A DNA stretch of 43,678 bases from Candidatus Gygaella obscura (GTDB lineage: Bacteria; Omnitrophota; Gorgyraeia; Gygaellales; Gygaellaceae): positions 1 through 43,678 of the forward strand of contig JAVCCR010000012.1 of assembly GCA_030765485.1 (NCBI GenBank). Reading direction: 5' to 3'. The notes beneath the pieces were generated by a model. It saw nothing but the letters and a program-made list of their open reading frames with translations, was not told the origin of the DNA and did not search any database. Positions 1 through 43,678 of the stretch are shown piece after piece (position 1 is the stretch's first letter; each line of letters begins with the position of its first letter). Position numbers and translations under genes: made by a program.

Positions 1-92
1 ATCATTGCGTCTGCGTAATCGGGATTACGCTCTAATAACTGCTCAAAGAATTTAATTTGATAATTTAGATCTCTACTGGTTTCTTTCTTCAC
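1..92 (-). CDS. N-terminus of a TPR-like protein (truncated by window edge)
   Basis: Minus frame from GTG at 92: (M)KKETSRDLNYQIKFFEQLLERNPDYADAM..., TPR-like FEQLLERNPDYADA; AAAGG upstream as a possible ribosome-binding site. Confidence 0.55.
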   Translation of the reverse strand, partial: MKKETSRDLNYQIKFFEQLLERNPDYADAM

Positions 93-96
93 AAAT

Positions 97-2436
97 TTAC
101 CTTTTCTCTAAAATTACCCTCTGATCTACTTTTTTAGCCAGTGCCTCTAAAGAATTCTTAAACTCGCTATATTGTTCTGTATTGACAATCGAGGTCTTAT
201 TAACTTTAGTTTGACTAAAATATAACTTTTGTCCTTTTACCTCATAGCAATTGGTAAAATATAGCCACTCATTATCAAATTGTGTATTTTCTGGAACATA
301 TTTAATTTTATACTTCTGTGGAATCTCTACGCTAAATATAATTTCTTTTTTATAAGGAAGGCTCAAATCCAATGGATAACGCCTTTCATTCTTAGCGACA
401 AGAGAAGTGTCTATATGGCTAAATAAAGGCAGTATCCTAGCTGGACCGGATTTAGTCAAATAATGGGCGCCTTTAAAATTATACTTAAGCTCTACGGGCT
501 TACCTAACTTTTCTAAATTAACAATTTTATAATCTTCCAGCTGCGCCGCAATGCTTATATCCTGAATACTTTCCTGCAGAAATTCTTCTATCAACTGCGG
601 AGGTGTATATTTTAACCAATAACGCTGTCCTTGATCAAAAAATCCTGAAGAAATAACTTTTCTTGATGCAACTATGCTTTCATCATGATTAATCTTAATA
701 TTCAACTCTTTATAAATAGAATTTTTATCACTTTGAAACTGCGGCGTTTTCATAAGAATAAACTCTTTATCTTTAAACAACATGACAGTTCTATCCTGAT
801 CGCCTCCGGGCAAATCACCAAAAGAACAAGTCTGAGCAGTAGGATCAATAAACGTATATGTCCCGTCAATCAACTCCACAGCTGCTATGGCATGATTAAA
901 AAGAAGAATAGGAAAATCTTTTGGTAATTCCGGCAATTTTTTTGTTCCGATTAAAACTGGATAAGCCTTAATTCCAGCTTCTTTCAACATAGTAATCAAC
1001 AGTATTACCTGGTCCTTACAATCTCCGTACTTATTCTGATATATCTCCTGTGCCTGATGCGGTTCATAGCCAGCCTGGCCGTATTCAACTGCAACATAAC
1101 GAATCTTCTCGCTGCAGAAATGGGCAATCGCTTCTGCTTTTTCGCTATCATGCGTTTTATCCTTAATTAACTCTTTTACCTTTTGTTTTATATGGTTATC
1201 GGCAACCATCTTATCTTTAGCTAAATCCCACCACCAGTCATAAATCTGCTGCCATGAATCAAAATTGGAAACTAAAAAAATCGGATTAACCCAACTATAC
1301 GGAACCATATTTGATTCCGGTAATATCTGAGGGATATCTGAAAAATCCCACCTATAAACATTATTTTCTCCTATGGCCTCAACAAAAGGTTCCATCTGAG
1401 CGTTAAAAATGTTATATTTATCATTTATTGTTTTAATATTTATACCGCGATCTTTCGGAACGACAAGTGAAAATCCCGCCTTTATTATAGGATCGGATTC
1501 CTGCAAAGAATAATTAACCGTAAATTTATCCTCATCAATCAACTTATGACGTTTAATCGTAGCCTTATATTCAATTATAGAGCCTTCCATTACCTCGGGC
1601 ATAGAAATTATCCTTACACGGGCATTACTATATAAAGGAAAATTAAGATAACGCGAAACATCTCTTATGTTCTTTTTCCCTACAGTTACTACAGTTGAAT
1701 CCGGCTTTATCGTGCGCGCAAACTCAAGTTCAACCTGTTCATATGTGGAGTCATACCCTATCTCGATTTCTGACATACTTTCTTTACCGCGATCATTAAG
1801 AATCTTGGCAACAACATAAAACTCTATCTGAGAAGTATTATCAGAAAAGATCTGCATTTTCTCATCAACAAAAACTACCGCTCCGGCCTGAGGATATTTT
1901 TTTTCATCAGCATCTGCAAGTAATTCATAAACTTCACCTCTCTCATCACTTACAAAAGAATGCTGGGTATTAGAATTAATTATAGAAATTCTCAGTTTTG
2001 CCTCTGGCATATAAAACTCATCTTTAATCTTAGCGTAAATATTTATTGCCTGATCGAAAAGATTAAGTTTCTCGCAAGTAAGGCCATAAAAATAAAGATA
2101 TTCCCCATCATCAAATTCGCCTAAAGAATCAAAAAGCGCCAATGCCTTTGTAAAATCTGCTTGTTTGTAATAAGTATAAGCCAGCAGGATTGTAGCGTCT
2201 TCCAGCTTGGCCTTAGATAAAAACTCTTTCGCTAAATCAAAATCTCCGTGAGTATAATATAATTTCCCTAATTTGAATTTAATAGTATCACTATCAGGAT
2301 CATCTTTAATCTTGGCTTCGTAAATCTTTATTGCTCTTTGATAGAAAAAATTACTTATTTTGGAATGTGTCTGGGCAAGATCCAATTCGCATCCGGAAAA
2401 CATTAAGAAAACAACTAAAATAAAGATTCTTTTCAT
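97..2436 (-). CDS. TPR repeat + DUF3857 + transglutaminase-like lipoprotein
   Basis: Lipobox-like MKRIFILVVFLMFSGC, TPR-like repeats, then transglutaminase core KYGDCKDQVILLITMLKEAGIKAYPVLIGT. Internal Met (16th codon of the supplied ORF) precedes the signal peptide and avoids overlap with the upstream gene. Confidence 0.85.
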   Translation of the reverse strand: MKRIFILVVFLMFSGCELDLAQTHSKISNFFYQRAIKIYEAKIKDDPDSDTIKFKLGKLYYTHGDFDLAKEFLSKAKLEDATILLAYTYYKQADFTKALALFDSLGEFDDGEYLYFYGLTCEKLNLFDQAINIYAKIKDEFYMPEAKLRISIINSNTQHSFVSDERGEVYELLADADEKKYPQAGAVVFVDEKMQIFSDNTSQIEFYVVAKILNDRGKESMSEIEIGYDSTYEQVELEFARTIKPDSTVVTVGKKNIRDVSRYLNFPLYSNARVRIISMPEVMEGSIIEYKATIKRHKLIDEDKFTVNYSLQESDPIIKAGFSLVVPKDRGINIKTINDKYNIFNAQMEPFVEAIGENNVYRWDFSDIPQILPESNMVPYSWVNPIFLVSNFDSWQQIYDWWWDLAKDKMVADNHIKQKVKELIKDKTHDSEKAEAIAHFCSEKIRYVAVEYGQAGYEPHQAQEIYQNKYGDCKDQVILLITMLKEAGIKAYPVLIGTKKLPELPKDFPILLFNHAIAAVELIDGTYTFIDPTAQTCSFGDLPGGDQDRTVMLFKDKEFILMKTPQFQSDKNSIYKELNIKINHDESIVASRKVISSGFFDQGQRYWLKYTPPQLIEEFLQESIQDISIAAQLEDYKIVNLEKLGKPVELKYNFKGAHYLTKSGPARILPLFSHIDTSLVAKNERRYPLDLSLPYKKEIIFSVEIPQKYKIKYVPENTQFDNEWLYFTNCYEVKGQKLYFSQTKVNKTSIVNTEQYSEFKNSLEALAKKVDQRVILEKR

Positions 2437-2449
2437 TATTTTTTTACCT

Positions 2450-3307
2450 TTATACTCTTTCCGAAATATTAACGTTTTCAACAGAAAGAATCTCTAAAAT
2501 TCCTTCAAGTTTAAAATTTCTACTATCTTTTCTTAAATAACAATATGCATTCAAATATTTTTGTGTACCTGCTTCAACAATCTCAATAGGTTTAATTAAG
2601 CGAGTTGTAACTTTATTATTTGAAGATGTAAAATATTTTATGTTTAATTTTAATTTTTCATCTATGGCTCTAGCTATCTGATCGATTTTGCGCTGATTGG
2701 TATTATTGATAAGCCCAGAGTTTTTACCAAAGAGATTGTGGATGTCTTCGAAATCCGTAAGATTGCTCTTTCTCAATTTGTTTAAAAGCAGCTCTAATAC
2801 TTTAACAGTTAACTCCACATCATCCATAGCTCTATGCTTTTGACTTGTTGCAATACCCATTGATTTTGAAAAATTAAGTAGCGAATGGCTTGTTAAATCA
2901 GGAAAAAGCTTTCTTGCTATCTTTAATACATCTATAATCGGCAATCTAAAATCAAGCGTCAAATCAATCAAACCTAATTCATTTTCAAGAAACCCTATAT
3001 CAAAACCAACATTGTATCCACAAAGACATGTCCCTTGAATAAACTCCAAGAAGCTAGGCAAAATCTTACCGCTTTCATTAGCGTCTTTTACCATGCTATC
3101 AGATATATGGTGGATATTATACGACCCTATCGGTATCGGCCTTAATGGATTAACCAAAGAATAGAATTTATCGATTGTTTTTCCCTGCTTTATCTTAACA
3201 GCAGCTATTTCACATATCTTATCACCTGTCTGAGAAAATAAACCAGTAGTCTCAACATCAAAAACACTAAACTCTATGTCGTTAATCGATTTCTTAACTG
3301 GCAACAT
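2450..3307 (-). CDS. DEDDh-family 3'-5' exonuclease (DNA pol III epsilon-like) with C-terminal WYL-like domain
   Basis: FSVFDVETTGL, HHISDSM, GYNVGFDIGFLENEL, HRAMDDVELT exonuclease motifs; C-terminus IKYFTSSNNKVTTRLIKPIEIVEAGTQKYLNAYCYLRKDSRNFKLEGI resembles WYL. Confidence 0.85.
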   Translation of the reverse strand: MLPVKKSINDIEFSVFDVETTGLFSQTGDKICEIAAVKIKQGKTIDKFYSLVNPLRPIPIGSYNIHHISDSMVKDANESGKILPSFLEFIQGTCLCGYNVGFDIGFLENELGLIDLTLDFRLPIIDVLKIARKLFPDLTSHSLLNFSKSMGIATSQKHRAMDDVELTVKVLELLLNKLRKSNLTDFEDIHNLFGKNSGLINNTNQRKIDQIARAIDEKLKLNIKYFTSSNNKVTTRLIKPIEIVEAGTQKYLNAYCYLRKDSRNFKLEGILEILSVENVNISERV

Positions 3308-4187
3308 TAAAACTCTCCAGAAGTTCTATTGGTTTATAAGACAACTTTACTGCTTTTATATTTTTTAACCCTGAATCATCCATAGCATTTATATATTTAA
3401 ATTGACTTACTCCCTGGACAAAAGATTTAAATAAAAATTGCGCCAGACCTTTTATGGCTAAATCGGTTATTTCAAAAAGAACACAAAAAGTATGCCTGTT
3501 CAAAGGAAAACCAATCGTACATCCCCTTACTTGAGAATCAATTACTACTAATTTTACCACTAAATCGAGTTTTCGGAAATCCTTTAATGCTATTTTAAAT
3601 ACAGTGTAACTTTGTTTTAACATATCTCTATATATTGTATCCGTATGTTTCAGGCTGCGCCTGTAGGCCCAATCTTTATATAGCTGAGTGCAATCTCTGA
3701 AAAAACTATTCTTATAGTCAACTATATTAAAAGAGCTATTTTTCAAAAAATAATTTACGTTTGAACGTTTATGCTTTAAATAATCTCCCTTAAGAGAAAC
3801 CAAAGAAACCCTGTCATAAATATAATCTATGGATTTTAAAAACGCCCTATAACCAAAATCCTTATATATGGACAAATTAGTGTTTTCAACGTTTTCAATC
3901 CGCGAAAACTTTTTGTTTCTATTGTGTGAATCCATTATCTGGAAACAAAGATCTATAATTTGCCTGTTTATTTTTCCTAAAGGCTCTATATATAAAAACA
4001 TTCCGTATTCATCTTTGGCAAACAGACAAAAACAATTTTTTATAACGCAGTATTGAAATTTAAAAAAACTCTTCCATATATACACGTAAATAAAAGAATA
4101 TGCGCTTAGTCTATGCGGACAACGAAAAAGATGGTCTTCAAAAAGGCTTTTTTCTTTTAGGGTAAATTTTTTTAACTTGATCATCAA
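3294..4187 (-). CDS. DUF2156 (GNAT-like / phosphatidylglycerol lysyltransferase C-terminal-like) protein
   Basis: N-terminal LSAYSFIYVYIWKSFFKFQYCV and central YDRVSLVSLKGDYLKHKRSNVNYFLKN fit the DUF2156 pattern. Confidence 0.65.
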   Translation of the reverse strand: MMIKLKKFTLKEKSLFEDHLFRCPHRLSAYSFIYVYIWKSFFKFQYCVIKNCFCLFAKDEYGMFLYIEPLGKINRQIIDLCFQIMDSHNRNKKFSRIENVENTNLSIYKDFGYRAFLKSIDYIYDRVSLVSLKGDYLKHKRSNVNYFLKNSSFNIVDYKNSFFRDCTQLYKDWAYRRSLKHTDTIYRDMLKQSYTVFKIALKDFRKLDLVVKLVVIDSQVRGCTIGFPLNRHTFCVLFEITDLAIKGLAQFLFKSFVQGVSQFKYINAMDDSGLKNIKAVKLSYKPIELLESFNVAS

Positions 4188-4618
4188 AAACTTAAGGAAT
4201 GGATAATCCGGATTCCTTCGGGATAAGAAATAAAAATATCACTCTTGTCTTTTAAAAAATCTTTTACTTCTTTTTTCTCGATAAAAGAAACCATATATTC
4301 AATTAGTCTCGTTAATTCTTCTGTTCCATAAATTTTCTTAACAAAACAGCATTCAGTATGTAGGGCTAGAAAGAACTTGTATCTATTCTTATGTAGCAAA
4401 AAAGGATATACCCGACAATCAAAAGGCCTATTTATATAATCACGGCACTTATTTAAAACCGGATCGAACATTTCGCAGATAAAATAATCATGATATTTCT
4501 GCGTTTTAATGCCGTATGGTGCCCATAAAGAACTTTCATCCTTAAACCTACAGCAACCATCGCAAGCTAAACAAACCTTTGAACCAGGGAAATTGCTTAA
4601 GTTGAACATAGTCCTCAC
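4184..4618 (-). CDS. YkgJ-family cysteine-cluster protein (putative Fe/Zn-binding)
   Basis: CLACDGCCRF ... CEMFDP..NKCRDYINRPFDCRVYPFLL cysteine-cluster motif; 4-nt overlaps with both neighbours. Confidence 0.8.
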   Translation of the reverse strand: MRTMFNLSNFPGSKVCLACDGCCRFKDESSLWAPYGIKTQKYHDYFICEMFDPVLNKCRDYINRPFDCRVYPFLLHKNRYKFFLALHTECCFVKKIYGTEELTRLIEYMVSFIEKKEVKDFLKDKSDIFISYPEGIRIIHSLSF

Positions 4619-5034
4619 TCACCTACAATTTGAACTATAATTTCCCGACTGCGGGATCTATTATCAAAATCAATTAAAATAATCTGCTGCCAGGTTCCTA
4701 GATTCAACGCTTTGCCAGAAAATGAAAAACTTTTTGACGTACCTATAAATGATGAACGCACATGCGCATGTCCATTTCCATCTGCCCATGCAACATTGTG
4801 ATGATAGCTATGACTTTGTGGAATTATTTTTTGAAAAAAGTCTTTGAGGTCTTTTACAAGCCCAGGTTCATATTCACAAGTAGTAATTGCTGCAGTAGAA
4901 CCAGCTATAGAAACATTAATTAATCCGTCGTCAATTCCTAATGTGCTTAAAAAACCCTGCACCTTTTCGGTAATATCAATTATATCCGTATCGCCTTTTG
5001 TGCAAACGGTAAATCTTTTAGTTACAACTGACAT
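4615..5034 (-). CDS. YjbQ/UPF0047 family protein (GSTAA variant)
   Basis: GSTAAITTCEYEPGLVKDL, DGNGHAHVRSSFIG, LGTWQQIILIDFDNR are UPF0047 signatures. Confidence 0.88.
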   Translation of the reverse strand: MSVVTKRFTVCTKGDTDIIDITEKVQGFLSTLGIDDGLINVSIAGSTAAITTCEYEPGLVKDLKDFFQKIIPQSHSYHHNVAWADGNGHAHVRSSFIGTSKSFSFSGKALNLGTWQQIILIDFDNRSRSREIIVQIVGE

Positions 5035-5035
5035 T

Positions 5036-5356
5036 TCACTTTACTATGCTTCCCAATTTTAACTCTCTATCAGGAGAAAGTATAGAAATTCCTGTTTCGT
5101 CCGACGCAGCCAAAAGCATTCCTTCGCTTTTAACTCCTCTTATTTCAGCTGACTCAAGATTAGCAATAACCACAATTTGCCTATTGATAAGCTCTTCCTC
5201 TCTGTAACCTGATTTTATACCTGCAACAATCTGACGCGTACAATCTCCCAAATCGATCTTTAATACAAATAACCTATCCGCATTAGAATGAGGAATAACC
5301 TCAATAATCTTCGCTATTCTAAGCTCAAGTTTTTTAAAATCTTCTATGCTGGCCAT
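5036..5356 (-). CDS. Stand-alone tRNA-binding domain protein (Trbp111 / MetRS C-terminal-like)
   Basis: MASIEDFKKLELRIAKIIEVIPHSNADRLFVLKIDLGD.TRQIVAGIKSGYREEELINRQIVVIANLESAEIRGVKSEGMLLAA. Start moved to internal ATG at 5356, just past the purC stop; the longer ORF N-terminus overlaps purC and looks spurious. Confidence 0.88.
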   Translation of the reverse strand: MASIEDFKKLELRIAKIIEVIPHSNADRLFVLKIDLGDCTRQIVAGIKSGYREEELINRQIVVIANLESAEIRGVKSEGMLLAASDETGISILSPDRELKLGSIVK

Positions 5357-5364
5357 GGGGAGGT

Positions 5365-6255
5365 TTAAAGTTTTTTTCCGGTAAGGGTTAATGCTGCTTC
5401 TTTGTATTTCTGGCTGGTTTTCTCTATAATCTCTTCTGGCAACTGCGGCGCAGGAGGGGTTTTGTCCCAATCTAACGTCTCCAAATAGTCCCTAACAAAC
5501 TGTTTATCAAAGCTCAATTGGGCAACTCCAGGATTATAGCTATCCTTTGGCCAGAACCGAGAAGAGTCAGGAGTTAAGACTTCATCAATTAAGATTATCT
5601 GATTATCATTTAAACCAAATTCAAATTTTGTATCAGCGATAATTATTCCCTGTTTATCTGCATATTCGCCTGCTTTTTTATAAATCTGGACGCTTGCCTG
5701 TTTTATTTGCTCAGTAGTTTCTTTTCCTAGACTTTGCTCAACCGCTGTTGTAGTTATATTTATATCATGTCCTGCTTCTGCTTTAGTAGAAGGGGTAAAA
5801 ATAATCTCAGGCAGCTTATCAGACTGTTTTAACCCTGAGGGGAGTTTGATACCGCAAACGCTTCCTGTTTTTAAATAATCTTTCCAACCCGAGCCTGACA
5901 AATAGCCTCTTACTATGCACTCAACAGACAAAGGAAAGCTTTTTTTAACAACCATCGAACGTCCATTTAAAATATCTGAATATTTCTTTAAGCTATCGGG
6001 ATATTCATTGACATCACCGGTTAAAAAATGATTAGGTATTATATCTTTTAAAAAATCAAACCAGAATATTGATATAGCGGTAAGGACATCTCCTTTGTAT
6101 GGAATCCCACTGGGCAAAACCACATCAAAACAAGATATCCTGTCTGTCGAGACAATCAAAAGCTTATCTTCCAAATCATACACATCTCGCACCTTACCAC
6201 GTCGGAATAATTTTAAATCTTTAAAATCTGTTTTTAACAAAACTTCTTTTTTCAT
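5365..6255 (-). CDS. purC: Phosphoribosylaminoimidazole-succinocarboxamide synthase
   Basis: [79 protein letters not shown]. Confidence 0.96.
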
Positions 6256-8030
6256 TTCAAATTTAATCTTTTAACGAGATTTTTAAGCTCGACTGAAAGT
6301 TCCTGCGACAGATCATTCTTGAATCTTAAAAAGAATTTATCAATATCTTTTGTTTCTGCCAACCAGTCTTTTTTGTTTATCTTAAAAAGCTGTTCCATAT
6401 CTTTTTTTGATATTTTTAAACCTGTTAAATCTATATCTTTTATAAATGGAGTATTGCCGATAGGTGTTTTACGCGCACCTACCTTATTATTACAGCGATC
6501 CAAAATCCATTCTAAAATGCGTAAATTCTCGCCAAACCCAGGCCATAAAAACTTACCTTTTTTATTTGTTCTAAACCAATTTACATGAAAAATCTTCGGC
6601 GGCTTCTTTAAGCGCTTCCCGAAGCGCAACCAATGCTTAAAATAATCTGCCATATTGTAACCACAAAACGGTAGCATTGCCATGGGATCACGCCTTACTT
6701 CGCCTACCTTACCAACCTGTGCAGCGGTTCGTTCTGATGCCATGGTTGAACCAACAAAAACACCATGTTGCCAGTTAAAAGCCTCATATATTAAAGGTGC
6801 GAGATGAGCTCTTCTCCCTCCGAAAACAATCGCTGAAATTGGTACTCCGTGATGCTGATCCAATCTAAAAGAAGCAGAAGAACAATTAGCAATCGGGGAA
6901 GTAAATCTACTATTAGGATGTGCGCCAAGTATAGGTTTTCCAGAAACATCTTTCATTCCCGGCTTCCACGGTCTTCCCTGCCAATCTATACCCTTTTCCG
7001 GAGCAGCTTCATCTTTACCTTCCCACCATACGTTTTTATCTGGAGCAAAAAGCACATTAGTAAAAATAGTGTCTTTTCTAATTGTTTCCATCATCACGGG
7101 ATTAGTTTTTAAGTTTGTTCCGGGAGCAACACCAAAAAGTCCATCCTCTGGATTTATAGCCCACAAGGCTCCATCGCTATCAATACGCATCCAAGCTATA
7201 TCATCTCCTACTGTCCAGATACGATAACCTTTTCTTTTCAAACCTTCAGGGGGGATAAGCATAGCAAGATTAGTTTTTCCACAGGCACTGGGAAAAGCCG
7301 CGGCAATATATTCAATATGCCCGTTGGGTTCTTCTATCCCCATAATAAGCATATGCTCGGCCAACCATCCTTCACGATGAGCATGGAAACTTGCTATCCT
7401 AAGCGCCAGACATTTTTTACCTAATAAAACATTACCGCCATAACCGGAACCAACGCTCCAGATTGCGTTATCCTCAGGAAAATGCAAAATAAGACGCCTT
7501 GCTATATCAAGATCAGCCTTTGAATGAAGACACTTGGTAAAAATTTGGATCTTTTTTAAATATTCTAGAACATCATTGCCGACTCTGGTCATAATCAACA
7601 TATTTAAAACTACGTATATTGAATCCGTCAGCTCTACTCCGATTTTACTAAACTCCGAACCTACAGGCCCCATAGAAAAAGGAATAACATACAACGTTCT
7701 CCCTTTCATCGCTCCATTAAAAATCTCTGAAGCCTTATTGTAGGCATCCTTTGGCAGCATCCAGTTATTATTCGGACCGGCATCGCGTTTTCTTTTAGTG
7801 CATATAAAAGTCAGATGTTCTGTTCTAGCAACGTCATTAACCGCAGTCCGATGCAAAAAACACCCAGGAAGCTTTCTTTTGTTTAACGCAGTAATTTCTC
7901 CTGTAGCGCAGGCCTTTTGCTGCAATTCTTTTTTTTGCTTTTTTGTTCCGTCAATCCACACAATATTGTCAGGCTGACAAAGAATTGCACATTTATCTAT
8001 CCATGATTTAAGTTTATGTAGTTTATCCAT
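6252..8030 (-). CDS. pckG: Phosphoenolpyruvate carboxykinase (GTP)
   Basis: [20 protein letters not shown]-loop, [63 protein letters not shown]; full length. Confidence 0.97.
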
Positions 8031-8081
8031 AATTATTATTATAAGTTAACATATACTCGAAGCTAAATCAAAGGTTTTATT

Positions 8082-8117
8082 AAAAAACAGGCTCGATGCA
8101 AAATAATGCCCGAGCCT
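8082..8117 (-). terminator. Rho-independent terminator downstream of the cold-shock gene
   Basis: Minus-strand AGGCTCG ... CGAGCCT stem (7 bp) followed by GTTTTTTA. Confidence 0.75.
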
Positions 8118-8133
8118 ATCTATTTATTCTCTC

Positions 8134-8337
8134 TTATACCTTGACTACATTGACTGCATGTTCGCCTTTTGGACCTTGTTCAACATCAAATTCAACAGCA
8201 TCTCCTTCATTCAAGGTCTTATAACCGTCACCAGATATCGACTTGTAATGAACAAAAACGTCGCTTCCGGATTCAAGGGTAGCAAATCCATAACCTTTTT
8301 TGTTATTGAACCACTTAATTTTACCTTTTGTTGCCAC
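8134..8337 (-). CDS. csp: Cold-shock domain protein
   Basis: KGKIKWFNNKKGYGFATLESGSDVFVHYKSI...GDAVEFDVEQGPKGEHAVNV; 67 aa. Confidence 0.97.
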   Translation of the reverse strand: MATKGKIKWFNNKKGYGFATLESGSDVFVHYKSISGDGYKTLNEGDAVEFDVEQGPKGEHAVNVVKV

Positions 8338-8440
8338 TGCTTTCTCCTTTCAACATCTTATCTCTGCTAACTAAACAAAAGCCACAAGACTCAGAGATCC
8401 AGCCTTACGGCTTGTAATTCTTATTACTTATTACAATTTA

Positions 8441-8468
8441 ATAATAACATAGCAGCCTATCTTGTCAA
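8441..8468 (-). promoter_or_regulatory. Sigma70-like promoter for the cold-shock gene
   Basis: Minus strand TTGACA (8463-8468), 16 nt spacer, TATTAT (8441-8446). Confidence 0.65.
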
Positions 8469-8512
8469 CTCAATTTTATGTAACTAACCTTATAAAAACA
8501 ACTTTAAATATT

Positions 8513-8591
8513 TGGCGGGCCCGACGAGATTTGAACTCGCGGTCTTCAGATCGACAATCTGACGTGCTGAACCAGACTGCACCACGGGCCC
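8513..8591 (-). tRNA. tRNA-Asp (anticodon GTC), CCA encoded
   Basis: GGGCCCG/CGGGCCC acceptor, TCAGA-TTGTCGA-TCTGA anticodon arm with GTC, GCGAG-TTCAAAT-CTCGT T-arm, encoded 3' CCA. Confidence 0.95.
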
Positions 8592-8645
8592 CAAAAGTAA
8601 AGTAATTGTATCTTAAAAAGCTTCCCTTAGCAAGCTCTTTTTAAA

Positions 8646-8722
8646 TGGTGGGCGGTAGAGGAATTGAACCCCTGACCTCATGAATGTAAGTCATGCGTTC
8701 TAACCAGCTGAACTAACCGCCC
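8646..8722 (-). tRNA. tRNA-Val (anticodon TAC), CCA encoded
   Basis: GGGCGGT/ACCGCCC acceptor, CATGA-CTTACAT-TCATG anticodon arm with TAC, GGTTCAATTCC T-loop, encoded CCA. Confidence 0.95.
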
Positions 8723-8784
8723 GAAAAGAATGTATTATAAAATAAAGCTCTGATAAAGTCAAATTCAGTTAGTTTCAATTTTAT

Positions 8785-9147
8785 TTAAAATAGAAAGTGT
8801 TCAATTTTATTTAAAAGATCATCTATTTCAAATGGCTTTGTAATATATTTATCTGCACCGGAAGACATAGCTAAATCAATATCTTCCTGCTTTTTACGTG
8901 CACTTAAGATTATTATAGGGATATCTCTGTAGCTTATATCAAATTTAAGAAGACGGCAAACTTTATATCCATCGCGCTTAGGCAACATTAAATCTAATAA
9001 TATAATATCTGGCTTATGTTTTTTTGCCATTTCTAGGCCCTCGTAGCCGTCATAAGCGCATAGCACCTCGTAATTGTTCTTTTTCAACCTAAATTCTAAC
9101 GTCTTAACCAAATCTTTTTCATCATCAACTATAAGGACTTTCTTCAT
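8785..9147 (-). CDS. Stand-alone response regulator receiver
   Basis: VLIVDDEKDL, DIILLDLMLPKRDG, IIILSAR, KPFEIDDLL. Confidence 0.95.
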   Translation of the reverse strand: MKKVLIVDDEKDLVKTLEFRLKKNNYEVLCAYDGYEGLEMAKKHKPDIILLDLMLPKRDGYKVCRLLKFDISYRDIPIIILSARKKQEDIDLAMSSGADKYITKPFEIDDLLNKIEHFLF

Positions 9148-9536
9148 ACTTGTTTTCTTAAATTCTTCGTAATCAATTCCAAGCTTGATTTTAATGATAT
9201 CTGCGTATCAGAATAAACACTCATCTTAGGAATAAAGGCACTAATATTAAGCTTCTGCGTTTCGCTCATAAGCTCTGTATTCGGATATGCTGTAAACATT
9301 ATAGCAGGAATATCTTTATTTAGATTTCTTATTTTTTTTAACAATTCAAGGCCGTTTTTATTAGGCATCAAATAATCCAGAATCACTATATCCGGATTAT
9401 TCTCCTGAAAAGACTTTAGACCGCTAGCTGCATCTTCAGCAATTATTAAATCATACCCCCACTTTTTAATGCGCGAACCGATTATCTTAAGAAAATCCTT
9501 TTCGTCATCTATCACTAAAACTTTAATTTTATCCAT
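9144..9536 (-). CDS. Stand-alone response regulator receiver (divergent C-terminus)
   Basis: VLVIDDEKDFL, DIVILDYLMPNKNG, AIMFTAYPN, FIPKMSVYSD in place of KPF. Confidence 0.92.
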   Translation of the reverse strand: MDKIKVLVIDDEKDFLKIIGSRIKKWGYDLIIAEDAASGLKSFQENNPDIVILDYLMPNKNGLELLKKIRNLNKDIPAIMFTAYPNTELMSETQKLNISAFIPKMSVYSDTQISLKSSLELITKNLRKQV

Positions 9537-9903
9537 CGTGCGCTCCTAATAATTTTTCGATTGTTGAACGTAACTTCTCCAAATCGAAAGGCTTAGTCAA
9601 AAAAGCATCTGCCTCCATTTCTTTTGCTTTTTCATCCAGCTTATCCGTACTGGCTGTAAAAATAACCACTGGTATTTTCTTAAATCTGGCATCGTGCTTT
9701 AGATTCTTACAAACTTCTCTACCGTCAATAATAGGCAAACGCAAATCCAACAATATCAGATCAGGTAATTCCTGTTCTAAAATCTTCAAACACTGCTGTC
9801 CATCTTTTGCCTGTATTACCTCAAACCCAAGCTTTTTTACTCTGAAGCTTGCTACCCTCAAAACATCTTCTTCATCATCAACTATTAAAATCTTTTTTGC
9901 CAA
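9529..9903 (-). CDS. Stand-alone response regulator receiver
   Basis: ILIVDDEEDVLR, DLILLDLRLPIIDG, VVIFTAS, FLTKPFDLEKL. Confidence 0.95.
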   Translation of the reverse strand: MAKKILIVDDEEDVLRVASFRVKKLGFEVIQAKDGQQCLKILEQELPDLILLDLRLPIIDGREVCKNLKHDARFKKIPVVIFTASTDKLDEKAKEMEADAFLTKPFDLEKLRSTIEKLLGAHDG

Positions 9904-9905
9904 TT

Positions 9906-11966
9906 TTATTCTCCTATAGGCAAAGTAAAACTAACGACTGTCCCTTCTCCCAATTTTGACTCTGCCCAGATATTACCATTATGAGCTTTGATAATTTGTT
10001 TACTTATTGCAAGACCTAAGCCTGTACCACCTGTTTTTCTTTCGCTTCCCTTTTCAAGTTGTTCAAATTGCTGAAAAAGTTTTGGTATATTTTGTTCTTT
10101 TATTCCCTTGCCGGTATCCCTTACTGAAACTAACAACACATCCCCTTTAGAACGTGTAGACAAAGTAATTTTACCCTTATCCGTAAACTTAATGGCGTTA
10201 TTAACCAGATTAGTTAAAACCTGAACAACTTTATCCCTATCAAAATTAATAAAAAGTAGATCTTTCTGAATATCTACTTCTATTGCTAAACCTTTTGCAG
10301 ACGCGACAGGAATCATAGTATTTTGAATCTCTTGAACAACCTCATTTATATTATTTTCTTTTATGTTAAAATCGATCTTGCCTACTTCGAGTTTAGAAAA
10401 ATCCAATACATCGTTAATCAAACGAGCTAATCTATCAACGTTGCGCTTAGCTATCTCAAGAAATTCTTTCTGCTCAGAGCTAATTTTTCCTGCTTCTTCA
10501 TCGTAAACAATAGAAACCCCTTCTTTGATAGCAGCTAAAGGAGTCCGCAGTTCATGAGAAACCATTGAAGTAAACTCTGACTTTATCTTAATTGCCTTTT
10601 CTAACTCTTTTGCATATTTATCTAACTTATCTTTTGCCTCTGTTAAATCTTCTAAAATATTCAAACTGGCATCTTGCGCATCGGTTAATTCTTTGGTGCG
10701 CTCTTTGACCTTTTCTTCAAGAAGTTTACTTAGCTCTTCAAATTTCACCTTTGATTTGTTTGTCTCTTGATGTTGTCCTTTTAACCTATTGACCATTTCT
10801 TTAAAAACGTCGGAAAATTGTTCAATCTCATCATTAGTATTTATATCCAAGCTAAAATTCCAGTCGCCGTCAATTATTTTTTCTGTAGCAATATGCAGTT
10901 TATGTATAGGCTTTATAAAAATATTTCCCAAAAAATATCCCAAAGGCACAGTGAGACTAACAGCCAATAAAAAAGCTAAAATCATTCCAAAGATTAAATC
11001 ACTTTGCGGAAAAAATACTGCTTTGAAGTCTTTTCCATAGAGCACGTACCATTCAACACCATTTTGGCTTAATATAGGGTTATTTAATTTTCTTATGGAA
11101 GCAAGTATCTTATTATTGTGAATATTTTCTTTTAAAACTCCTGTGAATTTGTTGGACTCTAACCACTGTGGGATTATATCCCCTGATATAATATGCATAC
11201 TTAAAGGCTTAATGTTTTTATAAAAAACCACAAGCCCACTTTTTTTCACTATTGAAACATAGCTTGTGTCTAAAAAAGGTAGGGTTTCCAGCGTGCTAAA
11301 TATTTGCTGTATATTCAATACTGTTTTACATACTCCTAAAACTTCACCATTACCTACATAAGGAACAGCTATATCTAAAGTCATTTGTCCTACAGATTCA
11401 TCAAAAGAAATGTCTTCAATTACAACCGCTCCTTTTCCGTTATTATAGGCTTTTTGCCACCATGCTTCATCTGCTTGATAAAAATCGCTCGTTTTGCTGC
11501 TTGCGGCAACTAAGCCGCCGTACCTGTCGGTTAAAAAAATCTCTAGTGTGTTCTTATCTGCATCTATTAGTCTCTTTAGTCTTTTACCTAGCGAACTATC
11601 GAGGTAACTTTTAAGAAAACTGCTATCCTTATTAGCCTTAAACCACTCAATATCATTGGCCTTTAAAATCTCTGTAATTTCTTCTTGAGGCTTTCCTCGA
11701 TAAGAAAGATTTTGATCTGTGATAGCCTGATGCCACATAGGGCTGGTTAAATGCATGCGGAGTTCTTCGACCTCCTGCATTAATATATCATTTACATACC
11801 TTGCCACTATAAAAGCGGTCTTGGAGAAATTTTTTCCTGCTTCTTGTCTAATTGAACGACTAGCAATTATGAAGCTTAATATGAGCGAAAATACAGATAT
11901 GCATATCCCTGTAAACACTACAAATAAAATAATTTTTCTTTTAACACCTGTTTTGCGCTGTGTCAT
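9906..11966 (-). CDS. Membrane sensor histidine kinase (periplasmic Cache-like sensor, HAMP, HisKA, HATPase)
   Basis: Two TM segments flank a sensor region; H-box FTSMVSHELRTPLAAIKEG; N-box VVQVLTNLVNNAIKFTD; DTGKGI; GGTGLGLAIS. Confidence 0.95.
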   Translation of the reverse strand: MTQRKTGVKRKIILFVVFTGICISVFSLILSFIIASRSIRQEAGKNFSKTAFIVARYVNDILMQEVEELRMHLTSPMWHQAITDQNLSYRGKPQEEITEILKANDIEWFKANKDSSFLKSYLDSSLGKRLKRLIDADKNTLEIFLTDRYGGLVAASSKTSDFYQADEAWWQKAYNNGKGAVVIEDISFDESVGQMTLDIAVPYVGNGEVLGVCKTVLNIQQIFSTLETLPFLDTSYVSIVKKSGLVVFYKNIKPLSMHIISGDIIPQWLESNKFTGVLKENIHNNKILASIRKLNNPILSQNGVEWYVLYGKDFKAVFFPQSDLIFGMILAFLLAVSLTVPLGYFLGNIFIKPIHKLHIATEKIIDGDWNFSLDINTNDEIEQFSDVFKEMVNRLKGQHQETNKSKVKFEELSKLLEEKVKERTKELTDAQDASLNILEDLTEAKDKLDKYAKELEKAIKIKSEFTSMVSHELRTPLAAIKEGVSIVYDEEAGKISSEQKEFLEIAKRNVDRLARLINDVLDFSKLEVGKIDFNIKENNINEVVQEIQNTMIPVASAKGLAIEVDIQKDLLFINFDRDKVVQVLTNLVNNAIKFTDKGKITLSTRSKGDVLLVSVRDTGKGIKEQNIPKLFQQFEQLEKGSERKTGGTGLGLAISKQIIKAHNGNIWAESKLGEGTVVSFTLPIGE

Positions 11967-12305
11967 TTATATAAAGCCTTCTATTTTTGATCCATCGGGA
12001 TGCAAATCAGGAAAGACATCTCTTCCTGACTCTTTTAACATATAACGCTTGCAATTAATATTATTACCACTGAGACAAAATGTTTCGGTTATCTTTAAGA
12101 ATTTATCAAAGTTGTTTGTCTTAAAAAAACTAAATGCCTTACATTGATCTATATTCTTACAGATATTCCTGGTTTTCTCAATTTTGATATAAAACGGACA
12201 ATCAGCATATTTTTCGCTATCGCAAAAATAAAACGTATCGCTTGGAATTTCTCCTATTTTTTCTCGGCATTCTCTTGAATAATCTTTAAAATAAGGACAG
12301 GTCAT
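11967..12305 (-). CDS. Small cysteine-rich protein of unknown function, apparently internally duplicated
   Basis: 112 aa ORF packed between kinase and PAS genes (1-nt and 4-nt gaps); FYFC-x6-C-PFY and ETFC-x7-C-KRY repeats. Confidence 0.75.
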   Translation of the reverse strand: MTCPYFKDYSRECREKIGEIPSDTFYFCDSEKYADCPFYIKIEKTRNICKNIDQCKAFSFFKTNNFDKFLKITETFCLSGNNINCKRYMLKESGRDVFPDLHPDGSKIEGFI

Positions 12306-12309
12306 TTTC

Positions 12310-13917
12310 TTACTTATTGCGTAGCTCCGACTTAAGATTTTTTATTTCCTGCTTCAGTTCTTTCATGCGCAGTTCTCTTCCAATAGTAATCTTCTGGAAT
12401 CTCTCTAAAGATTCTATTCTTTGTTTTAATTCTTTTTCCAGTATTTTTTGCTCTGTGATATCTCGCGCAATAACAGATGCCCCAACAATTCTCCTCTCCA
12501 CATCTACTATCGGAGAAACAGTCAAGGAAACATCTATCTTTCCCTTTTTTTTCGTCATGCGAGTTGTTTCCATGCGAATGATACTTTCTCCTTTTTTAAT
12601 TTTATCAAAAGTTATTTCTACTTCTTCCGCTTTGCCCGGAGGAATAATCTTAGTTATGTGATTTCCCATGATTTCTTCTGTGGTGTATCCATAGATTTTC
12701 TCAGCCCCTTGGTTCCAGGCAATAATATTACCGTTTAAATCCTTACCTATTATGGCGTCTTCGGAATTATCGACAATAGAGACGAGTCTATTTTGAACAA
12801 TTTCAGCTTGAATTCTTTTTGTAACATCTTCGACCATCTCAATAGCTGCGACAATATTACCGTTTTTATCTCTGACTACCGAAGAAATAATTCTGAAATT
12901 AATAATCTTTTCTCCTGTGGGTGTTTCGGTAATCGCCTCATGGACCTGCCCATCTTTTAAACTTATAGCTGTAGGACAGTAACTACATTTTTCATCACGG
13001 GACGGGTTATTAAACGCCTTGTAGCAAATAGGTTTCTTACTTACATCAATATGTGGAAACCAACTTTTCATTTTTTTGTTTAAAGATAGTATTTCCATAT
13101 TCGGGCTGATCAACGACACTCCTATTTCAATATTATCAAGTATTGCCTTTAGTTTTTGCTCGGACTCTCTTAATTCATTCTCTATTTTCTTTCTCTGTGT
13201 AATATCGCTTATTACATGTACCACACCATTAAAATTATTATCCTTATTAAATATCGGTGATGTGGTTACGCTGACAAATGGACCTTCTGGCGAAAAGGCA
13301 ATCTCGGAATTTTCAGCCTTTTTACTCTGAATTGTTTTTACATGCGGGCAACTGTCTACAGGATGTTTAGTCCCATGAACTATTTCATAACACTTCTTAC
13401 CTATAACTTGGTCTTCTCTAAGCTTAAACAAATCCAAGAATGCTTTATTTGCCTTTACAATATTGAAATCGTTATCCATGATCGATACCGAATCAACAAT
13501 AGCATCAAAAGTATGCCTCCACTCATTAACAGCACGAACCAGTAGATATTCAGCCTGCTTTTTTTCAGTAATATCAATAATAATCCCGATAAGTCCTGAG
13601 ACGTCGCCTTTTTCATCTTTGAAAGTGCTTTTTTTAAATAATACGTTTGACCTTGTCCCATCTGCATGCTCGACACTCGACTCGTATTCCTGGATGCCCT
13701 TAGATTCAATAAGCTCTTTATCCTTTGCTTCGTAAACTTCGGCCAAGTCTTTTGGAGAAAGATCATAAATCGTTTTATTGATAATTTTTTCTCTCGGTCG
13801 ACCTAAAAACTTCTCAAATGCCTTATTACAACCAAGATAATTCCCATTCTTATCCTTATAAAAAATCGGGAGGGTTATAGCATTTATTAGGCTTTGGAAA
13901 AACTTATTATCGTCCAT
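12310..13917 (-). CDS. Multi-PAS sensor protein without kinase or output domain
   Basis: Several PAS units (GLIGIIIDITEKKQAE, GVVHVISDITQRKKIE, AAIEMVEDVTKRIQAE, GASVIARDITEQKILE); C-terminal coiled coil ERFQKITIGRELRMKELKQEIKNLKSELRNK then stop. Confidence 0.9.
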   Translation of the reverse strand: MDDNKFFQSLINAITLPIFYKDKNGNYLGCNKAFEKFLGRPREKIINKTIYDLSPKDLAEVYEAKDKELIESKGIQEYESSVEHADGTRSNVLFKKSTFKDEKGDVSGLIGIIIDITEKKQAEYLLVRAVNEWRHTFDAIVDSVSIMDNDFNIVKANKAFLDLFKLREDQVIGKKCYEIVHGTKHPVDSCPHVKTIQSKKAENSEIAFSPEGPFVSVTTSPIFNKDNNFNGVVHVISDITQRKKIENELRESEQKLKAILDNIEIGVSLISPNMEILSLNKKMKSWFPHIDVSKKPICYKAFNNPSRDEKCSYCPTAISLKDGQVHEAITETPTGEKIINFRIISSVVRDKNGNIVAAIEMVEDVTKRIQAEIVQNRLVSIVDNSEDAIIGKDLNGNIIAWNQGAEKIYGYTTEEIMGNHITKIIPPGKAEEVEITFDKIKKGESIIRMETTRMTKKKGKIDVSLTVSPIVDVERRIVGASVIARDITEQKILEKELKQRIESLERFQKITIGRELRMKELKQEIKNLKSELRNK

Positions 13918-16026
13918 TTACTTTTTCCTTCTTAAAAGCATTTTTATCCTTGCCAACAACTTATCTTTATCAAATGGCTTAGTGATATAATCATCAGCAC
14001 CTACGTCTATTCCCTTGATTTCACTATCCTTATCTTGACGAGCAGTAAGCATAATAATTGGGATAGAGGCGGTTTCCAGACTTGTCTTTAAGGCATTAAT
14101 TGCCTCATATCCATTAAGTTTTGGCATGGTCACATCGGTTATAATTAAATCTGGTTTTTTGTTATACGCCAACTCGACCAATTCTTCACCGTCTCTGGAA
14201 AGAATGATATAGTACCCAGCAGCCTCTAAGCGTTTTTTAACCAACATTAATAAATCTTCTTCGTCATCTGAAACAAGGATTTTTAGCTTTTCTCCGGTTT
14301 CCACGGACTTTTGAATGACTTTATCTTTTTCGGCTACGCCAATTATTTTTGCCACATCCTCAATACAAACAATCCCCTCTTTTACTTTTTTCATCGCCGA
14401 TAAAGTAAGTGAATTTGATCCTGCATTTTGCGCTTCGTTTAAAATTACATGTTCGGGGCTCTTTGCCGTTATCAAGTCTTTCAACTTATCATTAATCTTT
14501 AGGATTTCAAAAGCTGCGGTTCTGCCAAAATACCCGGAATAACCACATTTCTTGCATCCTTTTGCACGGTAAAATTTATCAATCTTAAGATTATCGATAT
14601 ATTTCTTAAAATCCTCTAAAAGTTTTCCATTCGGTTTATACTCCTCTTTACATTCCGGACAGATAAGTTTTACCAAACGCTGTGCCACAACAAGAATTAA
14701 AGAAGAAGCCACTAAATACGCCTCTAAGCCTATATCGAAAAGCCTGGTAATTGAACTTACAGCGTTGTTGGTATGTAGGGTTGAAAAAACCAAATGTCCC
14801 GTCAGGGACGACCTAAAAGCAATCTCAGCTGTATCTTTATCTCTTATTTCTCCTACTAAGATTACATTGGGATCCTGACGTAAAAGACTTCTTAATCCAT
14901 TTGCAAAAGTAACATCTTTTGCAGGATTAACCTGCATCTGATTAACGCCTTCGATCAAATACTCTATAGGGTCTTCTATGGTAACGATATTTTTATTCTC
15001 TGCCTTAATTGAATTAAGCGTTGCGTAAAGGGTGCTGGTTTTACCAGAGCCTGTTGGTCCGGTTATAAGAATAATACCCTGCGGACTTGCGATCGCTTCT
15101 TTGTAAAGTTTTATTTCGTTTTCATCAAAACCAATTCTTGAAAGTTCAATCTTTGCCTCTTCAGGATCAAGTACTCTTATCTCAAGTTTTTCGCCATGGA
15201 ATGTAGGTATAGTTGATATTCTAAGGTCGATTCTTTTACCGTTAAGAGATATCTTTGCCCTCCCATCCTGAGGTTTCCTAGTTTCAGTAATATCAAGACC
15301 GGATAAAACCTTGATTCGACTAATTAAAGCCGGATGGACGCTACCGGGAACATCCATAATATTTCTTAAATCTCCGTCAATTCTATAACGTACTTTGCTA
15401 ATTTTTTCTTGCGCTTCAATATGTATATCGCTTGCTCTTTTTTTAACCGCATCGTTAATTATAAGACTTGTTAATTTAACCGTGGGAGATGTATGATTTT
15501 GTTTTTCATGCCTGTTAACAGAAACCAATTCTTCGTTTTCATCCTTTATAAGTTCAATCTTAACATCATCCTTAAAATTCTTCAAAATATCATAAAGAGA
15601 GTCATCAAAGTTGTAGCTTTTTTCGATAAACTCGTTAACTTGTGATTTTTTACACAGAATAGCTTTAAGATTCTGTTTGGTAATTGCCCTTATGTCATCT
15701 AAAACCACCACATTTTGCACGTCACTTGTAGCAATAAGCACATGGTCGGAGTCTTTTCTTAAAGCAAAAACTCCGTACCGCTTTGCCAATTCGTAAGGAA
15801 TCAGCTTTAAAACATTCACATCTAACTTCTCTTTTTCTAAATCAACTACGGGTTGATTAAACATGCGGGAAGATATCTTTAGTAAGTCATCTTCATTAAC
15901 AAAACCCATATCAATAAGTAAATCCTGAATAGGCTTTTGTGCACCCTTTTGTTTAATTTTAGCATCTTCAAATTGCTCTTTAGTAATCAAACCTTCTTTT
16001 ATCAAGGAGTCCGTTAACAATGACAT
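13918..16026 (-). CDS. PilB/GspE-type secretion/pilus assembly ATPase with C-terminal receiver domain
   Basis: N-terminal MshEN-like region; Walker A GPTGSGKTSTLY; Asp box VTIEDPIEYLIEGVNQMQVN; Walker B LRQDPNVILVGEIRD; CPEC...CKKCGYSGYFGRTAAFEIL zinc motif; C-terminal ILVSDDEEDLL...LIITDVTMPKLNG...MLTAR...KPFDKDKL. Confidence 0.95.
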   Translation of the reverse strand: MSLLTDSLIKEGLITKEQFEDAKIKQKGAQKPIQDLLIDMGFVNEDDLLKISSRMFNQPVVDLEKEKLDVNVLKLIPYELAKRYGVFALRKDSDHVLIATSDVQNVVVLDDIRAITKQNLKAILCKKSQVNEFIEKSYNFDDSLYDILKNFKDDVKIELIKDENEELVSVNRHEKQNHTSPTVKLTSLIINDAVKKRASDIHIEAQEKISKVRYRIDGDLRNIMDVPGSVHPALISRIKVLSGLDITETRKPQDGRAKISLNGKRIDLRISTIPTFHGEKLEIRVLDPEEAKIELSRIGFDENEIKLYKEAIASPQGIILITGPTGSGKTSTLYATLNSIKAENKNIVTIEDPIEYLIEGVNQMQVNPAKDVTFANGLRSLLRQDPNVILVGEIRDKDTAEIAFRSSLTGHLVFSTLHTNNAVSSITRLFDIGLEAYLVASSLILVVAQRLVKLICPECKEEYKPNGKLLEDFKKYIDNLKIDKFYRAKGCKKCGYSGYFGRTAAFEILKINDKLKDLITAKSPEHVILNEAQNAGSNSLTLSAMKKVKEGIVCIEDVAKIIGVAEKDKVIQKSVETGEKLKILVSDDEEDLLMLVKKRLEAAGYYIILSRDGEELVELAYNKKPDLIITDVTMPKLNGYEAINALKTSLETASIPIIMLTARQDKDSEIKGIDVGADDYITKPFDKDKLLARIKMLLRRKK

Positions 16027-16030
16027 GCCT

Positions 16031-16399
16031 TTATTTATCTCCTAAAAGACGAACGATATTTGTAAGAAGCTCATCGGCATCATAAGGTTTTTCCATAAAA
16101 GCATCCACACCTTCATCTATTATTTTTTTCTTATGCTGTTCATCTTTAGAAGCAGTGAGCACTAGTATAGGAATGCTCTGTAGCTGTGAAGAAAGCCTTA
16201 TGTTTTTCAATACACTCAAGCCCCCTCCTGCAGGAAGCATCAAATCCAGTATAATTAAATTAGGTAGAATCTCATGCGCCATTTTAACACCCTGATAGGC
16301 ATCTTCAGCAATTGCTACATCAAACCCATGGTTTTTAAGACGTTTCGATACTACTCTCGCTGCATCAGGCTCATCTTCTATAATTAATATCTTAGCCAT
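16031..16399 (-). CDS. Stand-alone response regulator receiver
   Basis: ILIIEDEPDAARVV, NLIILDLMLPAGGG, ILVLTAS, FMEKPYDADELL. Confidence 0.95.
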   Translation of the reverse strand: MAKILIIEDEPDAARVVSKRLKNHGFDVAIAEDAYQGVKMAHEILPNLIILDLMLPAGGGLSVLKNIRLSSQLQSIPILVLTASKDEQHKKKIIDEGVDAFMEKPYDADELLTNIVRLLGDK

Positions 16400-16468
16400 A
16401 AACTACTCCTTCCATTATATTAACTATAACAAAAAATATTTTTATGTAGATGAACATTGCGCTATCCC

Positions 16469-17089
16469 TCAATGACTTCTGACAATTTCTTTAACTCTCA
16501 TAAGCCTAACAAGATTACCACGTTCAATCTCATTCAGTTTTTGGCTTATATTTCTAATTGTTGCTTCTATAGAAGGAATCAAGGTGTATTCTAACGCATT
16601 GACTCGCCTACGAGTACGCTCTATCTCAATTGAAAGTATCTCAAGTGTTTTTAGACTTGAGGCCAGCTTACATAGTATAGCGATATAATCTTTTGCATGA
16701 TCCATAGCAACGTCCAATTGCGCACTAGCTTTAAAATAATCGTATTTTTTCTCTATTCCAATCTTTACAACATTAAAAACAGGCACCTTAACATTCATTA
16801 TCCGCTGCGATGATATATCTAAGTTGATTTCGGATTCTATCCTAGAAAGACTTTCCAAAAAAACATCTTTTGCAGAAGTTATTCGGCAATAAATAAGACT
16901 ATCATATATAATCTTTGTCTTTTTCTGGAATTCATCATTTATTGAATTAAAATCCTTGATAAGTACCAAAAAGCGACGCATCATTTCCTCAAGCTTACCC
17001 TGTAAAAGCTTGTGTCCTCTTTTGGCAAGACCAAGCCTCTTCTTAAGACGCAATAACTCCATTCTGTTAGGATTAACTCTTAGGATCAT
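16469..17089 (-). CDS. atpD: V/A-type ATPase subunit D
   Basis: [35 protein letters not shown] and [33 protein letters not shown]. Confidence 0.95.
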
Positions 17090-18456
17090 TTCGAATAATA
17101 TTTATCCAGATATTCTTCCCGGATTCGCTTTAATTCCTGTTTGGGCAATTTATTAAGCAGGCTCCAGCCAATAGAAAGCGAATCTTCTATCGTACGATTC
17201 TCATATTCAGACTGCCTGACAAAGTTTTCTTCAAAATCATTGGCAAATTGTAAATATATCTTATCGATTTCAGAAAGCGCTGCTTCTCCAAGGATAACTG
17301 CCAATTCTCTTGCCTCTTTCCCCTTGGCATAACAGGCAAATAGCTGATTTAACACATCCGAGTGATCTTCTCTAGTCTTTTCTTTACCAATTCCTTTATC
17401 CTTCAACCTAGAAAGACTAGGTAAAACATCTACCGGTGGATAAATTCCTTTTCTGTGTAGTTCGCGCGATAGAATAATCTGACCCTCTGTAATATAGCCG
17501 GTCAAATCAGGGATAGGATGGGTTTTATCATCTTCAGGCATAGTCAAAACAGGTAAAAGCGTAATCGAACCCTTTTTGCCCTTTACCCGGCCTGCTCTCT
17601 CATATAGCGAAGCAAGATCTGTATATAAATAACCAGGGTATCCGCGCCTTCCAGGGATTTCTTTTCTGGCAGCAGAAACCTCCCTTAAGGATTCGCAGTA
17701 AAAAGACATATCTATTAAGATAACTAAAACATGCATATCTAAATCAAATGCAAAATATTCAGCGCATGTCAAAGCAAGTCTAGGGGTAGAAATCCTTTCA
17801 ATCGCCGGATCATTGGCAAGATTTATAAAAAGCGTGCTGCGTTCTATTGCGCCGGTTTTATAAAAATCCTTCATAAAAAAGTCGGCCTCTTCAAAAGTAA
17901 TCCCCATTGCGGCAAATACTACAGCAAATGATTCCTTTTTACCTAATACTGCAGCCTGCCTTGCAATTTGAGCGCTTACCTTAGCATGAGGTAATCCCGC
18001 ACCTGAAAAAACAGGAAGCTTTTGTCCACGTACCAAAGGGTTCATACAGTCTATCGTGGATATTCCAGTTTGGATAAATTCCGATGGGTAATCTCTTGTA
18101 TAAGGATTAATCGGATTACCATTAATATCCAGTCTTTTCTCTGGTATTATCTGCGGACCATTATCTTTTGCTCTTCCTGCGCCATCAAAAATCCTTCCCA
18201 GTAAATCCTTAGATACTCCCAATTCCTGAACGCGGCCCAAGAATCTTACTTTTGAACTTTCAACATCTAAACCAATAGTACCTTCAAACATCTGCACTAA
18301 AGCCCTATCTTCCTGAACTTCTAAAACCTTACCCCTTCTTATCTCTTTGTTGGAAAATTCCACTTCCACAAGCTCAGAATATTTTACATCCTTGGTTTTT
18401 TCAACAATAACTAAAGGCCCGGATATAGAATTAATTGTTAAATATTCTTTCTGCAT
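17086..18456 (-). CDS. atpB: V/A-type ATPase subunit B
   Basis: [80 protein letters not shown]-type region. Confidence 0.96.
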
Positions 18457-18462
18457 AAAAAA

Positions 18463-20217
18463 TTACTCCTCGCTTTTTTCAAACTCATTTTTTAATTCCT
18501 GTTCAAACTTATCAAAATCGCTAATCTTATTTTCCTCGATATATTTTAACCTACTGATTTTTTCTCTTATTTTAAAATTTGTGATTTTTTCTAAATCCAT
18601 ACCTTTATTCAGCGCATCCTTTGCAAAAACAAAAAACTGCATAATGATTTTTAAAATACGGTGCTGTTTAACTAAAGAAGTATAGGTATCTATTTCATGG
18701 AATGCATTCTGATGTAGGAAATCTTCTCTTATTGACTTTGCCACTTCCAATACAAGCCTATCTTCAAAAGATAAAGAATCCAAACCTACCAAGCGGGCAA
18801 TCTCTAAAAGAGAACTTTCTTTTTCCAATAAACGCATAGCCTCAATTCTTAAATCAACCTGATCCTGAGAAATATTCTTTTTAATAAATTCATTTAAATT
18901 ATCATGATAAAGAGAGTAACTCTCCAACCAATTTATTGCAGGAAAATGCCGTGCGTGCGCCAACTTTTCATCCAGACCCCAGAAAACCTTAACAACTCTC
19001 AAGGTTGCCTGAACTACCGGATCAGACAAATCCCCTCCCGGAGGAGATACTGCACCCATAATGCTTAAAGTCCCTTTACGTTTATCTGAACCTAAACATT
19101 CCACCACGCCTGCTCTTTCATAAAACTGCGCTAGGCGGCTGGATAAATAAGCCGGATACCCTTCTTCTCCAGGCATCTCTTCAAGACGACCAGATATTTC
19201 ACGCAAGGCCTCTGCCCAACGAGAAGTAGAATCAGCCATTATGGCAACATTATAACCCATGTCTCTGAAGTATTCGGCAATGGTTATGCCTGTATAAATT
19301 GATGCCTCTCGGGCAGCAACCGGCATATTAGATGTATTGGCAATAACTACAGTGCGCTCCAATAACGGTCTTCCAGTACGCGGATCTTTAAGCTGAGGAA
19401 AACTAAGCAATAAATCCGCACATTCATTACCTCTTTCACCACAGGCTATATAAACAATAATATCAGCATCAGACCACTTGGCTATCTCATGCATAGTAAC
19501 AGTTTTACCAGCTCCAAAAGGACCAGGAATGCAAGCTGTACCTCCTTTTGTCATAGGAAAAAATGTATCGATTACACGCTGACCGGTGGTAAGCGGTACA
19601 TCAGGCGAAAACTTTTTACTAAAAGGTCTGGGGTTTCGAACAGGCCATACCTGAGCCATGCTTATTTCTTCTTTTTTATTTTTTGTGCTTATTAAAACTA
19701 CCTTTTCCTTAATGTTAAAATCTCCCTCCGCTATCTCAATAATCTCACCCTCTAAAAACACAGGAACCATAATCTTATGCTTAATCAAGGCGGTTTCATC
19801 CACCTCTCCTAAGATGTCTCCAGGATAGACATGATCACCTTTTTTAGCAATAGGCCGGAAATGCCATTTTTTCTCATAATCTAAAGCACTAATCTTAACT
19901 CCACGGGGAATAAAATCCCCATATTTTAAGCTGATCTTGTCTAAAGGTCTTTGTACTCCATCATAGATAGACCCTAAAAGCCCAGGGCCTAATTCTACAG
20001 TCAAAGGACTATTAACAAGCTCCACATTTTCTCCCGGGCCAATACCAGTTGTCTCTTCATAAACCTGTATATAGGCCTTATCTGATTTTAACTCGATTAT
20101 CTCTCCTGCCAGGCCTTTATCAGAAACCCTTACCAAATCATACATTTTTGCACCTCTACAACCAGAGGCAACAACTAAAGGCCCTGCTACTTTAATAATC
20201 TTTGGTTTCTTGTTCAT
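18463..20217 (-). CDS. atpA: V/A-type ATPase catalytic subunit A
   Basis: P-loop [73 protein letters not shown]. Confidence 0.97.
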
Positions 20218-20246
20218 CTAATACTCCTATTGCTGATTAAAATTTA

Positions 20247-20567
20247 CTAAATCTTACCAATTGCTTTTAACCTAATGTTTTTAATAATTTCCCCTATTGA
20301 ATCCTTAGACTCCTTGTTGGAAAAGGGGATAAAAATCGGGAATTCTTTTTCTTTGTAATCCAAAAACGCTTCTTTATTTTTTATAAAGAAAACTTCTTCA
20401 ACAAGACAAATCTTTGTCTCAGAAGCAACAATTTTCTTTACATTATCGCTGATATCATCGTTTTCTTCAACAATATAAACAGTAAAACCTATAGCCTTGA
20501 AACCAACTACCCTGTCTTCCCTGCCCAAAACAGCAAAATTTTCTTGCGTCAAATTATTTTCAGACAT
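20247..20567 (-). CDS. atpF: V/A-type ATPase subunit F
   Basis: 106 aa; AVLGREDRVVGFKAIGFTVYIVE; correct size and position between C and A. Confidence 0.85.
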   Translation of the reverse strand: MSENNLTQENFAVLGREDRVVGFKAIGFTVYIVEENDDISDNVKKIVASETKICLVEEVFFIKNKEAFLDYKEKEFPIFIPFSNKESKDSIGEIIKNIRLKAIGKI

Positions 20568-21363
20568 ATGTACTATTTAACCTCTTATATAAAAGATTAG
20601 TTTCTACGCTGTTTATCTTGCCCAAAACAATTAATCTAACCATATTAATTTCATTAACTCTGGCGAAAAAATATGCAATCACTGCCTCCGGACCAAAACT
20701 GATATATTTAGCAGGTCTTAAAATATCAATAAGAAATCCTGCTATGGATCTTTCTAATTCAATAAAAGATTTATTTTTTTCTATCTCTTTTACAGCCTCT
20801 TTTAAAAATAACGAGTAATTTATAATAGAATTTTTCTTATGCACAAACTCTAGCCTAGCCAGAAAAAAAGATAGTTCCTTTTCGTATAAAGCAAAAAAAT
20901 CTTTCCTATCTATGAATCCAGTTTCGCTAATTAAACTGCGCAACTCTTCTAAGGGTCTTTTAAAAATAAAACTTCTTAGGAAAGTTTTGATGTTATGCAT
21001 ATCAATCAGATGCAAAATATAATCCTGTAAAAATTCGCTCTTGATGCTAATAACTTTTTCCTTTGCCTTGCTTAAATTATCTAAATCAACGAGGCAAATA
21101 AAACTCTTATCGGGTAAAAGCTGATTAACAATTTTTCTTAAAGACTCTTTTTCTTTGGATAAAACCAATTCTAAGTCAGCGGAATTTTCGACGCCAATAA
21201 GATCTTCGCTAAAAATACCCGGCTCAACAAAAAGATGCAATGCCTCTTCCAGGTTTAAGTTCAAAGCCTCCTTAAAGGCTTCTTCAGTTATAAGGGATTT
21301 TTCTAATGCCCTTATTTTCCCAACACCATAGGCATAATCATATACAGAGGGTGCGTTATTCAC
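20560..21363 (-). CDS. atpC: V/A-type ATPase subunit C (AC39-like), GTG start
   Basis: YAYGVGKIRALEKSLITEEAF, helical subunit, C-terminal AYFFARVNEINMVRLIVLGKIN. Confidence 0.85.
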   Translation of the reverse strand: MNNAPSVYDYAYGVGKIRALEKSLITEEAFKEALNLNLEEALHLFVEPGIFSEDLIGVENSADLELVLSKEKESLRKIVNQLLPDKSFICLVDLDNLSKAKEKVISIKSEFLQDYILHLIDMHNIKTFLRSFIFKRPLEELRSLISETGFIDRKDFFALYEKELSFFLARLEFVHKKNSIINYSLFLKEAVKEIEKNKSFIELERSIAGFLIDILRPAKYISFGPEAVIAYFFARVNEINMVRLIVLGKINSVETNLLYKRLNSTYV

Positions 21364-21517
21364 TTTTTCTAAGTAGACTAATCACTTTGTCCAATTTCTC
21401 TGAGATCTCCCTTAAAAGCGTAATCTGCTCTCTTTGAATTCCTTCCTGCTGCTTCTGCATGTTTTTGGCCTCATTTGCCAATTTAGACATATCCGACAAC
21501 TTCGAAAAATCAAGCAT
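21356..21517 (-). CDS. Small 53-aa coiled-coil ORF inside the V-ATPase operon (absent from supplied ORF track)
   Basis: Minus-strand translation MLDFSKLSDMSKLANEAKNMQKQQEGIQREQITLLREISEKLDKVISLLRKSE*. AAGGAG lies 5 nt before the ATG at the end of subunit E; the 3' end overlaps the subunit C GTG start. Confidence 0.75.
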   Translation of the reverse strand: MLDFSKLSDMSKLANEAKNMQKQQEGIQREQITLLREISEKLDKVISLLRKSE

Positions 21518-21519
21518 CC

Positions 21520-21942
21520 TTACTCCTTATTTTCAACAAATAAAACTTTTAAAATCTGTGGTTCCAATTCAAATCTTACCCTTTTTAAAAATACTGCCGT
21601 ATCTTCATGTGTATCTAATTCTCTATCAACCAAAACCTGTTTCTTCTTAAAAGCTGTTTTCTTTAACGCCGACTCTAATTCAAAAAACAACACATCAATC
21701 AATTCCTGCTTGCGCTTCAATAATCTTTTTTTCCCTTCAATTGTTTCATTTACAATTACACGTCTTTTTTCAACACTAATACTTTCTTTTTCTTGCGCAA
21801 GAAGTCTTTTGTAAAAATTGTCTCGCTCTTGCCAGGCCTGCTTAATAATAAGCCGCTCTTGTTTTTTTGCCTGTTCTAAGATTGTTGATCTTTCTTTATC
21901 AGTATTAGATTTTATATAATCAATTATGTTTTCTAAAGGCAT
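21520..21942 (-). CDS. atpE: V/A-type ATPase subunit E (short form)
   Basis: Long charged N-terminal helix; C-terminal FLKRVRFELEPQILKVLF resembles subunit E C-termini; 140 aa; position K-E-C. Confidence 0.8.
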   Translation of the reverse strand: MPLENIIDYIKSNTDKERSTILEQAKKQERLIIKQAWQERDNFYKRLLAQEKESISVEKRRVIVNETIEGKKRLLKRKQELIDVLFFELESALKKTAFKKKQVLVDRELDTHEDTAVFLKRVRFELEPQILKVLFVENKE

Positions 21943-21946
21943 CGCT

Positions 21947-24410
<2,464 letters not shown>

Positions 24411-24417
24411 AATAAGA

Positions 24418-24729
24418 TCAATGAAGTTTATTCTTTATCATGCTGATTGCATTATTGAAATTCTTTTTTGCCGTTTTCTCAAGATCTTTTATCTGAATAT
24501 CTATTTTTTTTCTCATAGCATCGACCTCTATTTTTGTTTCCTTTAAAATTTGTTTTCTGATTTCATCTGATTCTTTTTTTGCCAAGCTATAGGCTTCCTT
24601 GATTATATTTTCTTTTTCCTGATATGCATTATTGATAATAGTTTTGGATTCATCTTTTACCGACACAATCTCTTGTATGGAATTATTTTCCTCTGTCAGT
24701 ATATTCTCTAGGGCCTTTTCGCTATCCAT
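24418..24729 (-). CDS. V/A-type ATPase stalk subunit (H/G-like)
   Basis: Charged helix MDSEKALENILTEENNSIQEIVSVKDESKTIINNAYQEKENII; first gene before subunit I. Start set at 24729, just after the pyrE stop. Confidence 0.75.
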   Translation of the reverse strand: MDSEKALENILTEENNSIQEIVSVKDESKTIINNAYQEKENIIKEAYSLAKKESDEIRKQILKETKIEVDAMRKKIDIQIKDLEKTAKKNFNNAISMIKNKLH

Positions 24730-24730
24730 T

Positions 24731-25315
24731 TCATACTCCTTTAATTTTTCTCGAACCGGGTTTAACAAGCTCAATCAATTCTTTGCAAAGAGGGCAATCT
24801 GATTCTTTGTATGTTTTAAATTCTAACCTTATCAAAGATTTAAAATCCTTAACAAACTTTGGTTTAGTTTTAGTCCTATCAACCAAACATCCCAAGCCAA
24901 TCACCTTTACCTTTAATTTCTTAAGAAGATTTATAACCTCTTTAACCGATCCGGCGGTGGTAATAACATCCTCCACAACCAACACGTTACTATTTGCTGC
25001 AATGGTAAAATTACGCCTCAGACACATCTTACCTTTTTTATCCCGTTCGGTAAAAATCCCTTTTACCTTTAAGCTGCGAGCGACCTCATAAGCAACAATA
25101 ACACCGCCTAAGGCCGGTCCAACAACAACATCTATTTTTTTAAACTTGAATTTATTAGCTAGCTCCCTGCATAATGCCTGTGCGTATTTCGGATATTGCA
25201 GGACCTTGGCACACTGAACATAAGCAGCGCTATGCAAACCACTCGTAAGTAAAAAATGTCCTGTTAACAATGCTTGTGTTTTCTTAAAAACACTTATAAT
25301 TTCGGTTTTTCTCAT
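24731..25315 (-). CDS. pyrE: Orotate phosphoribosyltransferase
   Basis: HFLLTSGLHSAAYVQCAKVLQYP, VVVGPALGGVIVAYEVAR, FTERDKKGKMCLRRNF, VLVVEDVITTAGSVKEV. Confidence 0.96.
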   Translation of the reverse strand: MRKTEIISVFKKTQALLTGHFLLTSGLHSAAYVQCAKVLQYPKYAQALCRELANKFKFKKIDVVVGPALGGVIVAYEVARSLKVKGIFTERDKKGKMCLRRNFTIAANSNVLVVEDVITTAGSVKEVINLLKKLKVKVIGLGCLVDRTKTKPKFVKDFKSLIRLEFKTYKESDCPLCKELIELVKPGSRKIKGV

Positions 25316-26011
25316 CTATTTCTTGATGCTAAGAATAATTTTCTTTGCTTCTTCCTGAGGATCAGCCGCTTTTATGATTGGCCTTCCAATAACTATATAA
25401 TCAGCTCCCAGTTTGGCAGCTTCTTGAGGACTCATGAATCTTTTTTGGTCGTCTCCAAAACAGTACGGCCTTATTCCTGGAGTAACAACAACAAACTTAT
25501 TCCCTAGCTTTTTTCGTAACAAGCTTATTTCTTGAGGAGAGCAAACAACCCCATCAATACCTAATTTTAGCGCATTTCTAGCCAAAGTCAAAACCTGATT
25601 ATTAATGCTTCTATCTATCCCCAGTTGCTTTAGATCCTTCTGAGTAAAACTGGTTAAAACAGTCACTCCTAAAATAATCGGTTTCTTTTTGATCGACTTT
25701 ACTGTCTTTAAAACCTCTTTTATCATGCCGCTGCTGCCAGAAGCATGCATATCAACCATAAATACATTTAGCCTAGCAGCCTCTTTTACAGCACTGGCTA
25801 CGACACTAGGAATATCATAATACTTTAAATCTAAAAAAACCTTTGCTCCCAAACCGTTAATATATTTAATAATCTTCGGGCCGCAATTCGTAAAAAGATG
25901 GGAACCAACTTTAAATATCTTTACCATAGGATAAAGCTTTTTAATCAGTATCTTTGCCTTTACAAAATTATCCACATCTACAGCTACTATAAGCTTAGTT
26001 ATTTTTTTCAT
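25316..26011 (-). CDS. pyrF: Orotidine 5'-phosphate decarboxylase
   Basis: LIVAVDVDNFVKAKILIKKL, FLDLKYYDIPSVVASA, VTPGIRPY...GADYIVIGRPI. Start set at ATG 26011. Confidence 0.96.
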   Translation of the reverse strand: MKKITKLIVAVDVDNFVKAKILIKKLYPMVKIFKVGSHLFTNCGPKIIKYINGLGAKVFLDLKYYDIPSVVASAVKEAARLNVFMVDMHASGSSGMIKEVLKTVKSIKKKPIILGVTVLTSFTQKDLKQLGIDRSINNQVLTLARNALKLGIDGVVCSPQEISLLRKKLGNKFVVVTPGIRPYCFGDDQKRFMSPQEAAKLGADYIVIGRPIIKAADPQEEAKKIILSIKK

Positions 26012-26903
26012 GCGCACATCCGATTATTCTATTTATATTTTTTATTTTATTTTTCCTCATATAATTCTTTATCCCGCTGGCTATCTCAAGCGAAGCCTTG
26101 GGATTTACAAAATTAATGCTTCCTACAGAAACAACCTTTGCCCCTGCCATCATAAACTCCAAAGCATCCTTAAAATCAGCTATTCCTCCTACGCCAACAA
26201 TAGGAATCCTTATTTTTTTAAAAACATCAAAAACCATCTTTATCGCCATGGGCTTAATTGCCGGACCGCTTAATCCTCCGACAATATTACCTAAAGCGGG
26301 TTTTCTCTTTATAATATCAATCGCCATGGCAGAAAAAGTATTAACTAACGAAACTGCGTCTGCTCCGCAATCCTGCGCAATAAATGCTAATTCTGCTATA
26401 TCAGTAACATTAGGAGATAATTTTACAATTAAAGTCTTTTTAGTATATTTTTTAACCGCGCTTACTGCCTTAGCAGTAAGCTTGATATCTTGAGCAATTA
26501 TTTTTTTATTCAAATTAGGGCAAGATAAATTCAATTCAATTGCATCTACCCCAGAGGTATTTAATTCTTGCGCTAAGACAATAAAATCTCTTTTGGAGAA
26601 TCCTGCAATGCTTACAATGGTTTTTGTTTTTAACTTCCTTAATTGCGGAAGTTTATATTTTAAAAAATCATCCAACCCCTGGTTTTCCAAACCAATGGAA
26701 TTAATCATACCCGAAGACGCCTCAATAATCCTCGGCGCAGAATTACCTTCTCTAGCAAAAGGAGTAATTGTCTTGGTGATAATAGCAGCAATATCATTTA
26801 AATCAATTATTTCCTTAAATTCCTGCCCGTAACCAAACGTACCGGAAGCAACCGTTATGGGATTCTTTAATTCTAACTTTGCTATTTTTACTTTTGTATC
26901 CAT
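25995..26903 (-). CDS. pyrD: Dihydroorotate dehydrogenase B, catalytic subunit
   Basis: LKNPITVASGTFGYGQEF, GAIELNLSCPN-type region, IVGVGGIADFKDALEFMMAGAKVVSVGS. Confidence 0.95.
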   Translation of the reverse strand: MDTKVKIAKLELKNPITVASGTFGYGQEFKEIIDLNDIAAIITKTITPFAREGNSAPRIIEASSGMINSIGLENQGLDDFLKYKLPQLRKLKTKTIVSIAGFSKRDFIVLAQELNTSGVDAIELNLSCPNLNKKIIAQDIKLTAKAVSAVKKYTKKTLIVKLSPNVTDIAELAFIAQDCGADAVSLVNTFSAMAIDIIKRKPALGNIVGGLSGPAIKPMAIKMVFDVFKKIRIPIVGVGGIADFKDALEFMMAGAKVVSVGSINFVNPKASLEIASGIKNYMRKNKIKNINRIIGCAHEKNN

Positions 26904-26904
26904 T

Positions 26905-27261
26905 TTATTTTGTAAATATCATTCTCAAACCAACAAACAATAAAAATACCCCAAAGCTCCTTTTTAATAAAACTTCAGGTATTTTATCAACGAACATCGC
27001 CCCTAAAAGCCCTCCGATAAAAAAACCGATACAAACAAAAACAGCAACATTTATCTTTATATTGCCGCTTTGATAATAACGCAAAGCTGCCAGTAACCCT
27101 ATAGGCGGCACCATCAAAGCAAGAGTTGTGCCTTGCGCCTGATGCTGCGTCATGCCCAAAAGGAAGACAAACGCCGGAACAAGAATACTACCGCCACCAA
27201 TACCAAAAACTCCGCTTAAAATGCCTGCTGCTAAACCTAATGCTATATAAACCAAATACAT
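26905..27261 (-). CDS. Half-size TauE/SafE (TSUP) family membrane protein
   Basis: MYLVYIALGLAAGILSGVFGIGGGSILVPAFVFLLGMTQHQAQGTTLALMVPPIG; about 118 aa; strong AGGAG upstream. Confidence 0.85.
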   Translation of the reverse strand: MYLVYIALGLAAGILSGVFGIGGGSILVPAFVFLLGMTQHQAQGTTLALMVPPIGLLAALRYYQSGNIKINVAVFVCIGFFIGGLLGAMFVDKIPEVLLKRSFGVFLLFVGLRMIFTK

Positions 27262-27271
27262 CCTCTCGCTC

Positions 27272-28057
27272 CTATTTTGCAAACACTTCGCTTAAATAAA
27301 AAACAGGTCCGTCTTTACAAACCCTTTTGTATCCTGAGATGGTTTTAACCGCACACCCCAAACATGCTCCTATACCACAACCCATAAAATTCTCTAGAGA
27401 TACCTGTGCATCGAGTTCATAAACCTTTAGAATCTTCTTTAACTCTTTAAGCATTACCTCGGGTCCACAGGCAAATATTTCTATTCCTTTATTATTATCT
27501 ACGACGCTCAAGATACGCCTAAGAAGTTCTGTGACCATGCCTTTAAACCCTTCAGATCCATCGTCTGTAGCAACCTTTACGCTACAACCTAAATTCTTGA
27601 ATTCATCTTTACATATTACTTCATTTTTTGTTCTTGCGCCGATTAACACAAGCCCTTTGGGCCTATTAAGTTTTTGTGTCAAAAACAATAGGGGAGCAGC
27701 CCCCATACCGCCAGCAATTAATATCTTAGGATTATTTTTTTTATCTTTATTTAGATAAAAACCATTGCCTAATGGCCCGATAATATCTAAAAGACAACCC
27801 TTGTTCTTGCTGGACAATATCTTCGTACCTTTTCCTTTGACATCATAGATTATTTCAATACTATTATTATTAATTCTGTGTATACTTATCGGCCTTCGCA
27901 AAAACGGATCAAACGAATCTGCTGGCTTTATATGGATAAACTGCCCTGGTTTGCATTTCTTTAAAAAACTTTTGCAGACTGCCAACTTCATCTTAAAACG
28001 ATTGCAGGCAATTTTTTTATTCTCTAAAACTTTATACTTTTTATTGACTATATTCAT
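27272..28057 (-). CDS. pyrK: Dihydroorotate dehydrogenase B, electron transfer subunit
   Basis: FLRRPISIHRI, KGKGTKILS, LIAGGMGAAPLLFL, ACGPEVMLKEL, VSLENFMGCGIGACLGCAVKT; ATGA overlap with mutM stop sets the start at 28057. Confidence 0.95.
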   Translation of the reverse strand: MNIVNKKYKVLENKKIACNRFKMKLAVCKSFLKKCKPGQFIHIKPADSFDPFLRRPISIHRINNNSIEIIYDVKGKGTKILSSKNKGCLLDIIGPLGNGFYLNKDKKNNPKILIAGGMGAAPLLFLTQKLNRPKGLVLIGARTKNEVICKDEFKNLGCSVKVATDDGSEGFKGMVTELLRRILSVVDNNKGIEIFACGPEVMLKELKKILKVYELDAQVSLENFMGCGIGACLGCAVKTISGYKRVCKDGPVFYLSEVFAK

Positions 28058-28854
28058 TTCTGACACTTTGGGCAAAAATAGGTTCCTCTGCCTGCTAAAC
28101 TGATTCTTTTTATCGTTGTCTTACAAACAAAACAAGGGTTCCCTTCTCTATCATAAACCTTATGATGCTTAACATAATCTCCAGGCTCACCTGAAATCTG
28201 TATATACTGATCGATTGATGAACCTTTACAACGAATTGCTTGTTTTAATATTTTTGTAATCTGGTTAAAAAGCTTCTTTTTTTCTTCGCTGCTTAAATTT
28301 GATGCGGGCCTTAAAGGATTTATACCTGCTCTAAAAAGCGCTTCCGCTGCATAGATGTTGCCGAGCCCGGCAATAAACTTTTGGTCCATCAAAAGAGGTT
28401 TTATTTTAGTTTTTCTATTGGCTAGCATACTCTCAAATCCACGCACAGTCAAATCAAATGGCTCCGGACCTAGACACTTAATAAAATTAATCTCTCTCCA
28501 ATCTCTAACCAGCCTTAGCTCCCCTAATATACGCTGGTCTTTATAATCCAGTAAGCTATTATCTGAAAACTTAAAGCTAACCCGGCTTTTTTTATTGTCT
28601 CCCGGATAAACAAGCTGTCCGGTCATTCTCAAGTGAACAGCCAATGATTTTGAATTACTAAGCTCAAAAATCAAAAGCTTGCCTTTTCTTATTATTCTTT
28701 TGATACTGCTTCCTTTAACCTGTCTTATAAAGTCGCTTTTTCTTAAGTCCTTAATAACTTTCGTATTGTTTACAAATACAGCTATTATTTTTTTATTAAC
28801 TACCTGCGAAATTAATTCACGCTTTATTGTCTCTACTTCCGGAAGCTCTGGCAT
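28054..28854 (-). CDS. mutM: Formamidopyrimidine-DNA glycosylase
   Basis: PELPEVETIKREL, KPLLMDQKFIAGLGNIYAAEALFRAGI, C-terminal zinc finger CFVCKTTIKRISLAGRGTYFCPKCQ. Confidence 0.97.
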   Translation of the reverse strand: MPELPEVETIKRELISQVVNKKIIAVFVNNTKVIKDLRKSDFIRQVKGSSIKRIIRKGKLLIFELSNSKSLAVHLRMTGQLVYPGDNKKSRVSFKFSDNSLLDYKDQRILGELRLVRDWREINFIKCLGPEPFDLTVRGFESMLANRKTKIKPLLMDQKFIAGLGNIYAAEALFRAGINPLRPASNLSSEEKKKLFNQITKILKQAIRCKGSSIDQYIQISGEPGDYVKHHKVYDREGNPCFVCKTTIKRISLAGRGTYFCPKCQK

Positions 28855-28857
28855 AAT

Positions 28858-29259
28858 TTACCCTGCAATTATTTTAACAAATACTTCTCTATTTCTTGGA
28901 CCGTCAAACTCAACAAGATAAACACCTTGCCATGTGCCTAAAATAACTTCCCCATTTTTAATAATCAGGCTCTGTGAAAAACCAAACATGCTTGACTTTA
29001 TGTGTGCAGCAGAATTACCCTCGCGATGCTTATAACCATCTTCTTGAGGAATAGTCTTATCCAGCTGATGCAATATATCTGCTTTAACAAAAGGATCTGC
29101 ATTTTCATTTATAGTAAGCGCTGCTGTCGTATGTGCTACAAAAATAATACAAACACCCTCTTTAATGCCCCTTGCGAATACAGTATTTTTGATATCTTCT
29201 GTAATGTCCACAAACTCGTCTTTTGTTTTTGTCTTAACTGAAATCTTTTTTATAGTCAT
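28858..29259 (-). CDS. YjbQ/UPF0047 family protein (HTTAA variant)
   Basis: HTTAALTINENADPFVKADIL, HREGNSAAHIKSSMFG, LGTWQGVYLVEFDGPRNR; ATGA overlap with carB stop. Confidence 0.92.
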   Translation of the reverse strand: MTIKKISVKTKTKDEFVDITEDIKNTVFARGIKEGVCIIFVAHTTAALTINENADPFVKADILHQLDKTIPQEDGYKHREGNSAAHIKSSMFGFSQSLIIKNGEVILGTWQGVYLVEFDGPRNREVFVKIIAG

Positions 29260-32200
29260 CAGATATGATAATCCTGCAGGCACTTAATCTCTGCCTTTTT
29301 GCTGACAACATCCTCTATCCCCTTAACTGCAGCAATGGCAGCCGCCGTAGTAGTAATATAGGGAATCTTATGCTTAATCGCCAGTTTTCTGATATAACTA
29401 TCATCGTATTTACTTTCTCTTCCTATAGGCGTATTGATAATCATATCGATTTTCTTATTTTCTATATCTTCACTTACATTGGGATTCCCTTCGTGTACTT
29501 TTATTGCTAGGCTAGTTCTAACGCTGTTTTTTTCTAAAAACTCTTTTGTACCTCTTGTAGCCAAGATATTAAAACCCAGTTTTAACATACGCTTTGCTGC
29601 ATCGACAATTTTACCCTTATCATTATCGGCAACTGAAATAAACACTGTCCCTTTTAAAGGAAGCTTTGTCCCTGCAGCTTCCTGGGCTTTATAAAAAGCA
29701 ACCCCAAAAGAACTTGCCATGCCCATAACCTCTCCTGTAGCCTTCATCTCCGGTCCAAGAACAGGATCAACCGCAGGAAACATGTTAAACGGAAACACTG
29801 CCTCTTTTACTCCCACATGATCTACCTTTTCAGGAAGTTTGATACCCATGTCTTTGATTTTCTTGCCCAGCATTATCTTAGTAGCAATCTTTGCCATGGA
29901 AAGACCCATTACCTTACTTACCAATGGAACCGTACGCGAAGCGCGAGGATTTGCTTCTAAGATATAAACTTTATTCCCGGCAATGGCATACTGAATATTC
30001 ATCAGCCCCACAACTTTGAGCTCTCTGGCGATTTTTATCGAATATTCTTTTATCGTATTAACATTTTCTTCGGAGACGTTAAGTGATGGCACCATGCAGG
30101 CACTATCTCCGGAGTGAACCCCAGCAAGCTCAATATGTTCCATAACTGCCGGAATAATTATATCTTCCCCATCGGAAATAGCATCGACTTCTACCTCTAG
30201 CGCATCTTCTAAAAATCTGTCTATAAGCATCGGGTATTCTGGAGTAACCTCTGTTGCTGCCTTTGCGTATTCCAGAAGCATCTTTTCATTATAGACTATT
30301 TCCATACCTCTTCCGCCTAAAACAAAAGAAGGCCTGACCATTAAAGGATAGCCGATTTTGCTTGCCACCTCTAAAGCCTCTTCAACAGAAATCGCTGTGC
30401 CGCTTTCTGGCTGAGGGATATTCAGTTTTTCCATTATCTTTTTAAATCGTTTTCTATCCTCGGCCAGATGGATACTATCCGGACTTGTTCCTAAAATCTT
30501 TACCCCGGCACCATCTAATTCTTTAGCAATATTTAAAGGAGTCTGGCCTCCAAATTGCACAATAACACCTTCTGGCTTTTCTTTATTGTAAATCGTTAAT
30601 ACATCTTCTACCGTTAAAGGTTCGAAATAAAGCTTATTGGATGTATCATAATCAGTAGACACGGTTTCTGGATTGCAGTTAACCATTACCGAATCTACTC
30701 CTTCTTCTTTCAAAGCAAATGCGGCATGTACGCAAGTGTAATCAAACTCAATACCTTGACCGATCCTATTTGGCCCTCCGCCTAAAATAAGCACTTTTCT
30801 TCTTTTGGAGACTTTTACTTTATCCTGAGCAAGATAAGTAGAATAATAATAAGCTGCATCTTCTACTCCGCTTACAGGCACTGCGTCATATGCCTGATTT
30901 TTGCCAAGACTCAAACGCTTATTCCTGATATCAGTTTCTTTAACATCTAAAATCTGCGCTAAATACTTATCGGAAAATCCACTATCTTTTGCCTTCAAAA
31001 GCATCTCATCAGGTAAATCCTTATCTTTAAATTTAATAATCGCTTCTTCTTCTTCAACAAGTTCTTTCATATCCTCTATAAAAAACCTATTTATCTTTGT
31101 AGCCTCATGAAGCTCTTCAACGGACATGCCCTTTCTTAATGCTTCATAAATCAAAAATACGCGTTCGCTCGAAGGGTTTTCCAAGCGCTTTTTTAATTCC
31201 TCCAATGAAAGCAGATTAAAATCCTTAGCAAACCCAAGCCCATATCTTTTAATCTCTAATGAGCGAATAGCTTTTTGAAAGGCTTCTTTAAAATTCTTAC
31301 CTATACTCATAACTTCGCCCACAGCCTTCATCTGGGTTCCTAAAATATCTTTTTCTTTGGTGAATTTCTCAAATGCCCATCTAGCAAACTTAACCACAAC
31401 ATAATCACCTGAAGGGGTATACTTATCAAGTGTCCCGTCTCTCCAATAAGGAATCTCATCCAAGGTAATACCAACAGCCAGCTTTGTAGAAATCCTAGCG
31501 ATAGGAAAACCCGTTGCCTTACTGGCCAATGCTGATGAACGCGATGTTCTTGGATTTATTTCAATAACCAATAATTTATCGTCAATTGGATCATGAGCAA
31601 ACTGAACATTAGTGCCTCCAATTACCCCAATCGCATCAACTATCTTATAGGAAGCCTCCTGCATTCTTTTCTGCAGCTTTTGAGGAACCGTAAGCATAGG
31701 CGCAATGCAAAAACTATCTCCGGTGTGCACGCCCATCGGGTCAATATTTTCAATAAAACAAACTGTAATTTTATTACCTTTTTTATCTCTTACCACCTCT
31801 AACTCCAACTCTTCCCAGCCTAAAACAGACTCCTCTATTAAAACCTGGTTAATGAGACTAGCGGATAAACCGCGCGAGACAATTATGCGCAGCTCTTCCT
31901 CCTCTTTTACTAAACCGCCGCCTGTACCGCCAAGTGTATAAGCAGGCCTAACAGCAACTGGATAGCCTAATTTTTTCGCAACGCTTTCAGCTTCTTTAAC
32001 AGAATAACAAGGAAAACTTCTCGGTACAGGAATATTGATTTTGGCCATTGTCTCTTTAAAAACAATCCTATCCTCACCGCGCTCAATAGTTTCTTCAGTA
32101 ACGCCAATAAGCTCAACGTTATACTTTTTTAAAATTCCTTTTTTGCTTAAAGCTGAGGAAAGATTAAGCCCTGTCTGTCCTCCCAAATTCGGCAACAACC

Positions 32201-32453
32201 CATCAGGCCGTTCTTTTTCAATAACTCTTTCAATACTTTCAACTGTCAAAGGTTCTATATATGTCTTATCCGCTGTTTCAGGATCAGTCATAATAGTTGC
32301 TGGATTGGAATTAACCAAAACTACTTCATAGCCTTCCTCTTTTAAAGCCTTGCAGGCCTGAGTTCCTGAATAATCAAACTCACAAGCCTGACCAATAATT
32401 ATCGGACCTGAACCAATTATAAGAATTTTCTTTAAATCATTTCTGCGGGGCAT
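29259..32453 (-). CDS. carB: Carbamoyl-phosphate synthase large subunit
   Basis: 1064 aa; LIIGSGPIIIGQACEFDYSGTQACKAL, duplicated ATP-grasp halves, second GGGPNRIGQGIEFDYTCVHA, C-terminal MGS-like domain. Confidence 0.98.
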   Translation of the reverse strand: MPRRNDLKKILIIGSGPIIIGQACEFDYSGTQACKALKEEGYEVVLVNSNPATIMTDPETADKTYIEPLTVESIERVIEKERPDGLLPNLGGQTGLNLSSALSKKGILKKYNVELIGVTEETIERGEDRIVFKETMAKINIPVPRSFPCYSVKEAESVAKKLGYPVAVRPAYTLGGTGGGLVKEEEELRIIVSRGLSASLINQVLIEESVLGWEELELEVVRDKKGNKITVCFIENIDPMGVHTGDSFCIAPMLTVPQKLQKRMQEASYKIVDAIGVIGGTNVQFAHDPIDDKLLVIEINPRTSRSSALASKATGFPIARISTKLAVGITLDEIPYWRDGTLDKYTPSGDYVVVKFARWAFEKFTKEKDILGTQMKAVGEVMSIGKNFKEAFQKAIRSLEIKRYGLGFAKDFNLLSLEELKKRLENPSSERVFLIYEALRKGMSVEELHEATKINRFFIEDMKELVEEEEAIIKFKDKDLPDEMLLKAKDSGFSDKYLAQILDVKETDIRNKRLSLGKNQAYDAVPVSGVEDAAYYYSTYLAQDKVKVSKRRKVLILGGGPNRIGQGIEFDYTCVHAAFALKEEGVDSVMVNCNPETVSTDYDTSNKLYFEPLTVEDVLTIYNKEKPEGVIVQFGGQTPLNIAKELDGAGVKILGTSPDSIHLAEDRKRFKKIMEKLNIPQPESGTAISVEEALEVASKIGYPLMVRPSFVLGGRGMEIVYNEKMLLEYAKAATEVTPEYPMLIDRFLEDALEVEVDAISDGEDIIIPAVMEHIELAGVHSGDSACMVPSLNVSEENVNTIKEYSIKIARELKVVGLMNIQYAIAGNKVYILEANPRASRTVPLVSKVMGLSMAKIATKIMLGKKIKDMGIKLPEKVDHVGVKEAVFPFNMFPAVDPVLGPEMKATGEVMGMASSFGVAFYKAQEAAGTKLPLKGTVFISVADNDKGKIVDAAKRMLKLGFNILATRGTKEFLEKNSVRTSLAIKVHEGNPNVSEDIENKKIDMIINTPIGRESKYDDSYIRKLAIKHKIPYITTTAAAIAAVKGIEDVVSKKAEIKCLQDYHI

Positions 32454-32917
32454 TACAATTTTCTCCTTAATAATCTTAATAATGTTTTTTCTAACTCTTC
32501 TATGCTCTTAATCTTTTTAACACCTTTTATGTCCCATGTTCCAAAACCTAGAACAGGCTTATTGCATTGTAAAGCAATAGCAATCTCAGAAAGCGTGCCG
32601 TATTTACCATCTATGGCAATAACAATATCTGCTGTCTTTACAACCAGAATATTTCTCGCTATTCCCATTCCTGTAGGGATTGCAATATCCACAAACGGAT
32701 TAACAACTTCCTTGTCATCGCCCGGCAATATCCCTATTGAAAGACTATTTTTGTTTACTCTTGCTCCTTTGCAAGATGCCTCCATTACTCCCTTCATACC
32801 ACCACAAACAAGAACTGCTCCCACTTTAGACACTATTTTACCTATATCATGGGCTAATTGCTCCACTTTCTTATTACATCTACGCCCACCAATTACTGCG
32901 ATAATTGTTTTCTTCAT
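32453..32917 (-). CDS. SLOG/TIGR00725-like protein (LOG-related, nucleotide-binding Rossmann)
   Basis: IAVIGGRRC, VLVCGGMKGVMEASCKGA, DIVIAIDGKYGTLSEIAIAL. Confidence 0.88.
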   Translation of the reverse strand: MKKTIIAVIGGRRCNKKVEQLAHDIGKIVSKVGAVLVCGGMKGVMEASCKGARVNKNSLSIGILPGDDKEVVNPFVDIAIPTGMGIARNILVVKTADIVIAIDGKYGTLSEIAIALQCNKPVLGFGTWDIKGVKKIKSIEELEKTLLRLLRRKL

Positions 32918-32930
32918 GTGTATTTATTTT

Positions 32931-33002
32931 TGCGCCTGACAGGGATCGAACCTGTACAACCAGCTTCGGAGGCTAGTGCCCTATCCATTAGGCCACAGGC
33001 GC
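32931..33002 (-). tRNA. tRNA-Arg (anticodon CCG), CCA not encoded
   Basis: GCGCCTG/CAGGCGC acceptor, CTAGC-CTCCGAA-GCTGG anticodon arm with CCG, GGTTCGATCCC T-loop. Confidence 0.94.
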
Positions 33003-33478
33003 TAGTCTATTTTTTTCTCTATTTGTTGTTTTAAATACTCTGTATCTTTTATCCTGTTATGATTAATGCTTATCTGTTTAATTTGTTGCGCGCCCTTTTC
33101 TTTCAAAAAACTTTCCATCTCTTTTAATGCTCTCTGATCGCCTATCCTGCGTGAAGTAACAAAAACAATTGCTTGTTTATTATTTAATCCACTAATATTT
33201 TTTAAAAAAGCTCTTACTGTTGGCGTCGGACCAAACGCCCACACAGGAGAACCTATTACCACCAAATCATATTCGCTAAAATCTTGCCTTACAGGCAATA
33301 TATCAATTATTTTTTTAGTAAATCCTTCCATGCCCTGAATAAAAAAGTTTTTACTTCCATTTTTTGGCTTAAGTTCAATTAAATCCACGTTTCCTTTTTG
33401 ACTTAAGGCTTCCTTTAAAACTTTGGCAACAGCCTTCGTATTCCCTGAAAAAGAATAAAAACAAATTGCACTTTTCAT
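33002..33478 (-). CDS. Flavodoxin-like protein
   Basis: AICFYSFSGNTKAVAKVL FMN phosphate loop; YDLVVIGSPVWAFGPTPTVRAFL. Confidence 0.9.
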   Translation of the reverse strand: MKSAICFYSFSGNTKAVAKVLKEALSQKGNVDLIELKPKNGSKNFFIQGMEGFTKKIIDILPVRQDFSEYDLVVIGSPVWAFGPTPTVRAFLKNISGLNNKQAIVFVTSRRIGDQRALKEMESFLKEKGAQQIKQISINHNRIKDTEYLKQQIEKKID

Positions 33479-33481
33479 ATT

Positions 33482-34717
33482 TTAAAATAGGTTAAGTTGT
33501 TCATCATTTTTTTCTTTTTCTCCTTCTTGAAATATCTTAATAATACCATATTCCCCGTCATGGCCCGGCGTTATCGATACCCTGCCTTCTCTTACGCGCA
33601 TCACACCTTCTGCAATACGTGGAGAAGTTGCATTCATTAAATCTTTTTTGGAAGTGTTTAAAAGAATATTGAATTCGCTTTTAAACCTAGAAACCAAACC
33701 CATATACTCCTGCATAACCAGTTTTGTCATAGACTTAACTGATTTTGCTTCTGCAATAATCTCCTGCAATGGAATCAAGCTCTTATAAGGAATGGCTATC
33801 TTTGGCACAAAACCCTCTTCTCTGTCGGCCAATTGTTCTACGCGGTTCATTACGCCAATTGTAAGTGGTTTTTTACATACAGGACAAATATTTTTATGCT
33901 CTCGTGATTGCTGAGGTGAAAAATTGATTTTACAATTCCTGTGCCCGTCATAATGATACTTCCCCTCTTGAGGAAAAAACTCAATCGTATAAAGAAATCT
34001 GTTTTTATCTTTTTTCTTTAACACATCCATTATCTCTCGGTAGTTCATATCGCAATCAAATATATTTGCTTCTCTACCAATCTTTGCCGGTGAATGGCTG
34101 TCTGAATTGGAAATAAAACTTATATTATCAAGCCTGGAAAGCCTCCAATTCATTGCCGGATCTGAAGAAAGACCTGTTTCTATGCAGTGGATTCTATCGG
34201 TAAATTCGCCAAAACAATCCTCAATCCTATCAAAACCGGACATTGATCCAAACATGCTAAACCAAGGAGTCCAGATATGCGCCGGTACAAGGAAACAATT
34301 TTCATTTATATCAAAAATAATACGCGCAATATCTTGAACATCCATTCCCAGAATCGGCCTACCATCTGAAGCAATATTGCCATAATTAGCTAACGTAGAG
34401 TTAATCTTTTCCACAGTCTTAAAATCCGGTGCGAATATTAAAATGTGTACCCTGTATGTTCTCTTATTTTTAGAATAAATACATGATATCTCGCTGGTTA
34501 AGATAAAATTAACTCCGTTATATTGGAACAGACCGTTTGCCGTATCTTCTAATTTTGATTTAAGCTCCTCTATCCACAAATGATATGTAAAATCCCCCGT
34601 TCCCATCAGATTGATTCCTTTTAACTTTGCCCAGTGAGCAATATTATCAACGTTCATATCTCGTGATGTTGCACGGCTATACTTTGAATGAATATGGAAA
34701 TCTGCGATAAACTGCAT
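33482..34717 (-). CDS. Endonuclease Q-like PHP-domain DNA repair nuclease
   Basis: FIADFHIHSKYSRATSRDMNVDNIAHWAKLKGINLMGTGDFTYHLW, VPAHIWTPWFSMFGSMSGFD, ETGLSSDPAMNWRLS, SNSDSHSPAKIGREANIF, Cys pair CPVCKKPLTIGVMNRVEQLADR. Confidence 0.88.
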   Translation of the reverse strand: MQFIADFHIHSKYSRATSRDMNVDNIAHWAKLKGINLMGTGDFTYHLWIEELKSKLEDTANGLFQYNGVNFILTSEISCIYSKNKRTYRVHILIFAPDFKTVEKINSTLANYGNIASDGRPILGMDVQDIARIIFDINENCFLVPAHIWTPWFSMFGSMSGFDRIEDCFGEFTDRIHCIETGLSSDPAMNWRLSRLDNISFISNSDSHSPAKIGREANIFDCDMNYREIMDVLKKKDKNRFLYTIEFFPQEGKYHYDGHRNCKINFSPQQSREHKNICPVCKKPLTIGVMNRVEQLADREEGFVPKIAIPYKSLIPLQEIIAEAKSVKSMTKLVMQEYMGLVSRFKSEFNILLNTSKKDLMNATSPRIAEGVMRVREGRVSITPGHDGEYGIIKIFQEGEKEKNDEQLNLF

Positions 34718-36000
34718 TATTTATCCCCTTTTTTATGAACCACTTTGCCTTTATAAACAGTATAATCTACTTGACCCTTTAGCTTTTTATCTAAAAATGC
34801 TGAATTCTTTGACTTGGAAATTATTTTTTTCTTATCAACTGTCCATTCCTTTTCAGGTGAAATTATTGCAATATCAGCACTTTTGCCTATTGAAAGCGTT
34901 CCGCCGTCAAGTCCTAACAAACGCGCCGGATTCAAACAAAGCTTTTCTACTAATCTTTTCCAGTCTAAGATGTTATCGTTTAAAAGCTGCGTTATACAAA
35001 CAGAAAGTAAAGTTTCTAAACCAATAATCCCAAACTGTGCTCTATCAAATTCAATTTCTTTTTCATTTTCAGTATGCGGGGCATGATCTGAAGCAATCAC
35101 ATCAATAATATCATCCTTGAAGGCTTGTTTTATTGCCTGTAAATCATGCTTGCTTCTTAAAGGAGGATTCATCTTTTTATTCGTATCATAATTTAAAACA
35201 TCTTCTTCGGTAAGACTAAAATAATGCGGCGCTGTTTCACAACTTACCCTAAGTCCTTCCGCCTTTGCTTTTGTAATAATCTCAACTGACTCCTTGCAGC
35301 TTACATGGGCAATATGAATTCTCGCATTGTGTTTCTTGGCCAATCCAATATCGCGTTCTATTCTTTTATATTCTGATTCATTAGAAATCCCTTTTAACCC
35401 CATACGTGTAGAAGTAAGCCCAAAATTGACAACCCCGTTTTTAGAAAGCTGTCTATCTTCACAGTGACAGATAATTAATAAATCCATCTCTGCAGCTAAC
35501 TTAAAGGCATTATCTGTAAGTTCTGCGCTGTCCACAGAGCTTCCATCGTCAGAAAAAGCAACCGCTCCTGCGTTTTTAAGCTGAGCGAAATCAACCAACT
35601 CCTCGCCATTTCTTTCTTTGGTGATTGCCGCGCAGATATTAACATCACATTCAGCGTTTTGCTTAATTATTTTTTTAAGCAGTTCTATATTTTTAAGGCT
35701 GTCTATAGCAGGACTTGTGTTGGGCATTGCCAAAACCCTGGTTACCCCTCCAGCTAAAGCCGAAAGCGTACCTGTATGTATGGTTTCTTTATCCTCTCTG
35801 CCCGGTTCTCTTAAATGCACATGCATATCGAATAATCCGGGAATAACAATTTTGCCTTTTGCATCTATGGTATTTTTGGGTTTTTCCTTTATCTGTTCGG
35901 AAATCTTTTTAATTTTACCTTCCGCAATTAAAATATCTTTTACTTCATTGATTTTATTTGCCGGATCTACAACAAAACCATTTTTAATTAATAAATCCAT
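34717..36000 (-). CDS. pyrC: Dihydroorotase
   Basis: IVIPGLFDMHVHLREPGREDKETIHTGT, MPNTSPAID, IHIAHVSCKESVE, VIASDHAPHTENEK. Confidence 0.97.
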   Translation of the reverse strand: MDLLIKNGFVVDPANKINEVKDILIAEGKIKKISEQIKEKPKNTIDAKGKIVIPGLFDMHVHLREPGREDKETIHTGTLSALAGGVTRVLAMPNTSPAIDSLKNIELLKKIIKQNAECDVNICAAITKERNGEELVDFAQLKNAGAVAFSDDGSSVDSAELTDNAFKLAAEMDLLIICHCEDRQLSKNGVVNFGLTSTRMGLKGISNESEYKRIERDIGLAKKHNARIHIAHVSCKESVEIITKAKAEGLRVSCETAPHYFSLTEEDVLNYDTNKKMNPPLRSKHDLQAIKQAFKDDIIDVIASDHAPHTENEKEIEFDRAQFGIIGLETLLSVCITQLLNDNILDWKRLVEKLCLNPARLLGLDGGTLSIGKSADIAIISPEKEWTVDKKKIISKSKNSAFLDKKLKGQVDYTVYKGKVVHKKGDK

Positions 36001-36001
36001 A

Positions 36002-36922
36002 TTACTTTCCTTGGGCTACAAGATACAAAACAGCCATTCTTGCAGCAATACCATTTGTTACCTGTTCTAAGATCACGGAATTTTCCCCATCTGCAACTTC
36101 ACTAGACATCTCAATACCTCTATTGATCGGACCAGGGTGCATCACCAAAATATTCTTTTTTGCTTTTTCCAGCCGCTCTTTGGTAATGCCAAAAGTCTTA
36201 AAATATTCTAACTGCTCTGGAAAATTAATCTTATCATCGCGCTCAAACTGCATCCTTAGGATATTAATTGCGTCAGCATCTTTTAAAGCAACTTCTATAT
36301 CATGCGTAACTTTTGCACCCATCTGCTCAATGCCTGGTGGAATAAGCATTTTCGGAGCACAGACTGTTACTTCAGCGCCTAACTTAATTAATCCCCAAAT
36401 ATTGGAACGCGCAACGCGCGAATGGGCAATATCCCCGACAATACTTACCTTTAATCCTTTAATTTTACCAAGTTTCTCCTTAATCGTCAGCATATCCAAA
36501 AGCGCCTGGGTAGGATGCTCGTGCCAACCATCACCGGCATTTACAACGCTGATATTGACATGGCGTGCCAACATTGCTGCAGCCCCTGAAGCCTTATGTC
36601 TTAAAACAATAATATCTGCTTTTAAGGCTTGCATATTGCGGCCTGTGTCAATTAAGGTTTCTCCTTTTTTTACACTTGAAGTTTCAATATTAACATTGAT
36701 AACATCTGCAGAAAGTCTTTTTGCCGCAACCTCAAAAGAAACCCTTGTCCTGGTAGATGGCTCATAAAATAGGTTAACTACAGTTTTGCCTCTTAATGCA
36801 GGAACCTTTTTAATGTCGCGAGTAGAAACCTCTTTGAAAGAACCAGCAGTATCTAAAATATATTCCAGCTCATCCTTGCTTAAGTCTTCCAGTGATAATA
36901 AATCTTTCCTTGTCCAACGCAT
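36002..36922 (-). CDS. pyrB: Aspartate carbamoyltransferase catalytic subunit
   Basis: NLFYEPSTRTRVSFEVAAKRL, NAGDGWHEHPTQALLDMLTI, VMHPGPINRGIEMSSEVADG. Confidence 0.98.
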   Translation of the reverse strand: MRWTRKDLLSLEDLSKDELEYILDTAGSFKEVSTRDIKKVPALRGKTVVNLFYEPSTRTRVSFEVAAKRLSADVINVNIETSSVKKGETLIDTGRNMQALKADIIVLRHKASGAAAMLARHVNISVVNAGDGWHEHPTQALLDMLTIKEKLGKIKGLKVSIVGDIAHSRVARSNIWGLIKLGAEVTVCAPKMLIPPGIEQMGAKVTHDIEVALKDADAINILRMQFERDDKINFPEQLEYFKTFGITKERLEKAKKNILVMHPGPINRGIEMSSEVADGENSVILEQVTNGIAARMAVLYLVAQGK

Positions 36923-36924
36923 AG

Positions 36925-37461
36925 TTATTTCTCTATAATTATTACTTCTTCTTTTTTATCTGTTTCCATAAGATGTACTTCTATGGTTTCGTTGGTTGCC
37001 GTGGGGATATTTTTACCGACAAAATCTGCCCTTATAGGAAGCTCCCTATGACCTCTATCGATTAAAACAGCAAGCTTAATCGAATGGGGACGGCCAAAAT
37101 CATTTAAAGCATCTAATGCGGCACGAATAGTACGCCCGGTATATAAAACATCATCGACTAAAATAAGATTTTTGTCATTTATGTTAAAGTTAATTTCAGT
37201 TTTATGTACAACTGGTTTTTCTGATATAAGGGTTAGATCATCCCGATACAGCGTAATATCCAGTATGCCGATATCAACTTCCTTTTTTTCTATTTTTTTA
37301 ATATCTTCTTTGAGTCTTTCGGCAATAAAAACACCGCGGTTTCTAATACCTACAAGGCACAGATTATCCACTCCTTTGTTTTTTTCAATAATCTCATGAG
37401 CAATTCTGGTTATTACCCTTTGCATCATTACCTTATCTAATATTTTGGCTTTTTCTTTCAT
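36925..37461 (-). CDS. pyrR: PyrR bifunctional regulator / uracil phosphoribosyltransferase
   Basis: [72 protein letters not shown]. Confidence 0.97.
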
Positions 37462-37471
37462 AGGCTGTCTT

Positions 37472-37510
37472 TAAAAAGAAAAACCCAACCACATTTTTGT
37501 AGTTGGGTTT
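37472..37510 (-). terminator. Intrinsic terminator in the pyrR leader (attenuator)
   Basis: Minus AAACCCAACTACAAAAATGTGGTTGGGTTTTTCTTTTT: AAACCCAAC/GTTGGGTTT stem plus U-tract, ending 11 nt before the pyrR start. Confidence 0.85.
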
Positions 37511-37547
37511 ATAATTTTTCCGTTTGTATTTTTCATTTTTCCTTTTT

Positions 37548-37561
37548 AGCCTCTCCGGGCT
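37548..37561 (-). promoter_or_regulatory. PyrR-binding RNA element
   Basis: Minus AGCCCGGAGAGGCT matches the ARUCCNGNGAGGYU PyrR consensus except one U-to-C, inside hairpin CCTTT-AAAA-TTAGCC-CGGAGA-GGCTAA-AAAGG. Confidence 0.85.
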
Positions 37562-37589
37562 AATTTTAAAGGTGCCTGTAATTTTTATA

Positions 37590-37618
37590 AATATAACATA
37601 TAGACTAACTATTGTCAA
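37590..37618 (-). promoter_or_regulatory. Sigma70-like promoter of the pyr operon
   Basis: Minus TTGACA (37613-37618), exactly 17 nt spacer, TATATT (37590-37595). Confidence 0.8.
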
Positions 37619-37632
37619 GTTTTTTAAGTAAC

Positions 37633-37701
37633 TAAGGGGTATCTAATTTTTGTGGAGGGCCCCTTTTTGGCTGATAAACCGAAAGGCATAGACACCCCTT
37701 A
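37633..37701. repeat. Imperfect inverted repeat at the 3' end of the giant gene
   Basis: TAAGGGGTATCTA ... TAGACACCCCTTA, 13-bp arms with one mismatch (G-U in RNA), about 43 bp interior containing GGGCCC; includes the giant gene stop codon. Confidence 0.7.
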
Positions 37702-40700
37702 AATCTCTGGCTTCTTGGCACTAAACTCTATATTTTTCAATTGGTTACGTAATTCACTTACCGAGTGTACCGAATCCACAATCTTAAGAAGCTCTTTTGT
37801 CTGTATGTCTGTTACAACTACCTTTTCCTCCTCAAGCCTTAAAATAGAAACCAACAAATTAAAAACTTTGTCCAAAACATCTTCTAAATTATCCTCATCA
37901 AAGTTAGTATCGATATGTACTTTTATGCTTTCAGCTGAAGGTATGATTTTCTTATTAATTAAAGAGTACATTTCCATCAGAAATTTATCCTGTGGATCCT
38001 TACTAAACCTTTCACTTACAGATCTGCCCTGCAGTGTTAAAGAAGAAATATTTCTAAAATCAATACCACCGGGGCCAGAGGAATCTGAATTATGCTTTTC
38101 TAAAAATTCTTTCACCCCCTTAGATATTCTTTTAGCAGGCGCATCTAATTTATTAAGACGGCTTGTATCAATGCGGTCTCTCAAAGTCTGCAAAAGATAA
38201 TTTTTTACTACTTTTTCATCGGTAAATAACCTTAAATTGTCTAAAACTACCTTGGTGTTCTCGATGCTTAGCCCGGATAATGATTCTTCTAGAATACCTT
38301 TTATATGTATTTGGCTTATTCCGTAATAATAAAGCGTCTCTAAGAAAAATTTACTTAAAGAATCTACCGTTGTCATACCTAAATCAACCACAACAAACCT
38401 TCCGGTTCCCTTCTCAATCATAATATTATTCCAATGAACATCATGTGGGCAGATTCCTTCGCTTAGATAAATACCGTTATTTAAGACAGCATAAATATTG
38501 AATATAATATTACTAGCCTGTACGGAGAATGCCGAAGATAAGGTTTCATCTTTATTAAACTGGGTTAATATTTGGTATTTGTCATTAACGCTTAGCAATG
38601 TTTCCATAAGCTCGATAAGTCGGGATGTCTGAATTTTTGAAAAACCCTTGTTTTGAATAAGCGACCTTATTCGTTCAATATTGCTGCTATATTCAGAACT
38701 GCCTTTTTCTGTTTTTAGCAAATTGGCTACTGCCTCACCTATCTTTTTTGTGCTTAAAAACTGCTCATTAAAAAATGACACCTCGGCTAGCGTAAAGCCA
38801 TCAATAAACTCTTCTACCACCCTTGTTTCAAAACTGCCTTCTTCGGGTAAGGTGTCTGAATATTCAAACCCTGATTCAGTTTCTTTTAAATAATAAACCT
38901 TGCCCAACTTTGGAACAAGACCTGTCTTTTGTAAAGCTCTTTGTCCGGCCTCTTCTCCTTCTTCAAACAAACGACCTTCTTTAACCGGAACTTTCTTAGC
39001 AATAAGAAATGATTTGGTTTCTCCGGCAACGGTAAAAATATTAACCTTCAAAACATGCTTATTGCTTCCTGATGCCTCGTATGAAATCACAATCCTTTCT
39101 ACATCCTCAAGGCTAAATCCGAAGTTAAGATTATTAATCGTATCCTGTATAACCTCAGGATGATTTTTAAGCATAAACTCCTGGACAGATTTTTCTCGCT
39201 CAAGGATTGCTCTAATTTCATCATCTATTAATCTTTCACCATAGCCATAATCTGCATCTTGGCTTGAATCAACCTCAACGGAAATATCGCTTTTAAAGCT
39301 AAGTGTAAACTCTTCGGAAAGTTCTTCTATCTGGGGTATGCTTTGAGCTACTCTTTCATAGCTGATAGCCAAAGGCTGAGCACTTCTTACACCGGAAAGA
39401 ATTTTTTCTTTACTTACTCTTAACTTACCAGGAATTTCATCCAAATCAAAAGCAACAACAAAAACATATAGCTTCCCGTCTTCTAATCTTCTTACCGCAA
39501 GCCCCATATTCTCGTCAGTTGCCTCAATTGTGTTATCAGCAATCAAAGGATTACTATCTTTTGCCTGTTCGAACAAATCAATCAGCTCTTCATCCTGCGC
39601 TTTTTCTGCAATCGTATTTGCTTCATGAAGAGGTAAAACGCGTTCTGAAATATCTAAGGGCACTCCCGCAATATCCTTTATCCTGACAACCAGTTTATCA
39701 TTGTTGATAAGGGCTGCCGAATCAGCTTCGCTTATGCCTTCGGTTTTATTTTTCATCGCTAGAATAGGCAGAGTATTATAACCCCTAATAACAAACCCGT
39801 TAACCAAAAATGCAATCTTGCCGCCGCCTTCTTCTGATAATAATATTACATCTTCGTCTTTAACGCCCAGGGTATCTATTATCATTGAACGCAACTGCTC
39901 TTGTGTTAACACAATGGATCCTTTTACGATTAAATCTAATGTGCCTCTTAAGTTATCCAGAAATTCTTTCTGGGGAACATTTTCTATTCCCTGTTCTATA
40001 TCCGGCATATAACGAGTTGCAAGCCAGGCAAAACTATCATCTTCACCAGGTAAATCTGCCTGTTCAACTAGATCATTGGCTTTTTGCCTTAATGTTTGTT
40101 TTTCGGCGATTTCTTTGTTGGAATCCCGTATAACAACCTCTCCATACTCTCTTGCTCTCTCCATAAAATCAATGAACTTGTCCAGCTCATATTCCTTTAT
40201 TAAGCTATCAAATTTATTTCTTACTTCTTCGCCATAAAGACTTGTTGCCAGCTCAATCGCCTCATCAAGCCTTGCTTTATACTCCTCGTACCCGTAAAGA
40301 GCATTGTAAGCATTATAAAGACTATACCCGCTCAAACCTTTATTAACTAACTCACGTGCTTCCTGAATAAAATTATCATATGTACTGCGCAGAACCTGGT
40401 CTGTTTTTGCATCAGGAGTTAGCCCTTCTGTTATAGCTAAGAATCTTACAGCCCTTATGAGTCTGCGCATATTCTTGGGATCGTCGAATTCGGTTAAAGT
40501 AAGCTCTTTGCTTTCTAGAGCAGTAAGAGCATTGTTTAAAGGATCTACCAACTCGGCACTATTTTTGACACTATAAAAAATAACAGCTTTGTTTATCGTG
40601 AAATCGCCCATGGAAATAAAATTATCGAGCTTCCTGTCGTGACCAACATCATCAATTGCAAGTCCGGTTTGCACTTCTAAATAATCTTTAATCCTTTTCC

Positions 40701-43678
40701 TGTAATATTCATCGGCTGGTAAAATCATATCCAAGTCGGATAAATGCCCGCCATACCAAAGGCTCCTTACAAAACCACCAGCAAAGCCGACACTGCGCAT
40801 AATCACATCTATTTTTTTATATTCTTCTTGTATGCGGCTATTGCTCTGAGTTTCTGTTAAAGTACTGTCGTCTGCGATTGAATTGCCCGCTTCTTCTCTT
40901 AAAATTTCATGTAAACCTACTAGCGCTGTCCACACCTGAAGATGTTTGCCCTGAAGAAGCTTTTCTCCAACACCTTGTACTCTTAAGATGTTTTCTTTTG
41001 CCTCTGGCTGCTCAACAACAGCCTCTGGTTTTTCTATTTGCTCAGGCCAATTACCATCCTTATCCTGAATAACAACAAAATCCTGAATACCCTGTTTTTC
41101 TAATGCCTTAAGCTGAGAAACGCCATCATCAAGACTAACTATAGCCTTGGCAAAAGCCAGATTATTGAAGTTTTTGTCATTTCGCGCTTCGAATCCTCTT
41201 TTGAATTCAGCAAAAGAACGTGTAGCACAAATTCTTATATCAATGCCCGCATTCTTTAACACCTCTGCCTTTACCTTATATAAAACCTCTTCCAAATTAT
41301 CAAATAAATTATCTTCAAAAACTAAAGTAAATTCATCCCCTCCCATCAATTCCGTTAAAGCATCTTCAGAAATCCCCAATTCTTTAATGATTGTTTCGCG
41401 AGCTATCCTCATTGTTTCAATAAGGCTTACAGTAACTGTATCTGCTGCTGAAATCCATAAATCCTCTAATGAAGCAATTTGTCCTAATTGTATAGCTGAA
41501 GAAATCTTCTGCAGCTCTATCTCGTTTGCATTTATATTCATAATTCCCATTTTCTTTATATCTAAGGTAACAAAAATGGGGTTTTCCATCGGTGGACCTC
41601 TGGAATAAAAAGCAAACTCAGAATCAAATTCCGGCAGTTTTGCTTCAGTCTCAATAAATAATTTCGCCTGGACAATCAAACCAGCAAGTCCTTCGTCTAT
41701 CGGCATTAGATATTCTTCTTCTGTTTGATTAAGCTTTTGATTAAGCCTATCTGATAACGCAGTTATCCTCTCAGAGCGATCTCTTGCCTCTTCAAAATCA
41801 ATCTGCCATTTCTTTATATAATCCTGTATCTTGATAAGCTTAAAATATCTCTGGGCGATATTGAAATTTTCTTCGTTTATAAACTGTTCTCTTGCTTCAG
41901 ACGATAAGTTCTGCCAATCTAAATTATCTCTAAGCGAAGTTGCTACTTCTTGGGATAAAAATAAATTCCCTTCTTCATCCGCATCAAATATAGCTGACTG
42001 CTCGTTCAGTAAACTGCGCAGGCTATCGATTTCTGATATTACTTTGCTGTAATCTGCTTCGGAAAAATTATAATTCGCTCCGGAAATATTTTCTCCTATA
42101 ACAATTGCCTGATGGGCACTAATATCTGCCAGAAGTTTCTCTTGCATAGAATCTCCGCCAATCTGGCCAATGCCAAAACTCAAAGCATAAAGAGGCTTGT
42201 TTAATTCTTGGATTTTAACTCCGTTGGCTTTCAATACGATTCTAAATTCAAGCTGACCTCTTAAGATCTCTCCAATTCTTTTAATCAGCTCTCGTTGTAT
42301 TTCCTGCAATACTACTGTATCTAATACAACATCTTTCCCAACCAAAAATACATCTTCCTTATATGTGCTGTATATCAAACCATCATCTTTAATAAGGCCT
42401 TTTGCTTTCATCAGCCCCAAAAGCAGTTGTCTTCTGATGCCGATAAGCCTTGTGTTAAGTTCGTATCCAAGCTTGTCATTCAAATCCTTTATACCAAAAC
42501 CTTCTCTGGCAATGCCAGGAACTTGAAAAACCACTACCCTATCTCCTGCTTTGCCCTTATTTGAAATCTGGCCCAAAGAATTCTGTGTTTGAAGATAATC
42601 AATAAGTCTTTTTATATCGCTACTAAACAAGGCTTCATCTTTTTTTGCGTCTATTACCAACAAAGCCCTATTCCAAATGCTTCTTAAAAAATCTGCGGTA
42701 TCTGTCCATTTTAATATGCGTTCATATTTTTCTCTTTCATCAGAATGATATCTTCTACCTTCATCTATAGCATCGGGGCCAATCGGCTTTTCTTCTTGCT
42801 CCTCCTTTAATAAAATATTCGTATCTTGATCGACGTCTCTCGGTATTTCTGTGACAATGGAAGTAATGCTGGCACCTGTATCGGCATCAACAATGGTTTC
42901 ACCCGGAGCTGGCATAGAAGAAACCATAGGTAAAATTCCGCCACTAAAATATACCCTTACTTTATTAAAACGCTTTTTATCAGCAACTTTTATTTCATAC
43001 TCACCTTCCTGGAATGATTTTCTATACGCATCAAAATAACTTTCTGTTGACCATTTATCTTTCGATACTAACCCTTCAAGCTTGTTTTTGTTTATAAGCT
43101 TCCTGTAACGCCCGGATGAGCTCTTAAAGCGCTCCTTGAACCACTTGGCCATAACCAAAGAGTAAAACGCCTGACGAAGCATAGCGTATCTTTTGGCAGT
43201 ATTAACTTCCTTTATAAGACGCGGGATAACAGTTTCATTTAAAAGAACACTTGCATATTCATTAAGTCGTTTTGCTCTTTCATCCTTAAAACTAAACTTT
43301 TGAGAAGTTGACATATGATCTTCTTCCAGCATTACATTAAGCAATGCCTTAAAAATATAAATATCGCTATTGGTTTCCCGCAATATTATCTCACCCGGAA
43401 CAATCCATGGGCGCGCAAGAGTAGGAATGCTTATATTAAAAGTACCAAAAATTTCTTTTGCTTTTTCCTGAAGTTTTTGCCAATAAAGCTGACCCTCTTT
43501 TGTCAGCGGAGAAGTAAAACGGGCAGTATCTTTTTTAAGCTGCAGATCGGCCTCAAGAAAAATTCTGCCCATATCTGTTTTGGCAAGATTTTTATCGATT
43601 ATCTCATCTGCAGAATCAGGACGCAGATTAACCCAAAATGATTCGTCAGGAAGGGTAAGCCCAATGAGAAAGAATTTA
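37699..43678 (-). CDS. Giant multidomain protein, partial (5' end beyond window): GGDEF-like + poly(A) polymerase/CCA-type nucleotidyltransferase-like + APH-like kinase modules
   Basis: The 1957-aa ORF continues in frame past the listed Met to the window edge: KFFLIGLTLPDESFWVNLRPDSADEIIDKNLAKTD-MGRIFLEADLQLKK. Motifs MGGDEFTLVFED, GGFVRSLWYGGHLSDLDMILP, DFTINKAVIF, RRLIRAVRF, PHDVHWNNIMIE...FVVVDLG. Confidence 0.88.
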   Translation of the reverse strand, partial: KFFLIGLTLPDESFWVNLRPDSADEIIDKNLAKTDMGRIFLEADLQLKKDTARFTSPLTKEGQLYWQKLQEKAKEIFGTFNISIPTLARPWIVPGEIILRETNSDIYIFKALLNVMLEEDHMSTSQKFSFKDERAKRLNEYASVLLNETVIPRLIKEVNTAKRYAMLRQAFYSLVMAKWFKERFKSSSGRYRKLINKNKLEGLVSKDKWSTESYFDAYRKSFQEGEYEIKVADKKRFNKVRVYFSGGILPMVSSMPAPGETIVDADTGASITSIVTEIPRDVDQDTNILLKEEQEEKPIGPDAIDEGRRYHSDEREKYERILKWTDTADFLRSIWNRALLVIDAKKDEALFSSDIKRLIDYLQTQNSLGQISNKGKAGDRVVVFQVPGIAREGFGIKDLNDKLGYELNTRLIGIRRQLLLGLMKAKGLIKDDGLIYSTYKEDVFLVGKDVVLDTVVLQEIQRELIKRIGEILRGQLEFRIVLKANGVKIQELNKPLYALSFGIGQIGGDSMQEKLLADISAHQAIVIGENISGANYNFSEADYSKVISEIDSLRSLLNEQSAIFDADEEGNLFLSQEVATSLRDNLDWQNLSSEAREQFINEENFNIAQRYFKLIKIQDYIKKWQIDFEEARDRSERITALSDRLNQKLNQTEEEYLMPIDEGLAGLIVQAKLFIETEAKLPEFDSEFAFYSRGPPMENPIFVTLDIKKMGIMNINANEIELQKISSAIQLGQIASLEDLWISAADTVTVSLIETMRIARETIIKELGISEDALTELMGGDEFTLVFEDNLFDNLEEVLYKVKAEVLKNAGIDIRICATRSFAEFKRGFEARNDKNFNNLAFAKAIVSLDDGVSQLKALEKQGIQDFVVIQDKDGNWPEQIEKPEAVVEQPEAKENILRVQGVGEKLLQGKHLQVWTALVGLHEILREEAGNSIADDSTLTETQSNSRIQEEYKKIDVIMRSVGFAGGFVRSLWYGGHLSDLDMILPADEYYRKRIKDYLEVQTGLAIDDVGHDRKLDNFISMGDFTINKAVIFYSVKNSAELVDPLNNALTALESKELTLTEFDDPKNMRRLIRAVRFLAITEGLTPDAKTDQVLRSTYDNFIQEARELVNKGLSGYSLYNAYNALYGYEEYKARLDEAIELATSLYGEEVRNKFDSLIKEYELDKFIDFMERAREYGEVVIRDSNKEIAEKQTLRQKANDLVEQADLPGEDDSFAWLATRYMPDIEQGIENVPQKEFLDNLRGTLDLIVKGSIVLTQEQLRSMIIDTLGVKDEDVILLSEEGGGKIAFLVNGFVIRGYNTLPILAMKNKTEGISEADSAALINNDKLVVRIKDIAGVPLDISERVLPLHEANTIAEKAQDEELIDLFEQAKDSNPLIADNTIEATDENMGLAVRRLEDGKLYVFVVAFDLDEIPGKLRVSKEKILSGVRSAQPLAISYERVAQSIPQIEELSEEFTLSFKSDISVEVDSSQDADYGYGERLIDDEIRAILEREKSVQEFMLKNHPEVIQDTINNLNFGFSLEDVERIVISYEASGSNKHVLKVNIFTVAGETKSFLIAKKVPVKEGRLFEEGEEAGQRALQKTGLVPKLGKVYYLKETESGFEYSDTLPEEGSFETRVVEEFIDGFTLAEVSFFNEQFLSTKKIGEAVANLLKTEKGSSEYSSNIERIRSLIQNKGFSKIQTSRLIELMETLLSVNDKYQILTQFNKDETLSSAFSVQASNIIFNIYAVLNNGIYLSEGICPHDVHWNNIMIEKGTGRFVVVDLGMTTVDSLSKFFLETLYYYGISQIHIKGILEESLSGLSIENTKVVLDNLRLFTDEKVVKNYLLQTLRDRIDTSRLNKLDAPAKRISKGVKEFLEKHNSDSSGPGGIDFRNISSLTLQGRSVSERFSKDPQDKFLMEMYSLINKKIIPSAESIKVHIDTNFDEDNLEDVLDKVFNLLVSILRLEEEKVVVTDIQTKELLKIVDSVHSVSELRNQLKNIEFSAKKPEI

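What the first reader, a model, noticed from the sequence alone, without database searches (positions are those of the whole stretch)
37699..43678. Giant protein combining GGDEF-like, CCA/poly(A)-polymerase-like and kinase-like modules
Seen: one continuous frame of at least 1990 codons carries three separate enzyme-like motif sets that are not normally fused, namely a nucleotidyl-cyclase-like GGDEF, a class II nucleotidyltransferase head, and an aminoglycoside-phosphotransferase-type catalytic loop plus metal-binding motif. Long segments (about residues 1-650 and 1150-1490) match nothing I recognise. Inference: a large modular effector or regulatory protein, possibly a lineage-specific giant protein of Omnitrophota-type bacteria. 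I know of no described system with this architecture.
Basis: partly seen in the sequence, partly recalled or inferred. Interest (0 to 1): 0.85.

Follow-up and report, generated by a model that had tools for sequence, protein, structure and literature searches.

The report
Exported modular giant protein, swappable enzymes
This Omnitrophota gene encodes a 2,083-residue protein with a predicted export signal, in which fixed first and last segments shared by many relatives bracket a changeable set of enzyme-like modules; other members of the same family carry glycolysis enzymes, which nobody appears to have described.

Summary
The frame is real. The gene runs past the window's end: 2,083 aa, with an N-terminal signal peptide as its only strongly hydrophobic segment. 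All three modules are supported by profile comparison: GGDEF-like (weakest), CCA/poly(A)-polymerase-type nucleotidyltransferase, and protein-kinase-like. Their key residues are conserved. None passes a Pfam cut-off, and AlphaFold on the payload was uninformative.

Residues 1-345 (signal plus about 315-aa "head") occur in 142 of 392 Omnitrophota genomes sampled, within one class, sometimes in many copies. The last ~125 aa ("tail") end 47 of 57 complete head proteins sampled. Between them lies a variable payload of 138-3,074 aa. Head and tail match no Pfam, NCBIfam, PDB or viral-fold entry convincingly.

A syntenic ortholog in the same genus keeps head, GGDEF, kinase and tail (59-72% identity) but has a different cassette in place of the nucleotidyltransferase. 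Other members carry GAPDH, TIM, PGK, iPGM, FBPase or aldolase, several with intact active-site residues, in genomes that also keep separate housekeeping pgk/tpiA.

Best reading: an exported "bookend" protein carrying exchangeable enzymes. Anatomy is well supported, export is inferred, and function at a cell-cell interface is conjecture.

The parts
42916..43678 (-). Head, C-terminal part (protein residues 92-345; the whole head is residues 1-345, contig 42916-43950, beyond the window; residues 1-26 are the signal peptide MIKFIKKALAVFVCILFVFEQVGFAQ)
   Evidence: 29-sequence alignment, 50% mean column identity, invariant FWVNLR, LQLKKD-like, RPWI, SGG etc.; found in 142/392 phylum genomes; AF2 pLDDT >90 for most of the core, no PDB or BFVD fold match
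40921..42774 (-). GGDEF-containing module (residues 393-1010); palm part with metal/guanine-site-like residues at 40996-41598
   Evidence: 7 homologs share D, N, AAD.VT and GGDE invariantly; hhalign to GGDEF 42%, above 20 shuffles; profile finds diguanylate cyclases in PDB, E 0.018
40351..40833 (-). CCA/poly(A)-polymerase-type nucleotidyltransferase domain (residues 1040-1200), motifs GGFVRS..SDLD, DFTIN, DDP..RLIRAVRF
   Evidence: hhalign 96.3% over 157 columns with CCA enzymes of own genome and relatives; PDB profile hits mostly CCA/PAP, E 0.1
39304..40887 (-). Exchangeable cassette (residues ~1022-1549): nucleotidyltransferase plus following segment; replaced by an unrelated ~660-aa segment in the syntenic ortholog L065
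   Evidence: BLAST of P0001 vs L065 aligns 1-1017 and 1550-2083 only; synteny of flanking genes
39253..39822 (-). Segment 'm2' (residues 1377-1566), unknown function, 37% identical to part of a 19,780-aa ORF in another family
38311..39288 (-). Protein-kinase-like module (residues 1555-1880) with FLIAKK, EEF hinge, HDVHWNN, VVDLG
   Evidence: invariant K, D.H..N, VD.G in 4 homologs; profile finds protein kinases in PDB, best E 0.0092; Pfam best is ABC1 kinase, only E 0.12
37702..38088 (-). Tail (residues 1955-2083), constant C-terminal helical segment starting near GGIDFR
   Evidence: tail HMM in 47/57 complete head ORFs, at the extreme C-terminus; 61/392 phylum genomes
37699..37701 (-). Stop codon

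Best explanation
The gene encodes one member of a family of modular exported 'bookend' proteins of one Omnitrophota class. Shown by sequence: (1) a constant signal peptide and ~315-aa head of unmatched fold at the N-terminus; (2) a constant ~125-aa helical tail at the C-terminus; (3) a variable payload between them that changes by exchange of whole cassettes; (4) here the payload is a GGDEF-like module, a CCA/poly(A)-polymerase-type nucleotidyltransferase and a protein-kinase-like module, all with their key residues. Inferred: the signal peptide sends the whole chain through the Sec pathway; head and tail are the constant handling parts (sorting, anchoring or assembly at the surface or in the periplasm), like handles on a tool with exchangeable bits; the payload enzymes are divergent extra copies of cytoplasmic-type enzymes, used outside the cytoplasm. 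Conjecture: because these modules should need NTPs, they act where NTPs are available outside the cell, most simply at or in a partner, host or prey cell.
For: Full gene, signal peptide and no other segment as hydrophobic. Head in 44/59 close relatives and 142/392 phylum genomes. Tail at the extreme C-terminus in 47/57 complete head ORFs; in 5 of the other 10 it sits in a neighbouring downstream ORF. Head and tail co-occur across genomes (59 of 61 tail genomes have a head; Fisher p 7e-28, uncorrected for relatedness). Payloads are mosaic. Cassette swap between syntenic orthologs with rsmI, glmS, pyrR, pyrB and pyrC conserved; pN/pS 0.24-0.34 in the shared parts. Payload modules are plausible enzymes: TIM in L125 keeps its Lys/His/Glu, GAPDH in L123 its Cys/His. 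Genomes also have separate housekeeping pgk and tpiA. The same GGDEF module sits behind a plain signal-like N-terminus without head in G253. The swapped-in cassette of L065 contains a Tat-signal-like stretch above the NCBIfam cut-off, as if taken from another exported protein.
Against: Export is inferred from the N-terminus only; no SignalP-class tool and no proteomics were available. NTP-dependent enzymes have no obvious substrate outside the cytoplasm. No ATP/ADP translocase was found, but the control did not ring either. The payload fold prediction failed (mean pLDDT 38.5), so no module fold is confirmed structurally. The GGDEF assignment is the weakest. No partner gene or secretion machinery was tied to the family.
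Confidence: 0.6

Rival explanations
1. An ordinary cytoplasmic, membrane-tethered multi-enzyme regulatory protein: the N-terminal hydrophobic stretch is an uncleaved anchor and the payload works inside.
For: GGDEF, nucleotidyltransferase and kinase chemistry needs cytoplasmic NTPs; catalytic-type residues are conserved.
Against: The N-region is net positive in all 107 heads examined (mean +3.5), which by the positive-inside rule puts the rest outside, and a signal-peptidase-like GFAQ follows. The same module sits behind a plain signal-like N-terminus in G253. A Tat-signal-like stretch lies inside the swapped cassette of L065.
Confidence: 0.2
2. A structural or adhesive giant protein in which the enzyme-like domains are catalytically dead scaffolds, or recently captured genes drifting to decay.
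For: The three modules are highly diverged and below Pfam cut-offs; published Omnitrophota giant ORFs are read mainly as adhesins or surface proteins (PMC10066038). Some family genes are split.
Against: Active-site-type residues are invariant among diverged homologs; TIM Lys/His/Glu and GAPDH Cys/His are intact in relatives; pN/pS 0.24-0.34 between orthologs.
Confidence: 0.15
3. Assembly chimera or frame artefact: separate genes joined by mis-assembly.
For: Draft MAG; giant ORFs are error-prone.
Against: Same head, GGDEF module, kinase and tail in the same order, in the same syntenic place, in an independent MAG (L065); head plus tail on single ORFs in dozens of independent MAGs.
Confidence: 0.02

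Closest known systems
Giant ORFs (>20 kb) of Omnitrophota (Seymour et al. 2023, PMC10066038)
   Same: Same phylum; very long proteins with few annotated domains, proposed to act at the cell surface or in symbiosis or predation.
   Different: This family is mostly 350-5,600 aa, has a strongly conserved head and tail, no multiple transmembrane helices in this member, and an enzyme payload rather than adhesion domains. In the passages read, that paper calls its giant ORFs poorly conserved and mentions no bookends.
Polymorphic toxin-type proteins (constant N-terminal delivery part, variable payload); from general knowledge
   Same: Works alike in layout: constant exported carrier with exchangeable payload modules.
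   Different: A constant tail closes the protein, so the payload is not C-terminal; no immunity gene beside it (neighbours are rsmI and pyrR); payloads resemble metabolic and nucleotide enzymes, not toxins.
GGDEF diguanylate cyclases (PF00990)
   Same: Metal Asp, Asn at +8, AAD.VT and GGDE in order.
   Different: Below Pfam detection; embedded in a ~600-aa module of its own; behind a signal peptide.
CCA-adding enzymes / poly(A) polymerase head (PF01743)
   Same: GG.VR...DLD, DFTIN and DP..RL.RA.RF motifs, collinear.
   Different: RR of RRDFT lost; no recognisable body and tail domains for tRNA binding; the genome has two ordinary PF01743 genes elsewhere.
Protein-kinase-like fold (APH, ABC1, protein kinases)
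   Same: Lys of the N-lobe, EEF hinge, D.H..N catalytic loop, VDLG.
   Different: Long insertion between hinge and catalytic loop; no Pfam family matched significantly.

Membership tests
Head-tail ('bookend') family defined here | Signal peptide plus ~315-aa head | tested here: met
   Residues 1-345; head HMM E 3.5e-162 in own genome
Head-tail ('bookend') family defined here | GGIDFR-type tail at extreme C-terminus | tested here: met
   Residues 1955-2083, tail HMM E 1.1e-28
GGDEF diguanylate cyclase | GG(D/E)EF motif with metal Asp and guanine-site Asn/Asp | tested here: met
   D, N, AAD, GGDE invariant in 7 homologs
GGDEF diguanylate cyclase | Match to PF00990 above gathering score | tested here: not met
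   No PF00990 match at E <= 5; not listed among own-genome PF00990 hits
GGDEF diguanylate cyclase | Makes c-di-GMP | not testable with these tools
   Needs enzyme assay
CCA-adding enzyme / poly(A) polymerase | Class II nucleotidyltransferase head with motif A (GG..R..DxD) | tested here: met
   GGFVRS..SDLD; hhalign 96.3%
CCA-adding enzyme / poly(A) polymerase | RRDFT and EDxxR nucleotide-selection motifs | tested here: inconclusive
   MGDFTIN without RR; DDPKNMRRLIRAVRF is shifted
CCA-adding enzyme / poly(A) polymerase | PF01743 above cut-off | tested here: not met
Protein-kinase-like fold | N-lobe Lys, D.H..N catalytic loop, D.G metal site | tested here: met
   Invariant in 4 homologs
Protein-kinase-like fold | Significant match to a kinase family model | tested here: inconclusive
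   ABC1 E 0.12; PDB profile best kinase E 0.0092
Polymorphic toxin system | C-terminal variable toxin with adjacent immunity gene | tested here: not met
   C-terminus is the constant tail; neighbours rsmI and pyrR
Giant ORF >20 kb of Omnitrophota | Length above 20 kb | tested here: not met
   6.25 kb

The most novel reading that the evidence does not exclude
A class-wide Omnitrophota export platform: a head of new fold and a C-terminal tail carry interchangeable, catalytically active copies of core metabolic and nucleotide enzymes (including a GAPDH-TIM-PGK-iPGM chain in one polypeptide) out of the cytoplasm, giving these cells metabolism at or inside a partner cell or in an extracytoplasmic compartment.
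Probability: 0.3. Interest if true: 0.93.

Novelty: new variant of a known kind. Interest (0 to 1): 0.77.

Why it matters
Giant proteins of Omnitrophota are known but have been hard to interpret because most looked poorly conserved. A constant head and tail make a large set of them recognisable as one family and give a handle for annotation, localisation and structure work. If the signal peptide works, Omnitrophota place second copies of glycolytic and nucleotide-processing enzymes outside the cytoplasm, which I know of no metabolic model of these uncultured bacteria including. The syntenic cassette swap shows payload exchange directly.

Tried and rejected
AlphaFold of residues 772-1948 gave mean pLDDT 38.5 with only four alignment rows: uninformative, so neither support nor refutation of the three folds. 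Adding L080/L126 rows was dropped because MAFFT placed them on the wrong module.

Foldseek of the L087 model gave no match at E <= 0.001 in PDB or BFVD.

Pfam on the window ORF, head and tail gave nothing convincing. PPR-like hits of the tail (AEP1 3.7e-4 in 6 members; designed PPR 1.5e-7 with no single stretch passing) are noted as a possible helical-hairpin resemblance, not homology.

The ATP/ADP translocase search (PF03219) was uninterpretable because no control genome rang.

Literature searches for Omnitrophota giant proteins with glycolytic enzymes or a conserved N-terminus found none. Preprints, including work on giant genes of predatory bacteria that I know of only from memory, are not held.

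A first GGDEF profile was polluted by a wrong-frame sequence and was rebuilt.

Assembly chimera was rejected on synteny and recurrence.

Full report
CHECK OF THE OBSERVATION. The frame at 37699-43677 (minus strand) is open for 1,992 codons. The window is the first part of a 138,789-bp contig. Direct Pfam, NCBIfam and PDB searches of the window part give nothing significant.

THE THREE MODULES. Homologs were collected from Omnitrophota genomes and aligned.

GGDEF-like: seven diverged homologs over ~600 aa share D (LDIK), N at +8, AAD.VT and GGDE without exception. Profile-profile comparison with the lineage's own GGDEF domains gives 42% probability, score 32.7 against a maximum of 18.4 in 20 column-shuffled controls. 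Searched against PDB, the profile's best hits are diguanylate cyclases at a weak E of 0.018.

Nucleotidyltransferase: two homologs share GG.VR..L..G....D.D. hhalign against CCA enzymes of the own genome and relatives gives 96.3% over 157 collinear columns, covering GG.VR..DLD, DFTIN and DP..RL.RA.RF. PDB hits are mostly CCA/poly(A) polymerases (E 0.1). The genome has two ordinary PF01743 genes elsewhere.

Kinase-like: four homologs keep the N-lobe Lys, EEF, D.H..N and VD.G; PDB hits are nearly all protein kinases.

None reaches a curated family cut-off, so the modules resemble these folds but are not shown to be members of the enzyme families. AlphaFold of residues 772-1948 was uninformative for lack of alignment depth.

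THE FAMILY. Searching with the whole protein showed that residues 1-340 recur in 44 of 59 close relatives, several copies per genome, on ORFs of about 300-5,600 aa with different continuations. The 29-sequence head alignment has 50% mean column identity with many invariant polar residues. A scan of named genomes found 278 relatives; the best 80 (79 loci) come from MAGs named Candidatus Omnitrophota, a few labelled only "bacterium" and one labelled Thermodesulfovibrionia. In 392 phylum genomes the head is present in 142, all within the window's class, with up to 79 candidate sites per genome in a first, unscored look; the window's own genome has one.

The last ~125 aa also recur. A tail profile hits 47 of 57 complete head ORFs, at the extreme C-terminus; in five of the other ten loci the tail lies in a downstream ORF. 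The tail is found in 61 of 392 genomes, 59 of them head-positive. In families outside the window's order most heads lack this tail. Neither head nor tail matches Pfam, NCBIfam or PDB sequence convincingly.

AlphaFold of the smallest complete member with both (L087, 609 aa) gives a confident head (pLDDT above 90 for most of residues 50-310), a fairly confident helical tail and a disordered middle. Foldseek finds no match in PDB or BFVD at E <= 0.001. The head may be a new fold; tests against predicted cellular structures were not possible.

THE PAYLOAD. Middles run from 138 to 3,074 aa and share pieces as a mosaic. Pfam finds PGK, TIM, GAPDH, iPGM, FBPase, class II aldolase, phosphoglucomutase, GNAT, HD, metallophosphatase, glycosyltransferase, methyltransferase, MutS, NUDIX, TPR and HEAT among 49 middles. 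One 3,113-aa protein (L123) carries GAPDH, TIM, PGK and iPGM in one chain; L125 carries FBPase and TIM; L085 PGK and aldolase. By eye, the TIM of L125 keeps NWKM, GHSE and YEPVWAIGTG, and the GAPDH of L123 keeps its Cys and His. Near-complete genomes also have a separate pgk-tpiA pair of normal size, so these are additional copies.

CASSETTE SWAP. The nearest relative (L065, same gene order rsmI-giant-pyrR-pyrB-pyrC with glmS nearby) has the same head, GGDEF module, kinase module and tail (59-72% identity), but residues ~1022-1549 are replaced by an unrelated ~660-aa segment, 36% identical to part of another head protein (L086). That segment contains a Tat-signal-like stretch above the NCBIfam cut-off, as expected if it came from another exported protein. 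pN/pS in the shared parts is 0.24-0.34 (pS is near saturation, so the ratio is approximate), indicating purifying selection.

HOW IT MOST LIKELY WORKS. Shown: constant signal peptide and head, constant tail, variable enzyme-like payload, cassette exchange. Inferred: Sec export (net positive N-region in all 107 heads, hydrophobic core, GFAQ), with head and tail as the handling parts. Also in favour of export, one GGDEF-module relative (G253) lacks the head yet begins with a plain signal-like N-terminus. Conjecture: use of the payload at or in a partner cell, since these enzymes should need NTPs. Omnitrophota have been proposed to be symbionts, parasites or predators, and their giant ORFs surface proteins (PMC10066038; PMC12057145).

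NOVELTY. Giant and modular proteins of Omnitrophota are a known kind. A family united by head and tail with enzyme payloads was not found in the literature available. I therefore rate it a new variant of a known kind, with the stronger reading given as the novel case.

Noticed in passing
L123:632-9970 (+): 3,113-aa head-tail protein with GAPDH, TIM, PGK and iPGM; the iPGM parts are in circularly permuted order (metalloenzyme half first, then the RDGWG/DSEVGH and iPGM_N half).
   Followed up: partly
G036:C6, G007:C2, G016:C33, G236:C20 (whole-genome handles): Ultra-giant ORFs with housekeeping-type domains: 54,392 aa with two TIM domains, 42,913 aa with GGDEF, 18,421 aa with PGK, 19,780 aa sharing segment m2 with this protein.
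   Followed up: no
L065, residues 991-1019 of the protein read from L065:10004-16657 (+): Tat-signal-like RRSFLRTLGLGTLALAGAAF in the middle of a 2,224-aa protein, at the start of the swapped-in cassette.
   Followed up: partly
L003:9620-17725 (contig C10, upstream of the gene, outside the window): By eye, a cluster of nitrogenase-like (NifH-like plus two NifD/E-like) proteins and several radical SAM/SPASM-type proteins, syntenic in L065; not checked with family models.
   Followed up: no
window 13918-16026 (-): T2SSE/PilB-type ATPase fused to a C-terminal response-regulator receiver domain, next to PAS and histidine-kinase genes.
   Followed up: no
window 17086-24410 (-): V/A-type ATPase operon.
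   Followed up: no
L092, L108, L111, L130, L141: Head ORF followed by a separate downstream ORF carrying the tail: split genes, frameshifts or assembly errors.
   Followed up: no
A11 (tail alignment): Tail shows weak resemblance to a PPR-type helical hairpin (AEP1 E 3.7e-4 in 6 members; designed PPR protein).
   Followed up: partly
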